DNA from: Haloactinospora alba
GTDB taxonomy: Bacteria; Actinomycetota; Actinomycetes; Streptosporangiales; Streptosporangiaceae
Direction: 5' to 3'
Length of the DNA stretch: 64,000 bases
Assembly: GCF_006717075.1 (NCBI RefSeq)
Contig: NZ_VFQC01000003.1
Location: forward strand, 310,001 to 374,000
Below are positions 1 through 64,000 of the stretch, piece by piece; position 1 is the first letter of the stretch, and every line of letters starts with the position of its first letter. The translations under genes were made by a program, and so were the position numbers. The notes under the pieces are model-generated. The model had not been told where the DNA came from and did not search any database. It saw only the letters and a list, made by a program, of their open reading frames with translations.

Positions 1-558
1 CAGTGACATCAGGTACTCAAACTGAGCCTTCATCACGGCCTTGTCCCCTACGACTCGGTGAACCACGTACTCATCCAGCACTTCCAAGACTATCGGCCGG
101 TCAACGCGTTCAAAGACAGCCTGCTGCCGCTCGATGCGTGACTTGACCATGCGTTCGATGGACTCCTCGCTTGTCCACGGGCGAGTGCCGACGTACACAG
201 CGCGCGCGTACTCTGACGTCTGCAAGAGCCCCGGGATCAGGACACTGTGGTACTCGTGCAGCTCAACCGCATTGCGCTCGAAGTCGCTGAACTTCTCGAA
301 GCCGGCGGGGAAGAGCCCTTGACTGCTGAAGTTCTCCCACATCCGGGTCAGGGTGCCGTTAGCTTCCAACGCCGCATCCAGTGCGTGAACATGGTCTGAC
401 TGGGGCTTGAGGGAACCGCTCTCAACGAGGCTGATGCTTGACGACGACAGGGAGACCTTCTCACCCAGGCGTCCCTGAGACCACCCGAAGCCTTCTCGGC
501 GTTTGCGCACCTCAGCTCCGTAGCGCTTCCACATGGGACTGATTTTCTTACGACCCAT
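1..558 (-). CDS. XRE-family regulator with DUF5753 domain (partial, C-terminus off window)
   Basis: Read on the minus strand from ATG at 558-556. The N-terminus (MGRKKISPMWKRYGAEVRKR) leads into a Cro/C1-type helix-turn-helix (GWSQGRLGEKVSLSSSSISLVESG). A DUF5753 ligand-binding-like region follows, with the family signatures LIPGLLQTSEYARAV and RIERQQAVFE, and the frame stays open to base 1, so the 3' end is missing. In actinomycetes this family is usually a transcriptional regulator encoded beside a small DUF397 protein, sometimes described as a toxin-antitoxin-like pair. The partner, if present, lies outside the window. It is divergent from the ATP-binding protein at 808, and an 18-bp dyad at 646-663 lies between them. 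Confidence 0.85.
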   Translation of the reverse strand, partial: MGRKKISPMWKRYGAEVRKRREGFGWSQGRLGEKVSLSSSSISLVESGSLKPQSDHVHALDAALEANGTLTRMWENFSSQGLFPAGFEKFSDFERNAVELHEYHSVLIPGLLQTSEYARAVYVGTRPWTSEESIERMVKSRIERQQAVFERVDRPIVLEVLDEYVVHRVVGDKAVMKAQFEYLMSL

Positions 559-645
559 TCACTACCTTCCACCAAAGTTCCCACTTCTTTACACCATGTG
601 ACCACTGAATAGCCACTGGTTGCCACCCAAATCGAGAGGGTTTGA

Positions 646-663
646 ATGGCCGATGGCGGCCAT
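646..663. promoter_or_regulatory. 18-bp perfect dyad between divergent genes
   Basis: ATGGCCG-ATGG-CGGCCAT is a perfect 7+4+7 inverted repeat in the 249-bp gap between the XRE regulator (start 558) and the ATP-binding protein (start 808). It could be an operator for the XRE protein. The assignment rests only on position and symmetry. Confidence 0.4.
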
Positions 664-807
664 AGCGCGATCCCCGCTCTTACCTACATGGTGTTATTCG
701 AAAGTCCAAGCCATACGCTTCGGACCGACCACAATCCCCAGTCCCGTGGGGATCTGACCAGGTAATCGTCAGCTACGTACGGCGATGATCCGAGAGTTGA
801 GAAGTAG

Positions 808-1347
808 GTGGTTCAAGTGGGCGAGAAGTTTGCGTCGCCAGTGGTAATGAGCCAAGAGGCATCAAATGCCAGATATCCCCAATTGCCGCATCGTCTGCCT
901 GGTTATTCGACCTGGCCCCAGCTCGATTCCTCGGCTCGCCGTCATGGTGGAAGGTTCGGACCTACTCCCGACCAGGTCGCTGCCGCGCGGAGGTGGGTCC
1001 GTACCATCACCGCGCTTCCCCCGAGTGAGGCCAACGATCTGGATGTAGTGGTATCCGAGTTGGTGACCAACGCGCTTAAGCACTCAGCTTCCGGTCAGGA
1101 TGGCGACATAACGCTGCGGGTGGGGCGCCTGCACACCGGGAGTATTCGCATCGCCGTGACCGACAACGGGCCACGCATCGGCCAAGATCCCACCTTCCTG
1201 CATTGGCCCGAGGCCGACCCCGGTCTAGACAGCGGGAGAGGGCTGCTTCTGGTCAGCGAGATGAGCCGACGCGTAGGGGTGTTGGGAGAGGTCGGTGGGC
1301 CGCTGACGGTGTGGGCCGTACTCGACCGTGCTCGGAATCGGGGGTGA
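808..1347 (+). CDS. ATP-binding protein, anti-sigma (RsbW-like) HATPase_c
   Basis: This 179-aa protein has a GHKL/HATPase fold. The N-box-like motif VVVSELVTNALKHS lies near residues 73-86, the G1-like motif VTDNGPRIG follows, and SGRGLLLVSEMSRRVGV matches the G2-type region. Stand-alone proteins of this sort in actinomycetes are serine-kinase or anti-sigma-like regulators, often next to XRE/DUF397 genes. The start is GTG at 808. The first 45 residues have no recognisable domain, so a later start is possible. It is divergent from the XRE regulator and upstream of the TPR and peptide-modification genes, which it may help control (inference). Confidence 0.75.
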   Translation: MVQVGEKFASPVVMSQEASNARYPQLPHRLPGYSTWPQLDSSARRHGGRFGPTPDQVAAARRWVRTITALPPSEANDLDVVVSELVTNALKHSASGQDGDITLRVGRLHTGSIRIAVTDNGPRIGQDPTFLHWPEADPGLDSGRGLLLVSEMSRRVGVLGEVGGPLTVWAVLDRARNRG

Positions 1348-1527
1348 GTCCGTGTCACGCGGATCCTGTCCGTCCCTGAACCGAACTAGCTCTACGCCGA
1401 CATCCAACGACACACTCCCATCGACTGGCGCGGCGGCGCGGTGAACCCGCCCTTCCAGTAGTGAGAGCGCCGTACCTTCGCGTTCTCCCCCACAGCGCCT
1501 TCCGACCACGAAACCCAAAGGAGCCCG

Positions 1528-2483
1528 ATGACGACGCTGACGCCCGAAGCGGCTGAGCCCGCCACGACCGCCTTGTTCGACACGATGGTGCCGTTGACCC
1601 TGGCGGCCGACCGCCGCATCAACCCCGGCCGATGGGTGCTCTCTCCGAAGTTCGCCGCTGCAGACGTCACCGTGTTCGAGGACCGGTCCCATGCGATCGA
1701 GTGGATGAACGCCCACGCGGGGACCGTGCGGGGATGCGTACGCATTGCCTACGAGACCAGCCGTTATGAGACCGCCTGGACACTGTGCGAGGGCCTGTGG
1801 GGCTGGCTGCACATCAGCAAGGACTGGTGGCTCTGGCGGACGACTCACGAAGTCGGGGTGGAAGCCGCCCAGCAGTGCGACATCGAGGCGCAGGCCCGGA
1901 TGCTCTCTGCCCTGGGGCAATGCACATGTGGACGGACAACCTTGATGAGGCCGAACGCCTGTACCAACGTGCCCGCTCACTTTGGGTCTCCGCTGTCCAC
2001 GCCCTCGGACAAGCAACATCCTCGGAAGAGCTAGGGATCATCGCGCTCAAACGCGGCAGTCCGCAGGCGGCCCAAGAAAGCTTTCGGGAAGCCCGGACCA
2101 TGTTCAGCAGCCTTGGAGCGGAGCGCGGAGTCGTGCTCATGGAACGCCGCATTGGCGAGTCCTACCGCGACAGTGGCGACTACGACCAGGCGGAGGCCTA
2201 CCTGCGCTCGGCTCTGCAGTGGTTCCACGAGGCGGGCGACGACTATCAGATCATCCGCACAAGCCGCTCACTCGCGCTCACCTTCCAGGAGCAGCGGCGT
2301 CACGAAGCTGCCCGAGAGGTGCTGGAGAAAGCCCACAGCCTCGCCGAGACCATCGGCGCCGCGACAGACACGGAGGAGATGTCCCGCCTGGCTGAACAGA
2401 TGCGGGACCACATACCGACCGGCAGGGGTAGCGCCCTCCGGCCGGGCAGTCCCTCGGGTGGCGAAGGGGCAGACAATCGCTGA
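1528..2483 (+). pseudogene. TPR-repeat regulator-like protein, frameshifted
   Basis: The ATG at 1528 has a strong AAAGGAG ribosome site at about 1517. The N-terminal half (about 128 codons) reads in one frame, through ARMLSALG. The continuation (MWTDNLDEAERLYQRARSL) is in the -1 frame from about 1917 to the stop at 2481-2483. The split falls in the GGGG run at 1914-1917, so one G appears to be missing. The restored protein would be about 318 aa. It has several tetratricopeptide-like helices (GDYDQAEAYLRSALQWFHEAG, RHEAAREVLEKAHSLAE) and resembles the C-terminal TPR part of SARP/AfsR-type regulators but has no DNA-binding domain. It directly precedes the putative peptide precursor at 2592. The frameshift may be a real mutation or a sequencing error. 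Confidence 0.7.
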
Positions 2484-2591
2484 CGGTGGTCCTCCCAACG
2501 CTCCCGGAAGGGATCGCATGTCCGAATCACGCTCTCGCGCCTCCGGACCTCGGAGGATACCTCCACAACAACAAGATGAGAGGAGATGCTG

Positions 2592-2735
2592 ATGGACACC
2601 AACACGCAGTACACGGATGAGGAGCTGACCGTCGCGGTCGAGGAGATCGCCGCCGTTCGTTCCCGAGCCGAACAGCCCTCTGACGGAGGCAGCACCGGCA
2701 AGGGTGACCTCAACGACAACGCCGCCCTTCACTAG
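2592..2735 (+). CDS. Small 47-aa protein, candidate RiPP precursor
   Basis: The ATG at 2592 follows AGGAG (2581-2585) at normal spacing. An in-frame ATG at 2586 is too close to that site. The product begins MDTNTQYTDEELTVAVEEIA, an acidic, helix-forming, leader-like half. It ends in a Gly/Ser/Asp/Asn-rich, Cys-free tail (DGGSTGKGDLNDNAALH). The stop at 2735 is only 9 bases before the GTG of a 2-oxoglutarate oxygenase, so the ORF heads a tightly packed unit with an aldo/keto reductase and an APH-like protein. I do not recognise the family. The precursor call is inferred from size, composition and position. Hydroxylation of tail Asp, Asn or His would be a plausible modification, but nothing in the sequence proves it. 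Confidence 0.55.
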   Translation: MDTNTQYTDEELTVAVEEIAAVRSRAEQPSDGGSTGKGDLNDNAALH

Positions 2736-2744
2736 GAGAGGACT

Positions 2745-3926
2745 GTGACCGCTGACATGATCAGCGGCCGCCTGGGCGGGGACAAGTTCCTCGCCCAGGT
2801 ACTCGGCCGCGAACACCGCCGCTACCCGGCTGGCGAAGACGAGCGAGAGGCGTTCGCCGACTTGCTCACCTGGTCGGCGTTGAACAACCTGCTCGCGACC
2901 CAGCGGCTCGACCCGCCGCGGATGCGGCTTGCCGCAGGTGGGGCCATCGACGCCGGCGAGTACACCCGGCTCCGGGAGTACCGCCGGATGCCCGACTGGA
3001 ATCAGCCCGTCCCGCACCTGTTCCAGCAGCAGCTCCGGGACGGCGCGACGCTGATCCTGGACGCCATCGATGAGATGCATCCGCCGATCGGGCGGCTCAT
3101 CGCCGAACTGGAAGCCTGGCTCAGTACCGGAATCCAGGTGAACGCCTACGCCTCCTGGACCTCGAAGGAGGGATTCGGGGTCCACTGGGACGACCACGAC
3201 GTGCTCGTCCTTCAGGTGTCGGGCCGCAAGCGGTGGCGCATCTACGGGAACACCCGGGTCGCCCCGTTGCACAACGACATCGAGTTCGCCGAGGAGGAGC
3301 CCACCGAGATCATCGACGAGTTCGTCATGGAGCCCGGGGACATCCTGCATGTTCCGCGCGGGTGCTGGCACGCGGTCGCCGCCTCCGAGGGCGAGCCGAG
3401 CCTGCACCTGACGTGCGGCCTGGTGACCACGACCGGCGTGAACTTCCTCCGCTGGATGGTCAACACCCTGGTCGAACACGAGGAGATCAGGGCCGACGTC
3501 CCACGGACGCCGGCTGAGTACGCGTCGTGGACCCGGCGCATCTCCGAGCTGGTAGCGGATCGGCTCCACTCCCCGGAGGTGGTTGAGGAGTACTGGCGCC
3601 ACCAGGACGAGACCGCCCCGGCTCGCCCGGCGTTCAGCCTGCCCGTCGGAGTCACCGGCGAACTGACACTATCCTCCGTCGTCCGCTTCGCCTCCCTGCG
3701 GGGCACCGTCACCGAGAACGACAATGAGGTGGTCTACTCCGCCCAGGGGCGGCGCTGGCGTCTGCCAACCAAGGTCACCCCCGTGGTCACCCACATGCAC
3801 CACAACGGCCCCACCTCGGTCGAGGAGCTGCACGAGCTGGTTCCCGACGTCTCCGAGCAAGCGCTTCTCAGTCTGCTTCGCAGGCTGATGGACGATGGGG
3901 CCTTGGTCTGGGAAGGCGAGACATGA
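2745..3926 (+). CDS. JmjC/cupin_4-type 2-oxoglutarate-dependent oxygenase
   Basis: This 393-aa protein starts at GTG 2745, behind GGAGAGG. It has a JmjC-like double-stranded beta-helix with the iron triad H147-x-D149 (in VHWDDHD) and H209 (in GCWHAV). K162 (in GRKRWRIY) is a likely 2-oxoglutarate ligand, and EPGDILHVPRG is the usual strand before the distal His. The last ~90 residues form a winged-helix-like tail (TSVEELHELVPDVSEQALLS). This layout is known from the ribosomal-protein hydroxylase ROXA family, so an Fe(II) protein or peptide hydroxylase is the best prediction. Its stop overlaps the next start (ATGA), which indicates translational coupling. The substrate is inferred to be the 47-aa peptide upstream. 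Confidence 0.82.
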   Translation: MTADMISGRLGGDKFLAQVLGREHRRYPAGEDEREAFADLLTWSALNNLLATQRLDPPRMRLAAGGAIDAGEYTRLREYRRMPDWNQPVPHLFQQQLRDGATLILDAIDEMHPPIGRLIAELEAWLSTGIQVNAYASWTSKEGFGVHWDDHDVLVLQVSGRKRWRIYGNTRVAPLHNDIEFAEEEPTEIIDEFVMEPGDILHVPRGCWHAVAASEGEPSLHLTCGLVTTTGVNFLRWMVNTLVEHEEIRADVPRTPAEYASWTRRISELVADRLHSPEVVEEYWRHQDETAPARPAFSLPVGVTGELTLSSVVRFASLRGTVTENDNEVVYSAQGRRWRLPTKVTPVVTHMHHNGPTSVEELHELVPDVSEQALLSLLRRLMDDGALVWEGET

Positions 3927-4831
3927 CTGTCCTCGGTATCGGAACCTACCGAAGCCGCGACGCCGCCACTTCGGCGAGCATCGCAGCTTCGGCCGGGTGT
4001 CCCCTCATCGACACCGCCCCCGTGTACGGAAGCGGCACCCACCAGGCGGCGATCGCTCCCGTGCTGCGCGCCCACCCCGAGCTCCGGGTCTCCACCAAGG
4101 TCGGCTACATGACCGACGGACAGGCCCGGGTCGCGCTCACCAGCGAAGCACTCACCGACGAGGACGCCGCTTGCCGCCACAGCATCGCCCCCGACTATGT
4201 GCGCCACCAGGTAACCATGTCGCGGATGGAACTCCAGCGGCCGAAGCCCGAGGTGGTCTACCTGCACAACCCCGAATACCAGTACGAGAACCGGGGCAAC
4301 CTCCACCAGCGCATCCGGTCGGCCTTCGCCGTACTGGAAGAGCTGTACGCCTCGGGTGACATCGGCGGCTACGGCGTTGCTGCCTGGACCGGATTCGACA
4401 CCCAAGCGTTCACGCTTTCCGACCTTCTCCACCTCGCGAAGGAAGCAGCGGGCAGTTCCGAGACCGGGCTGTCCGCGATCCAGCTCCCCGTGTCCATGGT
4501 GAAGGTCGCTCCCATCCGCCAGAGCCTAGAGGGAAGCGGACCCATCGCTCTCGCCTACCAGGCAGGATTGGAGGTGTGGGCTTCGGCGCCCTTTCACGGA
4601 GGGGAACTGCTGTCTCTGGTCACCCCGAAACTCGCCGAGGCGATACAACCCGGAACCGGGTGTACCGAGGCCGCACTGAAGGTCGCAGCCTCGGCCCCGG
4701 GATTGACCGGGGTGCTGGTCAGCACCACGAACTCCGCCCACGTAAAGCAGGCGGCCGACGCGATCCGTGAGCCGCTGCCCGACCACCGACTCAAGGACAT
4801 CTGTGACCTCCTCGACCCACCTACCCGCTGA
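3923..4831 (+). CDS. Aldo/keto reductase family oxidoreductase
   Basis: This 302-aa protein overlaps the oxygenase gene by ATGA. The AKR catalytic tetrad is complete: D30 and Y35 (in DTAPVYGSG), K59 (in STKVGY) and H115 (in VYLHNPE). The family uses NAD(P)H to reduce carbonyls on a TIM-barrel scaffold. AKR enzymes of this length are most often cytosolic and soluble, and no membrane segment is seen. The neighbours suggest action on an oxidised group introduced by the upstream oxygenase, or on another intermediate of the same pathway (inference). Its 3' end overlaps the next gene by 29 bases. Confidence 0.85.
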   Translation: MTVLGIGTYRSRDAATSASIAASAGCPLIDTAPVYGSGTHQAAIAPVLRAHPELRVSTKVGYMTDGQARVALTSEALTDEDAACRHSIAPDYVRHQVTMSRMELQRPKPEVVYLHNPEYQYENRGNLHQRIRSAFAVLEELYASGDIGGYGVAAWTGFDTQAFTLSDLLHLAKEAAGSSETGLSAIQLPVSMVKVAPIRQSLEGSGPIALAYQAGLEVWASAPFHGGELLSLVTPKLAEAIQPGTGCTEAALKVAASAPGLTGVLVSTTNSAHVKQAADAIREPLPDHRLKDICDLLDPPTR

Positions 4832-5645
4832 CCTGACCGACCGATGGCACCAGGCAGCCGAGCGCCTCGGCGCTTCCGCACCCGCTGATACTCCGCTGCA
4901 TTCCGGGATGGGCGGACGGACGCTGAGCGGCCCCGTAGTGACGACCGATGGACTCTCGGCCTGGCTGCGGCTGATGGTCGCTCCCAAACCGGAGGGAAAG
5001 ATCTGGGAGGGCGCGGCTCTCGCCGACGCCCTGCTCGGTGACGCAATCTCGCGCCCGGTGATTCTCGCTGAACACACCTGGCACGAGGACGGAGCGGCGT
5101 TCCAAGCCAACCTGTGGACGCGTCTTCGCGGGGAAATCCTGTCGCCGACGCCGGACCTGTCGGCCCCGGCACCCGTGGACGAGCAGTGGTGGCGGGATAT
5201 ACGCGCCTGCGTGGACGAGGTCCGGACATCTGCGGACCCTTCGGGCCGCGGAGTGATGACCCAGGCATACATCGACCGGATTCCCCGGTTCATCCCCGCC
5301 CTGGAAGGCGCAGACCTCACCGTGTCCCGCTGGGAGGCCGCCCACGGGGACCTCCACTGGGCCAATCTCACCCGAGATCCGCTGGAGATCATCGACTGGG
5401 AGGGCTGGGGAGCGGCCCCCGCCGGATACGACGCGGCCGTCCTACTGGCCTACGCTCTGCCCGCCCCGGACACAGCTGCGAAAGTACGCGAGATGTTCGG
5501 CGACATGCTGAACACGGAGCACGGCCGCCTCGCCCAACTGGTGATCTGTGCGGAGATCATCCAGGCGTCGGAGCGCGACGACGTCCATGCCCGGTTGAAG
5601 CCTCATGCAGAACGGCTCGCTGACGAGATACTCGCTCTGCAGTAG
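4803..5645 (+). CDS. Aminoglycoside phosphotransferase (APH)-fold protein
   Basis: GTG at 4803 gives 280 aa and a 29-base overlap with the AKR gene. An in-frame ATG at 4767 would lie deeper inside that gene and is less likely. The C-lobe has the APH catalytic loop HGDLHWANL (H181, D183) and the metal-binding IIDWEGWG (D198). The N-lobe Gly-rich loop is weak (MGGRTLSG). APH-fold proteins phosphorylate small molecules for resistance or detoxification. In some RiPP pathways (class V lanthipeptides, thioviridamide-like) they phosphorylate Ser/Thr before elimination. Its place as last gene of the four-gene unit fits a peptide-tailoring or self-resistance role, and the sequence cannot separate these. 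Confidence 0.75.
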   Translation: MTSSTHLPADLTDRWHQAAERLGASAPADTPLHSGMGGRTLSGPVVTTDGLSAWLRLMVAPKPEGKIWEGAALADALLGDAISRPVILAEHTWHEDGAAFQANLWTRLRGEILSPTPDLSAPAPVDEQWWRDIRACVDEVRTSADPSGRGVMTQAYIDRIPRFIPALEGADLTVSRWEAAHGDLHWANLTRDPLEIIDWEGWGAAPAGYDAAVLLAYALPAPDTAAKVREMFGDMLNTEHGRLAQLVICAEIIQASERDDVHARLKPHAERLADEILALQ

Positions 5646-5662
5646 CCGCATGATGCGGGGCT

Positions 5663-6155
5663 GAACCGGGTTATGGGTCGGGCCACCGACCGGCGTGCGG
5701 ATTTCTGCGCCTACACTGCGAACCGGCTCACCTCCACACACTCGGTAGTGGTGTTGGAGGACCCGAACAGCCCGGCACGCGGGTGCGCCAGAAATCGGGG
5801 CTGAACCGGGCCATCCTCGACAAAGGGGTGGCACCGCCTGGAAACCGCCCTGACCAGTGCGGCCCGCTGCACCGGCACCCGCATCATCACGGTCACCCCG
5901 GCGTTGACGTCTCAGACGTGTCACGAGTGTGGGCACACGGACCCGGAATCCCGCGAAAGCCAAGCGGTTTTCCAGTGCACCCGGTGTTCGCACGAGTGCC
6001 ACGCCGACATCAACGCTGCCAAGAACATCCTTAGCGCCGCAGGGCATGTGGTGCCAGCCTGTGGAGACCTCGCCGTTGGGCGGTCTGCGAAGCAGGAACC
6101 TCCGGCCCCGCGAGGGTCACCGGGCCGACCAGTGGTGGGAATCCCCCGACTTTAG
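5663..6155 (+). pseudogene. TnpB (IS200/IS605/IS607-type) remnant
   Basis: The fragments match the second half of an OrfB/TnpB protein. RRADFCAYTANRLTSTHSVV and VLEDPN (RuvC region) come first, then KSGLNRAILD in a shifted frame, TGTRIITVTPALTSQTCHEC, the zinc finger CHECGHTD...CTRCSHECH, and ADINAAKNIL. The last piece reads in one frame from about 5904 to 6155 and ends in GIPRL, the usual TnpB C-terminus. The N-terminal half is absent and there are at least two frame changes, so it cannot be active. No TnpA was found. The bases just after it (6140-6175) resemble the right end of such elements, where the guide RNA 3' end normally lies. Confidence 0.75.
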
Positions 6156-6297
6156 CCATGGAGAGGAAGCCAAGGTGGTGTTCTTCGGTACGCGCCTCTT
6201 GAGCGTGGGCCGGGCGGCTGTCCAGCAACGACAGTCCCCGGTGTGTCCGGGGACTTAGGTTTCTTACCTTGTGGCCAGGGGCGCCGCGGGGCGAGTG

Positions 6298-6477
6298 TTA
6301 CAGGTTCTCGGTGCGGACCTTGTTGAGGAACGCCTTCCATTCGGAGGCGGGGAACGACAGGTGGCCAGCCTGGCGGTTCTGGGTGTCGCGGACAGCAGTG
6401 ACAGGTCCTTCGGCGACCTCGACGCAATTCGTGTCGCCTTTGCTGTAGCTGGACTTGTGCCAGTCCGTGTCAACCAT
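6298..6477 (-). CDS. DUF397 domain protein
   Basis: This 59-aa protein begins MVDTDWHKSSYSKGDTNCVE and carries RDTQNRQAGHLSFPASEWKA, the typical DUF397 pattern (W-K-SSYS, C-VEVA, R-DS/N). These small actinobacterial proteins are nearly always encoded right after an XRE/DUF5753 regulator and are thought to work with it. Here the ATG overlaps the stop of such a gene at 6470-6477 (ATGGTTGA). That upstream gene is a pseudogene, so this copy is an orphan partner. Confidence 0.85.
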   Translation of the reverse strand: MVDTDWHKSSYSKGDTNCVEVAEGPVTAVRDTQNRQAGHLSFPASEWKAFLNKVRTENL

Positions 6478-6800
6478 CGAACTCTCCCTGTATCTTTCTG
6501 AGCGCTTCGTGGGACTGATCGGGAGGAAGGGCCACGCCCCTCAGTTCAGCCATCAGTGCAACATGCTCGTCGATCACCTGTTGCTCGAGGACAACTCCGC
6601 CCCTACACGAGTTTCCTGGTAGAGCATCAGCCCAGCATCAGGAACTCGCAGTAGCTTGAATCCACTGTCCAATCCTGGGTGGTTCCACGTGTCAGCAGGG
6701 ACCACGAGGACTTCGATCTTGCTCCGGGCCGTCATCTCTCGGAGACGATCAAGCTGTTGCACCATGGTGTCACGTGAGCCGAGTCGCCGACGCAGCTTTA
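6470..6800 (-). pseudogene. DUF5753 regulator fragment, 5'-truncated and frameshifted
   Basis: Only the C-terminal third of an XRE/DUF5753 protein remains. RRRLGSRDTMVQQLDRLRE starts at about 6798, followed by LVVPADTWNHPGLDSGFKLL and MLYQETRVG. A frame change near 6600 leads to VLEQQVIDEHVALMAELRGV and ALPPDQSHEAL before the TGA at 6470. The HTH and the first half of the ligand domain are missing. The break lies next to the solitary CRISPR-like repeat at 6808-6837, which suggests a recombination or insertion event. Confidence 0.7.
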
Positions 6801-6807
6801 CTCTCGG

Positions 6808-6837
6808 GTCTCCTCATCACCCCTGGAAGGATGTGAC
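6808..6837 (+). repeat. Solitary degenerate CRISPR-like repeat
   Basis: The sequence GTCTCCTCATCACCCCTGGA followed by AGGATGTGAC matches the repeats at 9087-9117 and 9151-9181 with a few changes. The preceding flank (TTTAC-CTCGG) also matches the bases before 9087. No second copy is found next to it. It lies exactly at the broken end of the DUF5753 pseudogene. Confidence 0.6.
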
Positions 6838-6944
6838 GGTGGTCTGACTCCGGCGTTTTCCAGGAAGGCCACGTGCGCGTGGCGCACGACAGGTGGCCGA
6901 CCGCGAGAGTAGTGGCGGCGATCCGGTCCGGTGGGGTGGGGTGG

Positions 6945-7538
6945 TCAGTTCCCGGTACCGGTGCGGGGCTTGGCGCGGATGTGCATGCGTTCGCCCTGGC
7001 GGCCGAAGATACTGAGGATCTCGACGGCGTCGTCGCCGGTGCTGCCGAACCAGTGCGGCAGCCGGGTGTCGAACTCGGCGGCCTCACCCGTATCCAGCAC
7101 CAGGTCGTGCTCGGCCAGAACCAGGCGCAGCCGTCCGGACAGGACGTAGAGCCACTCGTATCCCTCGTGGGTGCAGGGTTCCGGGGTGCTGCGGGTGGTC
7201 GGGATGACCTGTTTGAAGGTGTGCAGCGGGCCGGGTTGGCGGGTCAGCGGAACGACGGTGCTGCCGTTCAGGCTTTTCGGCTTGAGCCGGATGCGGGGGT
7301 CGCCGACGTCGGGAGCACCGACCAGTTCGTCCAGGGGAACCTGGTGGGCCTGGGATATGGGAAGCAGCAGTTCCAGGCTGGGGCGGCGCTGTCCGGTCTC
7401 CAGCCGGGAGAGGGTGCTCTTGGCGATCCCGGTGGCCTCGGCCAGGGCGGCGAGGGTGACGCCGCGCTGGGCGCGTAGGTGCTGAAGGCGGGGACCGACC
7501 TCGGTCAGGGCCTGGGCGATGTCGGGTGTGTGCTCCAC
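6945..7538 (-). CDS. XRE-family regulator with C-terminal cupin domain
   Basis: GTG at 7538 gives 197 aa starting (M)EHTPDIAQALTEVGPRL. Longer in-frame starts would cross the operator and the MFS start. The HTH is GVTLAALAEATGIAKSTLSR, near residues 24-43. The second half is a cupin_2 barrel (EPCTHEGYEWLYVLSGRLRL, TGEAAEFDTRLPHWFG) that binds a small ligand or metal. Such XRE-cupin repressors commonly control a divergent exporter or catabolic gene. Here the MFS transporter starts 79 bases away on the other strand, and a large symmetric dyad (7561-7592) sits between them. It probably represses the transporter and itself until an effector binds. Confidence 0.85.
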   Translation of the reverse strand: MEHTPDIAQALTEVGPRLQHLRAQRGVTLAALAEATGIAKSTLSRLETGQRRPSLELLLPISQAHQVPLDELVGAPDVGDPRIRLKPKSLNGSTVVPLTRQPGPLHTFKQVIPTTRSTPEPCTHEGYEWLYVLSGRLRLVLAEHDLVLDTGEAAEFDTRLPHWFGSTGDDAVEILSIFGRQGERMHIRAKPRTGTGN

Positions 7539-7560
7539 ACCCCCATCACACCCCCTCGTC

Positions 7561-7592
7561 CCGAAAACAGCAACGAAAATTGCCGGATTCGG
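7561..7592. promoter_or_regulatory. Composite palindromic operator between XRE-cupin and MFS genes
   Basis: Two nested inverted repeats share one centre (7576.5): CCGAA (7561-7565) with TTCGG (7588-7592), and GCAA (7570-7573) with TTGC (7580-7583). The 32-bp site lies between the divergent starts at 7538 and 7617. It is the probable binding site of the XRE-cupin dimer. Confidence 0.6.
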
Positions 7593-7616
7593 AACAGCGG
7601 CCGCACGGTGGTCGCC

Positions 7617-8813
7617 ATGAGCGGAACCCAAACCACACCGCACGTACCGGAATCCCGCACGAAACTGCCACCGAGTGTGTACCTGCTCGGGTTCAGCCTG
7701 TTCGCGATGGGGAGCGCGGAGTTCCTGGTGGCCGGGGTCCTACCGGCGATCTCCGACGATTTCGGGATCACACTGTCCTCCGCCGGTGCGATGATCACGG
7801 CGTTCGCCCTCGGCGTGGTCATCGGCGGCCCGCCCCTGGCCGTCCTGACCCTGCGCTGGCCGCGAAGAACCACGCTGGTGGCGACGCAGGCGGTCTTCGC
7901 CGCGTCGGTGGCGATAGGTCTTGTCACTGACAGCTTCGGCGTACTACTGGCCACCCGCTTCGTCTCCGGTCTCGCCTACGCCGGGTACTTCGCGGTCGCG
8001 GCGGTCACCGCGATCAGCCTGGTCACCCCCGAACGCACCGCCCGTGCCTCCGGCGTCGTCGTCAGTGGTCTCACCCTCGCCATGGTCGCCGGCGGGCCGG
8101 CCAGTGCCCTGCTCAGCCACTTCACCGGCTGGCGCGGCGGTTTCTGGGCCGTCGTCGCTCTCACCGCCGTCGGCGCTGTCCTGACCCTCGCCGCCGTGCC
8201 AGCGACCAGTACCGACGAGAAACCCAGTGTGCGGCGGGAATTGCGCACCATGCGGCAACCGCGGCTGTGGGGCGTCTTCGCCGCGACTCTTCTGACCACC
8301 GGCGCCTACATGACCTCCTATAACTACCTCGCGGCGTTCCTGACCGGCGTCACCGGTATACCCGCGGTGTGGGTACCCGCTGTGCTGACACTGTTCGGCG
8401 CTGGCGCGTTCCTCGGTATCTCCATCGGGGGAAGGATCGCCGACAGCCGTCCCCACCACGCGCTACTTACCGGGGCAGTCGGGATCGTGGTCTGTTCCGT
8501 TCTGCTCGCGACGCTGGCCCCCTACGCCCTGGCCGTCGTCTTGCTCGTCCTGCTTCTCGGGATCGCGGGGTTCGTGCTGAACCCGCCCATATACGGGCGG
8601 GTGTTCACCATCGCGGCGCAGGCGCCCACTCTGGCGGGAGCCACCACCGTCTCGGCGTTCCAGCTCGGCATCAGCCTCGTGCCCGTACTTGCGGGAGCGG
8701 CCCTCACCGCCGGTGCCGGTACGGCCGTCATCCCCTGGGTCGGGGGTGGCCTGGCTCTGGTCGCGATCCCGTTCATCCTCGTTGATCGGATAGTGGCCCG
8801 TCACCGGTCCTAG
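7617..8813 (+). CDS. MFS transporter (DHA1/arabinose-efflux-like)
   Basis: ATG at 7617 gives 398 aa. An upstream in-frame extension to 7479 would run through the divergent regulator and the operator. The protein has about 12 hydrophobic segments, beginning VYLLGFSLFAMGSAEFLVAG. The family signature GVVIGGPPLAVLTLRWPRR lies in the loop after helix 2, and there is a central hydrophilic loop near residues 195-215 (STDEKPSVRRELRTMRQPRL). It is a proton-driven drug or sugar exporter of the inner membrane. It is divergent from the XRE-cupin regulator and probably induced when that repressor senses its ligand. The substrate is unknown. Confidence 0.85.
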   Translation: MSGTQTTPHVPESRTKLPPSVYLLGFSLFAMGSAEFLVAGVLPAISDDFGITLSSAGAMITAFALGVVIGGPPLAVLTLRWPRRTTLVATQAVFAASVAIGLVTDSFGVLLATRFVSGLAYAGYFAVAAVTAISLVTPERTARASGVVVSGLTLAMVAGGPASALLSHFTGWRGGFWAVVALTAVGAVLTLAAVPATSTDEKPSVRRELRTMRQPRLWGVFAATLLTTGAYMTSYNYLAAFLTGVTGIPAVWVPAVLTLFGAGAFLGISIGGRIADSRPHHALLTGAVGIVVCSVLLATLAPYALAVVLLVLLLGIAGFVLNPPIYGRVFTIAAQAPTLAGATTVSAFQLGISLVPVLAGAALTAGAGTAVIPWVGGGLALVAIPFILVDRIVARHRS

Positions 8814-9086
8814 AAACACGGCCGCGGTCGGTGAGGCCCGAGGTGCGGCACGACACCGCTCCGGGTCTCATCCAGATCGGTGAAACCGGCGCCGGAGCGG
8901 CGGGCACCTCCGGCGTCCCTTGGTGTTGTGGGTTATTCTTCCCAACGGGGTCGAGGGAAAGTCCGTCGCCGATGTGTGGAGTGTCGTATCGCTGTGACCT
9001 GCGACGCTGCATTACTTCCGGGTCGCTGCAGAACCGGGCCGCGCAGCCGTATAGAACTGCGGTGTGACCTGCGATTTTACCCTCGG
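8814..9086. other. Non-coding stretch before the CRISPR mini-array
   Basis: I see no gene here. The 12-base word TGTGACCTGCGA occurs twice (about 8992 and 9064), and the last bases (TTTACCCTCGG) are shared with the flank of the solitary repeat at 6808. This may be the remnant of a CRISPR leader. Confidence 0.35.
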
Positions 9087-9244
9087 GTCTCCTCATCATC
9101 CCTGGAGGGATCGCAACGAATGACGTGCAGGTTCGCTCGGTAGGCAACGAGTCTCCTCATCATCCCTGGAGGGATCGCAACGTCACCATCCACGCAACGG
9201 ACGCTGAAGACCTGGTCTCCTCATCACCCCTGGAGGGCCTGAAC
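9087..9244 (+). CRISPR. CRISPR mini-array: three repeats, two 33-bp spacers
   Basis: The 31-base repeat (first half GTCTCCTCATCATCC, last part GGGATCGCAAC) occurs at 9087-9117 and 9151-9181, identical in both. A third copy at 9215-9244 has a degenerate 3' end. Spacers are 9118-9150 and 9182-9214, both 33 bases. The inner CCCTGGAGGG is a short dyad. A terminal degenerate repeat marks the leader-distal end, so the array probably reads left to right. No cas gene is present in the window. Repeats ending in GCAAC of this type are common in actinomycete arrays of type I or III, and I cannot assign the type. Confidence 0.8.
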
Positions 9245-9326
9245 AAGCTTCGGGTGACGGACCCGGACCCCACTCCGCCCCGTGTGGAGAGAGCACGGGG
9301 CGGAGTGGACACGGTACTGGCCGTCG

Positions 9327-10436
9327 TTACCAGCTGTAGTTGAACCGGGCGAGTCTCGGGTTCAGCGCGATCCGGACCGTGGAGGAACTGATCTGCTCCT
9401 TGACGAACGCCCCCACTCTTCCCGTGATGGTGGTGTTCTTCGGTACGTCCGCCTTGTTCGACACCTGCCACAGGGCCGACCGCCGTCCGAGGCTGATGCA
9501 CTGGCCAACGAACCTGGGGCGCACCGGTTCGGGTTCCGCCCCGTCGGCCAGGCGCAGCACGGTCTCCGCAGCGTGCGCACCGAGCGGGACCGCGGCCTGG
9601 CAGCTCATCCGCAGCGGGTTGTCCACGATCCGCGACGCGTCACCGGCGCCGACGACAGCGGTGCTGCTGGTGCTGACCAGGGACGGCTTCACCCGCAGGG
9701 CGCCGTCCTCGTCCGTGTCCAAACCGCTGTCGCGCGCCAGCGGGGGAACCGTGAACATGGCCGTCATCACGGACAGGTCGCTGTCGAGGACCCGGCCGTC
9801 CCCAGCACAACCGCGTCCGCCCGCACCGTCGGTGACGGCTGTTTCCTCGATGACCTCCACACCGAGTTTGGCGAGGTACCAGCGGACGTAGGCGCGGCCC
9901 TTGGTACTGGTTCCGGCGGCGACCAGCCCGTCGGTGACCAGGCGGACCCTGTGGCCACCGGCTTCGGCGAGCTCGGAGGCCACCTCCACACCGGTCAGTC
10001 CTCCGCCGACGACGGTGACAGTCGAACCGCGGGGCAGCCGGTTCAACCGCTCCCGCGCCGACACCGCGTCCTCCAGCCCGCCCACCGTCACCGCGTGCTC
10101 GGCCGCTCCGGGAACCGCGTCCAGACGGCTGCTGCTGCCGGCCGTGTGGATGAGGTAGTCGAAACCGATCTCCCTCCCGCCGGCGAGTGTCACCGTGTTC
10201 CGGTCGGTGTCGATCGACTCCGCCGAGTCCCGTACCAGCGTGGTGGAGCCGGGCAGCAGCAACGAGAGGGGAAGCGTCGCCGTTCGGTTGCCCGCCACCA
10301 TCTGGTGCAGGCGGATCCGTTCGACGAAGTCGGCGCGGGGGTTGATCACCGTGACCCGTGCTGTGCTGCGGGCCAGCCGCTTGGCCGCGCTCACACCCGC
10401 GTACCCGGCCCCGATGATGACCACCTGCGTGTCCAT
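9327..10436 (-). CDS. FAD/NAD(P)-dependent oxidoreductase (NDH-2-like)
   Basis: This 369-aa protein has an N-terminal FAD-binding Rossmann motif (VVIIGAGYAGVSAAKRLA, residues ~5-22). A second dinucleotide motif for NAD(P)H (VTVVGGGLTGVEVASELAEA) lies near residue 145, and the FAD C-terminal motif AVVGAGDASRI near 270. The layout is that of pyridine nucleotide-disulfide oxidoreductases without the redox-active Cys pair, like type II NADH dehydrogenases and AIF-like proteins. It is encoded just after an ECF sigma factor on the same strand (26-base gap). ECF41-type sigma factors are known to sit with small oxidoreductase genes, so this is probably its target gene. Confidence 0.83.
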   Translation of the reverse strand: MDTQVVIIGAGYAGVSAAKRLARSTARVTVINPRADFVERIRLHQMVAGNRTATLPLSLLLPGSTTLVRDSAESIDTDRNTVTLAGGREIGFDYLIHTAGSSSRLDAVPGAAEHAVTVGGLEDAVSARERLNRLPRGSTVTVVGGGLTGVEVASELAEAGGHRVRLVTDGLVAAGTSTKGRAYVRWYLAKLGVEVIEETAVTDGAGGRGCAGDGRVLDSDLSVMTAMFTVPPLARDSGLDTDEDGALRVKPSLVSTSSTAVVGAGDASRIVDNPLRMSCQAAVPLGAHAAETVLRLADGAEPEPVRPRFVGQCISLGRRSALWQVSNKADVPKNTTITGRVGAFVKEQISSSTVRIALNPRLARFNYSW

Positions 10437-10461
10437 GGCTGCTCCTTCCCGATGGGGTGTC

Positions 10462-11388
10462 TCACCCGTTGGGACCGGACAGCCCTCCGGTGTGTGACAC
10501 GTCGTCGGTGAGCTGGCTTTGGAGGAACCGGAGCTTGTCCGGGTTGGTGACGGAGCGCAGCGCGGTGATCCTCCCGTCGGCGACGTGCGGCACCATCGCC
10601 GCGATCAGGGTGGGACCGGAGTGGGCGAGCAGCGCGCTCGCGCCGTTTACCTCGCGCACACTGATCGTGACCTCCTCGTCGGCCTGGCGGAGCAGGCCGA
10701 CGACCAGCCGCGCGACCTGGGTGCTGCCGACGACGGGGCGGCGGGCCGCGCTGGCCTTGCCACCGCCGTCGGACCAGGACGTCACGTCGGCGGTGAGCAG
10801 CTCCTCCAGCCGCGCAAGGTCGCCGTCGCGCGCCGCCGCGAGGAACCGTTCCACCAGCTGGTGCCACGCGCCGTGGTCCGGCTCGAACCGCGCCCGTTCC
10901 TCCCGCAGCCGCCGGGTGGCCCTGTGGTGCAGCTGCCGGGAGTTGTCCTGGGAGCATTCCAGCATCCCGGCGATCGATTGGTGGTCGTAACCGAACGCCT
11001 CGCGCAGGACGAACACCGCCCGCTCGGCCGGAGCCAGCTGTTCGAGCAGCGCCAGCAGCGCCATCGACACCGACTCCCGCTGCTGGGCGAGCTCCAGCGG
11101 ACCCAGGGCGCCGTCCTCGGTCAGCACCGGTTCCGGAAGCCACGGCCCCACGTACTGTTCGCGTCTGACCCGCGCCGAGTCCAGGTGGTTCAGGCACAGG
11201 TTCGTCACCGTCTTCGCCAGCCAGGCACCCGGCGAGGCGATCGACGCGTGGTCGGCGCCCGACCAGCGCAGGAACGCCTCCTGCACCATGTCCTCGGCGC
11301 TGGCGGCCGAACCGAGCATCCGGTAGGCCAACCCGAACAGCCGTCCGCGGTGCGACCGGAACTCCGCGACCGGGTCACTCTCGTCCAT
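10462..11388 (-). CDS. ECF sigma factor, SigJ/ECF41-like with SnoaL-type C-domain
   Basis: This 308-aa protein has sigma-70 region 2 (residues ~10-75, FGLAYRMLGSAASAEDMVQE, AWLAKTVTNLCLNHLDSAR) and region 4 (APAERAVFVLREAFGYDHQS). A C-terminal SnoaL_2/NTF2-like domain of about 110 residues begins near ERFLAAARDGDLARLEELLT. This fused C-domain is the mark of the ECF41/SigJ group, which is regulated by its own extension rather than by a separate anti-sigma factor. It is transcribed with the FAD oxidoreductase downstream. No anti-sigma gene is adjacent, as expected. Confidence 0.87.
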   Translation of the reverse strand: MDESDPVAEFRSHRGRLFGLAYRMLGSAASAEDMVQEAFLRWSGADHASIASPGAWLAKTVTNLCLNHLDSARVRREQYVGPWLPEPVLTEDGALGPLELAQQRESVSMALLALLEQLAPAERAVFVLREAFGYDHQSIAGMLECSQDNSRQLHHRATRRLREERARFEPDHGAWHQLVERFLAAARDGDLARLEELLTADVTSWSDGGGKASAARRPVVGSTQVARLVVGLLRQADEEVTISVREVNGASALLAHSGPTLIAAMVPHVADGRITALRSVTNPDKLRFLQSQLTDDVSHTGGLSGPNG

Positions 11389-11620
11389 CCGGCTGGCCCT
11401 CCCACGAGACGCCTCTCACCGGGAGCCTACCGAGCCCGAACCGCTGGCCTCCGGGGCGTCCCCGGTGGGTGGCGCGGTGGTGCCGCGCCGGTCCGGGTAC
11501 GTGCTTGTGGCGCCGCTGGTCCCGACAGGAACCGGGAACAGTCCTTTCCCGGAGGCAGGCGTGATGTCGGGGGGCGCAACGCTGCGCTGGAACGGGAAAC
11601 AAGAGCGTCGGGCGAGAGAG

Positions 11621-11649
11621 TTGTATTTTCTGATTTTCTAACTCATACT
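11621..11649 (+). promoter_or_regulatory. Predicted sigma-70-type promoter for the toxin-antitoxin pair
   Basis: TTGTAT (11621-11626) and CATACT (11644-11649) are separated by 17 bases, in an AT-rich patch directly upstream of the antitoxin. A purine-rich ribosome site (GGAGGAGGGA) follows before the ATG at 11680. Confidence 0.5.
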
Positions 11650-11679
11650 GGGTCGGGAGAGTGGAGGAGGGAGACGAGC

Positions 11680-11970
11680 ATGGACACCAGGCGACACCGC
11701 CGCGCGGTCGTTCGCGCCAAGAACCAGCTCACCTTGCCCAGGGACATCGCAACTGCTCTGCACATTGGTGAAGGCGATGAAGTCGAGTTCGACGTAACTG
11801 AGAACGGCGAGGTCGTGTTGCGCGGCTTGGCGACTGTACCGGCGGAGCAGCGCTGGTTCTGGGAAGCTGACTGGCAGGCCGGGGAGCGGGAGGCCAGTGA
11901 GCAGATCGCCTCCGGGCAGACCACCACTTACGACACTGCTGATGAGATGTTTGCTGACCTGGAGCGCTAG
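11680..11970 (+). CDS. AbrB/MazE-type antitoxin
   Basis: ATG at 11680 gives 96 aa. The N-terminal ~50 residues form a SpoVT/AbrB swapped-hairpin DNA-binding domain (VRAKNQLTLPRDIATALHIG, EGDEVEFDV). The C-terminal acidic tail (TYDTADEMFADLER) likely binds and blocks the toxin. It lies 9 bases before the toxin gene, the usual antitoxin-first order, and should autoregulate the promoter at 11621-11649. Confidence 0.85.
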   Translation: MDTRRHRRAVVRAKNQLTLPRDIATALHIGEGDEVEFDVTENGEVVLRGLATVPAEQRWFWEADWQAGEREASEQIASGQTTTYDTADEMFADLER

Positions 11971-11979
11971 CCAGAGCCG

Positions 11980-12279
11980 ATGCCGACTTTCACTACTACC
12001 CCCCGGTTTGAGCGCGACTTCAAAAAACTCGCTGATGCCCAGCGGGAACGGTTCCAACGTGTGGTCCGGGATGCCTTCGTGCCTGACGTGGACACCGGTC
12101 GATTCCGTCCAAGTCTGCGAGTTAGAGGCGTAGTCGGGGCTCCAGGGGTGTACGAGATGACCTGGGCGCCCGACGGGCGCGCCACTTGGCAGTACGGAGA
12201 CGAACAACGTCCCGGCATCGTGCATGTGATCTGGCGCCGGGTGGGCACCCACGCCATCTTCGATCCCGGACCGCCCTGA
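11980..12279 (+). CDS. RelE/ParE-superfamily toxin-like protein
   Basis: This 99-aa protein begins MPTFTTTPRFERDFKKLADA, a typical RelE/ParE N-terminus (substrate-facing strand followed by the F-x-R-D-F-K-K-L helix). It ends in the central strands YEMTWAPDGRATWQYG and VIWRRVGTHAIF, where the positively charged R-R-x-x-H-x-x-F would be the active region. It is paired with the AbrB-type antitoxin. Pairing of AbrB with a RelE-like toxin is found in actinomycetes. The target could be ribosome-bound mRNA or gyrase, which cannot be decided here. Confidence 0.78.
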   Translation: MPTFTTTPRFERDFKKLADAQRERFQRVVRDAFVPDVDTGRFRPSLRVRGVVGAPGVYEMTWAPDGRATWQYGDEQRPGIVHVIWRRVGTHAIFDPGPP

Positions 12280-12484
12280 CTGGCATGTCCGCGGTAGGAC
12301 GACAGTGGCCTCCGCATGTGGATCCCCGACGCTGCCCCGCCGTGTTCGCACCCCGGGCAGGGGAGAGGCGCGCCCGGTTCGCCACTCCTGGAGGGGCGCA
12401 CAGCAGACGGGTGGCGCGCCCGTGGTGTCGAGCGTCTCCCACCCGTCACTGCCGTGGGGTGCGGCCCTCCTCAACGGATTGGGG

Positions 12485-13408
12485 TCACTGGAAGAAGGCG
12501 GTGAGGTGCTCGATCACGGCCTGGGGGTTCTCCTCGGGGATGTAGTGGCCGCTGTCGGGGATCTCCACCACGCGGACGTTGTGGCCCTTGGACGGCAGGA
12601 CGGTGTTCAGCACCCGGTAGTTCCCGCTGGCGCCCAGCCCCAGCAGCGGGGCGCTGACCGGCGCGTACCCCCGTTCGTCGGCGATGTCGCGGGTGAAGGT
12701 CTGGTACCACGCGTTCCCCGCGCGGACCGCCTCCGGAGTGGAGTAGGCGTGGGCGTAGATGTCGCGGTCGCGTTCCCCGATGCGGGAGGGGTCCTTGCTC
12801 TGGTAGTGGATCAGCCAGTCGATGAGGATCCGTTCCCGCCCGGCCAGCAGCCGCTCCGGCAGCCCCTCGATCTGGTTGAACGCGAACCACCAGAGGAACA
12901 CGGAGTCGATGGCGAGCGTCATGCCCTCCTCGCGGTTGGGCTTCTGGCCCGGACCGGGCAGGAGGGTGAAGCTCTCCCAGTTCCCGTCCGGGTGGGCGAC
13001 GTCCACCAGTGCCAGCTTCCGCACGGCGTCGGGGTGGTTCGCGGCGAACGCGTAGGCGACCATGGCGCCGATGTCGTGCCCGGTGATGTTGACGCTGTCG
13101 TAGCCGAGGTGGCGGACCAGCGCGCGGATGTCGGCGGCCATCGTCCTCTTGTCGTAGCCCGACCCGGGTTTCTCCGAACCGCCCATGCCGCGGATGTCCA
13201 CGGCGATGACGTGGTAGTTGCGCGCCAGATCCGGCATGATCCTGTGGAACTGCCACCAGGTCTGCGGCCAGCCGCCGAGCAGTACCAGCGGGGCTCCCGA
13301 ACCGCCGGAGACGTAGTGCAGCCGGACGCCGTTCACCTCGGCGTGGGAGCTGGTGAAGTCACCGTCGAGGGAGCGGGCGAGTTCCGCGTCCGTGGGGATG
13401 GCGGTCAT
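12485..13408 (-). CDS. Alpha/beta hydrolase (epoxide hydrolase / haloalkane dehalogenase-like)
   Basis: ATG at 13408 gives 307 aa. The alpha/beta fold is clear: the HGxP-like oxyanion region is LVLLGGWPQTWWQFHRIMPD, where GGWP replaces HGWP. The nucleophile elbow GHDIGAMVAYAFA carries Asp (G-x-D-x-G), as in epoxide hydrolases and dehalogenases rather than esterases. The catalytic His is in DSGHYIPEENP near the C-terminus. The gene follows the MFS gene on the same strand with a 77-base gap, so it is probably in the TetR regulon (operators 14721 and 15380). Confidence 0.83.
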   Translation of the reverse strand: MTAIPTDAELARSLDGDFTSSHAEVNGVRLHYVSGGSGAPLVLLGGWPQTWWQFHRIMPDLARNYHVIAVDIRGMGGSEKPGSGYDKRTMAADIRALVRHLGYDSVNITGHDIGAMVAYAFAANHPDAVRKLALVDVAHPDGNWESFTLLPGPGQKPNREEGMTLAIDSVFLWWFAFNQIEGLPERLLAGRERILIDWLIHYQSKDPSRIGERDRDIYAHAYSTPEAVRAGNAWYQTFTRDIADERGYAPVSAPLLGLGASGNYRVLNTVLPSKGHNVRVVEIPDSGHYIPEENPQAVIEHLTAFFQ

Positions 13409-13485
13409 CGTGGTTCCTTTCGCGCGTTGTCGTTGCGGTGTCGCTCGCGCGCCGCTTGGGCCGGGGCCGGTGCGGCGCGGGGTTC

Positions 13486-14703
13486 TCATGCCGGGGAGGG
13501 TTCGGACCTCTCCGGGGTCTTCTGGTCGTGGCCGGTGCCGACGCGATCCGCGCTGGGCGCGCGGGTGTAGGCGGCGAGGGCGACCATCGCGAGGGCGGCC
13601 ACCGCCAGCACCACGCTCACCCAGGCGGGCGCGGCCAGGCCGAACCCGGCGCTGATGGCCGTGCCGCCCAGCCACGGGCCGACGGTGTTGCCGACGTTGA
13701 ACGCCGAGGTGCTGGAGGCGCCGGCGAAGGTGGGGGAGTGCACCAGGGCGTACACCCGCACGTTCAGTGCGGGGTTGATGAACAGGCCGAACAGGCCCAT
13801 GAGCAGGATCATCGCCGCCGCGAGCACGGGTGAGGCGGGGGCGAGCCACAGCACCGCGAATACGGCGACGAGACCCGCCGCGCCCAGGGTGAGCGCGGTG
13901 AGGGGGCGCCAGTCGGCGGCGCGGCCGCCCGCCAGCAGGCCGACGACGCCCCCGGCGCCGTACAGCAGCAGGATGGTGGGCACGGCGGACTCACTGGTTC
14001 CCGCCACCTCGGTGAGGTAGGGGGAGGCGTAGCTGTAGGTCGCGAAGACGGCGGCCTGCGTGAGGACGGTGGTGGACAGGGCGATCCACACCCGCCGGTC
14101 GGCGAAGGAGCGCAGTTCGGCCAGCAGCCGGGGACTCCGGTCCCGGTCGGTGTTCCGCTGGCTGGCCGGCATCAGCGCGGCGATGCCGGCCAGTGCCAGC
14201 AGCGCGGTCGCGCCGATCAGCCAGAACGTGGCGCGCCACCCGGTGTGCTGGCCCAGCACGGTGCCCAGCGGCACCCCGAGGGTAGTGGCCAGTGCCAGCC
14301 CGCCGGTGACCACGGCCAGCGCCCGTCCGCGCCGCTCGTAGGGGACGAGGGTGACGGCGGCGGCCGCGCCCACGGCCCAGAACGCGGCCGCGGCCAGCCC
14401 GGTGACGACGCGGGAGGCGAACAGGGTCCAGTAGTCCGGTGCGAGCGCGCCCAGGGCCTGCCCGGCGGCGAACACCGCCAGCAGGGCGACCAAGGTGGCC
14501 TTGGCGGGCAGCCGCAGGGTGGCGGCAGCGGCGACCGGGGGAGCGACCACCATCGCGACGGCGAACGCCGAGATCAGCATGCCCGCCTGGGGGATGGTGA
14601 CGCCGACGTCGTCGGCGATCAGGGGTAACAGTCCGGAGATGACGAACTCGGTGCTGGTCAGCGCGAAGATGCTCACGCCGATGGCGAGGACCGCGAGAGG
14701 CAT
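13486..14703 (-). CDS. MFS transporter (DHA1 drug-efflux family)
   Basis: This 405-aa protein starts at ATG 14703 and has 12 predicted membrane helices. It begins MPLAVLAIGVSIFALTSTEF, with the signature TEFVISGLLPLIADDVGVT and a helix 2-3 loop (PPVAAAATLRLPAKATLVAL). The C-terminal ~30 residues are polar (RVGTGHDQKTPERSEPSPA). It belongs to the AraJ/YdhP-like arabinose- or drug-efflux group. A TGTAAY-N4-GTTACA operator lies at 14721-14736, 18 bases before the start. The TetR gene 79 bases upstream on the same strand probably represses it. Confidence 0.85.
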   Translation of the reverse strand: MPLAVLAIGVSIFALTSTEFVISGLLPLIADDVGVTIPQAGMLISAFAVAMVVAPPVAAAATLRLPAKATLVALLAVFAAGQALGALAPDYWTLFASRVVTGLAAAAFWAVGAAAAVTLVPYERRGRALAVVTGGLALATTLGVPLGTVLGQHTGWRATFWLIGATALLALAGIAALMPASQRNTDRDRSPRLLAELRSFADRRVWIALSTTVLTQAAVFATYSYASPYLTEVAGTSESAVPTILLLYGAGGVVGLLAGGRAADWRPLTALTLGAAGLVAVFAVLWLAPASPVLAAAMILLMGLFGLFINPALNVRVYALVHSPTFAGASSTSAFNVGNTVGPWLGGTAISAGFGLAAPAWVSVVLAVAALAMVALAAYTRAPSADRVGTGHDQKTPERSEPSPA

Positions 14704-14720
14704 GGCCGGGAACTCCTTAT

Positions 14721-14736
14721 TGTAATCACTGTTACA
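14721..14736. promoter_or_regulatory. TetR operator 1
   Basis: TGTAATCACTGTTACA is a near-perfect 16-bp dyad just upstream of the MFS start. It shares the half-sites TGTAA(C/T) and GTTACA with the site at 15380-15395. Confidence 0.68.
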
Positions 14737-14782
14737 GAACTGGGGCATACGTGGGCAACGAGTGGGGCGGGAAGATCGGTGT

Positions 14783-15358
14783 CTAGAGGGCCGCCAGGGT
14801 GGTGGCGACCACGTCGGGCATCGCCGCACGGCCGCTGGGTGTGCGGCCCAGCAGGCGCAGCGAGCCGATGGTGCTGTGGAGGAACCGCGCGAGCGCCAGC
14901 GGGTCGGCGTCCGGGGCGATCTCCCCCTCCGCCTGGGCGGTGCGCAACGCCTGGTGCAGGGCGTCGACGACCGCGGCGCGGTCCCGTTCCACCACGGCGG
15001 CGACGTCCGGGTCGGTGCGGGCGCGCTCCATCGCGGAGTTGACGGCGAAACAACCGGGACTGGCGCTGGAGCGCTCCTGCTCCACCACGTCCCACAGCAG
15101 GGTGCCGACCCGCTCCCGGATGGAGCCGTCCCCACTGATCAGCTCGATGTTGTGTTGGGTGAACCGCTGCACGTACAGCTTCAGCGCCCGCAGGAACAGG
15201 TCGTGCTTGCCGTCGAACGCGTTGTAGAGGCTGCTGCGCCCCAGCCCGGTGGCGTCGCACAGGTCCTGGGCGGAGGTGCCCTCGTAGCCCTTGCGCCAGA
15301 ACACCCCCATCGCGGACTCCAGGACCCGCTGCGGGTCGAACTCCTTGGTGCGTGCCAT
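14783..15358 (-). CDS. TetR-family transcriptional regulator
   Basis: ATG at 15358 gives 191 aa. An upstream GTG would cross the operator. The N-terminal HTH (GYEGTSAQDLCDATGLGRSS, LYNAFDGKHDLFLRAL, residues ~24-60) is typical TetR. The C-terminal ligand domain is of the TetR_C_16 or YxaF kind, with SPGCFAVNSAMERA near residue 100. Its own promoter region carries a perfect TGTAAC-N4-GTTACA palindrome, and a second site lies before the MFS gene. It therefore probably controls itself, the MFS-hydrolase pair and the divergent flavodoxin-like gene. The inducer is unknown. Confidence 0.87.
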   Translation of the reverse strand: MARTKEFDPQRVLESAMGVFWRKGYEGTSAQDLCDATGLGRSSLYNAFDGKHDLFLRALKLYVQRFTQHNIELISGDGSIRERVGTLLWDVVEQERSSASPGCFAVNSAMERARTDPDVAAVVERDRAAVVDALHQALRTAQAEGEIAPDADPLALARFLHSTIGSLRLLGRTPSGRAAMPDVVATTLAAL

Positions 15359-15379
15359 GGCACTGACCCTAACAGTTTC

Positions 15380-15395
15380 TGTAACGGTTGTTACA
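15380..15395. promoter_or_regulatory. TetR operator 2
   Basis: TGTAACGGTTGTTACA has perfect half-sites TGTAAC/GTTACA. It lies between the TetR gene (start 15358) and the divergent flavodoxin-like gene (start 15442), so one bound dimer could shut off both promoters. Confidence 0.72.
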
Positions 15396-15441
15396 AGAGG
15401 TTGTCCGCTGGGAGCGGTGTCGGCTGTGCCACCCTGGCCCC

Positions 15442-15909
15442 ATGGCACGCCTGCTCATCGTTCACCACACACCCTCCCCCTCGGTCCAGACCATGCTCGA
15501 GTCCGTGCTGTCCGGGGCGCGCAACGAGGACATCACGGGTGTGGAGGTCGACACCCGCCCCGCCCTGGGGGCGACCGTGCCCGACGTGCTCGCCGCCGAC
15601 GCGGTCGTCCTGGGCACCACGGCCAACATCGGCTACATGTCCGGGGCGCTGAAACACTTCTTCGACACGGTCTACTACCCCTGCCTCACCGACACGGCGG
15701 GCCTGCCGTACTCCCTGTACGTGCACGGCAACAGCGACACCACCGGCGCGGTGCGCGCGGTGGAGGGGATCGCCTCGGGCATGTCCTGGCAGCGCCACCG
15801 CCCACCGGTCACCGTCGTCGGCGACCCCGACGGCGACGACCGGGACTCCTGCTGGGAACTGGGGGCCGTGACCGCGCTGGCCGCGCTCGAACACGCCGGG
15901 GAGGAGTAG
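15442..15909 (+). CDS. Flavodoxin-like / NAD(P)H-dependent FMN reductase family protein
   Basis: This 155-aa protein begins MARLLIVHHTPSPSVQTMLE. The phosphate-binding loop (HHTPSPSVQ) resembles the FMN site of flavodoxin-like proteins. The second flavin loop is GTTANIGYMSGALKHFFDTV. Members reduce or carry electrons through FMN in the cytosol. It is divergent from the TetR gene across an operator, and so is likely induced together with the efflux pump and the hydrolase. This points to a small detoxification regulon for a redox-active or electrophilic compound (inference). Confidence 0.78.
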   Translation: MARLLIVHHTPSPSVQTMLESVLSGARNEDITGVEVDTRPALGATVPDVLAADAVVLGTTANIGYMSGALKHFFDTVYYPCLTDTAGLPYSLYVHGNSDTTGAVRAVEGIASGMSWQRHRPPVTVVGDPDGDDRDSCWELGAVTALAALEHAGEE

Positions 15910-15954
15910 GCCAGCTCGGCGCGCTCGTTCCGCTGCGCTCCGCCCCAGCACCGA

Positions 15955-15973
15955 CTGGCGGCGCTCCCGCCAG
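15955..15973 (+). terminator. Stem-loop after the flavodoxin-like gene
   Basis: CTGGCGG-CGCTC-CCGCCAG forms a 7-bp GC stem 45 bases past the stop codon. No T-tract follows, as is common for actinomycete terminators. Confidence 0.45.
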
Positions 15974-16156
15974 CCGGCAGTTCCGCTCCGCTCCCTCTCC
16001 CGTCCCCGCCGGCACGGCGCCGGCCGCGCCGCTCGCGACGGGCAGCACCCACCGAACAGAGCCCGAACCGGAAGGCAAAGCCGCGACATACCGTAGCTAT
16101 TACGTCACTTTTAGTTTTCATCGGGGCAGACTGAAAGCCCGACCCGAAAGAAGCCG

Positions 16157-17068
16157 GTGACGATGGCATACGGATGGGTATTCTGGGCGAGCCTGCTCGC
16201 GAGCGTGGCGATGCTGGCAACGGCGCTCTTCGCCCACCCCGCGCTGCCCTCGGCTGTCACCTGGCACCAGAGTCCCGTCGCGGAAACCGTCTGGCTCCCC
16301 GCGGCGGTGGGCATGGTGCTGGCGTGGCTGACCACCCGAGCGCGGCAGCGCCGGGACCTGGAGCGCCGATGTCAGGACGCGTTGGCCGGCCACCCGGTGG
16401 GGTCCGAGCTCCGCTGGCTGCTGTTCTTCCTGGCGTGCTTCGCCATCGGAACCGTCGGCCTGTCCCTGCTGTTCGGCCAGGTGGTACCGGACGCCCCCTA
16501 CGTGCCCACGGTGCGGGTCGTCTTCCTGTTCGTCCTGCCCGTGGTGTTCGTGGACCAGGCCGGTTTCACCCTCACCGGGGAGGGGACGGCCATGCCCGCC
16601 CTTGCCATGGGCGTGACCGAGCCATGGCGCTGGTTTGGCCTGCTTCCCACCCTGGTCACGATCGCGCTGGTGGCTCTTCCGCTGCGCGCCACACCGTTAC
16701 CCTCCCCGGACCTGGCCCTGCTCGGGGCGCTGGTGGCGTTCGTCGCGATCAGCATCCCCGAGGAGATCTTCTTCCGCGGCATGCTGCAGAGCAGGCTGGA
16801 ACAGCTCGTCGGCCGGTGGAGCGGCATCGTGCTGACCTCGCTGCTGTTCGCCGCCACCTACGCCGTGACCGACGGGCGCAACGAACTCGCCCCGCTCACC
16901 GGCGAGGGCCTGGTCACCGACGCCGTGGCGGCCCTGCTGACCTACGGCCCGCTCGGTCTGCTCTACGGCTACGTGTGGGTGTGCTACCGCAACATCTGGT
17001 TGAACGTCCTCCTGCGCGGAGGGATGCTCACCCTGGTCCTCGCCCCCGCGCTGCGCCTGTTCGAATGA
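16157..17068 (+). CDS. CPBP-family membrane protein lacking catalytic histidines
   Basis: GTG at 16157 (or ATG at 16163) gives about 300 aa with 7-8 hydrophobic segments. The Abi/CPBP motif 1 is present (IPEEIFFRGMLQSRL, E-E-x3-R, near residue 200). CPBP proteases normally have FxxxH in motif 2 and an H-x3-N/B in motif 3. Here motif 2 reads FAATY and the last helix reads NVLLRGGML, so neither histidine is in place. It may be a non-proteolytic family member. It is translationally coupled (ATGA) to a possible long start of the next gene. Its function is unknown. Confidence 0.68.
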   Translation: MTMAYGWVFWASLLASVAMLATALFAHPALPSAVTWHQSPVAETVWLPAAVGMVLAWLTTRARQRRDLERRCQDALAGHPVGSELRWLLFFLACFAIGTVGLSLLFGQVVPDAPYVPTVRVVFLFVLPVVFVDQAGFTLTGEGTAMPALAMGVTEPWRWFGLLPTLVTIALVALPLRATPLPSPDLALLGALVAFVAISIPEEIFFRGMLQSRLEQLVGRWSGIVLTSLLFAATYAVTDGRNELAPLTGEGLVTDAVAALLTYGPLGLLYGYVWVCYRNIWLNVLLRGGMLTLVLAPALRLFE

Positions 17069-17259
17069 GTACCGCGGATCCAAGAGACCGGGCCCTCTGC
17101 CCGCAGTCGGCACCACGTAACCTGGACGGTGCACCCGAGGCACCGGGCCGCGTCAGCGGCCTCCCAGGCCCGTCCGAGCCGGCGGTGCGCGAGACCGCAG
17201 CCCGCTGGGCGGCGGAACACGCCACCCGCCGCGCGCGCACCGACAGTTGCGAAACGCCG

Positions 17260-18228
17260 ATGGCTGAACACACGAGCGCGGGGCCGGTTCCCCCCGGCAC
17301 ACACCGGGGCGCCGCGCCGAGCGGCCCCCCGGAACCCATCCGGGCGGCCGGCGCCGTGCTGTGCCGCGAGGGGCGCGGCACCCGCGAGGTCGCGCTGGTG
17401 CACCAGCCCCGCCACGGCGGTTGGACCCTGCCCAGTGCCCGGCTGGACCACGGGGAGCACCCGCTGACCGTCGCGCTGCGCGACGTGCGCGAGGAGACCG
17501 GCGTACGGCCGGTACTGGGCCGCCGTCTGCTGTCCCGGTGCTACCTCAGCGGCGGGTGGCCCAAGCGGGTGGAGTGGTGGGCGGCCACACCGGACACCGG
17601 ACCGTCCCTCTCCCCGGGCGGGGAGGCCGACCAGGCCGCCTGGTTCCCGCTGGCGGAGGCGCGCCAGCGCGTCAGCTACCGCCACGACGCCCACGTGCTG
17701 GACGACATCGACACCACACCGCCCGACACCTACCCGGTGATCCTGCTGCACAACGCAAGCTCGCACGACAGCGAGTGGAACGGCGACGAGCTGCTGCGTC
17801 CGCTGGACGAGGCCGGCCGCGCCGACGCCCACGCGCTGGCGGGCATCCTGGCCGCGTTCGGCACCCCGCGCGTGGTCAGCTCGGCGGCCGCCCGCTGCGC
17901 CGAGACCGTGTCCCCCTACGCCAGGGAGCACGGGGTGCGGGTCCGCACCGACCGCGCCCTCACCCGCCACAGCCGTCCCGGCGACAGCGAACCGGTCTCC
18001 TCCGAGCAGGCCCGCGCAGCGTTCGCGCGCCTGCTCGCCGACGGCCTGCCGACCCTGGTGTGCACCCACGGTGAGCTGGTCCAGGACCTGATGCGGGAAG
18101 CCCTCACCCGGCTGGGAGCCCCCATATCGCAGCGGCTGGGGCTGCGACCCGGCGAGTTCTGGGTCCTGCACGTCGCGGCGGCGGACCGTACACTGGCGGC
18201 CGTCGAACGGCACGCGGCGGCTGGATGA
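17260..18228 (+). CDS. NUDIX hydrolase fused to a degenerate histidine-phosphatase domain (MutT1-like)
   Basis: ATG at 17260 gives 322 aa, close to the ~317 aa of mycobacterial MutT1. An in-frame ATG at 17065, overlapping the CPBP stop, would add 65 low-complexity residues. The NUDIX box is LDHGEHPLTVALRDVREETG, near residue 70, with REEGT-type spacing intact. The second half aligns with histidine phosphatases (RPLDEAGRADAHALAGILAA, SSAAARCAETVSPYA, VCTHGELV). The catalytic RHG-type motif is replaced by ILLHNASS, so the nucleophilic His appears to be Asn. The NUDIX half should still hydrolyse nucleotide or Ap(n)A-type pyrophosphates. The phosphatase half is probably inactive. Confidence 0.75.
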   Translation: MAEHTSAGPVPPGTHRGAAPSGPPEPIRAAGAVLCREGRGTREVALVHQPRHGGWTLPSARLDHGEHPLTVALRDVREETGVRPVLGRRLLSRCYLSGGWPKRVEWWAATPDTGPSLSPGGEADQAAWFPLAEARQRVSYRHDAHVLDDIDTTPPDTYPVILLHNASSHDSEWNGDELLRPLDEAGRADAHALAGILAAFGTPRVVSSAAARCAETVSPYAREHGVRVRTDRALTRHSRPGDSEPVSSEQARAAFARLLADGLPTLVCTHGELVQDLMREALTRLGAPISQRLGLRPGEFWVLHVAAADRTLAAVERHAAAG

Positions 18229-18241
18229 GAGGATCACCCAC

Positions 18242-18682
18242 ATGGCACAGCACCGCGTTTCCCGCAGCGTCGTGGTCGACGCTCCCGCCGAGCGGATCTT
18301 CGACATCCTCGCCGATCCCCGCCGCCACTCCGAGTTCGACGGCTCGGGCACCGTGCGCGAGGCGGTCCGCGGCCCCGAACGGCTTACCCTGGGCTCCCGG
18401 TTCGGCATGGGGATGCGCATGGGCGGTCTCGACTACCGCACCGGCAACCAGGTTGTGGAGTTCAGCGAGAACCGGAGACTGGCGTGGCGGCACGGCGCGT
18501 GGCACCGCTGGCGGTGGACGCTGGAACCGTTGGAGGACGGGACGACCCGGGTGACCGAGACGTTCGACTACTCCCGGTTCGGGACGTGGTTCTACATCCT
18601 GGTGGGCTTCCCCCAGCGCAACGCGCTCGGTATCGAGCGCACCCTGCCGCGGCTGAAGCGCCTCGCGGAACAGGACGGCTGA
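18242..18682 (+). CDS. SRPBCC (START/polyketide-cyclase-like) family protein
   Basis: This 146-aa protein starts MAQHRVSRSVVVDAPAERIF, the usual first strand and helix of the SRPBCC fold, followed by ILADPRRHSEFDGSGTV. The C-terminal helix ends RTLPRLKRLAEQDG. Such proteins bind hydrophobic ligands in a deep pocket, and some are cyclases or dehydratases. Without active residues that I recognise the function stays open. It follows the NUDIX gene by 13 bases and probably shares its transcript. Confidence 0.8.
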   Translation: MAQHRVSRSVVVDAPAERIFDILADPRRHSEFDGSGTVREAVRGPERLTLGSRFGMGMRMGGLDYRTGNQVVEFSENRRLAWRHGAWHRWRWTLEPLEDGTTRVTETFDYSRFGTWFYILVGFPQRNALGIERTLPRLKRLAEQDG

Positions 18683-18794
18683 CTTCCCTCCGGCGGGCGC
18701 TGCCCGTCGCGGGCGGCGCGTCCGGTGCCGCCTCGGCATGGCCCGGGGCCGGGGCGGAGCGGAGCACCCGCCGGTCCGCGGGCGGCGCGTCCGC

Positions 18795-19445
18795 TCAACG
18801 CGTGGCGTCCAGGAACCGCAGCACCGCCGCGACCCGGCGGTCGGTGCTGTCGTCGGGGTCGAGGTCCAGCTTCGCGAAGATGCTGCGGATGTGTTTCTGC
18901 ACCGCCCCCTCGCTGACCACGAGCCGGGCGGAGATCGCCGCGTTTCCGAGCCCCTCGGCCATCAGCGCCAGCACGTCCCGTTCCCGCGCGGACAGCCGGT
19001 CCAGCGGGTCCGACCGCCGGGTCCGGGCGAAGAGCTGGTTGACGACGTGCGGGTCGATGTGGGTCTGCCCCCCGGCGACCTGGCGCAGTGTCTCCACGAA
19101 CGACTCCACCCGCCCGACCCGCTCCTTGAGCAGGTAGCCGACACCGTCGGAGCCCGTCTCCAACAGTTCGGTGGCGAACGTCTCCTCGACGTAGGCGGAC
19201 AGGACCAGCACCGGAAGCTCGGGGTAGCGCTGCCGCGCCCGGATCGCGGCGCGGATGCCCTCGTCCCGGAAGGCGGGCGGCATGCGGACGTCGATCACCG
19301 CTATGTCGGGCCGCTGGTGGTCGAGCTCGGCCGACAGCGCCTCGGCGTCGGCCACGGCCGCGAGCACGGTGAACCCCTCCGCCCGCAGGAGCGAGGCCAC
19401 GCCCTCGCGCAGCAGCGTGTCATCGTCGGCGATCACTACTCGCAT
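18795..19445 (-). CDS. NarL/LuxR-type response regulator
   Basis: ATG at 19445 gives 216 aa. The receiver domain has acidic residues ADDD (7-9) and phospho-acceptor D52 (in VIDVRMPP). The LuxR-type HTH is LSARERDVLALMAEGLGNAA, with the recognition helix SEGAVQKHIRSIF, near residues 150-200. Its start overlaps the end of the histidine kinase gene by 10 bases, so the pair is co-translated. Targets are not visible. Confidence 0.9.
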   Translation of the reverse strand: MRVVIADDDTLLREGVASLLRAEGFTVLAAVADAEALSAELDHQRPDIAVIDVRMPPAFRDEGIRAAIRARQRYPELPVLVLSAYVEETFATELLETGSDGVGYLLKERVGRVESFVETLRQVAGGQTHIDPHVVNQLFARTRRSDPLDRLSARERDVLALMAEGLGNAAISARLVVSEGAVQKHIRSIFAKLDLDPDDSTDRRVAAVLRFLDATR

Positions 19446-20695
19446 GGGAGCTCCACGTGCACGGTGGTCGAACCGGTGTCGGGACTGGTGACCTCCACCG
19501 TCCCATCGTGTGCCCGCGCGCGCTGCCGTATACCCCGCAGCCCGGTCCCCTCGTCCTCGCGGGCTCCGCCGCGCCCGTCGTCCACGACGCGCACCACGAG
19601 CCGCCCGTCGCGTTTGCCCGCCCACACCTCGGCGCGGGTGGCACCGCTGTGTTGGGTGACGTTGCTGAGGGCCTCGGCGACGGCGAAGTAGGCGGCCGCC
19701 TCCACGGACACCGGGCAGGGCGCCAGCTGGGTGGTGTCGACCTGGCAGGGCAGCGGGCAGTCCGCCGCCAGCCCGGAGAGGGCGTCGGCGAGCCCGTGGT
19801 CGAGGGCGGGCGGCAGGATGGCGCGGCTCAACCCGCGCAGTTCCGACAGCGCGGTCTCGGCCGACTCCTGCGCCTGCTCCAGCGCGGACTCGGCGGCGGC
19901 GCGGTCGCGGTCGAGCGCGCGACGCGCCGATCCCAGCAGCACCGCCACCGTGACCAGCCGGCTCTGCGCGCCGTCGTGCAGGCTGCGTTCGATCCTGCGC
20001 AGCTCGCGGGTGTGCGCGTCGAGCGCGGCGGCCCGGCTGGCGGTGAGCTCCGTGATGCGGTCGACGAGTTCCGCACCGGGGGGAGGCCCCAGCAGCGCCC
20101 GGCCGGGGTAGGCCTGCAGCCGGGCCATACCCGGCCCCAGGCCGATGACGATGGCGCACCACCCCACCCCCATGAGGGCGACCAGCGCGGCGGTGGGCCA
20201 GTCGCCCGCGGGCAGGCCGAGCGCGGAACCGGCCGCTCCGTCCGGCAGGAACGTCCACCACACCGGGAACGTGGTGTCGCGCACCGCGACGACGGGAAGG
20301 AGCACCCCGAGCAGCCCCAGCGCCAGCCCGGCGGAGGCGTGCAGGCACGCCCAGCCGACGTCACGGACGAACGTCGCCGCGCGCAGTTCGGTGAGCGCGC
20401 TTCGCCACCCCCGGACCGGGGAGGCGTAGGGGGTCAGGACCTCGGGGCCCATGCGGGACAGGCGGGCGCGCTCCCGGTCGGCGGTCGCGCGCAGACCCCG
20501 CAGCGCGGGGGCGAGCAGCGCCAGGCCGACACCGGTCAGGCACGCCAACCCCGCTGCGAGCAGGGAGGTGAGGGAGAGCAGTGCCAGGAACGCCGTCGTG
20601 AGACCGCCCGCCAGCTGTTCCACCGACGCCAGCGAGCCGCGCACACTGTCGGCGGGTCGGACGGGCGCGGTCCCGTCGTTCGTGCTGTCCGTCAA
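19436..20695 (-). CDS. Sensor histidine kinase (NarL-partner type)
   Basis: This 419-aa protein has about four to five membrane segments in residues 30-190 (sensor-domain family with RLSRMGPEVLTPYASPVRGW). A HisKA_3 dimerisation region carries H240 in RRIERSLHDGAQSRLVTVAV. A HATPase domain has the N-box AEALSNVTQHSGA and the G-box DDGRGG...GTGLRGIRQR. It sits in the membrane and passes phosphate to the response regulator encoded after it. The signal is unknown. Its promoter faces the small membrane protein at 20884. Confidence 0.9.
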   Translation of the reverse strand: MTDSTNDGTAPVRPADSVRGSLASVEQLAGGLTTAFLALLSLTSLLAAGLACLTGVGLALLAPALRGLRATADRERARLSRMGPEVLTPYASPVRGWRSALTELRAATFVRDVGWACLHASAGLALGLLGVLLPVVAVRDTTFPVWWTFLPDGAAGSALGLPAGDWPTAALVALMGVGWCAIVIGLGPGMARLQAYPGRALLGPPPGAELVDRITELTASRAAALDAHTRELRRIERSLHDGAQSRLVTVAVLLGSARRALDRDRAAAESALEQAQESAETALSELRGLSRAILPPALDHGLADALSGLAADCPLPCQVDTTQLAPCPVSVEAAAYFAVAEALSNVTQHSGATRAEVWAGKRDGRLVVRVVDDGRGGAREDEGTGLRGIRQRARAHDGTVEVTSPDTGSTTVHVELPCE

Positions 20696-20883
20696 ACCGT
20701 TCCCTCCCGCTGCGGGTGGTCACCGCGGCTGCCGCCCGCCGACGGTAGCCCCTGAGGTAAGGGAGGGGTGGTGCCAGCGCCACCCCGGCCGGGGTGCGTG
20801 CGGGATCGTCGGCCGGCCCCGCCGGGGCGTAAGGTCCAACCGTCCGTGTTCGACTGTCCGACCGTGCCGCAACAGGAGTGAGA

Positions 20884-21126
20884 ATGAGTGACCCGTACCG
20901 CCTGACTGAGGAGGGACGTCCTTCCCCGAGCTCGCGAGGTACGGTTCGCGGCTCCTCCGGTGCCGGTCTGCGTGTCGTGTTGTGGACACTGTTGGTCATC
21001 TCGGTGGCGGGGAACTCGGTGACCTCGCTCGGCGGGATGAACATGTGGGTGAGCGCGACGTTCGGTGTGGTGACGGTCGCGTGCATCGTCGCGTTGGTGG
21101 TTCATCACGTGCGGACGCGCCGGTAG
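20884..21126 (+). CDS. Small membrane protein
   Basis: This 80-aa protein starts MSDPYRLTEEGRPSPSSRGT, a polar N-terminus, followed by two hydrophobic helices (VVLWTLLVISVAGNSVTSLG and FGVVTVACIVALVVHHV). It ends in a basic VRTRR, consistent with a cytosolic C-terminus. It is divergent from the histidine kinase and could be an accessory or target of that system. It belongs to no family that I recognise. Confidence 0.65.
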   Translation: MSDPYRLTEEGRPSPSSRGTVRGSSGAGLRVVLWTLLVISVAGNSVTSLGGMNMWVSATFGVVTVACIVALVVHHVRTRR

Positions 21127-21920
21127 GGCCGGGTGGTTGTCCCCGGCGGGTCCGCACGTCGCTGTTCCTCGAGGTGTGGTGGGAACACGTCCGGAGCATG
21201 CGTTTCCGTTTTTTTCGCATAATGCCGGACACAGCGGTGGTGCGGCGTTAGGCTGTGCGTGGCGCCGCGCCACCGTCACCATTGTTCGGCAACTTTTCGT
21301 GTCGCGCCCTGTGTGCCGCATGATAATTGCTGGGAGTGCGAATGTTTCCGGAGGCACAATCGTTCGTTTCGTTTCTGAGTCATTCCTCAGGCGAATGTGA
21401 AGCGCATGAGGGCCGTTAGCGGAAAACCCGGCTACGCCGAGTGACTCGAATGATGTGCACAATAACCACGCTTCTTATTCTACTCGCCGGTAGCCGCATT
21501 CTCGCTGGCCACTCCGCTCCGCCGGAAAGCCGCATGTTTTTCGGGTTTCCCGGCGTGTGGCGCACGACACATGAACCCACCGGTAATATACGATTCTCGC
21601 GATCCGTAGTCTTTCGCTCGCTTTGAGCTACCGCATGGTTTTCGCATCTTCCCTGTGGCCTGCGGTTACGTGCTTTCTTGCGCTGTGGTGGCGGCACAAT
21701 AGCGGACGCTGGCCCCGCCTGGATCCGGTCTCATGATACCGGATTGTACGCCCTTTCTCAGGAACTTTCGGTGTATTCCGCAACTTGGTTGCATTTTCCG
21801 ATCCTATGGGCGACCCTTCCGAGGTATAGACAGCCATACCTTGTGTCCTATATCGGGACATACCCCTGTTTCGGGTACCGCTCCCGAGTGCATGGATGCG
21901 GCCTCCTGGAAGGAGAAAGC
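21127..21920. other. 794-bp AT-richer intergenic region upstream of the NRPS cluster
   Basis: I find no convincing gene here. Base composition is visibly less GC-rich than in the flanks. A small dyad CTGAG-N6-CTCAG lies at 21375-21390, and an AGGAG ribosome site precedes the ATG at 21921. The region probably holds the promoter and regulator sites of the peptide cluster. Confidence 0.5.
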
Positions 21921-23276
21921 ATGGAGGCGAGTGATCTGTGTCTCATGCTGGGGGACCTGGCGGAGCGCCACCACGTTCCAGGTGCCCAGCTTTCCGTTTA
22001 TCACCAGGGAAGAACGTTCGATCTGACCCACGGTGTCGAACGTTCGGGAGAAGGCGGCCGTGTGTCCACGGAATCGCACTTCGCGTTCGGTTCCGTGGCG
22101 AAGATATTCACCGCCGCTCTGGTTATGCAGCTGGTGGAGGACGGGGACTGCGACCTCGACGCTCCCCTCTCCGGCCACCTGCGCGGCCAGATCCCCGAAC
22201 GGCACCCCCTCGCCGGCGCCACCCCGCGGCAGCTGCTCAGCCACACGGCGGGCCTGCCCTCCGACCACGAGGGGGAGCAACTGCGCTCCTCCTCGATGCG
22301 GCGCTACCTGAACTCCGTGCTGCGCGCGCGGATGCTGGACGCCCCCGGAACCGCGTTCTCCTACGCCAACACCGGCTACGCCGTCGCCGCCTACCTCGTC
22401 GAGGCCCTGACCGGGCAGAGCTGGTGGGACACCATGGAGGACTACCTCCTGCGGCCCGCCGGACTGGACGTGTCCTTCCTCCGCGACGCCCGCTGGCCCT
22501 CGGCCCGCAATCCCGCCGTCAGCGGGCACGCCGTCGAGAAGCGCACCGGCCACGCCGAACCCGTCGACTTCTACGTCGAGTCCACCATGGTCGCCGCCGG
22601 AGGGCTGGCCGGAAGCGCCCGCGACCTCGTGCGGTTCGCCCGCGCGTTCCTCGCCCCCCAGCACGCCGACCCCGACACCGGCATCGCCGACCCCGCCGTG
22701 CTGCGCGAGATGGGCACCAGCGTCGACGCCGCCGCCCCCTTCGGCCTGGCCGACGGCTGGGGCGCCGGCTGGGGCCTGTTCCACTCCCGCGAGACCACGT
22801 GGTGGGGACACGACGGGACACTGGACGGCGGCACCTGCAACGTCCGGCTGAGCCCCGACGGCGGCAGCGCCGTCGCCCTCACCACCAACGCCACCACCGG
22901 TCTGCTGCTCTGGGAGGACCTGGTCACCGAGCTGGACCGGCGCGGTCTGGACGTCGGCCACTACCGCCAACCCAGCGTGTCCCCGGCCCTCGTGGCCCCC
23001 GCCGACGAACTCGCCGGGGAGTACGCCAACGGCGACCTGACGGTGCGGATCGACCATCGCCCCGGCGGCGGCCTGACCTTCACCGCGTCCAACGGGTTCA
23101 CCGGCGACCTCACCGCCGGAAGCGACCTGACGTGCACGGTGGAAGCCACCGGTCGGGACCAGGTGGCCTTCGCCGGCCGTTTCCTGCGCGATCCGGAGTC
23201 CCGGGCGATCTCCTCGCTGCAGTACAACGGCCGGACCCTGCGCCGCGTCTCCCACGCCCTGCTGAAGGCGGCCTGA
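21921..23276 (+). CDS. Penicillin-binding-protein-type thioesterase (SurE-like peptide cyclase)
   Basis: This 451-aa protein begins [20 protein letters not shown]. It is a serine hydrolase of the beta-lactamase/PBP fold: S58-V-A-K61 (SxxK), Y148-A-N150 (YxN) and H297-D-G (third motif), with a C-terminal lipocalin-like region from about residue 350. Length and motif spacing match the stand-alone PBP-type thioesterases such as SurE of the surugamide pathway. Those take a linear peptide with a D residue at its C-terminus from the last carrier protein and close it head to tail. The gene is 75 bases before an NRPS pair that has no thioesterase domain and ends in an epimerase, which supports this role. 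A simple D-peptidase or beta-lactamase is the alternative. Confidence 0.88.
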
Positions 23277-23350
23277 CCCCACACACCCGGAGGTACCCCC
23301 GCGCCTCCGTCCCGCGGCCGCCCGGACCCCCACTCTCCTCGGAGCTGACG

Positions 23351-26300
23351 ATGCCTTCTGCCCACCACCAGCAACGCGCCACCGCCGGAACACCCCGCGT
23401 CGGCTCCGACCCGGGAACCGTCGTCGCACTCTTCCTCCGGCAGGCGGAGGCCAGCCCGGACACGGCCGCGGTGACGGGACCGGGCGGGGAACTGACCTAC
23501 GCCGAGCTGGAGGACCGCTCCGCCCGCCTCGCCGGTCGGCTGCGGGACAACGGGGTGGGGCCGGAGTCGCAGGTGGCCCTGCTCCTGGAGCGCGGCGCCC
23601 ACACCGTCGTGGCGATGCTGGCGGTGCTGCGCGCCGGCGGCGCCTACGTCCCCGTGCACGACGCGTTCCCACCCGAGCGGGTGCGCGCCCTGCTGGAGGA
23701 GACCGGCGCCGCCTGCGTCCTGACCGACCCGGCCTCCTCGCCCCGGCTGCCCGACCAGTGCCCCGCCCCCGTCCTGGATACCGGCACCGTCCACCAGCAG
23801 GCACCCGCTCATACCCCGCGGGCGGCGGACGCGGCGCTGCCGGGGCAGCTGGCCTACACCATGTTCACCTCCGGCTCCACCGGCCGGCCCAAAGGGGTGG
23901 CGGTGACCCACCGCGACGTGGTTCAGCTGGCCGCCGACCACCGGTGGTCGGCCCACGAGCGGGTGCTGTTCCACTCCTCGCACGCGTTCGACGCCGCCAC
24001 CTACGAGGTGTGGGTGCCGCTGCTCAACGGCGGCACCGTCGTCGTCGCCCCGCCCGGACGCCTGGACACCGCCGGGCTGCGGCGGCTGGTGCGCGAGCAC
24101 CACCCCCACGCCGCGTTCGTCACCGCCTCCCTGTTCACTCTGTTCGCCGGTGAGGGCCCCGCCTGCTTCTCCGGGATGCGCGAGGTCACCACCGGTGGGG
24201 AGGCCGCCAACATCCCCGCCGTGCGCAGGGTGCGGGACGCCTGCCCGGGACTGGTGGTCGCCAACGGCTACGGCCCCACCGAAACCACCACGTTCGCCAC
24301 CCACCACCGGTTCCGCGCCGACCTCGCCGACGGCGACCCCGCCCCCATCGGCACGGGACTGGACGGGGCGCGGCTGCGTGTCCTCGACAGCGGGATGCGG
24401 CCGGTCCCCAGCGGCGGGACGGGAGAACTGTACGTGGGCGGGCCCGGAGTGGCCCGCGGTTATCTGGGTCGTGCGGGGTTGACGGCTGAGCGGTTCGTGG
24501 CTGATCCGTTCGTTTCGGGGGAGCGGATGTATCGCACCGGGGATCTGGTGCGGTGGGGCGCGGACGGGGAGTTGGAGTTCGTGGGTCGGTCGGATTCCCA
24601 GGTGAAGATCCGGGGGTTCCGGATCGAACCCGGTGAGGTCGAGGCCGCGCTCGCCGCCCTGCCCGGGGTGGGTGACGCCGCCGTCACCGTGCGCCCCGCC
24701 CCCTCGGGCGTGCGGCGCCTGCTCGGCTACGTCACCGCCGACCCCGGCGCGCCCGATCCCGACCCCGGCGAGCTGCGGGAGGCCCTGACCCAGCGCCTCC
24801 CCGACTACATGGTTCCGGCGGCGGTCACCGTGCTGGGGGCCATGCCGCTGAACGCCAACGGGAAAACCGACCACGCCGCCCTGCCCGACCCGACCGGCCC
24901 CGCCGGGGACACCACCCCGCCGCGCGACGCCACCGAACGGGTCGTCACCGAGGTGTTCGCCGAGGTTCTGGGCACGGACCGGGTCGGAGTGCACGACGAC
25001 TTCTTCGACCTGGGCGGCGACTCCATCGTCGCGCTGCGCGCCCTCTCCCGCATCGCCGAACGGCTCGGTGCGGCCCCGGACCAGCGCACCCTGTTCCGCG
25101 ACCGCACCGCCGCCGCGCTGGCCGCCGCCGGCATGGGTGAGGCGGGCGGCACCATCACACCCGCGGACCGCGGCGGGAGACTCCCGCTGTCGTTCGCGCA
25201 GCGCCGCCTCTGGTTCCTGGACCGCTACGACACTGCCAGCGTGGAGTACTACACCGGAACCGCCCACCGGATGCGCGGCCCGCTGGACACCGGCGCGCTG
25301 GCCCGCGCGCTGGAACGGCTCGCCCTGCGCCACGAGACCCTGCGCACCCGGTTCGCGGAGGTGGACGGGGAACCCGAGCAGCGCGTCGTCGCGCCCCGGG
25401 ACCACACCCTCGCCCTGGAGACCACCGACCTCAGCCACCTGCCCGCCGAACAGCGGGACCGGAAGCTGGACGAGGCCCTGCTCGCCGAGGTGGAGACCCC
25501 GTTCGACCTGGAGAACGGCCCGGTGTTTCGCGCGGGGCTGTTCACCCTCGCGGCCGAGGACCACGTGCTCGTGCTGAGCGTGCACCACATCGCCAGCGAC
25601 GGGTGGTCGCTGCGCGTCCTGGCGCGCGACCTCGGTGAGCTGTACCGCGTCGAGGCGGCGACGGACGGAGCGCGTCCGGACCTGCCCGAGCTGGACATCC
25701 AGTACGCGGACTTCGCCGCCCACGAGCAGCACGCGTGGGATCCCGGGGCCGTCGCGGACCGCGTCGCCTACTGGCGGCGCCAGCTGCACGACGTCCCCCC
25801 GCTGGCGCTGCCCACCGACCACCCCCGGCCCGACACCCGCACCACCGCCGGCGCCGTGCTGACGTTCGACCTCCCCGAGGAGGACACCGCCGCGCTGCGG
25901 GAACTCGGCCGCCAGCGCGGCACCACCCTGTTCGTGACGCTCGCCGCGGCGGTGCAGCTGCTGCTCGCCAACCAGTCCGGCAGCCGCGACGTCGCCCTCG
26001 GCGTCGCCACCGCCGGCCGGTCCCACCGCCAGGTCGAGGACCTCATCGGGTTCTTCGTCAACACCCTGGTGCTGCGGTCGCGCCTGGACGGCGGCGCCAC
26101 GGTGGGGTCGTTCGTCGACGACGTCCGCACCACCGTCCTGGACGCCTTCGACAACGAGCTCCCGTTCGACCGCCTCGTGGACGCCCTGGACGTGGAGCGC
26201 GACCCCTCCCGCACCCCCCTCTTCCAGGCCATGATGGTGCTGCAGAACGCCTCCACCGAGGAGGTGGAGCTGCCCGGTCTGGACACCACCGAGGTGGCGC

Positions 26301-29300
26301 TGCCCCGCACCTCCTCCCTGTTCGACCTCGTGTTCGAGTTCGAGGAGCGCGGCGGCGGCCTCCGCGGCACGGTCGAGTTCAACACCGACCTCTTCCGCCG
26401 CGACACCGTCGCCCGGCTCGCCGAACGGTTCCGCCGCCTCGTCACCACCATCACCGACCGCCCCCACCAGCGGCTGGCCGCGCTGGAACCGCTGGCCGGC
26501 GCGGAACGCGAGGCGGTGCTCGAACGCTGCGGGTCCGGACCCGCCGGCCCGGCCGAGACGGTCGTGGCGCGCTTCGCGCGCCGCGCGGAGCACACCCCCC
26601 ACGCGGTCGCGGTCACCGGCACCGGCGGTGACCTCACCTACGCCGAGCTGGCACAGCGCTCCCACCTGCTCGCCGGGGAACTCGCCGCCCGCGGCGTCAC
26701 CAGCGCGAGCCCCGTCATGCTGGTGACCGAACGCGGCGCGCACACCGTCGTGGCGATGCTGGCGGTGCTGCGCGCCGGCGGCGCCTACGTCCCCGTGCAC
26801 CCGGGCGACCCCGCCGAGCGGGTGCGGCTGCTGGCCGGAGAGACCGGCGCCGCCGCGGTCGTCACCGACCGGGACCGCGTCGAGCACGCCGCGGGGGCCG
26901 GTGGCCTGCCCACCGTCATCCTGGAACCCGGCGGAACCGTGGCCGGGACCACCGGCGCGGCCCCCACCACCGGCGCCGGGCACCACCACGGCGCCGTCGC
27001 GCCCGGCAGCGCCGCCTACACCATGTTCACCTCCGGATCCACCGGTGTGCCCAAGGGCGTCGTGGTCTCCCACGAGAGCATCGTCCGCCTGGCCGCCGAC
27101 CACCGGTGGTCGGCCCACGAGCGGGTGCTGTTCCACTCCTCGCACGCGTTCGACGCCGCCACCTACGAGGTGTGGGTGCCGCTGCTGACCGGCGGCACCG
27201 TCGTCGTCGCCCCGCCCGGGCAGCTCGACGCCGACACGTTCGCCGAGGTGACCACCGCCTCCGGCGTGACGGCCGCGTTCCTCACCTCGGCACTGTTCAA
27301 CCTGCTCGCGACCCAGGACCCGTCCTGCTTCGCCGGACTGCGCGAGGTGCTGACCGGCGGGGAGGCCGCCAACCCGCACGCCCTTCGCCGGGTCGCCGAG
27401 GCCGCGCCGCGCACCCGGCTGCACAACATCTACGGCCCCACCGAGATGACGACGTTCAGCACCGTCCACCCGGTGGCGGACGCGGAGGACATCCCCGACA
27501 CCCTGCCCATCGGCGGCCCGCTGGACGGCACCCGGACCTACGTGCTGGACGCCTTCCTGCGCCCCGTACCCACCGGGGTGGTGGGTGAGCTCCACATCGG
27601 CGGCGCCGGCATGGCCCGCGGTTACCTGGGCCGTGCGCGGGTGACGGCCGAACGGTTCGTGGCCGACCCGTTCACGGTGGGGGAGCGGATGTACCGCACC
27701 GGGGACCTGGTGCGGTGGACCCCGCAGGGGGAGCTGGAGTTCGTGGGTCGGGCCGACGCCCAGGTGAAGATCCGCGGGTTCCGGATCGAACCCGGCGAGG
27801 TCGAGGCCGCGCTGCTGCGCCTGCCCGACGTCGCGGAAGCCGCCGTCACCGTGGTCACCGCCGCCAGCGGCGGGCGCCAGCTCGCCGGATACGTGGTGGA
27901 ACGCGACAACCAGCGGCCGGTCGGGGTGGAACGCGTCCGCGCCGCGCTCGCCGAGGAGCTCCCCGAGTACATGGTCCCGGCCTCGCTGACCGCGCTGGAC
28001 GCGTTGCCGTTGACGCCGAACGGGAAGACGGACTACCGGGCGTTGCCGGTTCCGGAGTGGGACGCGGTGGGTGAGGACTACCAGCCGCCGCGTTCGGAGA
28101 CCGAGCGGGTGTTGGCGGAGGTGTTCGCCTCGGTTCTGGGTGTGTCCCGGGTGGGGGTGTTCGACGGGTTCTTCGCTCTGGGTGGGGATTCGATCCTGAG
28201 TATCCAGGTGGTGGCGCGGGCGCGGCGCCAGGGTGTGGTGGTGACGTCCCGGGACGTGTTCGCGCGGCCGACAGTGGCGGGCCTGGCCGAGGCGGCCCGG
28301 TGGGAGGAGACCGAGGCGGCCGCATCGGGCCCGGTGTCGGGTCCGGTGGCGGCGACGCCGATCGTGTCGTGGTTCTTCGCCTCCCACACGGTGGCCCCGG
28401 ACCACTTCAACATGTCGGTGTCACTGGAACTGGAACCGGGCGCCGACGCGGGGACGACGGCCGAGGCGGTGGCGGCGCTGGCCGAGCACCACGACATGCT
28501 CCGCCTACGCGCCGACGACCAGCAGCAGATGCGGATCGCGGAACCCGCCCCGGACGCGGTCGCGTTCACCACCCTCGACCTGTCACAGGCCGGGGAGGCG
28601 GAACGCGCGCAGCGCACCGACGCGGAGATCCGGCGGGCCCAGGCCAGCCTCGACCTCGCGAACGGTCCGGTGCTGCGGGCGGTGTTCGTGGACGCCGGTG
28701 CGGACGCGGCGCCGCGCCTGGTGCTGGTGGCCCACCACCTGGTGGTGGACGGGGTGTCCTGGCGGATCCTGTTGGCCGACCTCACGCGCGCCTACCGCCA
28801 GCGGGAGGCGGGCCGGCCGGTGGACCTGGGGCCGCGGAGCACCCCCTTCCCGGTGTGGGCACGCGAACTGGCCCGGATGGTGGAGGCCGGGGACTTCGAC
28901 GACGAGACCGACCACTGGACCACCAGCACGGCCGGCGCCGAACCCGAGGTGCCGCGCGACCACGACACGACCGGGAACGGCCCCATGTCCAGCCAGGACA
29001 CGGTGTCGGTCACCCTCCCGTCCGGGACCGCCCGGGCGTTGCTGCGCACGGTCCCGGACGGGTTCCGGGTCCGGGTCGACGAGGCGCTGCTGGCGGCGCT
29101 GGCCCGCGTGGTGGGCGACTGGTCCGAGGCCCCACGGGTGGTGGTGGACATGGAGTCCCACGGCCGCGCCGAGGAGCTCGCGGGCGTCGACCTGTCGCGC
29201 ACCGTGGGGTGGTTCACCAGCATGTTCCCGGTGGGGCTGGGCGTCGCCCCCTCGTGGGAGGAGCAGCTCCGGACCACCAAGGAGGAGGTGCGCTCGGTCC

Positions 29301-32300
29301 CCCGCACCGGCCTCGGTTTCGGCGCGTTGCGCTACCTGGGGTCGCCGGGCCAGCGGGAGGCTCTTGCCGGGGTGCCGACGCCGGCGGTGAGCTTCAACTA
29401 CCTGGGCCGGTTCGACACCGCCAGCGACGGGGACGCCCCCTACACCTCCCTCACCCTGAACCCCGGCGGGGAGTACGCCCCCGCCGAGGAACGCCCGCAC
29501 GTGCTGGACGTCGTCGGATGGCAGGAGGGCGACGGGATCACCCTGGACTGGATGTTCTCCCGCGACATCCACGATCCGGAGACGGTGCGTCGTCTCGCTG
29601 GGGAGTTCGTGTCGGCGGTGGAGGAGTTGGTGTCGTGGTGCCTGTCGGCGGGCTCGGGTGGTGTGGTGCCCTCGGACTTTCCGTTGGCGGGGTTGGACCA
29701 AGCGGGTGTGGACCGGGTCGCGGGTTCGGGCTCCGGTGTGGCCGACGTGTATGCGTTGACGCCGATGCAGCAGGGGATGGTGTTCCATTCGCTGTTGGAG
29801 CCGGATTCGAACGCGTATGTGGAGCAGGTCGTGGTCGAGGTGGAGGGGGTGTCCGACACGGCTGCTCTGGCGCGGGCCTGGCAGCGGGTGGTGGACGCGA
29901 CGCCGGTGCTGCGCACCTCCATCGCCTGGCCCGACTCGGGCACACCGGTACAGGTGGTGCACACCGGGGCGGAACTCCCCGTCACCCGACTGGACTGGCG
30001 CTCCCGCGACACCGACGAGCGTTCCGCGGCGTTGTCGGCGTTGTTGGCTGAGGACGAGGCCGCGGGTGTGGATCTGCAGCGGGTGCCGCTGGTGCGGGTG
30101 GTGCTGGTGCGGGTGAGTGACACCCGGGTGGTGATGGTGTGGACGTTCCATCACGTGTTGGCGGACGGGTGGAGTCTTCCGCTGGTGGTGCAGGACGTGT
30201 TCGCGGCTTACCGGGGGTTGCCGGTGGGTGAGCGGATGCCGTTCCGGGAGTACGTGTCGTGGTTGTCGGGTCGGGACGCCGAGGCGGGGTTGTCCTACTG
30301 GCGCGGCGTACTCTCCGGAGTGGACGAGCCCACCCCGCTGCCCTACGACCGGACACCGGACCAGGTGCGCGCCGCCCGGTCGTCAGCGCGCGTGGAGCGT
30401 GTGGTTCCCGCGGAGGCCGCCGCCGACGTGCGGGAGTTCACCCGTTCTCAGGGTGTGACGGTGAACGCGGTGGTGCAGGGCGCCTGGGCGCTGGTGCTGT
30501 CGGCTTACTCGGGCCGTGACGATGTGGTGTTCGGTGCGACGACGTCGGGTCGTCCGGCCGAGTTGGCGGGTGTGGAGTCGGCGGTGGGGTTGTTCATCAA
30601 CACGCTGCCGGTGCGGGTGCGCGTCGATCCTTCCGCCACCGCCGCCGACTGGCTCACCCGCGTGAACACCTCCCTGGTCGAGGCCCGCCAGTACGAGTAC
30701 CTGCCGCTGTCGCGCGTCCAGGCGAGCTCCGACATGCCGGGCGAAACCCCGCTGTTCGACAGCCTGGTGGTGTTCGAGAACTACCCGGTGGACCAGGAGG
30801 CCGCGGCCGAGCACGGGCTGCGGGTGGAGAGCGTCACCGCCCACGAGGCCACCAACTACCCGCTCACCGTCGTCGCCTACGGCGGCGAGACGATCGAACT
30901 GCAGCTGAAGTACGACCCCGACCTGTTCGACACCGCCACCGCCGAGGCCGTGCTGGCCCGCCTCGCCGCCACCGTGGAACACCTCGTCAGCGACCCGCAG
31001 CGCCCCATCGTCCGGGTGCCGCTGTGCGAACCGGACGAGGAACGCCGCGCGCTCGCCCTCGGTTCCGGACAGCCGGCCGGCGACGGGCGCACCCTGCCCC
31101 AGCTGTTCGCCCACCACGCGCGGAACACCCCCCACGCGCCCGCGCTGGTGCTGGAACACGAGGAGTGGTCCTACGCCGAGCTGGACGCGCGCGCCCACGC
31201 ACTGGCCCGCTACCTGCGCGGCCAGGGGATCGGTCGCGGCCACACCGTCGGCGTCGCCCTGAAACGCGGCCTCGACCTGGTCACCGCCCTGCTCGGCACG
31301 ATGAAGGCCGGCGCCGCCTACCTGCCGATCGACCCGGACTACCCCGCCGAACGGCAACGGTTCGTCGTCACCGACGCCGCCGTGCCCGTCATCCTCACCG
31401 ACGACGGGTGGTGTGACGGTCTGCCCGAGGGGCCGCGCCTGCTCACCGTCGCCGCGGCCCTCGCCGGTGACCCCGGAGGGGAGGAACCGCCCGACGACGG
31501 CGCCGCCGGTCCGGACGACGCCGCCTACACCATCCACACCTCCGGTTCCACCGGAAAACCGAAGGGCACCGTCGTCCCCCACCGGGGCGTGTCCGAACTC
31601 GCCGCGACGATGGCGCACCGGTTCGGCACCACCCCCGACTTCCGGGTGCTGCAGCTCGCCTCGCCCAGCTTCGACGCCTCCGTGATGGAGGTGCTCATGG
31701 CCTTCGGCGCCGGAGCCGCCCTCGCCGTCCCGCCGGCCGGTCCGCTCGTGGGCGAGGACCTCGCCGACGTCCTGACGCGCTACCGCGTGTCCCTCACCAT
31801 CATCCCGCCGTCGCTGCTGGCCTCCGTGCCCGAGGGCGACTACCCCGACCTGCGCACCCTCGTCGTCGGGGCGGAGGCATGCTCGGCCGAGCTCGTGGAC
31901 CGCTGGGCCCCCGGGCGGCGGATGGTCAACGCCTACGGCCCCACCGAGGCCACCATCGCCGCCTCCCTCAGCGACCCCCTTGCCGTGGGCCGCACCCCCG
32001 GCATCGGGCGTCCCGTCCAGGGCGCGCGGACCTACGTGCTGGACGTTTTCCTGCGTCCCGTGCCCACCGGGGTGGTGGGTGAGCTCCACATCGGCGGCGC
32101 CGGGGTCGGCCGCGGTTATCTGGGTCGTGCGGGGTTGACGGCTGAGCGGTTCGTGGCTGATCCGTTCGTTTCGGGGGAGCGGATGTATCGCACCGGGGAT
32201 CTGGTGCGGTGGGGCGCGGACGGGGAGTTGGAGTTCGTGGGTCGGGCGGATTCCCAGGTGAAGATCCGGGGGTTCCGGATCGAACCCGGTGAGGTCGAGG

Positions 32301-35300
32301 CCGCGCTCGCCGCTCTGCCCGGGGTGCGCCAGGCTGCCGCCCTCGCCCGCGAGGACACCCCCGGTGTGCGCACCCTCGTCGGCTACGTCGCCGGCGAGGA
32401 CGGCACCGCGCCCGACCCCGCCGAGCTGCGGTCGCGCCTGTCCTCGAGCCTGCCGAGCCACATGGTCCCCGCCGCCGTGGTCGTGCTGGACGCGTTGCCG
32501 TTGACGCCGAACGGGAAGACGGACTACCGGGCGTTGCCGGTTCCGGAGTGGGACGCGGCGGGTGACGACTACCAGCCGCCGCGTTCGGAGGTGGAACGCG
32601 TGTTGGCGGAGGTGTTCGCCTCGGTTCTGGGTGTGTCCCGGGTGGGGGTGTTCGACGGATTCTTCGCTCTGGGCGGGGATTCGATCCTGAGTATCCAGGT
32701 GGTGGCGCGGGCGCGGCGTGCCGGCGTGGTGGTGACGTCCCGGGACGTGTTCGCGCGGCCGACAGTGGCGGAACTGGCGCGGGCGGCCCACTGGGAGGAG
32801 TCGGGCCAGACCCCGGTGACGGGCCCGGTGTCGGGTCCGGTGGCGGCGACACCGATCGTGTCGTGGTTCTTCGCCTCCCACACCGTAGACCCGGACCACT
32901 TCACCATGTCGGTGTCACTGGAACTGGAACCGGGCGCCGACGCGGGGACGACGGCCGAGGCGGTGGCGGCGCTGGCCGAGCACCACGACATGCTCCGCCT
33001 GCGGGTGACCCGCGGACACGGCGGCGCCCCCGAACTAACCATCGCCGAGACACACGACCCCGCCCGCCTCGTCGACCACGTGGACGCCACTGCCGCCCGC
33101 GAGGACACCGACACCCTCACCCGGCACCACCGCGACCGGCTGAACGGCGCTATCGACCTCGCGAACGGTCCGGTGCTGCGGGCGGTGTTCGTGGACGCCG
33201 GTGCGGACGCGGCGCCGCGCCTGGTGCTGGTTGCCCACCACCTGGTGGTGGACGGGGTGTCCTGGCGGGTGCTGCTGTCCGACCTCACGCGCGCCTACCG
33301 CCAGCGGGAGGCGGGCCGGCCGGTGGACCTGGGGGAGAAGTCGACCCCGTTCCCGGTGTGGGCGCGGGAGCTGGCGCGGCTGGTGCACGAGGGCGTTTTC
33401 GACGACGAGACCGACTACTGGAACGACACCACCGCCGGAGCCGACCCCCGAATCCCCGTGGACACCCCCGGCGGTTCCAACCTGGTCGCCACCGAGGACA
33501 CGGTCTCGGTGCGCGTACCGGCGGAGACCACCCGGGCGCTGCTGTTCGAGGTCGCCGAGTCGTTCCGGATCCGGGTGGACGAGGCGCTGCTGGCGGTGTT
33601 CGGCCGGGTGGTGTGCGGCTGGTCCGGCGCCCAGCGGACGATCGTGGACGTCGAGGGCCACGGCCGGGAGGACGTGGTCCCCGGCGTGGACGTGTCGCGC
33701 ACCGTGGGGTGGTTCACCAGCATGTTCCCGGTGGTGGTGTCCTCCGCCGGCGACTGGGACAGCCAGCTCAAACACACGAAGGAGGGGCTGCGGTCGGTGC
33801 CGCGGCGCGGCCTCGGCTTCGGCGCGTTGCGCTACCTGGGGTCGCCGGGCCAGCGGGAGGCTCTTGCCGGGGTGCCGGCGCCGGCGGTGAGCTTCAACTA
33901 CCTGGGCCGGTTCGACACCGCCAGCGACGGGGACGCCCCCTACACCTCCCTCACCCTCGACAGCTCCGAGAGCCCGGACGAGACCCGCGCCCACCTCCTC
34001 GACGTGGTCGCGCGCGTCGACGCCGACGAACAGCTCGTCCTTGACTGGGCCTTCTCCGACACCACCCACGATCCGGAGACGGTGCGTCGTCTCGCTGGGG
34101 AGTTCGTGTCGGCGGTGGAGGAGTTGGTGTCGTGGTGCCTGTCGGCGGGCTCGGGTGGTGTGGTGCCCTCGGACTTTCCGTTGGCGGGGTTGGACCAAGC
34201 GGGTGTGGACCGGGTCGCGGGTTCGGGCTCCGGTGTGGCCGACGTGTATGCGTTGACGCCGATGCAGCAGGGGATGGTGTTCCATTCGCTGTTGGAGCCG
34301 GATTCGAACGCGTATGTGGAGCAGGTCGTGGTCGAGGTGGAGGGGGTGTCCGACACGGCTGCTCTGGCGCGGGCCTGGCAGCGGGTGGTGGACGCGACGC
34401 CGGTGCTGCGCACCTCCATCGCCTGGCCGGGCTCCGGTGACCCCGTGCAGGTGGTGCACCGAGACGTGACGGTTCCGGTGGAGGAGAAGGACTGGCGGGA
34501 CCGTTCCCCCGACCAACGGGACGCGGCGTTGTCGGCGTTGTTGGCTGAGGACGAGGCCGCGGGTGTGGATCTGCAGCGGGTGCCGCTGGTGCGGGTGGTG
34601 CTGGTGCGGGTGAGTGACACCCGGGTGGTTATGGTGTGGACGTTCCACCATGTTCTGGCGGACGGGTGGAGTCTGCCGCTGGTGGTGCAGGACGTGTTCG
34701 CGGCTTACCGGGGTGCCCCGGTGGGTGAGCGGATGCCGTTCCGGGAGTACGTGTCGTGGTTGTCGGGTCGGGACGCCGAGGCGGGGTTGTCCTACTGGCG
34801 CGGCGTACTCTCCGGAGTGCAGGACCGTACGCCGCTGCCCTACGACCGCGTGCCGCGCGACGTGCGCTCGGCGTCCTCCTCGGCGCGCGTGGAGCACGCG
34901 CTGCCGGACGGCGTCGCCGCCGACGTGCGGGAGTTCACCCGTGCTCAGGGTGTGACGGTGAACGCGGTGGTGCAGGGCGCCTGGGCGCTGGTGCTGTCGG
35001 CTTACTCGGGCCGCGACGATGTGGTGTTCGGTGCGACGACGTCGGGTCGTCCGGCCGAGTTGGCGGGTGTGGAGTCGGCGGTGGGGTTGTTCATCAACAC
35101 GCTGCCGGTGCGGGTGCGCGTCGATCCTCCCGCCACCGCCGCCGACTGGCTCGGCACCATCCAGGAGGAGCAGGCGGCCGCCCGCGGCCACGACCACGTG
35201 TCCCTGGCACGCATCCAGAACGAGGCGGGCCTCTCCGGCGGTGCCCCGCTGTTCGACAGCCTGGTGGTGTTCGAGAACTACCCGGTGGACCAGGAGGCCG

Positions 35301-37360
35301 CGGCCGAGCACGGGCTGCGGGTGGAGAGCGTCACCGGAAACGACGCCACCAACTACCCCCTGACGCTCAGCGCCTACGCCGCCGACGACATCCGCTTCCT
35401 GCTGGGGCACGACCCCGAGCTGTTCGACACCGCCACGGCGCGGCGCCTGCTGGCCGACCTGGAACGGATCATCGCCTCCCTCACCGGCGACCCGGACCGG
35501 CCGCTGGGCCGCGTCGCCGGCGCCGACCCCCGGGAAGCCGCCGGGTTCGCGCACGGGCACCCGCTCGCCTCCCCCGAGGAGCCGGTCACCGAGGTGTTCG
35601 CGCGCCAGGCGCGCCGCACCCCCGACAGCACGGCCGTGGTCGGCCCGGACGGGCAGGGGTGGTCCTACGCCGAGCTGGACACCCGCTCCGAGTCCGTCGC
35701 CGAGCTGCTGCGCTCCCGCGGCGTCGGGCACGACTCCCGGGTGGTGCTGCTGATGCCGCGCTCGGCCGAACTGGTCGCGGCCATGCTCGGCGTCCTCAGG
35801 ACCGGCGCCGCCTACGTGCCGGTGCACGACTCCGCCCCCGAGGAACGCGTGGCGGAACTCGCCCGCGGCGCGGGCGCCACCGTCGCCGTCACCGACCCGG
35901 ACCGCACCGGGCGGTTCACCGAGGCACCGGAGCTGGACCTGGTCACCTACGGCCCCGGGGCGGACCCGCGTCCCGTGTCCGCAACCCCGGCGGCGCCACC
36001 GGCACCACCCCCGGGCCGGGTGCCCGCGGGCGCCGCCGCCTACACCATGTTCACCTCCGGATCCACCGGTGTGCCCAAGGGCGTCGTGGTGGAGCACCGC
36101 AACGTCACGGCGCTCGCGGCCGACCACCGGTGGTCGGCCCACGAAAGGGTGCTGTTCCACTCCCCGCACGCGTTCGACGCCGCCACCTACGAGGTGTGGG
36201 TGCCGCTGCTCAACGGCGGCACCGTCGTCGTCGCCCCCGACAGCGACCTCTCGCCGGACACCGTCCGGGCCAGTGCCGCCAAGGACGGCGTGACCGCCGC
36301 GTTCGTCACCACCTCCCTGTTCAACCTGCTGGCGCACCAGGACCCGGAGTGCTTCGCGGGCCTGCGCGAGGTGTGGAACGGCGGTGAGGCGGCAGACCCC
36401 GAGGCGTGCGCACGCGTGGCGCGCGCCTGCCCGGACACCGCGGTCGTCAACGCCTACGGCCCCACGGAGACCACGACCTTCGCCACCTGCGCGCCGATGA
36501 CCGACGAGGACACGCCAGGCGGGACGCCACCCATCGGACGGCCCCTGGACGGGACCCGCTGCTACGTCCTCGACCCCGCCCTGCGCCGGGTGCCCGCGGG
36601 AGCCACCGGAGAGCTGTACCTGGCCGGCGCCGGGAACGCCCGCGGCTACGAGGGACAACCCGGCCTGACGGCGGAACGGTTCGTCGCCGACCCGTTCACC
36701 CCCGGCGCTCGGCTGTACCGCACCGGCGACGCCGCGCGGTGGGACGCCGACGGCCAGCTCGAGTTCCGCGGCCGCCTGGACGACCAGGTCAAGATCCGCG
36801 GACACCGGATCGAACTGGGCGAGGTGGAGAACGCCCTCGCCCGCTGCGCCGGGGTGGCCCAGGCGGCCGCCGCCGTGGTGGAACGGCCCTCCGGCGGGAG
36901 GGCGCTGGCGGCCTACCTCACCCCCGCCGACGGGCACGACCCCGCACCGGAGTCCGTCACCGGGGAGCTCTCCCGAACCCTGCCCGCCTACATGGTGCCC
37001 GCCGTGGTCACCGTGCTGCCGGAGCTTCCGCTCACCCGCAACCGGAAGGTCGACCGGCGGGCCCTGCCCGAGCCCGCCTGGGCGCACGGCGGCGACGGCC
37101 CCGCCCACGAGGAGCCGGAGACGGTGACGGAGGAGGTCATCGCCGACACCTGGTGCCGGGTCCTCAACCAGGACCGGGTGGGCCGCGCCGACAACTTCTT
37201 CGACATGGGCGGCGACTCCGTCACCAACATCCGGGTGGTGGCCGAACTCGGCGACACCCTGGGCGTCACCGTGCCCACCCGGACCCTGTTCGACCACCAG
37301 ACCCTGCGGGAGTACGCGGCGGCCGTGGAGGACCTCCTCCTGGAACAGCTCGCCACCTGA
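23351..37360 (+). CDS. Four-module nonribosomal peptide synthetase (NRPS1)
   Basis: ATG at 23351 gives 4669 aa. Domain order, with approximate residue of a key motif: A1 (~168, [10 protein letters not shown]), PCP1 (~559, GGDSI); C2 (~745, HHIASDG), A2 (~1224), PCP2 (~1612), E2 (~1795, HHLVVDG); C3 (~2267, HHVLADG), A3 (~2729), PCP3 (~3114), E3 (~3297); C4 (~3767, HHVLADG), A4 (~4231), PCP4 (~4621). It starts without a C domain, so it initiates the peptide. C3 and C4 follow E domains and should be of the D-accepting (DCL) type. By-eye ten-residue A codes are DAYFTGGTFK, DAYFLGITFK, DAMIVGAIAK and DAYFWGATFK. The TF-ending codes resemble aliphatic (Val/Ile/Leu) pockets, and A3 is unassigned. 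Long near-identical tracts link modules 2 and 3. There is no thioesterase. Confidence 0.93.
29571..29931 (+). repeat. 361-bp internal duplication, copy 1 (E2-C3 junction)
   Basis: The sequence appears identical by eye to 34068-34428 (offset 4497 bases, in frame). It covers the end of E2, the linker and the start of C3. It uses more T/G-ending codons than the flanking sequence. Confidence 0.85.
34068..34428 (+). repeat. 361-bp internal duplication, copy 2 (E3-C4 junction)
   Basis: This is the partner of 29571-29931. Further matching tracts extend on both sides in patches (for example 30190-30300 with 34690-34800, and 29318-29455 with 33818-33957). Confidence 0.85.
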
Positions 37361-37449
37361 CCCCGACGCGACACCGGGGCCGCGCCCACCAGCGCGTCCC
37401 CTCCTCCGCGATCCGACCACCCCCACGACAGTGCAACGAGGACCGGACC

Positions 37450-40400
37450 ATGACAGACGCGTCCGACGACGCCACCACCGCGGGCGCCCCCCGGCGCTCA
37501 GCGGCGGACCAGGAACGCGCCCGCGCCGAGCTCCGGCGCCGGCTCCAGGCCGGGAAAGGCGGCCGCGACGAGGGGATACCGACCGTGCCCCGCGACGGCG
37601 ACATCCCCCTCGCCCCGGCGCAGCAGCGCCTGTGGGTACTGGACCGGATGGACCCGGGCCGGGCCGACTACAACTCCGGGTTCGCGCTCGACCTGCGCGG
37701 CGACCTCGACCCGGACGCGCTCGCCCGCGCCCTGACCGCGCTCGTGCACCGGCACGAGGCGCTGCGCACCACCTTCCGCGACGCCGACGGTCAGGGCCGC
37801 CAGGTCGTCGGTCCCCCCTACGACGTGGCGCTGCCGACCACCGGTGAGACACCAGCTACCGAGGAGGAGCTGCACGACCTGGTGCGGCGCCACTACGCCG
37901 AACCGTTCGACCTGGAGACCGGGCCGCTGCTGCGCTGCCGCCTGTTCCCCGCCGGCGAGCGCCGCCACGTCCTGCTCGTCGTCCTGCACCACATCGTCAC
38001 CGACGGCTGGTCACTGGCCCTGTTCCGCACCGAGCTCGACCGGCTGTACTCCGCCGCCGCGGCCGCCCCGGAGCGCCAACCCGCCGAGCTGGCCGGCGAG
38101 CTGGAACCGCTTCCCGCCCAGTACGCCGACTACGCCGCCTGGAAGCGCTCCGCCGAGGCCGAGGAACGCCGCGAACGCGAACTGGCCTACTGGCGCGACC
38201 GGCTCGCCGGAGCCCCCCAACTGGAGTTCCCCACCGACCGGCCCCGACCGCCGGCGCGCAGCATGCGCGGCGCCACCCACCGGTTCCGCGTCCCCGCCGA
38301 CGTCACCACCGAGCTGGAACAGCTCGCCAAGGAGCGCGGCGCCAGCCTGTTCCTGGTGCTGCTGGCCGGCTCCCACCTCGCCATGGGGCGGTGGTGCCGC
38401 ACCGACGACGTGGTGCTGGGCACCGTCACCTCCGGGCGCGCCGACCCGCGCCTGCACCACATGATGGGCTTCTTCGTGAACACGCTGGCCCTGCGCGGCA
38501 GTGTCGACGAGACCCGCACCTTCGCCGAGCACCTGGACCGCACCCGCGAGGAGGCCCTGTCCGACCTCGACCACGCCGAGGTGCCGTTCGACACCGTCGT
38601 GGACGCGGTCCTGGCGGAGCGCGACCCGGCCGTCCCGCCGCTGGTGCAGGCCGCGGTGGTGTTCCAGGACGCCACCAGCGCCACCGGGCCCGGCCTGGGC
38701 GACCTCGACGCCGCGACGTTCCCGGTGCGGCGCGAACACGCCGTATTCGACCTCACCCTGGAGTTCCAGCGGGACGCCGAGGGGGTGGAGGCCTCCGTCG
38801 AGTTCAACACCGACATCCTCGACGCCGCCACGGTGGAGCGGTTCGCCGAGGGGCTGCGCACCCTCCTCAGCCGGGCCCGCGACCCGCGCCCGCTGCACCG
38901 GTCCGGAGGCGTCCCCGCCACCGGCGGCGCCGAGGCCGCGGTCGACACCGCCCCCGGTGTCCCGCACCGCACCCTGGGCGACCTCCTCGCTGAGCAGGCC
39001 CGCGCGCGCCCCGACGCCCCGGCCCTGGTCGGTGCGGAGGGCACCGTCACCTTCGCCGAGCTGGACGAGCGCGCCGCCCGCCTCGCCGGGTACCTGCGCG
39101 ACCAGGGGGTGCGGCGCGGCGACCGGGTCGGGGTGTGCATGGAGCGCGGCACCGACCTGGCCACCGCGCTGGCGGCCGTCACCCGCGCCGGCGCCGCCTA
39201 CCTGCCGCTGGACCCGCAGTACCCCGGCGACCGGCTGTCCCACATGGTCGCCGACGCGCGGCCGCGGCTCGTCATCACCACCGGCGACGCCGCCGACGGC
39301 CTGGCGGGTGAGGTGCCGCTGCTGCGCCTGGACCACCAGCGGGACGACACCGCCGCCGCCACACCGCTGCGGGACACTCCCACCGTGGCCGACACCGCCT
39401 ACGTCATCTACACCTCCGGCTCCACCGGGCGCCCCAAAGGGGTGCTGGTGCCGCACCGGGGGCTGACCGCCCTGGTGCACACCCAGGGGGAACGCATGGG
39501 GGTCGGCCCCGGAGCGACCCTGCTGCAGTTCGCCTCGCCCAGCTTCGACGCCTCCATCGCCGAACTCCTGGTGGCGCTGCTGAACGGCGCCACCGCCGTG
39601 CTGCTGCCGTCGGACACCCTCACCGGCCGGGGGCTGCCGGAGACCCTGCGGGAGCACGCCGTCACCCACGTCACCCTGCCTCCCGCGCTGCTGTCCGGGC
39701 TGGACTCCGACGAGCTGGGCCCCGTCACCGACCTCCTCGTCGCCGGTGAGGCCTGCTCCGGCGAGCTGGCCGGGCGGTTCACGGCCCAGCGCCGCGTGTA
39801 CAACGCCTACGGCCCCACGGAGACCACGGTGTGCGCCACCATGAGCGACCCGCTCGCCGGCGCCGCCACCCCGCCGCTCGGGGCGGCGGTCGCCGGAACC
39901 CGCCTGTACGTGCTGGACCCGTGGCTGCGGCCCGTGGACGAGGGTTCGGCGGGGGAGCTGTACATCGCCGGCGACGGCCTCGCCCACGGGTACTGGAATC
40001 GGGCCGGGCTCACCGCCGGCCGGTTCGTCGCCGACCCGTTCGGCCAGCCCGGGGCGCGCATGTACCGCTCCGGCGACGTGGTCCGCCGCGCCCCCGGCGG
40101 GCGGCTGGAGTTCCTCGGCCGCGCCGACGACCAGGTCAAGATCCGCGGCCACCGGATCGAACCGGGCGAGGTCGATGCGGTGCTGGCGGAACTGCCCGAG
40201 GTGGAGCAGGCCGCCGTCACCGTGGACGGCACCGGCCCCAACCGGCGCCTGGTGTGCCACGTCACCGCCGCCACCGACCCGCCGCCCACCCCCGACCGGC
40301 TGCGGGACCTGGCCGCCGGGGCGCTGCCCGGCTACATGCGACCCGCCGCGTTCGTCGTTCTGGACGCGATGCCGGTGACCGCCAACGGCAAGACCGACCG

Positions 40401-43400
40401 GGCGGCGCTGCCGCCGGTGGACTGGTCCGCCCAGTCGGGCGCCGGGCACGTCGAGCCCCGCACCCCCACCGAACGCGACCTCGCCGCGATCTGGCGCGAC
40501 GTGCTGGACACCGGCGAGGTCGGCGTCCACGACGGGTTCTTCCGCGTAGGCGGGGACTCGGTCGGTGTGCTGCGGATGCTGTCCCGCCTCGCCGACACGT
40601 TCGGCGTCCAGCTGTCCGCCCGCACCGTGTTCGACCACCCCACCGTGGCCGACCTCGCCGCCGTCGTCGACGCGCGGACACCCGACGCCACCCGGGAGGC
40701 CGCCCTCACCCCCGGCCTCGCCCCTCCCGCCGGGGAGGGCCACGCCCCGCTGTCCGCGGTGCAGCGGCGCCTGTGGTTCCTCGACCAGTACGGGTCGGGC
40801 AGCGCCGAGTACAACTCCGGCGGGGCGCTCCGCCTGCGGGGGCCGCTGGACGGGCGGGCGCTGCGCCGCGCCCTGGCCGCCCTCACCCACCGCCACGAGA
40901 CCCTGCGGACCTCGTTCGCCACCCGCGACGGCGCGCCCGTCCAGGTGGTCCACGACCATGTGGACATCACCCCCGAGACCGCCGACCTGTCCGGTCTCGC
41001 CCCCGAACGGCGCGACGGAGAGCTGCAGCGGCTGCTGGACGAGTGCATGCAGCGGACGTTCGCGTTCGACACGGCACCGCTGGTGCGGGCGCTGCTGGTG
41101 ACGCTGGACGAGCGCGACCACGTCCTCATGCTGGCGCTGCACCACATCATCATGGACGCGTGGTCGATGTCGGTGCTGAACCGCGAGTTCGGCCGCCTCT
41201 ACCAGGCGGCCGCGGCCGACCCCGCGGCCGAGCCCCGCGAGCTGCCCCGGGCGGCGGGGCTGGAACCGCTGGAACTGCGCTACGCTGACGTCGCCGTGTG
41301 GCAGGACCGCTTCCTGGAGTCCGACCGGTTCCACGACCAGCTCGCCCACTGGACCGACCGGCTCGCCGGAGCGCAACCGCTGGACCTGCCCACCGACCAT
41401 CCCCGGCCGCCGGTGCGGCGCGGCCGCGGCGAGACCCGCACCCTCACCTTCCCCGCCGACCTGGTGGCCGGGATGCGCGACCTGGAGACGCAGCGCGGGA
41501 TCACCCGGTTCATGCTGGTCACGGCGGCGGTGCAACTGGTCCTAGCCCGCTACACCGGCCAGGACGACATCACCATCGGCACGGTCACCTCCGGCCGCGA
41601 CCGCACCGAACTGGAGAACATCGTCGGGTTCTTCACCAACACCGTGGCGCTGCGCACCCGCGTCGACGAGACCGAGACCGCCGCGCGCCTCCTCGACCGG
41701 GTGCGCGACACCCTGCTGGAGGCGTTCGAGCACGACGACGTCCCCTTCGACTCCGTCGTGGACGCCATCGCGCCCGAACGCGACCCCTCCCGCCCCACCC
41801 TGGTCCAGGCGCTGGTGTCGCTGCAGAACGCCCCCAGGGAGGAGGTGGACATCGCCGGGCTCGCCATCACCGACCACCCGCTGACGCGGCGGCACTCCCT
41901 GTTCGACCTGAGCCTGGACGTCACCGCGGACGGCGAGGACCTCCTCGGCGCGGTCGAGTACGACACGGACCTGTTCGACCCCGCCACCATCGACCGGTTC
42001 GCCGAGCACGTGCAGACCGTCCTGCGCGCCTGGACCCGCGACCCCGAGGCGCCGTTGCGCACCCTGGACCTGTCGCCGCCCGAGGAACGCGCGCGCCTCC
42101 TGACGGCCGGCACCCCCCGCCCCGCCACCGCCGGAAGCGAGCACGTCCTCGCCCCGCTGGCGGAACACGCCACCGCCCGGCCGGACAGCCCGGCGGTCAC
42201 CGGCACGGACGCCACCCTGACGTTCGCCGGTCTCCACGCGCGGGTGAACACCCTCGCCCGCGCCCTCCTCACCGACGGTGTCGGCCCCGGCGACCGGGTG
42301 GCGGTGTTCCTGCCCCGCGGTGCCGAGGCCGTCGCCGCGCTGTTCGCGGTGCTGCGCGCCGGCGCCGCCTACGTGCCGGTCGAACCGGGAGGGCCCGAAG
42401 AGCGGGCCCGGTCCGTACTGGCCACCTCCGGGGCGGTGCGCGCGCTGGCCACCAGCGCCACCGCCGCGACCGTCCCGGAGGGCACCGGGCTGCCGGTGAC
42501 CACGGTGGACACCGTCGCCACCGACCCCGGCGCCGCGCCGGTGACCGACCGGGAACGGCCCCGGCCGCTGCGCGACGGCCACCCCGCCTACGTGATGTAC
42601 ACGTCCGGCTCCACCGGCACCCCCAAGGGCGTCGTCGTCACCCACGGCAACCTCCGCGCCATGGCGGCCGCCTACCACGCGGCGGTGCTGGAACCCCAGC
42701 GCGCCGCCGAACGGGAGCTCACCGCCGCCCACCTGGCCGCCTGGACGTTCGACGCCTCCTGGGACCCGCTGGTGTGGCTGCTGAACGGCCACCACCTGCA
42801 CGTCATCGACGAGGACACCCGCACCGACGTGGAGGCCCTCAACCGCTACCTGCACGACAACCGCGTCGACTACCTCGACACCACCCCCTCCTACCTGGCG
42901 CAGCTGGTGTCGGCGGGGCTGCTGGAGGACGACCACCACCCGCTGGCGGTGCTCACCGTCGGAGCCGAACCCCTCGACGACGCGCTGATGGAACGGCTCA
43001 ACGCCGGGAACGCCGCCGTGTACAACCTCTACGGCCCCACCGAGAACACCGTGAACAGCACGGTGTGGCGGGTGCGGCCCGCCCACCGGCCCCTCATCGG
43101 CCACCCCCTGCCGGGCACAGGCGCGTACGTCCTGGACGGGTGGCTGCGCCCCGTCCCGCCCGGTGTGCCCGGCGAGCTCTACCTCTCCGGGGAGTGCCTC
43201 GCCGCCGGGTACGACCAGCGGCCCGGCCTGACGGCCGAACGGTTCGTCGCCAACCCGTTCGGCGGCGGCGACCGGCTGTACCGCACCGGCGACATCGTCC
43301 GGTGGTCCAACAGCGGCGGCCTGGAGTTCCACGGCCGCGACGACGCCCAACTGAAGATCCGCGGGTTCCGCATCGAACCCGGCGAGGTGGAGGCCGCCCT

Positions 43401-45303
43401 CACGGCGATGCCGGGGGTGCGCTCCGCCGCCGTCATCGCCGACGAGACCGCCACCGGCGCGCGGCGCCTCGTCGGCTACGCCGTCGCCGACCCCGGAACC
43501 GAACCGCCCGCCCCCGGCGACATCCGCACCTGGGCGGCCCAGCGCCTGCCCGGCTACATGGTTCCGGCGGCGGTGGTGCTCGTGGACGAGATCCCGCTGA
43601 CCGCCAACGCCAAACTCGACCGTTCGGCCCTGCCCGCCGTGGACGACGACGCGTTCACCACCGCCGACTACACCCCGCCCTCCGGGACGACGCAGCGCAT
43701 CCTCGCCGAGGAGTGGAGCGAACTGCTGGGGGTGGGCCGCGTCGGCGCGCACGACAACTTCTTCAACCTCGGCGGCGACTCCATCCTCAGCATCCAGCTG
43801 GTGTCGCGGGCGCGCCGCCGCGGCATCGAACTCACGTCCAAGGACGTGTTCGTGCGCCAGACCCTCGCCGCGCTCGCGGCCGCCGTCGACGAGCGCGACA
43901 CCGGCACCTCCGCGCCGGACACCACCGACGCGGCGGAGGCCGTCACCGGCGAGGTGCCGCTGACCCCCGTGCACCGGTGGTTCCTCGACCACCACCGCCA
44001 CGCCCCCCACCACTTCGACATGTCGCTGCTGGTGGAGCTCACCGACGGCGCCGACCCGGACACCCTCGCCCGCGCGCTCCGGCACGTGGTGGACCACCAC
44101 CCCATGCTGCGGCTGCGCGTGGACGACACCGGCGGCGAGTGGCGCCAGCACGTGCTGGCCGACGCCGACTCCGGACAGTCGGTCCACGTCGTCGACGCCA
44201 CCGGCCTGGACGACAACGAGCTGGACCGCGCCGTCGCCGAACGGGCGGCCCGCGTCCGGCCGCCGTCCCGGCTGAGCCAGGGGCCGCTGTTCGACGCGTT
44301 CGTGTTCACCACCAGCGGCGACAGGCCGGGCCGCCTCCTGCTGTCCGCCCACCACCTCACCGTCGACGGGGTGTCGTGGCGCGTGCTCCTGGAGGACCTC
44401 GCCACCGCCTACGCCCAGCTCGACGCCGGCGAACCGATCGAGCTGGGCCCGGCGACGACACCGTTCCCCCAGTGGGCGCGGCGCCTGGTCCAGCACACCC
44501 GCGACGGCGGGTTCGATCCGGACGCCGAGCAGTGGGAGGCCATCGCCGCCGACACCGGCGGCGACATCCCCGTGGACAGCGACAGCGGACCCAACGACGT
44601 CGCCTCCGAGGCCACCGCCGTCTCCACCCTCACCGCCGAACAGACCCGCACCCTCCTGCGGACGGTGCCGGGCCGGTTCCGCAGCCGCGTCGACGACGTC
44701 CTCCTCGCTGCCCTCGGGAAGACCGTCACCGACTGGAGCGACACCTCCCGCCTGCGGGTGGAGAAGGAGGGGCACGGCCGCGAGGACCTCTTCGACGACG
44801 TCGACCTGTCCCGCACGGTCGGCTGGTTCACCACGATCTACCCCGTGCTGCTGGACCTGCCCGGAGAGAACGACTGGGCCCGCACCATCGCCGCGGTGAA
44901 ACAGCAGGTCCGCGCCGTGCCGCCCGGCATCGGGTTCGGCGCGCTGCGCTACCTGGACGACCGGCCCGCCTCCGGGACGCTGGCCGCCATGCCGACCCCG
45001 CCGGTGAGCTTCAACTACCTGGGGCAGTTCGACCCGGGCGCCGGGCAGGAGCCGGTGGGACGGCTGCTGGACACCCCCAGCGGCGACCACGCGCCCCAGG
45101 AGGAGCGCCCCACCCTCCTCGACGTCACCGGCGGGGTGCGCGAGGAGCGGCTGGAGTTCGTGTGGACCTACTCCACCAACCGGCACCACCCCGACACGGT
45201 GGAACGGCTCGCCGCCGCGTTCACCGCGGCGCTGCGGGAGCTCGTGGACTCGGCCGACCGAAACCCCGGCCGCGGTGCCAGAGCCGCGGGCCGGAAACAG
45301 TAA
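37450..45303 (+). CDS. Two-module nonribosomal peptide synthetase ending in an epimerase (NRPS2)
   Basis: ATG at 37450 gives 2617 aa, 90 bases after NRPS1. Domain order, with approximate residue of a key motif: C5 (~180, HHIVTDG), A5 (~654), PCP5 (~1036, VGGDSV); C6 (~1231, HHIIMDA), A6 (~1716), PCP6 (~2109), E6 (~2301, HHLTVDG). The ~40 charged N-terminal residues may be a docking region. C6 has Ala where the motif HHxxxDG has Gly. By-eye A codes are DAATLAAVCK (A5, resembles aromatic pockets) and DADDTGLVNK (A6, two extra Asp suggest a basic side chain). It ends after E6 with a basic tail ([13 protein letters not shown]) and no thioesterase. Release is therefore expected by the PBP-type enzyme at 21921. 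Confidence 0.93.
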
Positions 45304-45323
45304 CCCGAGGAGAGGTGAGAAGG

Positions 45324-45536
45324 ATGAGCAACCCCTTCGAGCAGGACGACGCCGCCTACCTGGTGCTGGTGAACGGCGAGGGGCAGCACTCGCTGTGGCC
45401 CGCGTTCGCCGAGGTGCCCGACGGGTGGGAGGTGGCGCTGGGCGAGTCGTCCCGCGCCGACGCGCTGGACTACGTCGAGCGCAACTGGACCGACATGCGC
45501 CCGGCGAGCCTCGTCGCCGAACTCGACGGCCAGTGA
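45324..45536 (+). CDS. MbtH-like protein
   Basis: This 70-aa protein begins MSNPFEQDDAAYLVLVNGEG. It has the family signature N-x-E-x-Q-H-S-L-W-P, then VPDGWEVALGESSRADALDY and NWTDMRP. MbtH proteins bind NRPS adenylation domains and are needed for their folding or activity. It starts 20 bases after NRPS2 behind GGAGAGGTGAGAAGG, as last gene of the biosynthetic operon. Confidence 0.96.
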   Translation: MSNPFEQDDAAYLVLVNGEGQHSLWPAFAEVPDGWEVALGESSRADALDYVERNWTDMRPASLVAELDGQ

Positions 45537-45563
45537 CGGCCGGGCGGTAACGACCCTCGACCG

Positions 45564-45604
45564 CCGGCGGCCGCCGGGGAACCCCCACCTCCGGCGGCCG
45601 CCGG
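45564..45604. terminator. Bidirectional GC-rich hairpin between convergent operons
   Basis: CCGGCGGCCGCCGG occurs at 45564-45577 and 45591-45604 with a 13-base loop, and each arm is itself a palindrome. It lies between the MbtH stop (45536) and the end of the convergent regulator gene (45612), so it can terminate both transcripts. Confidence 0.65.
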
Positions 45605-45611
45605 CACGCGG

Positions 45612-46574
45612 TCACGCCGGCTGGCTCAGCGGGCCGTCCAGGTGCGGGCCGGGGAGTTCCCCGCCCGCGTCGGCGCCGTGGCTGTGCAGCAGCGCCACAC
45701 CCAGCCGGGTGACCTGGTGCCGCACCCGGTTCTGGTCCCGGGACGTCGTGATCAGCCCGGCGTCGCGCAGGACCGCGGTGTGCTCGCTGATCGTGGTGGG
45801 GGACACGTACAGCGCCGCGGCGAGCTCGCTCGTGGACATGGGCGTCACCACCTCGGCCAGGATCGCCGCCCGGGTCTGGCCCAGCAGGCGGCTCAACCGC
45901 TCCGACCCGGGCCGCGACTCCGACACGAGGGAGTCGATGGCCTCGTAGGAGTCGAAGGCGGGGAACACCAGCGCGGGGCGGGGCCCCTGCCCGGACGCCG
46001 CCGGCAGGAGTACCAGCCGCGGCCCGGACTCCAGGAACACGGACGGCAGCAGCGGCAGCCCCGCACCGCCGGTACGGACCTCGCCGCTGCCGCCGTCGGC
46101 CAGCTCCAGCCGGCCCCCGTTCCACCGCGCCCGGTCACCGAGCCGCTCCAGCGCGGCGGCCGCCCCCCGGGAGGCGACCAGCCTCCCGTAGCGGGCGCTG
46201 GCCTCCGTCTGCAACGCCCGGAGGCGCCCCTCGAACGGGAGAACGGCGGTGTGCAGCACCCGCGACAGCACGGCCGCGGTGGACTGCAGCCGCGCCGACC
46301 CCTCCGGGGGAGGGGTGCGGATGGGCTCGCCGCTCCCGGGTTCCGGAAGGAGCCACGACAACGCCTCCGGCGCGTGCGCCGAGGCGTCCGCCAGGTCCGA
46401 ACGCACGACCGCGAGCGACGCGAGCCGGTTGCGCGCGTAACGGCTCCACCCCCGGTTGCGTTGCGCGTCGGCCAGCAGGCGCTCGATCGCGTGGACGGTC
46501 TCGATGAGCACGGGGGTCGTCCCCGCGAAACGGACCCGTCCCATGTCCTCGGGGGTGAGGCGGATGCTCGACAA
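45612..46574 (-). CDS. ArsR-like winged-helix transcriptional regulator
   Basis: This 320-aa protein has a poorly conserved N-terminal ~220 residues (begins MSSIRLTPEDMGRVRFAGTT), of the kind called DUF5937. A C-terminal ArsR-type winged helix has the recognition region MSTSELAAALYVSPTTISEH, then TAVLRDAGLITTSRDQNRVR. Its gene is the last of a three-gene minus-strand unit after an ABC exporter (38-base gap). It probably controls that exporter in response to a compound sensed by the N-terminal part, perhaps the cluster's own peptide (inference). Confidence 0.82.
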   Translation of the reverse strand: MSSIRLTPEDMGRVRFAGTTPVLIETVHAIERLLADAQRNRGWSRYARNRLASLAVVRSDLADASAHAPEALSWLLPEPGSGEPIRTPPPEGSARLQSTAAVLSRVLHTAVLPFEGRLRALQTEASARYGRLVASRGAAAALERLGDRARWNGGRLELADGGSGEVRTGGAGLPLLPSVFLESGPRLVLLPAASGQGPRPALVFPAFDSYEAIDSLVSESRPGSERLSRLLGQTRAAILAEVVTPMSTSELAAALYVSPTTISEHTAVLRDAGLITTSRDQNRVRHQVTRLGVALLHSHGADAGGELPGPHLDGPLSQPA

Positions 46575-46612
46575 CTACGCATTCCTTTCGCGCGACACGA
46601 CGCGGGCCCCGG

Positions 46613-47428
46613 TCACCGGGCCCGCCGCAGGTACGCCCGGATGGCGCCGGGGAACACGACCAGGTGGATGAGGACCACCGCGGCGAGACTCGTCAGGACG
46701 GGCCCGGTCGTGGGGCCGCCGATGGTCAGTCCCCGCACGGCGTCCACGAAGTAGCTCACCGGGTTCACCCCGACCCACAGTTCCAACCACCGCGGCATGC
46801 TCTCCGGGGAGGCGAAGATGTTGCTGCCGAACGTCAGCGGCAGGATGATCGCCATGGCGATCCCGGGGACCGCCTGCGGGCTGGTGGCCATCATCCCGAT
46901 GAGGACGGACAGCCAGCACAGGGTGAGACCGAACAGGAGCGTCAGGACGCAGGCGAGGGCCACCTCGGGCACGCTGGTCTGCACCCGGAACCCGAGGGCG
47001 AACGCCAGTGCCAGCAGCACGGCCAGTGCCACCACGTAACGCACCACGTCACCCAGCACCGCGCCGACCAGCGGCGCCGACCGGGCGATGGGCAGGCTGC
47101 GGAACCGGTCGAACACCCCCTTGGAGATGTCGGTGTTCAACGCGATACCGGTGCCGATGCTGGCGTACATGGTGATCTGCACCATGAGCCCGGGCACGAG
47201 CGTCTGTAGGTAGTTCTGCCACCCGCCGGAGATCTCCCCGCCGAACAGGAACACGAACACCAGCAGGAACAGGATGGGTTGGATGACGGTGTCCACCAGC
47301 GTGGACGGGGAGCGCACGATGTAGCGGATGTTGCGGTTCGCCAGGGTCAGGCTGTGCTGGACGCCCCGGACGGGGCCGATACGGCCGCGCCGGGGGGCGC
47401 GCGGTGGGGCTTCGGTGGTGGGGGTCAT
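46613..47428 (-). CDS. ABC-2 type transporter permease (DrrB-like)
   Basis: ATG at 47428 overlaps the ATPase stop (ATGA, 47425-47428) and gives 271 aa. Six hydrophobic segments are visible, with the ABC-2 signatures QNYLQTLVPGLMVQITMYAS, DRFRSLPIARSAPLVGAVLG and NPVSYFVDAVRGLTIG. It forms the membrane half of an exporter of the daunorubicin-resistance type. Its place beside the NRPS genes suggests export of, or resistance to, the peptide product. Confidence 0.9.
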   Translation of the reverse strand: MTPTTEAPPRAPRRGRIGPVRGVQHSLTLANRNIRYIVRSPSTLVDTVIQPILFLLVFVFLFGGEISGGWQNYLQTLVPGLMVQITMYASIGTGIALNTDISKGVFDRFRSLPIARSAPLVGAVLGDVVRYVVALAVLLALAFALGFRVQTSVPEVALACVLTLLFGLTLCWLSVLIGMMATSPQAVPGIAMAIILPLTFGSNIFASPESMPRWLELWVGVNPVSYFVDAVRGLTIGGPTTGPVLTSLAAVVLIHLVVFPGAIRAYLRRAR

Positions 47429-48411
47429 GCGGGGCTCTTCTCGGGCGCGGTGGGGGTGCTCTCGACGGCGGATGCCTCCGCCGGGTGGCCCGTGAGGGCG
47501 AGGAAGATGCTGTCCAGGCTCGGCAGCCGCAACGCGACCTCGTCGGCCTCGATCGCCTCGTTGTCGAGCCGCCGGACCACGGCCGACAGCATCACCGGGT
47601 CGTCGGTGGGGACGGTGACCAGCCCGTGCTCCGGGCTGACGGCGGGCTCCCGGCCGGACAGCTCGGTCAGGATCGACACGACCGTGGGGATGTCGCCCCG
47701 GTCGGTGGGCAGGACGCGCAGGGTCTGCGCGCCCACGCGCCGCTTCAGTTCCGCCGGCCCCCCCTCGGCGACCACCTTCCCCCGGTCGAGCACGGCCACC
47801 TGGTCGGCGAGCTGGTCGGCTTCCTCCAGGTACTGGGTGGTGAGCAGGATCGTCGTCCCCTCGTCGGAGAGCTCCCGCACGATCCGCCACAGCTCCTCCC
47901 GGCTGCGCGGGTCGAGGCCGGTGGTGGGCTCGTCCAGGTAGATCACCTGGGGGCGGCCCACCAGGCTGGCGGCGAGGTCGATCCGGCGCCGCATCCCGCC
48001 CGAGTAGGTCTTCACGGGCCGTTTGCCCGCCTCGGTGAGGTCGAAACGGGAGATCAGCTCGCGCGCGCGGGCTCTCGCCTGCCGGGTGGGCATTTCCAGC
48101 AGGCGGCCGATCATCTCCAGGTTCTCCACCCCGGTGAGCTCCTCGTCGGCGGAGGCGTACTGCCCCGTCAGCCCGATGAGGCCGCGCACCGACACGGGGT
48201 CGCGCAGCGCGTCGTAACCGGCGACGGTGACGCTGCCCGCGTCCGGCCGCAGCAGGGTGGCGAGGATGCGCACTGTGGTGGTCTTCCCGGAGCCGTTGGG
48301 TCCGAGCACGCCGAGGATGGAACCGGCGGGGGCGTCCAGGTCGACGCCGTCCAGCGCGGTGGTGCCGTCGAAGCGTTTGACCAGTCCGCGGGCCTCGATG
48401 GTCATGGTCAT
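47425..48411 (-). CDS. ABC transporter ATP-binding protein (DrrA-like)
   Basis: ATG at 48411 follows AAGGAGG at good spacing and gives 328 aa. Walker A is GPNGSGKTTT (near residue 40), the signature motif is YSGGMRRRIDLAASLVG, and Walker B is VIYLDEPTTGLDPRS. The C-terminal ~100 residues form the DUF4162-type extension common in DrrA proteins. It pairs with the permease encoded next and should drive export of an amphipathic product. Its promoter region carries 11-bp direct repeats (48450-48482). Confidence 0.92.
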   Translation of the reverse strand: MTMTIEARGLVKRFDGTTALDGVDLDAPAGSILGVLGPNGSGKTTTVRILATLLRPDAGSVTVAGYDALRDPVSVRGLIGLTGQYASADEELTGVENLEMIGRLLEMPTRQARARARELISRFDLTEAGKRPVKTYSGGMRRRIDLAASLVGRPQVIYLDEPTTGLDPRSREELWRIVRELSDEGTTILLTTQYLEEADQLADQVAVLDRGKVVAEGGPAELKRRVGAQTLRVLPTDRGDIPTVVSILTELSGREPAVSPEHGLVTVPTDDPVMLSAVVRRLDNEAIEADEVALRLPSLDSIFLALTGHPAEASAVESTPTAPEKSPA

Positions 48412-48449
48412 AGGCGTTCCTCCTTCGTCCGGAGGCCAGCCTTGCGCGG

Positions 48450-48482
48450 CGCGGTTACACACCGCTGACACACCACTGACAC
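48450..48482 (-). promoter_or_regulatory. Three 11-bp-spaced direct repeats upstream of the ABC exporter
   Basis: On the minus strand the heptamers GTGTCAG, GTGTCAG and GTGTAAC follow each other with 4-base gaps, a period of 11. On the plus strand this reads ACCGCTGACAC then ACCACTGACAC at 48461-48482, with a related copy to their left. Head-to-tail heptamers one helical turn apart are the form bound by SARP, AfsR and PhoP-type activators. The site lies about 40-70 bases before the ATG at 48411. Confidence 0.55.
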
Positions 48483-48616
48483 GGCAGGAGGAGAAGGGGG
48501 AGGGGCGGCGCGGTTCCGGTCGACGTCCTGGTCGACGGGCGCCCGGCGATCCCGGGAGGGGAGGAACCCGCTGGTGGAGGGGCGTGGCCGCTGTACCGCC
48601 GCGACCGGCAGCCGAA

Positions 48617-48640
48617 CCCCTCCCGGAGAACCGGGAGGGG
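48617..48640. terminator. Perfect 10-bp hairpin
   Basis: CCCCTCCCGG-AGAA-CCGGGAGGGG has a 10-bp stem with a four-base loop. It lies upstream of the ABC exporter operon, with no T-tract. It may block read-through between the island at 49 kb and the exporter, or act as a protein site. Confidence 0.45.
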
Positions 48641-49183
48641 ACCAGCCAGGTCAGGAAGCAGCATGCTAGCCGTGCGGCGCGCTCCGCGTCCACCCCCGCA
48701 CGGGAAACCCGACGCGGATGGTGGCTGGCGGGCGGCCCGGGCGGTGGAGCGGGTTCCCTGATCGAAGGTGTTGGACAAAAACTGGCAATTACCACGGCGT
48801 TTAGGTGTAGCGCAAGCGTGTAAATAGTCCAATTGGGCCGTTTTTGTGTATAATCCATAAATTACTCTTTTGTGGACATTTTGGCACCAAAATATCGAGT
48901 AGTGCTTATTTTGTATAATCATGAACAAAGATGAAGAGGTAGTGCGAACTTATGGGAAGGGTGATGACTAACAGCGAATACTCATATTCTTCGTTTGTGG
49001 TCTCTCGTACGCTCGGATATGAGTCCTGGACTGTGGGGTCCTACCTACGCCTGCCCTATACGGCATGATTGGTTTAAAATAATTTCTCATAATCTGGCGG
49101 AGGTCTGGTTTCCTCTCGTACTGTCAGAGGGCCGAGACAGACTGATGACTAAGATGAGACAGGACTAAAGCCTTGGTGGCGCT

Positions 49184-51055
49184 ATGACCCGAGACCCGCG
49201 AAGACGTTTCAGTGGCCAGGAGCGTGCGGCTCTGTTCCTCAGCTCCGGTGGACATTGTGCTCGTTGCGGTACAGGACTCGATCCGGGGTTCCATGCTGAT
49301 CACGTTGCGCCGCATTCCCGCGGTGGTGCCACGGATGTCGTCAACGGCCAAGCCCTGTGCTCGTCTTGCAATCTCCATAAAGGAGCGTCCGTGGCCGTAT
49401 CTCCCCCCTTGCGCGAATGGCAACAGGCCGCACTCGAACGGTTCGATGCCACCACCAGCGAAAACTTCCTCCTGACGGCGACCCCGGGTGCCGGAAAGAC
49501 CACATTCGCGTTGGAAGCCGCACGTCGCATGCATCCACGTGTGCGCGCAATCCTCATCGTGGTTCCCACCAGCAACCTACGCACCCAGTGGGCCCGGGCC
49601 GCGCACCGCTTCGGACTCGATATCGATGACCGGTTCACCGCCGATGCAGCAGCCCTGGCTCGGGACTTCCATGGTGCTGCAGTGACCTATCAGGCCGTGA
49701 TGTCCAATCCTTTGATCTACCGGCGCTTGGCGGAGCGAGCTTTCGTCATCCTCGACGAGGTCCACCACGCCGGGGAAAACCGATCCTGGGGAGACGAACT
49801 GCGCAAAGCCTGTGATCCGGCCATGCGACGATTGCTCCTCTCCGGAACCCCGTTTCGTAGTGACAACAACCCCATCCCCTACGTCACCTACGATCGTGAT
49901 TCCGACGGAGTGCACCGCAGCCAGGCCGACTACACCTACGGTTACGGTGACGGCGTCAAGGACAGTGTCGTGCGCCCCATCGCGTTTCCCGCTTTTGATG
50001 GGGAGGGTACGTGGTCCGACGCGGGCACCGTGGTTAATGGCCTGTTGTCCAATGAGGACGAAACTCAGGCCAAGCGCGCTCTGAAAGCAGCGCTGGAACC
50101 CAACGGAGAATGGATCGGCTCGGTCATGCGCGCGGCCGATGGCGAACTCAGCCGGCAGCGGGAACACACCCCGGATGCCGGGGGGCTCATCGTCGCCGAC
50201 AACCAGGATCACGCGCGCCGGTACGCTGAGCTCCTCGAGAAGATTACTGGGGAGAAGGTCGCCGTAGCGATCTCTGATGAACCCGACGCCAGCAAGGTGA
50301 TCCGTGACTTTACCCAGGCCAAGAGCCGCTGGATTATCGCGGTGCAGATGGTCTCAGAAGGGGTGGACATCCCCCGCCTTGCCGTAGGGGTCTATGCCAG
50401 CCGTACCACTACCCCGTTGTTCTTTCGCCAGGTCGCTGGCCGGTTCGTGCGCACTCGCAGTGACGACGACGAAACGTGCGCGGCCCTGTATGTGCCCTCG
50501 ATCGCGGATCTGTTGAAGAACGCTGCTGAGATGGAAACCGAGCTCGACCATGCTCTGGCCGAAGCCTCCGAACAGCAGGAGCGTGACTACAACGACGGGG
50601 AATCCGGCTCCTTGTTCAGCATGGTCGACCCCATCAGCTCCAGTGCTGCCACCCACGAAAAAACGATCCTGTCGGGAGAAGACTTCACCTCCGCTGAGAT
50701 CGAACGAGCCCGCAGCGTGGCTGTACAAGTCAACCTCACTAAACTCTCCGATGCGGAGATGGCTCGCCTCCTTCGACACGTCACACCGAACGACACCACG
50801 GAGACGGCTTCCACTGAAAAGCCATCATCAGGGGCATCAGAGACACGCTCAGAGCGTAAGAGTGCACTGCGCAAAGCGGTACAGCGCAAGGTGAGCAAGC
50901 TGGCCCGTCACACAGGACGGCAATACAACCACATTTACGCCGAACTGAACCGGGAGTGTGCCGAAAAGGGAATAGATAAAGCGACTATCGAGACGCTCTA
51001 TTCCCGTATCCAGGTTCTGGACCGCCAGCTCGGAGAAACCATTGAGCGAACATGA
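49184..51055 (+). CDS. HNH-nuclease / superfamily 2 helicase fusion
   Basis: This 623-aa protein has an N-terminal treble-clef HNH domain: C25-x2-C28, H37-A-D39-H40, N54, C59-x2-C62-N-x-H65. A DEAD/DEAH-type helicase follows: Walker A TPGAGKTT (~100), Walker B/motif II LDEVHHAG, motif III SGTPFR, and C-terminal motifs SEGVDIPRL and RQVAGRFVR. A charged C-terminal ~120 residues completes it. Stand-alone HNH-helicase fusions are found in mobile and defence islands. Coding GC is clearly lower than in the surrounding operons. The stop overlaps a partner gene, so the two are probably one functional unit. The ATG follows only a weak ribosome site. Confidence 0.82.
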   Translation: MTRDPRRRFSGQERAALFLSSGGHCARCGTGLDPGFHADHVAPHSRGGATDVVNGQALCSSCNLHKGASVAVSPPLREWQQAALERFDATTSENFLLTATPGAGKTTFALEAARRMHPRVRAILIVVPTSNLRTQWARAAHRFGLDIDDRFTADAAALARDFHGAAVTYQAVMSNPLIYRRLAERAFVILDEVHHAGENRSWGDELRKACDPAMRRLLLSGTPFRSDNNPIPYVTYDRDSDGVHRSQADYTYGYGDGVKDSVVRPIAFPAFDGEGTWSDAGTVVNGLLSNEDETQAKRALKAALEPNGEWIGSVMRAADGELSRQREHTPDAGGLIVADNQDHARRYAELLEKITGEKVAVAISDEPDASKVIRDFTQAKSRWIIAVQMVSEGVDIPRLAVGVYASRTTTPLFFRQVAGRFVRTRSDDDETCAALYVPSIADLLKNAAEMETELDHALAEASEQQERDYNDGESGSLFSMVDPISSSAATHEKTILSGEDFTSAEIERARSVAVQVNLTKLSDAEMARLLRHVTPNDTTETASTEKPSSGASETRSERKSALRKAVQRKVSKLARHTGRQYNHIYAELNRECAEKGIDKATIETLYSRIQVLDRQLGETIERT

Positions 51056-51662
51056 CACCAACTGGACGCTGATCGCCTCGGCAGCCTCCAGTCTCACCCA
51101 CGGAAGTCAGCGTCTACAGAACTTCATTGACGCTCTCCGGCGCCTGCTTCACGAAGACGCCTGGAAGTCCTATACCCACCCCAACGGTACACACCACGAG
51201 TTCACCCGATTCGCTGACTTTCTCGAGCATCCCCATGGGCTTTATGCCAATATAGAACGCGTTCAAAATCTTGTTCGTGATGATCCTCAACTGGCTAGTG
51301 ACTTGGAATCTGCGCTTTCCGAGAAAAAAGGTGGCGAACAGAATTCCGAGGATGCCGATAATTATGGAGTAATGTTTGAAAATTCCATTGAGGAGTCATC
51401 TGAGAGTGGGAAGCAAGGAAACCGGCGTGCCTACCGTCTTCGCCGCCTCGAACGCGATGCTCCCAACTATCACGCTCGTGTCCTAGCAGGAGAGATTTCC
51501 GTTAACCGCGCCATGATCGAATCCGGGCTGCAAGTACCAACGCCGAGTATCCCTAAAGGTACTCCCGTCGACGACGTGGCAATAACACTCCGCCGCCGCT
51601 ACAGCCCTGATGAACTGGCTGTCTTGCGTCAGCTACTTACCGAGGATGATTCCTCTGTTTAG
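51042..51662 (+). CDS. Partner protein of the HNH-helicase, unknown function
   Basis: The start is TTG at 51042, inside the end of the helicase gene (14-base overlap), and gives 206 aa. The N-terminal half is helical (SSLTHGSQRLQNFIDALRRL). The C-terminal half contains RRLERDAPNYHARVLAGEIS then VNRAMIESGL. That phrase pattern (R-L-x-R-D-x-P-x(n)-V-x-x-G-E-x-S-x-N-x-A) recurs in small DNA-associated proteins of actinophages and mobile elements. I do not know its function. The overlap makes co-translation and a shared role with the helicase likely. Confidence 0.65.
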   Translation: MSEHDTNWTLIASAASSLTHGSQRLQNFIDALRRLLHEDAWKSYTHPNGTHHEFTRFADFLEHPHGLYANIERVQNLVRDDPQLASDLESALSEKKGGEQNSEDADNYGVMFENSIEESSESGKQGNRRAYRLRRLERDAPNYHARVLAGEISVNRAMIESGLQVPTPSIPKGTPVDDVAITLRRRYSPDELAVLRQLLTEDDSSV

Positions 51663-52347
51663 AGGATTCGCTGGAAATCTATTGGTCGGCGTAGATGATG
51701 GTGCTGCGTACCCCGCTGCTGCCATGTTTGACTTTGGTGTTGGAGGTTGACGAAGATAAGATATTGCTGCCTGACCTTTTTGTCCTAGGGTGGATGCCAT
51801 CTCCGAGGAAGCTGCCGAGATGTGAGCCGCAGATTCTTCAATTTCCATAATTGTGAAGGCGCGCTCGTCGATATATCAACTGCCGATACCGGTGCGTTTA
51901 GCAGCATGCAATGGCTGGCTCGTGATGCGGCTGGCTTGGTATCGAATTCTGGCATGGTAACAACAGGAATTTCTCAGCCAATAGGAGGCTGTTGAGTTAT
52001 TGCGGTTCCGGGGCATATAAGAAATCTGGAGCAGAATACAACGAGTACAGCGACTGATGTAGCTCATTTGAGAATGTCCGACCAGGGGTGCGTGCTATCG
52101 GCCCGAACGGGTTGTGGCCGAGGTTTCGGCTCCTCAGCTGTCAGGTTGGGGTAACGCTTTTCCTGTCGAGGGTCGGCCGTACACTCGCTAGCCATGAACG
52201 AGTCGTTGGGAAGTGCCGCGAATTTCCGCCCGACCCTTTCCCGGATATCCGTCTCCCTCTTGTAGGGATGGAAGGTCGTTCGGCAACGCCTCGTAGTCGG
52301 AGAATCCGGTTCTGATGACGGAGGTTAGCCTGCACGACGACCCGCGC
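51663..52347. other. 685-bp AT-richer region without a recognisable gene
   Basis: No ORF with coding-like composition is found on either strand, and GC is lower than average. It may contain decayed remains of the island that carries the HNH-helicase. Confidence 0.45.
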
Positions 52348-52929
52348 TCACGTGCCGCCGCCGTCGCGGAGGTGGGTGCGCTCCCCGTTGTGGTCGAAGA
52401 TGGTCAGGATCTCCACGGTGCCGTCCTGGGCGCCGATGGCGTGCGGGGTCATGGTGGCGAACTCGGCCGCGTTGCCCTCCTGGATCAGGATCGTGCGCTC
52501 GCCCAGCCGCAGCAGGGCGGTCCCGGACAGGACGGTGAACCACTCGCGTCCGGGATGCACCTTCAGGTGCTCCGCGTCGGTCGGCCGGTCCGGGGTGATG
52601 CGCATCTTCGCCACGGTCACGCCGTGCAGGGAGCGCTCCCGGGACAGCAGCCAACTGGTCGTCCCCTGCGCGTCACAGGGCTGGGGCCGGATCACCACGT
52701 CCTCGTCGCCGGTGGACTCGACGAGCTGGTCGAGGGTGGTGTCCAGGGCCCGGGCGATGGGCACCAGCTGGTCCAGCGCGATCCTGCGGCGCCCGGCCTC
52801 GATGCGGCTCAGGTTGGACGGGCTGGTGTTGCAGCGCGCGGCGAGGGCGTCCAGCGTCCACCCCCGGGCCAACCGCAGGCCGCGGATGCGCTGGCGAATC
52901 ACACTGTCCATGTCGGATTCTTGCTCCAT
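52348..52929 (-). CDS. XRE-family regulator with cupin domain
   Basis: ATG at 52929 gives 193 aa (MEQESDMDSVIRQRIRGLRL). An internal ATG at codon 7 is an alternative. The HTH is WTLDALAARCNTSPSNLSRI. The C-terminal cupin carries HLKVHPGREWFTVLSGTALL and TMTPHAIGAQDG. A TATACT-like -10 element lies 6 bases before the ATG, so the transcript may be leaderless. The gene is divergent from the His-rich methyltransferase (48 bases apart) and probably represses it together with the flavoprotein that follows. Confidence 0.83.
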   Translation of the reverse strand: MEQESDMDSVIRQRIRGLRLARGWTLDALAARCNTSPSNLSRIEAGRRRIALDQLVPIARALDTTLDQLVESTGDEDVVIRPQPCDAQGTTSWLLSRERSLHGVTVAKMRITPDRPTDAEHLKVHPGREWFTVLSGTALLRLGERTILIQEGNAAEFATMTPHAIGAQDGTVEILTIFDHNGERTHLRDGGGT

Positions 52930-52976
52930 AGGCAAGAGTATATGCGATGAGAGCAGAACGTGTTTAGCGTGGAAGC

Positions 52977-53840
52977 ATGGAACACCACCACAGCCACCAC
53001 GCGCAGCACCACGACCAGGGTGAACACCACCGCCACGACGACGCCGCCATCGCGGACATGCTGGACCTCGACGCCGAGGTACTGGGCTCGCACCTCGACG
53101 GGATAACCGCGTGGGCCGGCGGGCACACCGCCGCCTCCACCCCGCGCACCGTTGCCGACGTGGGCGCCGGGACCGGCACCGGAACACTGGCGCTGGCGCG
53201 CCGCTTCCCACAGGCGGGGATGGTCGCGGTCGACCAGTCGCCGGTGATGCTCGACCGGCTCAGGGAGACGGCGTCCGCGCGGGGGCTGGGGGAGCGGCTG
53301 CGCCTCGTCCGGGCCGACCTGGACGAGGCCTGGCCCGACATCGGCACGGTCGACCTCGCGTGGGCGGCATCCTCGCTGCACCACGCCGCGGACCCCGACC
53401 GGCTGCTGGGTGACCTGTACGGGGCGCTGAACCCCGGCGGTCTGCTGGTGGTCGTCGAGATGGACGGCCTGCCGCGCTTCCTGCCCGACGACCCCGGCAC
53501 AGGTCGCCCCGGCCTGGAGGACCGCTGCGCGCGGGCCACGGCCGAGGCGAACTGGAACGCGCACCCGAACTGGGGTCCGCACCTGGAACGGTCCGGGTTC
53601 CGGGTCGCCGAGGAGCGGACCTTCACCTACGAGGTGGGGCCGCCGGCGCCGCCGGCGGCCAACCGCTACGCCCGGACCGTGCTCGGCAACATGCGCCACG
53701 GCCTCGCCGACCGGCTGGACGCCGACGACCTCGCCGCCCTCGACCGCCTGCTGGACGAGGACGATCCCGCCTCCGTCGGGCACCGCCGCGACCTGACGGT
53801 CCGGGGGAGCCGGACCGCCTGGGCGGCGCACCGGCCCTGA
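52977..53840 (+). CDS. Class I SAM-dependent methyltransferase with His-rich N-terminus
   Basis: This 287-aa protein begins MEHHHSHHAQHHDQGEHHRH, with 11 His among its first 20 residues. A Rossmann methyltransferase core follows: motif I VADVGAGTGTGTLALARRFP (~residue 58), then VAVDQSPVMLDRL, DLAWAASSLHHAADPDRLLG and LNPGGLLVVVEM. It should transfer a methyl group from SAM to a small molecule in the cytosol. The His cluster could bind Ni, Zn or Cu and link activity to metal status (inference). It is encoded with a thioredoxin-reductase-like flavoprotein under a divergent XRE-cupin regulator. The substrate is unknown. Confidence 0.83.
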   Translation: MEHHHSHHAQHHDQGEHHRHDDAAIADMLDLDAEVLGSHLDGITAWAGGHTAASTPRTVADVGAGTGTGTLALARRFPQAGMVAVDQSPVMLDRLRETASARGLGERLRLVRADLDEAWPDIGTVDLAWAASSLHHAADPDRLLGDLYGALNPGGLLVVVEMDGLPRFLPDDPGTGRPGLEDRCARATAEANWNAHPNWGPHLERSGFRVAEERTFTYEVGPPAPPAANRYARTVLGNMRHGLADRLDADDLAALDRLLDEDDPASVGHRRDLTVRGSRTAWAAHRP

Positions 53841-53879
53841 CCCACCCACGGGAAGACGAACGATACGGGGGAAACCACA

Positions 53880-54848
53880 GTGAACACGGAACACACGCGT
53901 GAGGCCGGGGTCGACGTCGCGGTCATCGGGGGTGGCGCGGCTGGGTTGAGCGCTGCCGTCGCGTTGGCGCGCTCGTTGCGCTCGGTGGTCGTCGTGGACG
54001 CCGGCGAGCAGCGCAACGCTCCCGCTGCCGGGGTGCACAACGTCCTCGCCCTGGACGGGACCTCACCTCTGGACCTGCTGACGGCGGGCCGCGAGGAGGC
54101 CGAGAGGTACGGTGCGCGGATCCACCGGGACCGTGCCGTCACCGCGCGCCGCCACGGCGAGGGGTTCGAGGTCGGCCTCGCCGGGGGCGGGGTCGTGCGG
54201 TCCCGGAGGCTCCTGCTCGCCACCGGCCTGGTCGACGAACTTCCCGACATCCCCGGAGTGCGGGAGCTGTGGGGGAGCGGTGTGCTGCACTGCGCCTACT
54301 GCCACGGTTGGGAGGTGCGCGGACAACGCATCGGCGTGGTCGGCACCACCTCCCTCAGCGCCCACCAGGCTCTGATGTTCCGGCAGCTCAGTGGCCACGT
54401 CACACTCTTCACCCACACCATGCCGGAGCTCGACGACCAGACCCGGGAGAGGCTGACCGCTCGGGACATCGGGATCGTGGACGGCACAGTCGAGCGGCTG
54501 CGCACCGACAACGGCACCCTGCGGGGCGTCGTCCTCACCGGCGGGTACGAGTTCGGCGCGGACGCGGCGACGGTGACACCCCGGTTCCTCGCCCGGGAGG
54601 ACCTGTACGAGCAGCTCGGCGGGACCCTCACCGAGCACCCGCTCGGCGCGTTCGTCGGTACCTCCCACATGGGGAAGACGGACGTTCCCGGCGTGTGGGC
54701 CGCGGGGAACTCGGCCGACCTCGGGGCGATGGTCGCCGCCTCCTCGGGGTCCGGAGCCGCGGCCGCGACCGCGATCAACGCCGACCTCGTGACCGAGAAC
54801 GCGGACGCGGCCGTCCACGCGCGCGGGCAGACCGCCGGGCACCGGTGA
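53880..54848 (+). CDS. Thioredoxin-reductase-like FAD/NAD(P)H oxidoreductase
   Basis: This 322-aa protein starts at GTG 53880 after GGGGGAAA. The FAD motif is VAVIGGGAAGLSAAVALARS. The redox Cys pair is C-A-Y-C in HCAYCHGWEVRGQRIGVVG, where the NADPH-binding GxGxx(G/A) follows in altered form. The C-terminal FAD motif is VPGVWAAGNSADLGAMV. Proteins of this size and layout are TrxB-like flavoproteins, often low-molecular-weight disulfide oxidoreductases rather than true thioredoxin reductases. It follows the methyltransferase by 39 bases and probably shares its transcript. The pair may act on a thiol or metal(loid) compound (inference). Confidence 0.83.
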   Translation: MNTEHTREAGVDVAVIGGGAAGLSAAVALARSLRSVVVVDAGEQRNAPAAGVHNVLALDGTSPLDLLTAGREEAERYGARIHRDRAVTARRHGEGFEVGLAGGGVVRSRRLLLATGLVDELPDIPGVRELWGSGVLHCAYCHGWEVRGQRIGVVGTTSLSAHQALMFRQLSGHVTLFTHTMPELDDQTRERLTARDIGIVDGTVERLRTDNGTLRGVVLTGGYEFGADAATVTPRFLAREDLYEQLGGTLTEHPLGAFVGTSHMGKTDVPGVWAAGNSADLGAMVAASSGSGAAAATAINADLVTENADAAVHARGQTAGHR

Positions 54849-54907
54849 GCCGGGAGCGGGAGGCGAACGCGGGCGGTTCCGTGGCCCGCGGGCGTAGGAT
54901 CAACGGC

Positions 54908-55651
54908 ATGACAACACGACTTGTCCAGATTGCTATGAACGCCCGGGACGACTCCGCGGTCGGCCGGTTCTGGGCGGAGGTGCTCGGCTGGGGCACCAGC
55001 AGCGAGGGACCCGGCGTGACCAACCTCGAACCCGTGGGCTTCTCCTATCCCGACCCCACCGCCGTCTGCATCGATGTTCTCACCGTCCCGGAACCCAAGA
55101 CGGTGAAGAACCGTGTGCACGTCGACCTCGCTACTGCCTCCGCGGACCACCAGGCGGAGGTGGTCTCCCGCCTCAAGGACCTCGGCGCGACGCCCGCGGA
55201 CGTGGGCCAGGGTGACGACGTTCCGTGGACGGTCCTGGCGGACCCGGAGGGCAACGAGTTCTGCGTGCTGGAGCCGCGGTCGACCTACCAGGACACCGGG
55301 CCGATCGCCGCCGTGTTGGTCGACTGCGCGGATCCGCGGGCCATGGCCCGGTTCTGGGACGAGGCGATGGACTGGACCCTGCACGAGGTCACCGACGACC
55401 ACGCGGCGATGCGCTCCGCCGCGGGCGTCGGCCCGTATCTGGAGTTCGTCCGCACACCCGACGTGAAGACGGTGAAGAACCGCGTCCATCTCGACCTCCG
55501 GCCGTACGCCGGTGGCGAGCGGTCGGCGGAGGCGGACCGGCTGCGGGCTCTCGGCGCCACCGACGTCGACCTCGGCCAGGGTGACGACGTCCCGTGGACG
55601 GTCCTGGCGGACCCGGAGGGCAACGAGTTCTGCGTCCTCGGCCCGGCCTGA
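54908..55651 (+). CDS. VOC-family (glyoxalase-like) protein, two tandem domains
   Basis: This 247-aa protein has two halves that each repeat the pattern KTVKNRVH(V/L)DL and DVPWTVLADPEGNEFCVL, so it is an internal duplication of a glyoxalase_6-type domain. The fold binds a metal and acts in isomerisation, resistance or dioxygenation. In this subfamily the function is mostly unknown. It lies 60 bases after the flavoprotein and could be part of the same operon. Confidence 0.82.
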   Translation: MTTRLVQIAMNARDDSAVGRFWAEVLGWGTSSEGPGVTNLEPVGFSYPDPTAVCIDVLTVPEPKTVKNRVHVDLATASADHQAEVVSRLKDLGATPADVGQGDDVPWTVLADPEGNEFCVLEPRSTYQDTGPIAAVLVDCADPRAMARFWDEAMDWTLHEVTDDHAAMRSAAGVGPYLEFVRTPDVKTVKNRVHLDLRPYAGGERSAEADRLRALGATDVDLGQGDDVPWTVLADPEGNEFCVLGPA

Positions 55652-56120
55652 CGCGGAACCGTGCCGAGCCGCACCGTGGACACCAGTGGCGGCCACCGGC
55701 CGGACTACGACCGCATCATCGCCCATGCCGCTTGCGGGGCCTATGAACGGCGAAGTTCCGGTCGGCTGTAGCCGCGCCCCGCGGTGAGGCCGATGGGGTC
55801 GGCTGAGGGGTCCGGCCGGCTCGCGTCGGCTACCACCGGCGAGGGCGGGTTCCGCGCGAGACGATCGCGGAGGCAGCGGTCAGCAGGATCCCGGAGTTCC
55901 CGCGATTGGTCTACGAACGTGCGAATGCCGGGATCGAGCGGAGTGGGCATGACCTCCGGGCATACACGCCCGCCTACGCGCCGCACAGATCCCGGAGCAC
56001 GCATCGAGTCTGGCGCTGCCTCCACACGTGACCGCCGAGCGTGGAAACAGCGCCAGGCTCGAGGGCCATCACCCGGCCCGTATGGGTATGAAATGCGAGA
56101 ACTCCGGGTCCCCGCAGCGG
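55652..56120. other. 469-bp stretch without a recognisable gene
   Basis: Short ORFs exist on both strands, but none has coding-like composition or a known motif. The gap separates the convergent VOC genes. Confidence 0.4.
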
Positions 56121-56465
56121 TCAGCGTGGTTCGAGGAGGCAGAACTCGTTGCCCTCGGGGTCACGCAGCACCACCCATTCGGCGTCATCGGACTGCCCCA
56201 CGGCGGCGCGTGTGGCTCCCCTGGCGACGAGGTCGTCCACGGCCGCCGCTTGGTCCTCCGCGTACAGGTCGAGGTGCAGGCGGTTCTTGGCCGGCTTCGC
56301 GTCGTCCACGTGGACGAAGAAGAGAGACGGCGAGTGCCGGTCGGGCGACCGGACCTCGACGCCGGCCGGGTCAGGATCCATCACGTCCCAGTCGAGGGTC
56401 TGCGCCCACCACCGCGCGAGAGACCGCGGCTCCCGCGCGTCGACGGTCAGGGCTTCCCACTTCAT
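56121..56465 (-). CDS. VOC-family (glyoxalase_6-like) protein, single domain
   Basis: ATG at 56465 gives 114 aa (MKWEALTVDAREPRSLARWW). A GTG four codons earlier is possible. The motifs KPAKNRLHLDLYAEDQAAAV and EWVVLRDPEGNEFCLLEPR match the repeated motifs of the two-domain VOC protein at 54908, but it is a separate, convergent gene. The function is not known. Confidence 0.82.
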   Translation of the reverse strand: MKWEALTVDAREPRSLARWWAQTLDWDVMDPDPAGVEVRSPDRHSPSLFFVHVDDAKPAKNRLHLDLYAEDQAAAVDDLVARGATRAAVGQSDDAEWVVLRDPEGNEFCLLEPR

Positions 56466-57062
56466 CTCCACGATCACAACCCTATTTGCGGCCCCGGACC
56501 GTCCGTACTCCGCGCCAGCTTGGGTGTTCGCCGCCCTGGTCGGGGTGCTAGCCGGTATCGGCGGTCTCCTCAGCCAAGCCAAGGGCCGCGGTTTCGATGG
56601 CACGTCGACCACCAGCGACGGGGCGCGGCGTGAGCCGCCGCCGACGTGTCCGTGGCTGAACGAGGGGACCGTGCCGCACCTACGGGGACGCCGAATGCGC
56701 ACGCGATGAGGAACGTGGACCATCGTCAGGCCGCCGTGGAGCCGATGATCGGTCCGGATTCCTGCGGCCGGCAAGTACGGCGCCGAGACCACGCGCCCGT
56801 ACGGCTTTCCGGCGGTGGACGGGGAAGACGGCGCCTGCGTGCTGTCCCCGCCCCGCAGTACGATCCGGATCTCGGTACTGCTCCGGGGTGAGCAGGCTCC
56901 GAGATCGACGAAGCTGAGAAGCAACGGCACGGAATCCCATGTCGGGCCGCTCGGGTCTCGCCCGCGCCATCGTGGAGTGCGACGGTCACGGCCCTCACCC
57001 GGTCAGCATGACCGCCATGGGCTGTGCCCGGACGCGTACCTGGAACGGAGAACGAGGCGTTC
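56466..57062. other. 597-bp stretch without a recognisable gene
   Basis: ORFs on both strands look like frame shadows of GC-rich non-coding DNA. Nothing with a known motif is seen. Confidence 0.4.
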
Positions 57063-57542
57063 ATGGGGATGATCTGGAAGGGGCGCGCGCTGAGCGCCGC
57101 CGAGGCCGCCAGGGTGCGGCAGAACCCCGAGTCACTCCGGGAACCGGTCGGAGGCGCGGGCGCCCCTCCGGCGGTGGTGGATCTGGACAAGGCGTGGCAC
57201 GGTATCCACTGGCTGCTGACCGGAAGCGCGTGGGACGGTGAAGGCCCACTGGCCCTTGCCGTCCTGGGTGGGGAGCAGGTCGACGAGGGCGACGGCGATA
57301 CCCCCCGGCTTCTGCTCGACGCCGCGAATGTGGCCGCCGTCGCGACCGCGCTCGACGCGGTCGGGGTGGACGAACTCCGGAAACGCTACGACCCCCACGC
57401 CATGTCCGAGGCGGAGATCTATCCGAACATCTGGGACGACGAGGCCTTCGACACTGACCTGGCGCCGGGGTTCGAACTTCTCAAGCAGTTGTACACCCAC
57501 GCCGCGGCACGGGACTGTTGGGTCCTCCAGACGATCACGTAG
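57063..57542 (+). CDS. DUF1877 (YfbM-like) protein
   Basis: This 159-aa protein begins MGMIWKGRALSAAEAARVRQ. The region DLDKAWHGIHWLLTGSAWDG is the hallmark of DUF1877, and the C-terminal part has YDPHAMSEAEIYPNIWDD. The family is widespread, cytosolic and without an assigned activity. It is convergent with the EamA transporter. Confidence 0.85.
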   Translation: MGMIWKGRALSAAEAARVRQNPESLREPVGGAGAPPAVVDLDKAWHGIHWLLTGSAWDGEGPLALAVLGGEQVDEGDGDTPRLLLDAANVAAVATALDAVGVDELRKRYDPHAMSEAEIYPNIWDDEAFDTDLAPGFELLKQLYTHAAARDCWVLQTIT

Positions 57543-57559
57543 GCCGTGACAACCGTTCG

Positions 57560-58552
57560 TCAGTGAACGTCCCGGTTCGCCGGGTCCGTCCTGCTGGCGG
57601 ATCGGATGCCGGAACCCGGCGATCTCCTGGCGGCGATCATGGGTCGGCGCCAGAACGAGCCGGGAACGGACGCGGCGTAGGCGCTGACGAGTATCAGGGC
57701 GCACCCGAGGAGCTGCAGGACCGTGGGCTGCTGGCCCAGAGCCACAGCGGCCAGGGCGAGGGCGCCGACTGGGGTAAGCATGAGCAGAGCCGAACTCACC
57801 GCGCTGCTCAGGTGGGAGGTCGCCAGGGCGACCAGGAGCCAGCCGAGGACCTGGATGCACACCGCCGTCAGCGCCAGCCAGCCCAGCGCCGGCCATCCGG
57901 GGGCGAACGTGACGCCCTGCCACAGCGCTCCGACGGCGATCGAGATGACGGCCGCTGACACGAGCACACCGCAGTAGGACTGGATCGCCCCGCCGGTGTT
58001 CCCGCTGCGGCGCAGCAGGAACAGGAACCCCGAGTAGCACAACGCGGCGAGGACGGCGTGGACCGTTCCCCGTACCGGAGCGGCGCCGTGAGCTCCGGTA
58101 CCGACGATGCCGCCGGTGAGCACGACGCCCGCCACCATGAACGGCACGGCTGCGAGGAAGACGCCCCGTGGCCGTTCGCGGTCGATGAGCAGGAACAGCA
58201 GCGGAACGATGACGACCTGCGTGTTCACCAGCATCGCGGTCAGCCCGGCACCGACCTCGGAGACCGCCTGTGTCCAGAACAGCGCGTCTCCCGCGAACAG
58301 CGCACCAGCCACCGCCGCGACCGCGCCGCGCCGCCGTGACAGCCCGCCCGTCCGGCGCCGTTCATGGCGGGCGAGGGGCCACAGCAGCGGCAGCGCGAGC
58401 ACGCACCGGAAGAGGGTGGCGGTGCCCGGTGACGTCCCGGACAGGTCCACGAAAACCCCGGAGGTGGATACGCCGAGCGCGCCCAGAGCCACTACCAGCC
58501 GTGGCCGGGTACGAGCCGCCCGCGAGAGGGCCGTGCCGACGCTGCGATCCAT
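57560..58552 (-). CDS. EamA/DMT-superfamily transporter
   Basis: ATG at 58552 gives 330 aa with about ten hydrophobic helices in two EamA repeats (first begins LVVALGALGVSTSGVFVDLS, second near AVLAALCYSGFLFLLRR). Members export metabolites or amino acids. The C-terminal ~25 residues are polar (ARRSPGSGIRSASRTDPANR). A GCCTGG-CCAGGC dyad at 58569-58587 lies just before the start and may be an operator. Confidence 0.85.
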   Translation of the reverse strand: MDRSVGTALSRAARTRPRLVVALGALGVSTSGVFVDLSGTSPGTATLFRCVLALPLLWPLARHERRRTGGLSRRRGAVAAVAGALFAGDALFWTQAVSEVGAGLTAMLVNTQVVIVPLLFLLIDRERPRGVFLAAVPFMVAGVVLTGGIVGTGAHGAAPVRGTVHAVLAALCYSGFLFLLRRSGNTGGAIQSYCGVLVSAAVISIAVGALWQGVTFAPGWPALGWLALTAVCIQVLGWLLVALATSHLSSAVSSALLMLTPVGALALAAVALGQQPTVLQLLGCALILVSAYAASVPGSFWRRPMIAARRSPGSGIRSASRTDPANRDVH

Positions 58553-58676
58553 ACCCCGACACGATGTCGCCTGGTACATGGCCAGGCAATCTTTTGCCCC
58601 GGTTGCCGCGGGGCCGCGGGCGCCAGCACGGATACGCCGGACACCCCTGCGGCGGAAGCTCCGACGCCAGGGCGCC

Positions 58677-58883
58677 CTATTCCCGGACGCCGAGGGCATC
58701 CACCGGGCGGGACCGCAGGGACAGCCGCACCGGCACCATGACCGCCAGGGCGGTGAGAAGAGCCGTGCCGCCGACGGCGCCCGCGTAGACGCCGGGCGGT
58801 CCCACCGGGACGGGGGTCCCCAGGAAGGCGACGCTGAGCACGCTCAACGGCACCAGGGCCGCCGCCGTCCCCAGGATCCCCAA
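58677..58883 (-). pseudogene. C-terminal fragment of an FtsX-like ABC permease
   Basis: The 68-aa ORF carries the last two membrane helices of an FtsX-type permease (AAALVPLSVLSVAFLGTPVP, TALLTALAVMVPVRLSLRSR) and ends in RPVDALGVRE, the family's usual tail. The other ~90% is absent and no ATPase gene is nearby, so it is a remnant. Confidence 0.65.
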
Positions 58884-58916
58884 GCTCGTTCGTCCGTCAT
58901 GGGACTCCGTGAAGGC

Positions 58917-59102
58917 TCAAAGCCGATCGGCTCGCACGTCCGCGAGGAACGCGGCCCATTCTCCACTGGTCACAGTCAGGTGCCCTGACTCTCGGTTCCG
59001 GGTATCCCGTACTCTGACGAGGTCAGGGGATTCGGCCACCTCGACGCAGTCCTGATGCGAGCCTCCGCTGTAACTACTCTTGTGCCAACGGACGTCACTC
59101 AT
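58917..59102 (-). CDS. DUF397 domain protein
   Basis: ATG at 59102 gives 61 aa (MSDVRWHKSSYSGGSHQDCV), with RDTRNRESGHLTVTSGEWAA. A longer in-frame start at 59162 would lie deep inside the XRE gene. It overlaps the end of the XRE/DUF5753 gene by 8 bases, the standard arrangement for this pair. Confidence 0.88.
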   Translation of the reverse strand: MSDVRWHKSSYSGGSHQDCVEVAESPDLVRVRDTRNRESGHLTVTSGEWAAFLADVRADRL

Positions 59103-59904
59103 CGTCGAAACCTTCAATCTTCTCCTGGACCAGCGCAAGAGACTGGTCCGGTGGCAATGCAACGGCTTGCAGCCGACCGAACCTGAGTTTGAACCTGCTC
59201 ACCTCGGTTTTGTCATCCACGAACTGCCCTTGGGCAGCGGACTCAGCGTAGACGAGCTCTGGCCCTGTTGCGGGGGCGAGCACCTTGAACGACCCTACCA
59301 ATCCGGTGTGTTTCCGCGCGGTCACCATTTGGAGGGTGATCCGCTCGTTGACACCTAACTGGTGGATATGGGCGAGCTGCTCTCGCATGATGTCCGAGGT
59401 GTCGATCGGATGCCGGATAATCCTCTCATCCAGAACTATCACCATGATGGGAGAAGCCGCGTCCAGGAAGCGCGTCGCTCGCTCCACCCTCGCTCTTACA
59501 CTGCCCTCCGTTCTCTCCTGAGATTCCCACGGGGACACCTCGCGCATCACCATCTCGGCATAGGCCCGTGTCTGGAGCAAGGAAGGGATGAGGCTCTGTT
59601 GGAACTCCAGGATCGAGGTTGCGTCTTGTTCCAGTTCCGAGAGCCGGCCGAGGTAGGCGAGATGACTGCTCTCGCTGAGCTCTCTCCATAGTTGGGTGAG
59701 CTGCCCTCCTGTTTGGAGCGTGGAGTCCAACGACTTCAGAGTCCGCTTCTGGGGTCCTCGTTCACCGCGTTCCATGTTCGAGATCGCGGTTCCCTGCACG
59801 CCGATCGCCCGGCCCAGGGCGTTCTGCGTCATATCACGCGCGTTGCGCTGCTCCCTCAGAGCGCGCCCCCACCGTTCCAGTGCCTCACGGTCCGTTCTAC
59901 TCAC
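59095..59904 (-). CDS. XRE-family regulator with DUF5753 domain
   Basis: This 269-aa protein has a Cro/C1 HTH at residues ~20-65 (NARDMTQNALGRAIGVQGTA, ISNMERGERG). The DUF5753 domain follows (LIPSLLQTRAYAEMVMREVS, RVERATRFLD, ending VALPPDQSLALVQEKIEGFD). It is the intact version of the system that is broken at 6470-6800. It is divergent from the lanthipeptide operon starting at 60079, so it could be its regulator, although such pairs are also found alone. Confidence 0.9.
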   Translation of the reverse strand: MSRTDREALERWGRALREQRNARDMTQNALGRAIGVQGTAISNMERGERGPQKRTLKSLDSTLQTGGQLTQLWRELSESSHLAYLGRLSELEQDATSILEFQQSLIPSLLQTRAYAEMVMREVSPWESQERTEGSVRARVERATRFLDAASPIMVIVLDERIIRHPIDTSDIMREQLAHIHQLGVNERITLQMVTARKHTGLVGSFKVLAPATGPELVYAESAAQGQFVDDKTEVSRFKLRFGRLQAVALPPDQSLALVQEKIEGFDDE

Positions 59905-60078
59905 ACGGGGATTCTGCCAGGTGTGCTGGACTATTCACTTATGCTTCACAGGTTTCCCTGGTACTTCACGTGTCTTCACAGCTCTTACCTCTTCCTCGCC
60001 ACCATTAGCTCATCGTTCACTCTCTCTGGTATCGCACTGTCGATGGTGGCAAGATGCGGCCAGTGGAGGTAGGGAGTA

Positions 60079-60186
60079 ATGTCGTGCAAGAAGGATAATC
60101 CCGCCTTATTTCACACCGAGTTCATGGATAACCTCCCTGGAGGTGGCGCTATCATGAACGCTTTGGTGCAGTGGAAAATCATTTAA
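60079..60186 (+). CDS. Putative 35-aa small protein at the head of the lanthipeptide operon
   Basis: The ATG at 60079 follows GGAGGTAGGGAGTA, a very strong ribosome site. The product starts MSCKKDNPALFHTEFMDNLP and ends NALVQWKII. It is shorter than 50 codons and has one Cys. A palindrome ACCTCC-CT-GGAGGT (60131-60144) lies inside it and contains a second ribosome-like site before an internal ATG. I do not recognise the peptide. It could be a leader peptide that controls translation, a second precursor, or a chance ORF. Confidence 0.4.
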   Translation: MSCKKDNPALFHTEFMDNLPGGGAIMNALVQWKII

Positions 60187-60261
60187 TATATCTTTTTTCT
60201 ACCTCTTTTTGATGAAAATGTGGTCGGCGCTGAGGTGGATCGATGTTTTTAAGGAGTAGGT

Positions 60262-61491
60262 ATGGGACCAGCACATACCGTCGATGGTGACGAATACGCA
60301 TTCTTATTGCGGGAGGCGATGGTCGGTGAGCTGCAAGAGCTAGGCGTGCTGGGCAGAGACCGGATCGCCGATGCCTTCCGCAGCGTACCGCGCCACACTT
60401 TTCTTCCGGAGAAATCGCTCGAAGAAGCCTATGCTGCCGATAGCTCCGTTGTCACCAAACGAGACGAGAACGGTATCGCTATCAGCAGCATCTCAGCGGC
60501 ACGCATGCAGGCGGTGATGCTGCGACAACTCCAAATCGAATCCGGAGACCGGGTACTGGAAATCGGATCGGGCGGATACAACGCCGCGTTGATCTCCGCG
60601 ATGGCCGGCCCCGAGGGGAAAGTCACCACGGTGGACATCGACCCGGAAGTCGTGGAACGCGCACGAAACGGCCTCACAGCGGCTGGCCACCCCCATGTCG
60701 ATGTGGTGCTGGGCGATGCCGACCACGGAGTGGCCGACAACGCGCCCTACGACCGGATCATCGTCACCGCTGGCGCATGGGACATCCCGCCCGCCTGGAT
60801 CGATCAGCTCACCGAGGGCGGACGACTCGTCGTCCCGCTGCGCATGCGAGGCCTGACCCGCTCCATCGCCTTCGAGCGCGACGCGCAACGGTTGGTGAGC
60901 CGGGAGTATGCGCTGTGCGGATTCGTGCCTATGCAAGGCGCCGAAGCACACCAGGAACGGCTGGTCCTGCTGGACGGGGACGAGGTCGGTCTGCGTATCG
61001 ACAGTGACGAGCACCGCGATGCCACGTCTCTGCGCGAAGCCTTGTTCTCCACCCGAACAGAACACTGGTCGGGTGTGGAGGTCGGCGGGTACGAGCCCGT
61101 GGACGACCTCGCCCTGTGGCTCGGTACCACCGCACCGGGGTTCTGCCTGCTGGCAGCACAGCAGGCACCCATTGACCGGGGACTGGTGCCCCGAGGCGCA
61201 CGACTCGGCATTCCCACGGCCACTACCGAGGACAGTCTGGCTTACCGCGCCTCCCGGCCAGCAACCGGCGACAACAGGTTCGAGCTCGGCGTCTACGCCC
61301 ACGGTCCCCAGGCGGAAAGCCTCGCCAAGCAGTACACGGAACTCATCCGGCTCTGGGACCGCGAACAACGGGGCGGCCCGGGAGCGCACTTCGAGCTGTA
61401 TCCCGCCCACACGCCGGACGAGTCGCTTCCGGAAGAACCGAAACGCGTTATCGACAAGCGCCACACACGACTGGTCATCTCCTGGCCATGA
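60262..61491 (+). CDS. Protein-L-isoaspartate O-methyltransferase-like enzyme, FxLD system
   Basis: ATG at 60262 behind AAGGAG gives 409 aa. The N-terminal ~230 residues are a PCMT fold with motif I VLEIGSGGYNAALISAMAG, then VTTVDIDPEVVERARNGLTA and YDRIIVTAGAWDIPPAWIDQ. The C-terminal ~180 residues are an extra domain typical of the lanthipeptide-associated version. In FxLD and related clusters this enzyme methylates an Asp or Glu of the dehydrated peptide, which can lead to isoaspartate or imide formation. It lies 67 bases before the precursor gene. Confidence 0.9.
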   Translation: MGPAHTVDGDEYAFLLREAMVGELQELGVLGRDRIADAFRSVPRHTFLPEKSLEEAYAADSSVVTKRDENGIAISSISAARMQAVMLRQLQIESGDRVLEIGSGGYNAALISAMAGPEGKVTTVDIDPEVVERARNGLTAAGHPHVDVVLGDADHGVADNAPYDRIIVTAGAWDIPPAWIDQLTEGGRLVVPLRMRGLTRSIAFERDAQRLVSREYALCGFVPMQGAEAHQERLVLLDGDEVGLRIDSDEHRDATSLREALFSTRTEHWSGVEVGGYEPVDDLALWLGTTAPGFCLLAAQQAPIDRGLVPRGARLGIPTATTEDSLAYRASRPATGDNRFELGVYAHGPQAESLAKQYTELIRLWDREQRGGPGAHFELYPAHTPDESLPEEPKRVIDKRHTRLVISWP

Positions 61492-61558
61492 CAGCTTTTT
61501 CCCAGGTCACAACGCAATACTGCAGTGCCGGAGATTCACGAGAAAGGATACGGGTCCC

Positions 61559-61729
61559 ATGACGATCCACGCGGACATGGTGGCAGCGACAGCACCACTG
61601 GCAGACGCGGAGTTCGAGCTCGACGTCAGCATCGCCGAATCTGGACCGGTGGTCGCCGCGTTGCTGCAGAACACGGAAGACAACTGCGGCCAGACATGCG
61701 AAAGCGCCTGCCCCGCCACGGGGTGTTAG
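61559..61729 (+). CDS. FxLD-family lanthipeptide precursor
   Basis: ATG at 61559 gives 56 aa. The leader contains F19-E-L21-D22 (in AEFELDVSIAESG), the FxLD signature. The core (from about residue 38) carries Cys at 43, 47, 51 and 56, Thr at 39, 46 and 53, Ser at 49, and Asp 41 as a possible methylation site. Dehydrated Ser/Thr could form (methyl)lanthionine rings with these Cys. The gene lies between the PCMT-like methyltransferase and the LanB-type dehydratase, which overlaps its 3' end. Confidence 0.92.
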   Translation: MTIHADMVAATAPLADAEFELDVSIAESGPVVAALLQNTEDNCGQTCESACPATGC

Positions 61730-64000
61730 CGCACTTCAGGTCCCCTCCTGATGCCTGGTGGCGCACGGCCGCCACCAGGCTGCTGTCCCTCGTCTCGGGA
61801 GTGTTGCGGTTGTATACGTGTGTCGATGCGGCTGTGGTCCGCGCAAGCGCCCACTGCGGCAACGTTGCCGCGTGGCCTGATCTGCGTGGTGATACGAGCG
61901 GCCGTGTGGCGATCTGGCGCCAGTGGGTAACCCGTCTCTGGCGGCAACCGGAGTTCGCGGCGGCTGTCACGTTGGCAAGCCCGGTGCTGGCGCAGCGCGT
62001 GCGTGAGGTGTGCACCGGATCCCGCCAGCGCCCCAAACAGGTGCGGCGCGTGGTGGAGTCACTCGCCCGGTATGTGCTGCGGGCGGACAACCGGGCCACA
62101 CCGTTCGGCCTGTTCGCCGGCGTGGCACCGGTGGAACTCGGTGATGGGCTCGTTTCCCACTGGGACGAAAACCACCGGGCCGTCGCGCGGGCGGATGCGG
62201 AATGGCTCGCGGACGTGGCGACCCGGCTGGAGAACTGCCCTCAATTGCGCGACCAGCTGCTGGTGGTCGCCAGCAACCTGGCGTTCGTCCGCGACACACG
62301 CGTCGTGGTGGGATGCCAGATATCCCAACCGCATCGTCCTACCCCTGCGGAAGTCTCCATCCGCAACACCACAGCTGTACAGACGGTGTTGAGCGAGGCC
62401 AGCTCTCCGATCGCGATAGGGACCCTCACGGAGAAAGTGCGGGTCCGGTTCCCGGATACGCCGGTATCGGTGGTCACAGGGATGGTGGACGAGCTGCTGT
62501 CCCAACGGTTCCTGATCACCGACCTGCGCCCACCGATGAGCGCCACCGACCCGCTGGACCACCTCCTCGGGGTCATCGAAACCGTGGACACGACAGTGTT
62601 ACCCACGGAAACGGCCAGACTGGTTCATGAACTGCGCCGCATACAGGCCGAACTGTCGCGGCATAACCACACATGCCCACCCGAACGACAACGTGAGACA
62701 CGAAACGCCGTAACCGCGCGCATGGCGCGCCTCGCCACCAAAGACCCACCTGTGGCAGCCGATCTCCGGGTCGACAGCACTCTGCGGTTGCCACCCGCTG
62801 TGCAGCGTGAAGCCGAAACCGCAGCACAAACACTGACCCGACTGAGCCCGCACCCGCACGGAACCCCCGAGTGGGCCGACTACCACCTCCGGTTCCTGGA
62901 ACGCTACGGCATCGGTGCCCGTGTTCCTGTGATGGAACTCCTCAACCCGGCCACGGGGCTCGGCTTTCCCGCCGGTTACCGGGACTCGCACCTGCCCCCG
63001 CCGCAACAGCAACACGTGTCCGAACGGGACCGCCAACTGTTGGCACTGGCACAACACGCCGCGATGGAACGCAACCTTGAGGTCGTCCTGGACGAGGAAA
63101 CACTTACCCGGCTGGCCGGAACCACCCCCACGGCACCACCGCACACCGAACTGTCATTCCGCCTGCACGCCCCCGCACCCCAAGCCCTATGGCAGGGCGC
63201 GTTCGACCTGGCCGTCACCGGCGCGTCCCGCGCCGCCGGAACGATGGCGGGACGGTTCTTGGACCTTTTCGCTCCCGCCGATCGCCAGCGCATGACCACG
63301 GCCTACACCCAACTCCCCACCACGGTCGAGAACGCGGCACCGGTTCAGGTGTGCTGCCCTCCGCTGTACCCCGGCACCGACAACGTGGCCCGCGCCCCGG
63401 AAGTCCTCGCCCGCACGGTCCCACTCGCCGAACCTCCCACCCCCACCACGGAACCGGTGCCGCTGGAGGACCTCATCGTCACCGCTGACACCGAACGGCT
63501 TGCCCTCATGTCGCTCTCCCGCGGCCAGGTCGTGGACCCCCTCATGTTCAACGCGGTCGAGCACACCACCCACACCCACCCACTCGCACGGTTCCTCTGC
63601 GAGATCAACAACGCCCGCGCCGCTTCCTGCACCCTTTTCTCCTGGGGCACCGCCAGCCACCTACCGTTCGTGCCCCGCCTGCGATACGGGCGCACGATCC
63701 TCGCACCCGCCCAGTGGCGCCTCACTCCCAACGACCTGCCCGACAGCCGCACTCCCTGGCCGCAGTGGCAAGAAGAGTTCTCCCGTTGGCGCCAACACCG
63801 CCGTGTCCCTGACGAGGTCAACCTCGGCCACGGCGACCGTCGGCTGCGCCTGAACCTAGAGGAACCCGCCCACCAGCACCTGCTGCGCTCGGAACTCGAC
63901 CGCAACACAAACACCCTCCTCCGCGAGGCACCGCCAGCCGAGGCGTTCGGATGGTGCCACGGACGCGCCCACGAGATCGTCGTACCGTTGGCCACCACCC
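61696..64000 (+). CDS. LanB-type lantibiotic dehydratase (partial, 3' end off window)
   Basis: ATG at 61696 overlaps the precursor gene by 34 bases. GTG at 61723 (7-base overlap) is an alternative. About 768 codons are visible. Signatures include FRSPPDAWWRTAATRLL near the start and the NRATPFGLFAG motif of glutamyl-tRNA-dependent dehydratases. The N-terminal glutamylation domain continues to LRYGRTILAPAQWRLTPNDL and on to the edge. LanB enzymes attach Glu from tRNA to Ser/Thr of the precursor, and a C-terminal SpaB_C-type or separate elimination domain completes dehydration. That part is not in view. Confidence 0.9.
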   Translation, partial: MRKRLPRHGVLAHFRSPPDAWWRTAATRLLSLVSGVLRLYTCVDAAVVRASAHCGNVAAWPDLRGDTSGRVAIWRQWVTRLWRQPEFAAAVTLASPVLAQRVREVCTGSRQRPKQVRRVVESLARYVLRADNRATPFGLFAGVAPVELGDGLVSHWDENHRAVARADAEWLADVATRLENCPQLRDQLLVVASNLAFVRDTRVVVGCQISQPHRPTPAEVSIRNTTAVQTVLSEASSPIAIGTLTEKVRVRFPDTPVSVVTGMVDELLSQRFLITDLRPPMSATDPLDHLLGVIETVDTTVLPTETARLVHELRRIQAELSRHNHTCPPERQRETRNAVTARMARLATKDPPVAADLRVDSTLRLPPAVQREAETAAQTLTRLSPHPHGTPEWADYHLRFLERYGIGARVPVMELLNPATGLGFPAGYRDSHLPPPQQQHVSERDRQLLALAQHAAMERNLEVVLDEETLTRLAGTTPTAPPHTELSFRLHAPAPQALWQGAFDLAVTGASRAAGTMAGRFLDLFAPADRQRMTTAYTQLPTTVENAAPVQVCCPPLYPGTDNVARAPEVLARTVPLAEPPTPTTEPVPLEDLIVTADTERLALMSLSRGQVVDPLMFNAVEHTTHTHPLARFLCEINNARAASCTLFSWGTASHLPFVPRLRYGRTILAPAQWRLTPNDLPDSRTPWPQWQEEFSRWRQHRRVPDEVNLGHGDRRLRLNLEEPAHQHLLRSELDRNTNTLLREAPPAEAFGWCHGRAHEIVVPLATT

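Follow-up and report, generated by a model that had tools for sequence, protein, structure and literature searches.

Do the four closely packed genes near the start of the window (the whole 64,000-nucleotide stretch of Haloactinospora alba DNA analysed here) make a modified ribosomal peptide? The cassette looks like an undescribed pathway of this kind. In the window sequence a single tight operon comprises a short peptide ORF and the genes for a JmjC oxygenase, an aldo/keto reductase (AKR) and an APH-fold kinase; all features located below are on the + strand. The precursor-like peptide ORF (2592..2735, 47 aa, ATG start, TAG stop) is preceded by the ribosome site GAGGAG (2580..2585), 6 bases before the ATG at 2592. 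The JmjC ORF (2745..3926, 393 aa) begins 9 bases past the TAG, the first 4 bases of the AKR gene (3923..4831, 302 aa) overlap the JmjC stop, and the APH ORF (4767..5645, 292 aa) overlaps the AKR end. This layout agrees with an earlier note on this DNA, which described a 47-codon ORF with a good ribosome site 9 bases before the JmjC gene, followed by AKR and APH genes that each overlap their predecessor. The kinase may in fact begin at an in-frame GTG (position 4803), its likely alternative start: many of its homologues begin 17-29 bases ahead of the AKR stop, and residues 1-19 of the APH model are disordered.

The preferred reading, with a probability of about 0.82, is that the cassette produces a ribosomally synthesised and post-translationally modified peptide (RiPP). 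It is supported by the linkage of the peptide, the retained catalytic motifs, a predicted leader strand, a C-terminus of the JmjC protein that resembles a RiPP recognition element (RRE) and a charge correlation. The earlier note had proposed such a pathway, and the comparison of linkage and conservation among related sequences favours it too.

The locus set consisted of 75 JmjC loci (the window and 74 relatives). In 69 of them a related short ORF directly precedes the JmjC gene, kept in frame beside the homologous enzymes, so the first outcome that the earlier note had named as refuting its proposal (a short ORF missing or not conserved in frame) was not observed. Conservation of the peptide across loci also rules out a chance ORF. 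Outside the window the four-gene order is kept, and tight, in 56/66 peptide loci, 49 of which also show the 4-base overlap between the JmjC and AKR genes. By both counts (69/75 and 56/66) a short precursor gene and modifying enzymes are conserved as a unit, as is expected of a RiPP locus. When the search started from a single peptide sequence, 8/8 matches adjoined a JmjC match from the genome search at 1e-20. In Streptomyces, 29 of the 30 loci fetched by peptide have an adjoining JmjC match, some of these matches being partial. The cassette is widespread in soil actinobacteria, with the peptide travelling with the three enzyme genes. Two loci count against the RiPP reading: L192 has the peptide and none of the three enzymes within 15 kb, while no JmjC match lies within 15 kb in the distant L193, where AKR and APH genes are present. 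Two others (L085 and L094) kept the kinase and lack the AKR.

The conserved part of the peptide is an Asp/Asn/Gly core, and the variable part is the leader before it. In the window peptide the core comprises residues 30-42 (SDGGSTGKGDLND, 2679..2717) and is conserved across the loci found with tblastn. Its strict form, SDGG(S/G)(T/S)G(K/R)(S/T/G)DxND, is present in 66 of the 69 peptide loci (one of the 66 has P for S), and the remaining three carry variants. The search pattern was written after inspection of the tblastn-found peptides; the core was found at all 66 loci that tblastn located without use of the motif, with L090 counted as a variant. Looser variants were also found. The generalised core is S-D-x(3-4)-G-x-[STG]-D-x-N-D, and the candidate recognition segment follows the pattern L-x-x-[AS]-x-x-x-[IV]. 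Core position 9 (S/T/G) showed no link by eye to the presence of the AKR, as Gly occurs with and without it. No NCBIfam model matched the window peptide, or the five relatives given, up to E 1.

An acidic leader and a variable tail had been expected in the earlier note. Instead, the leader varies and the C-terminal core is conserved; acidic leaders are confined to Nocardiopsis and some Actinomadura relatives, and leader charge flips between lineages. The earlier note also described the tail as rich in Gly, Asp, Asn and His; the His tail of the window peptide, with its final His, is not common to its relatives. In many bioactive RiPPs the core is less conserved than the leader, the opposite of the pattern here, and this counts against the RiPP reading. 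That the core is better conserved than the leader points to a fixed biological role. Given the low variation of the core and the frequent presence of HTH-type regulators upstream, our guess is that a signal, metal ligand or cofactor would fit better as the product than a diversified antibiotic.

The JmjC protein matches PF08007 (JmjC_2, 2-oxoglutarate/Fe oxygenases) with 100.9 bits (5e-29). Its iron triad, H147-x-D149 and H209, was already pointed out in the earlier note; it is invariant in 70/70 aligned sequences (70 of the 75, five short ones being left out) and lies in a JmjC fold. The nearest solved folds are NO66, MINA53 and YcfD (Z 20-24, 17-20% identity over the aligned part), PF08007 proteins that share its catalytic fold and likewise end in a winged-helix domain. 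Such a similar two-domain layout would suit a ribosomal-protein oxygenase of the YcfD/NO66/MINA53 kind, in which case the short ORF would only encode a regulatory peptide upstream of it or a partner protein. This is very unlikely, as different genera share the conserved core, the peptide is found almost only beside this JmjC, and the JmjC gene here is linked to the precursor-like peptide, the AKR and the kinase. The JmjC gene is also accessory: any match at 1e-20 was found in 104 of 297 family genomes, most at 30-40% identity. In the RiPP reading the enzyme would hydroxylate one or more core residues, at a guess the conserved Asp/Asn. YcfD-like Arg hydroxylation as a fixed site is unlikely: the Arg/Lys position is Val in 8 of the 12 Streptomyces peptides read.

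Leader recognition by an RRE or equivalent is common in RiPP pathways, though not universal. Here the short ORF would be a precursor with a variable N-terminus, a recognition segment and a C-terminal core, and the JmjC enzyme would grip it via its own C-terminal domain (residues about 306-393, 3660..3923). The fused structure model predicts strands followed by three helices in this region, a winged-helix fold whose strands and helices are ordered as in an RRE; in a profile search the HxlR winged-helix match was weak (E 0.055). In the fused peptide-JmjC model, leader residues 15-18 form a strand (pLDDT of block 11-20: 84), with the leader covalently joined to the JmjC protein and the partner of the strand not readable from the model. 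The candidate leader recognition segment (residues 12-20, LTVAVEEIA, 2625..2651) is suggested by this strand and by a charge swap.

When leader net charge was compared with 9-residue windows of the JmjC protein, residues 336-344 gave the most negative rank correlation of 381 (-0.93). The correlation was -0.72 with the whole C-terminal domain and +0.41 with the catalytic domain (58 loci). The charge test kept 57 loci; dropped were L088 (its leader looks frameshifted), L045 and L047 (tabulated from a too-late start codon), L042, L052, L044, L080 and JmjC proteins shorter than 370 aa. Leader and candidate recognition strand carry opposed charges in a pattern that mostly follows the clades. With independent contrasts the link becomes modest (-0.27 to -0.37 for windows at 331-336, against -0.52 for windows at 153-154, which belong to the catalytic domain), and this counts against the RiPP reading. 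From the model and the charges we infer that the leader may dock as an added strand beside the predicted JmjC strand at residues 336-341 (3750-3767), which precedes the first helix of the C-terminal domain.

The AKR matches Aldo_ket_red (PF00248, 74 bits, 1.4e-20). The full D-Y-K-H tetrad reported in the earlier note (D30, Y35, K59, H115) is conserved, each residue being kept in 61/62 aligned sequences and in 22/22 of a chosen set. Against solved structures the AKR gave only distant profile matches by sequence, and the APH-fold protein gave none. The APH Pfam match of the latter (22.9 bits) is just below the cut-off of 23.2. Its model (pLDDT 91) matches APH(4)-Ia with Z 18.1, H193, D195 and D210 are present in 62/62 sequences and N200 in 61/62; HGDxxxxN and the metal-site Asp within an APH fold are the marks of a kinase. 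PADLOC gave no defence match at 0.01 for the three enzymes.

The roles of the AKR and the kinase, and the order of steps, are guessed: a redox step and a phosphorylation would then act on the modified core. One sub-case of the RiPP reading, oxidative release, would give both enzymes a job. Hydroxylation of the backbone at an alpha position by the oxygenase would lead to a break, the aldehyde or keto group so formed would be reduced by the AKR, and the alcohol would then be phosphorylated by the kinase. This would explain why no peptidase is seen with the cassette, and the abstract of PMC12636437 reports oxidative backbone cleavage by other 2-oxoglutarate enzymes in RiPP pathways. The sub-case is purely conjectural and rather improbable, given the two loci without AKR yet with the kinase and the distant locus without a JmjC match.

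Upstream of the cassette, the window encodes a HATPase_c_2 (RsbW-like) regulatory protein (808..1347; PF13581, 1.5e-14), whose gene cluster occurs in 16/75 loci. Within about 6 kb, no gene cluster besides the cassette was found in more than 16 of the 75 loci, the clusters being named in part. Co-encoded leader peptidases or exporters are common in RiPP pathways, though not universal; neither a transporter nor a leader peptidase was observed in the same flanks, which counts against the RiPP reading. Regulator-type clusters are upstream in 53/70 loci with enough flank and downstream in 2/59, a count that leans upstream because the clusters were chosen after neighbourhood clustering. A density check (one regulator family, four genomes, 1-2 matches each) was too small a sample to serve as a control. 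Such counts would suit an unmodified peptide that signals to the HTH/TPR regulators upstream, with the enzymes doing other work in the regulon. The spacing, the translational overlap and the tight linkage with modifying-type enzymes make this most improbable, and the predicted leader strand and charge swap likewise argue against it.

The earlier note knew of no named class with a peptide, JmjC, AKR and APH gene set, and none was found in the open PMC literature searched. Class V lanthipeptide/thioamitide pathways (LxmK type) also use an APH-fold kinase, paired there with a HopA1-type lyase, and have Cys in the core. The LxmKY entry 9dk1 is among the structure matches of the kinase (Z 14.9). 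In contrast to that class, no conserved second partner was seen outside the cassette in the 75 loci, and Cys is absent from the 66 strict cores (one further relative, L028, has a core Cys). In passages of PMC12707348 and PMC12257519, the JmjC-type hydroxylases BipG and PbsQ act on ornithine in RiPP pathways; these JmjC or cupin-type 2-oxoglutarate hydroxylases of the biphenomycin pathway are likewise encoded with a short precursor and act on it. Biphenomycin clusters, as these passages describe them, contain an MNIO, a B12 radical SAM enzyme, an arginase, a TldD peptidase and an aromatic core, whereas the 66 strict cores here are free of aromatic residues and no extra gene cluster exceeds 16/75 loci.

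PF08007 proteins with an RRE-like bbb-aaa domain, and bacterial homologues in RiPP-like contexts, are described in passages of PMC12710340; those passages name no precursor family, AKR or APH. A second peptide, MDPIEVEVEDL-x-EVTSRDITAGGDSDGTDSSSDFI, adjoins the second JmjC gene of the same genome and is accompanied by an S9 peptidase and an FhuF-like protein. It is possible, as a tentative wider reading, that many actinobacterial PF08007 'ribosomal oxygenases' are RiPP maturases with a JmjC hydroxylase and an RRE-like domain in one protein, and that they turn at least two distinct peptides of low variability, the cassette peptide and this second one, into constant products, for example metal ligands, cofactors or signals. 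Human NO66/MINA53 would in that case have a winged-helix domain related to a RiPP recognition domain, and bacterial peptide maturation would be connected, through the JmjC/RRE link, with the human ribosomal oxygenase family. The cassette provides a family of precursors, a model for their recognition and a set of three enzymes open to direct co-expression. As 49 of 343 sampled Streptomyces genomes have a peptide match, the product may have gone unnoticed in strains that are well studied.

The window also encodes a TPR protein (1528..2483) that is read in two frames, with a frameshift near 1914-1917. A tblastn search with the homologue from L032, a single 356-aa ORF, gave pieces at 1528-1917 and 1914-2405 in different frames.

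The four forward-strand ORFs proposed in an earlier note were all confirmed in the window: a short peptide (2592-2735), followed by three ORFs with family matches, namely a JmjC_2 oxygenase (PF08007; 2745-3926), an aldo/keto reductase (AKR; 3923-4831) and an APH-fold protein (4767-5645). Judged from sequence, this four-gene block is probably a RiPP-type cassette (roughly four chances in five); oxidative release, a sub-case inside that reading, appears unlikely. No description of the precursor family or of the gene set was found in the open PMC literature searched. JmjC hydroxylases acting in RiPP pathways (PMC12707348, PMC12257519) and RRE (RiPP recognition element)-like folds on PF08007 proteins (PMC12710340) are already known.

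A single scan of genome contigs yielded 74 loci with a JmjC relative. A tblastn search with the window peptide as the query and no motif found a match directly upstream of JmjC in 66 of them, four being weak (L063, L065, L088, L094; E 0.006-0.011). With the window included, 66 of the 67 peptides contain the core [SP]DGG[SG][TS]G[KR][STG]DxND, and the remaining one (locus L090) has the variant core SDNTGGRTDGNDT. Two extra peptides were recovered from reading frames (L081, SDNTAGKSDGND; L089, SDGGGTAKSDGND). In all, a related peptide is present in 69/75 loci. The six loci lacking it are L095 and L105 (distant relatives), L098, L101, L103 (partial JmjC match) and L104; L103 has a weak peptide match, but 2.2 kb off. 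All four genes lie on one strand, in order and with short gaps, in 56 of the 66 measured peptide loci outside the window; a 4-base JmjC-AKR overlap is present in 49 of the 56. Of the ten exceptions, two (L092, L102) are cut off by the end of the contig and four (L042, L052, L088, L099) show displaced frames or gaps; L080 is without AKR and APH, L078 is without an APH match, and L085 and L094 are without AKR only.

As the sole query, the window peptide had hits in 8 of the 394 class genomes, each time adjoining a JmjC match (8/8). A profile built from 23 chosen peptides matched in 15/394 class genomes (13 strong matches, in two families, and 2 weak) and in 49 of 343 Streptomyces genomes. JmjC matches, some partial (e.g. 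L130, L139, L145), adjoin the peptide in 29 of the 30 loci fetched from the Streptomyces matches; in L137 (refetched as L192) none of the three enzymes was found in 15 kb. Some fetched Streptomyces loci carry other cores, SDGGSTGVSD[TS]ND and SDVSSGRSDGND. Of the weak matches, L194 seems spurious and L193 is a distant relative, in which (at ~5911-7750) a peptide, MAAESDELVVAVEELAAVRDRGETAHSDGAVGDSGENRDG, is found immediately 5' of an AKR, with APH near and no JmjC match in 15 kb.

The 66 strict cores represent 20 different amino-acid sequences. Constancy of D, GG, G, K/R, D and ND in this set is not a result, because the search pattern fixes them; the informative point is that all peptides found by tblastn only, except L090, hold the fixed residues. 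Across all core variants seen, the initial D and the D-x-N-D end are kept, while GG, Arg/Lys and once the G before Arg/Lys vary. Distinct sequences differ in the core by 0.26 per synonymous site and 0.16 per non-synonymous site; the corresponding values for the preceding 20 residues are 0.46 and 0.42. The NAALH tail of the window peptide is not shared; ND forms the C-terminal end in 44 of the 66 peptides.

The catalytic residues recognized earlier are conserved. The JmjC iron triad H147/D149/H209 has no exception in 70/70 aligned homologues (70 of 75 sequences, five short ones being omitted), and every residue of the AKR tetrad D30/Y35/K59/H115 is kept in 61 of 62; the AKR itself is divergent (top profile match 3.4e-8). 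In the kinase motif, H193, D195 and D210 are kept in 62/62 aligned sequences and N200 in 61/62. In structure comparisons the solved fold closest to JmjC is NO66 (Z 24.4, 368 aligned, rmsd 6.5), followed by MINA53 (Z 24.2) and YcfD (Z 21.0). The fold of the APH protein is that of a complete kinase, scoring Z 18.1 against APH(4)-Ia (248 aligned, rmsd 3.7) and Z 14.9 against the LxmKY entry.

The peptide and JmjC were folded as a single fused chain, with the stop read as Gly (41 rows). Mean pLDDT was 86, leader residues 11-20 averaged 84 and residues 23-49 fell below 50. A leader strand is predicted at residues 15-18, and the JmjC C-terminus is modelled as strands, then three helices. This predicted order agrees with that required of an RRE in PMC12710340; according to that paper, leaders form a strand that pairs with strand 3, one exception being known. 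Leader net charge was compared with every 9-residue JmjC window (381 windows, 57 loci). Residues 336-344, the strand right before the first helix, gave the most negative rank correlation of all (-0.93), mostly a between-clade difference; for instance, Nocardiopsis pairs AVEEI with GRRWRLP, and many Streptomyces pair ARRRI with NEWEMA. With independent contrasts, windows starting at 331-336 gave -0.27 to -0.37 (all windows: mean -0.03, SD 0.13), but those at 153-154 in the catalytic domain were stronger (-0.52), and one at 53 reached -0.34. The charge swap supports, short of proof, leader recognition by the JmjC C-terminal strand.

The window's genome encodes a second JmjC, 34% identical to the first, in another cassette (G000:C1 ~1934744-1941111, equal to L106:6744-13111). 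There a 35-residue peptide (MDQIEIEVEDLSEVTSRDITAGGDNDGTDSSSDFI) lies 3' of an S9 prolyl oligopeptidase and 5' of JmjC, with an FhuF-like protein following. A profile made from four peptides of this type had matches in 41/200 family genomes; the 30 loci fetched have an S9 match in 30 and a JmjC match in 29 within the stretch, and the peptide is almost invariant across the 30 read. One guess is that its product is a ribosomal metal ligand. Yet other peptides lie beside other JmjC relatives (L109, L110, L114, L115). L114 and L115 have a distant version, a peptide with SDPTGTSVGDDGENRDG and then JmjC (in L115 ~8610-8760, upstream of JmjC at 8770); their AKR and APH are ~23% and ~30% identical to the window's. 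In L030/L109 the search row for the JmjC relative contains a single in-frame TGA, and the upstream peptide ends in TDNDGND.

Beyond the cassette, at most 16 of the 75 loci share any given gene cluster. Clusters present in six or more loci are mostly upstream; several are helix-turn-helix regulators whose family differs by lineage, and some are not regulators (e.g. a methyltransferase in 10 loci). Regulator-type clusters are upstream in 53/70 loci vs downstream in 2/59, a count biased toward upstream since they were picked after the clusters had been listed. The TPR protein upstream in the window (1528-2483) has a frameshift near 1914-1917 relative to an intact 356-aa homologue in L032, either decay or a sequencing error. 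Directly behind the cassette lies an apparent transposon remnant: 5904-6155 encodes what we take to be the zinc-ribbon-like end of a TnpB/OrfB-type protein.
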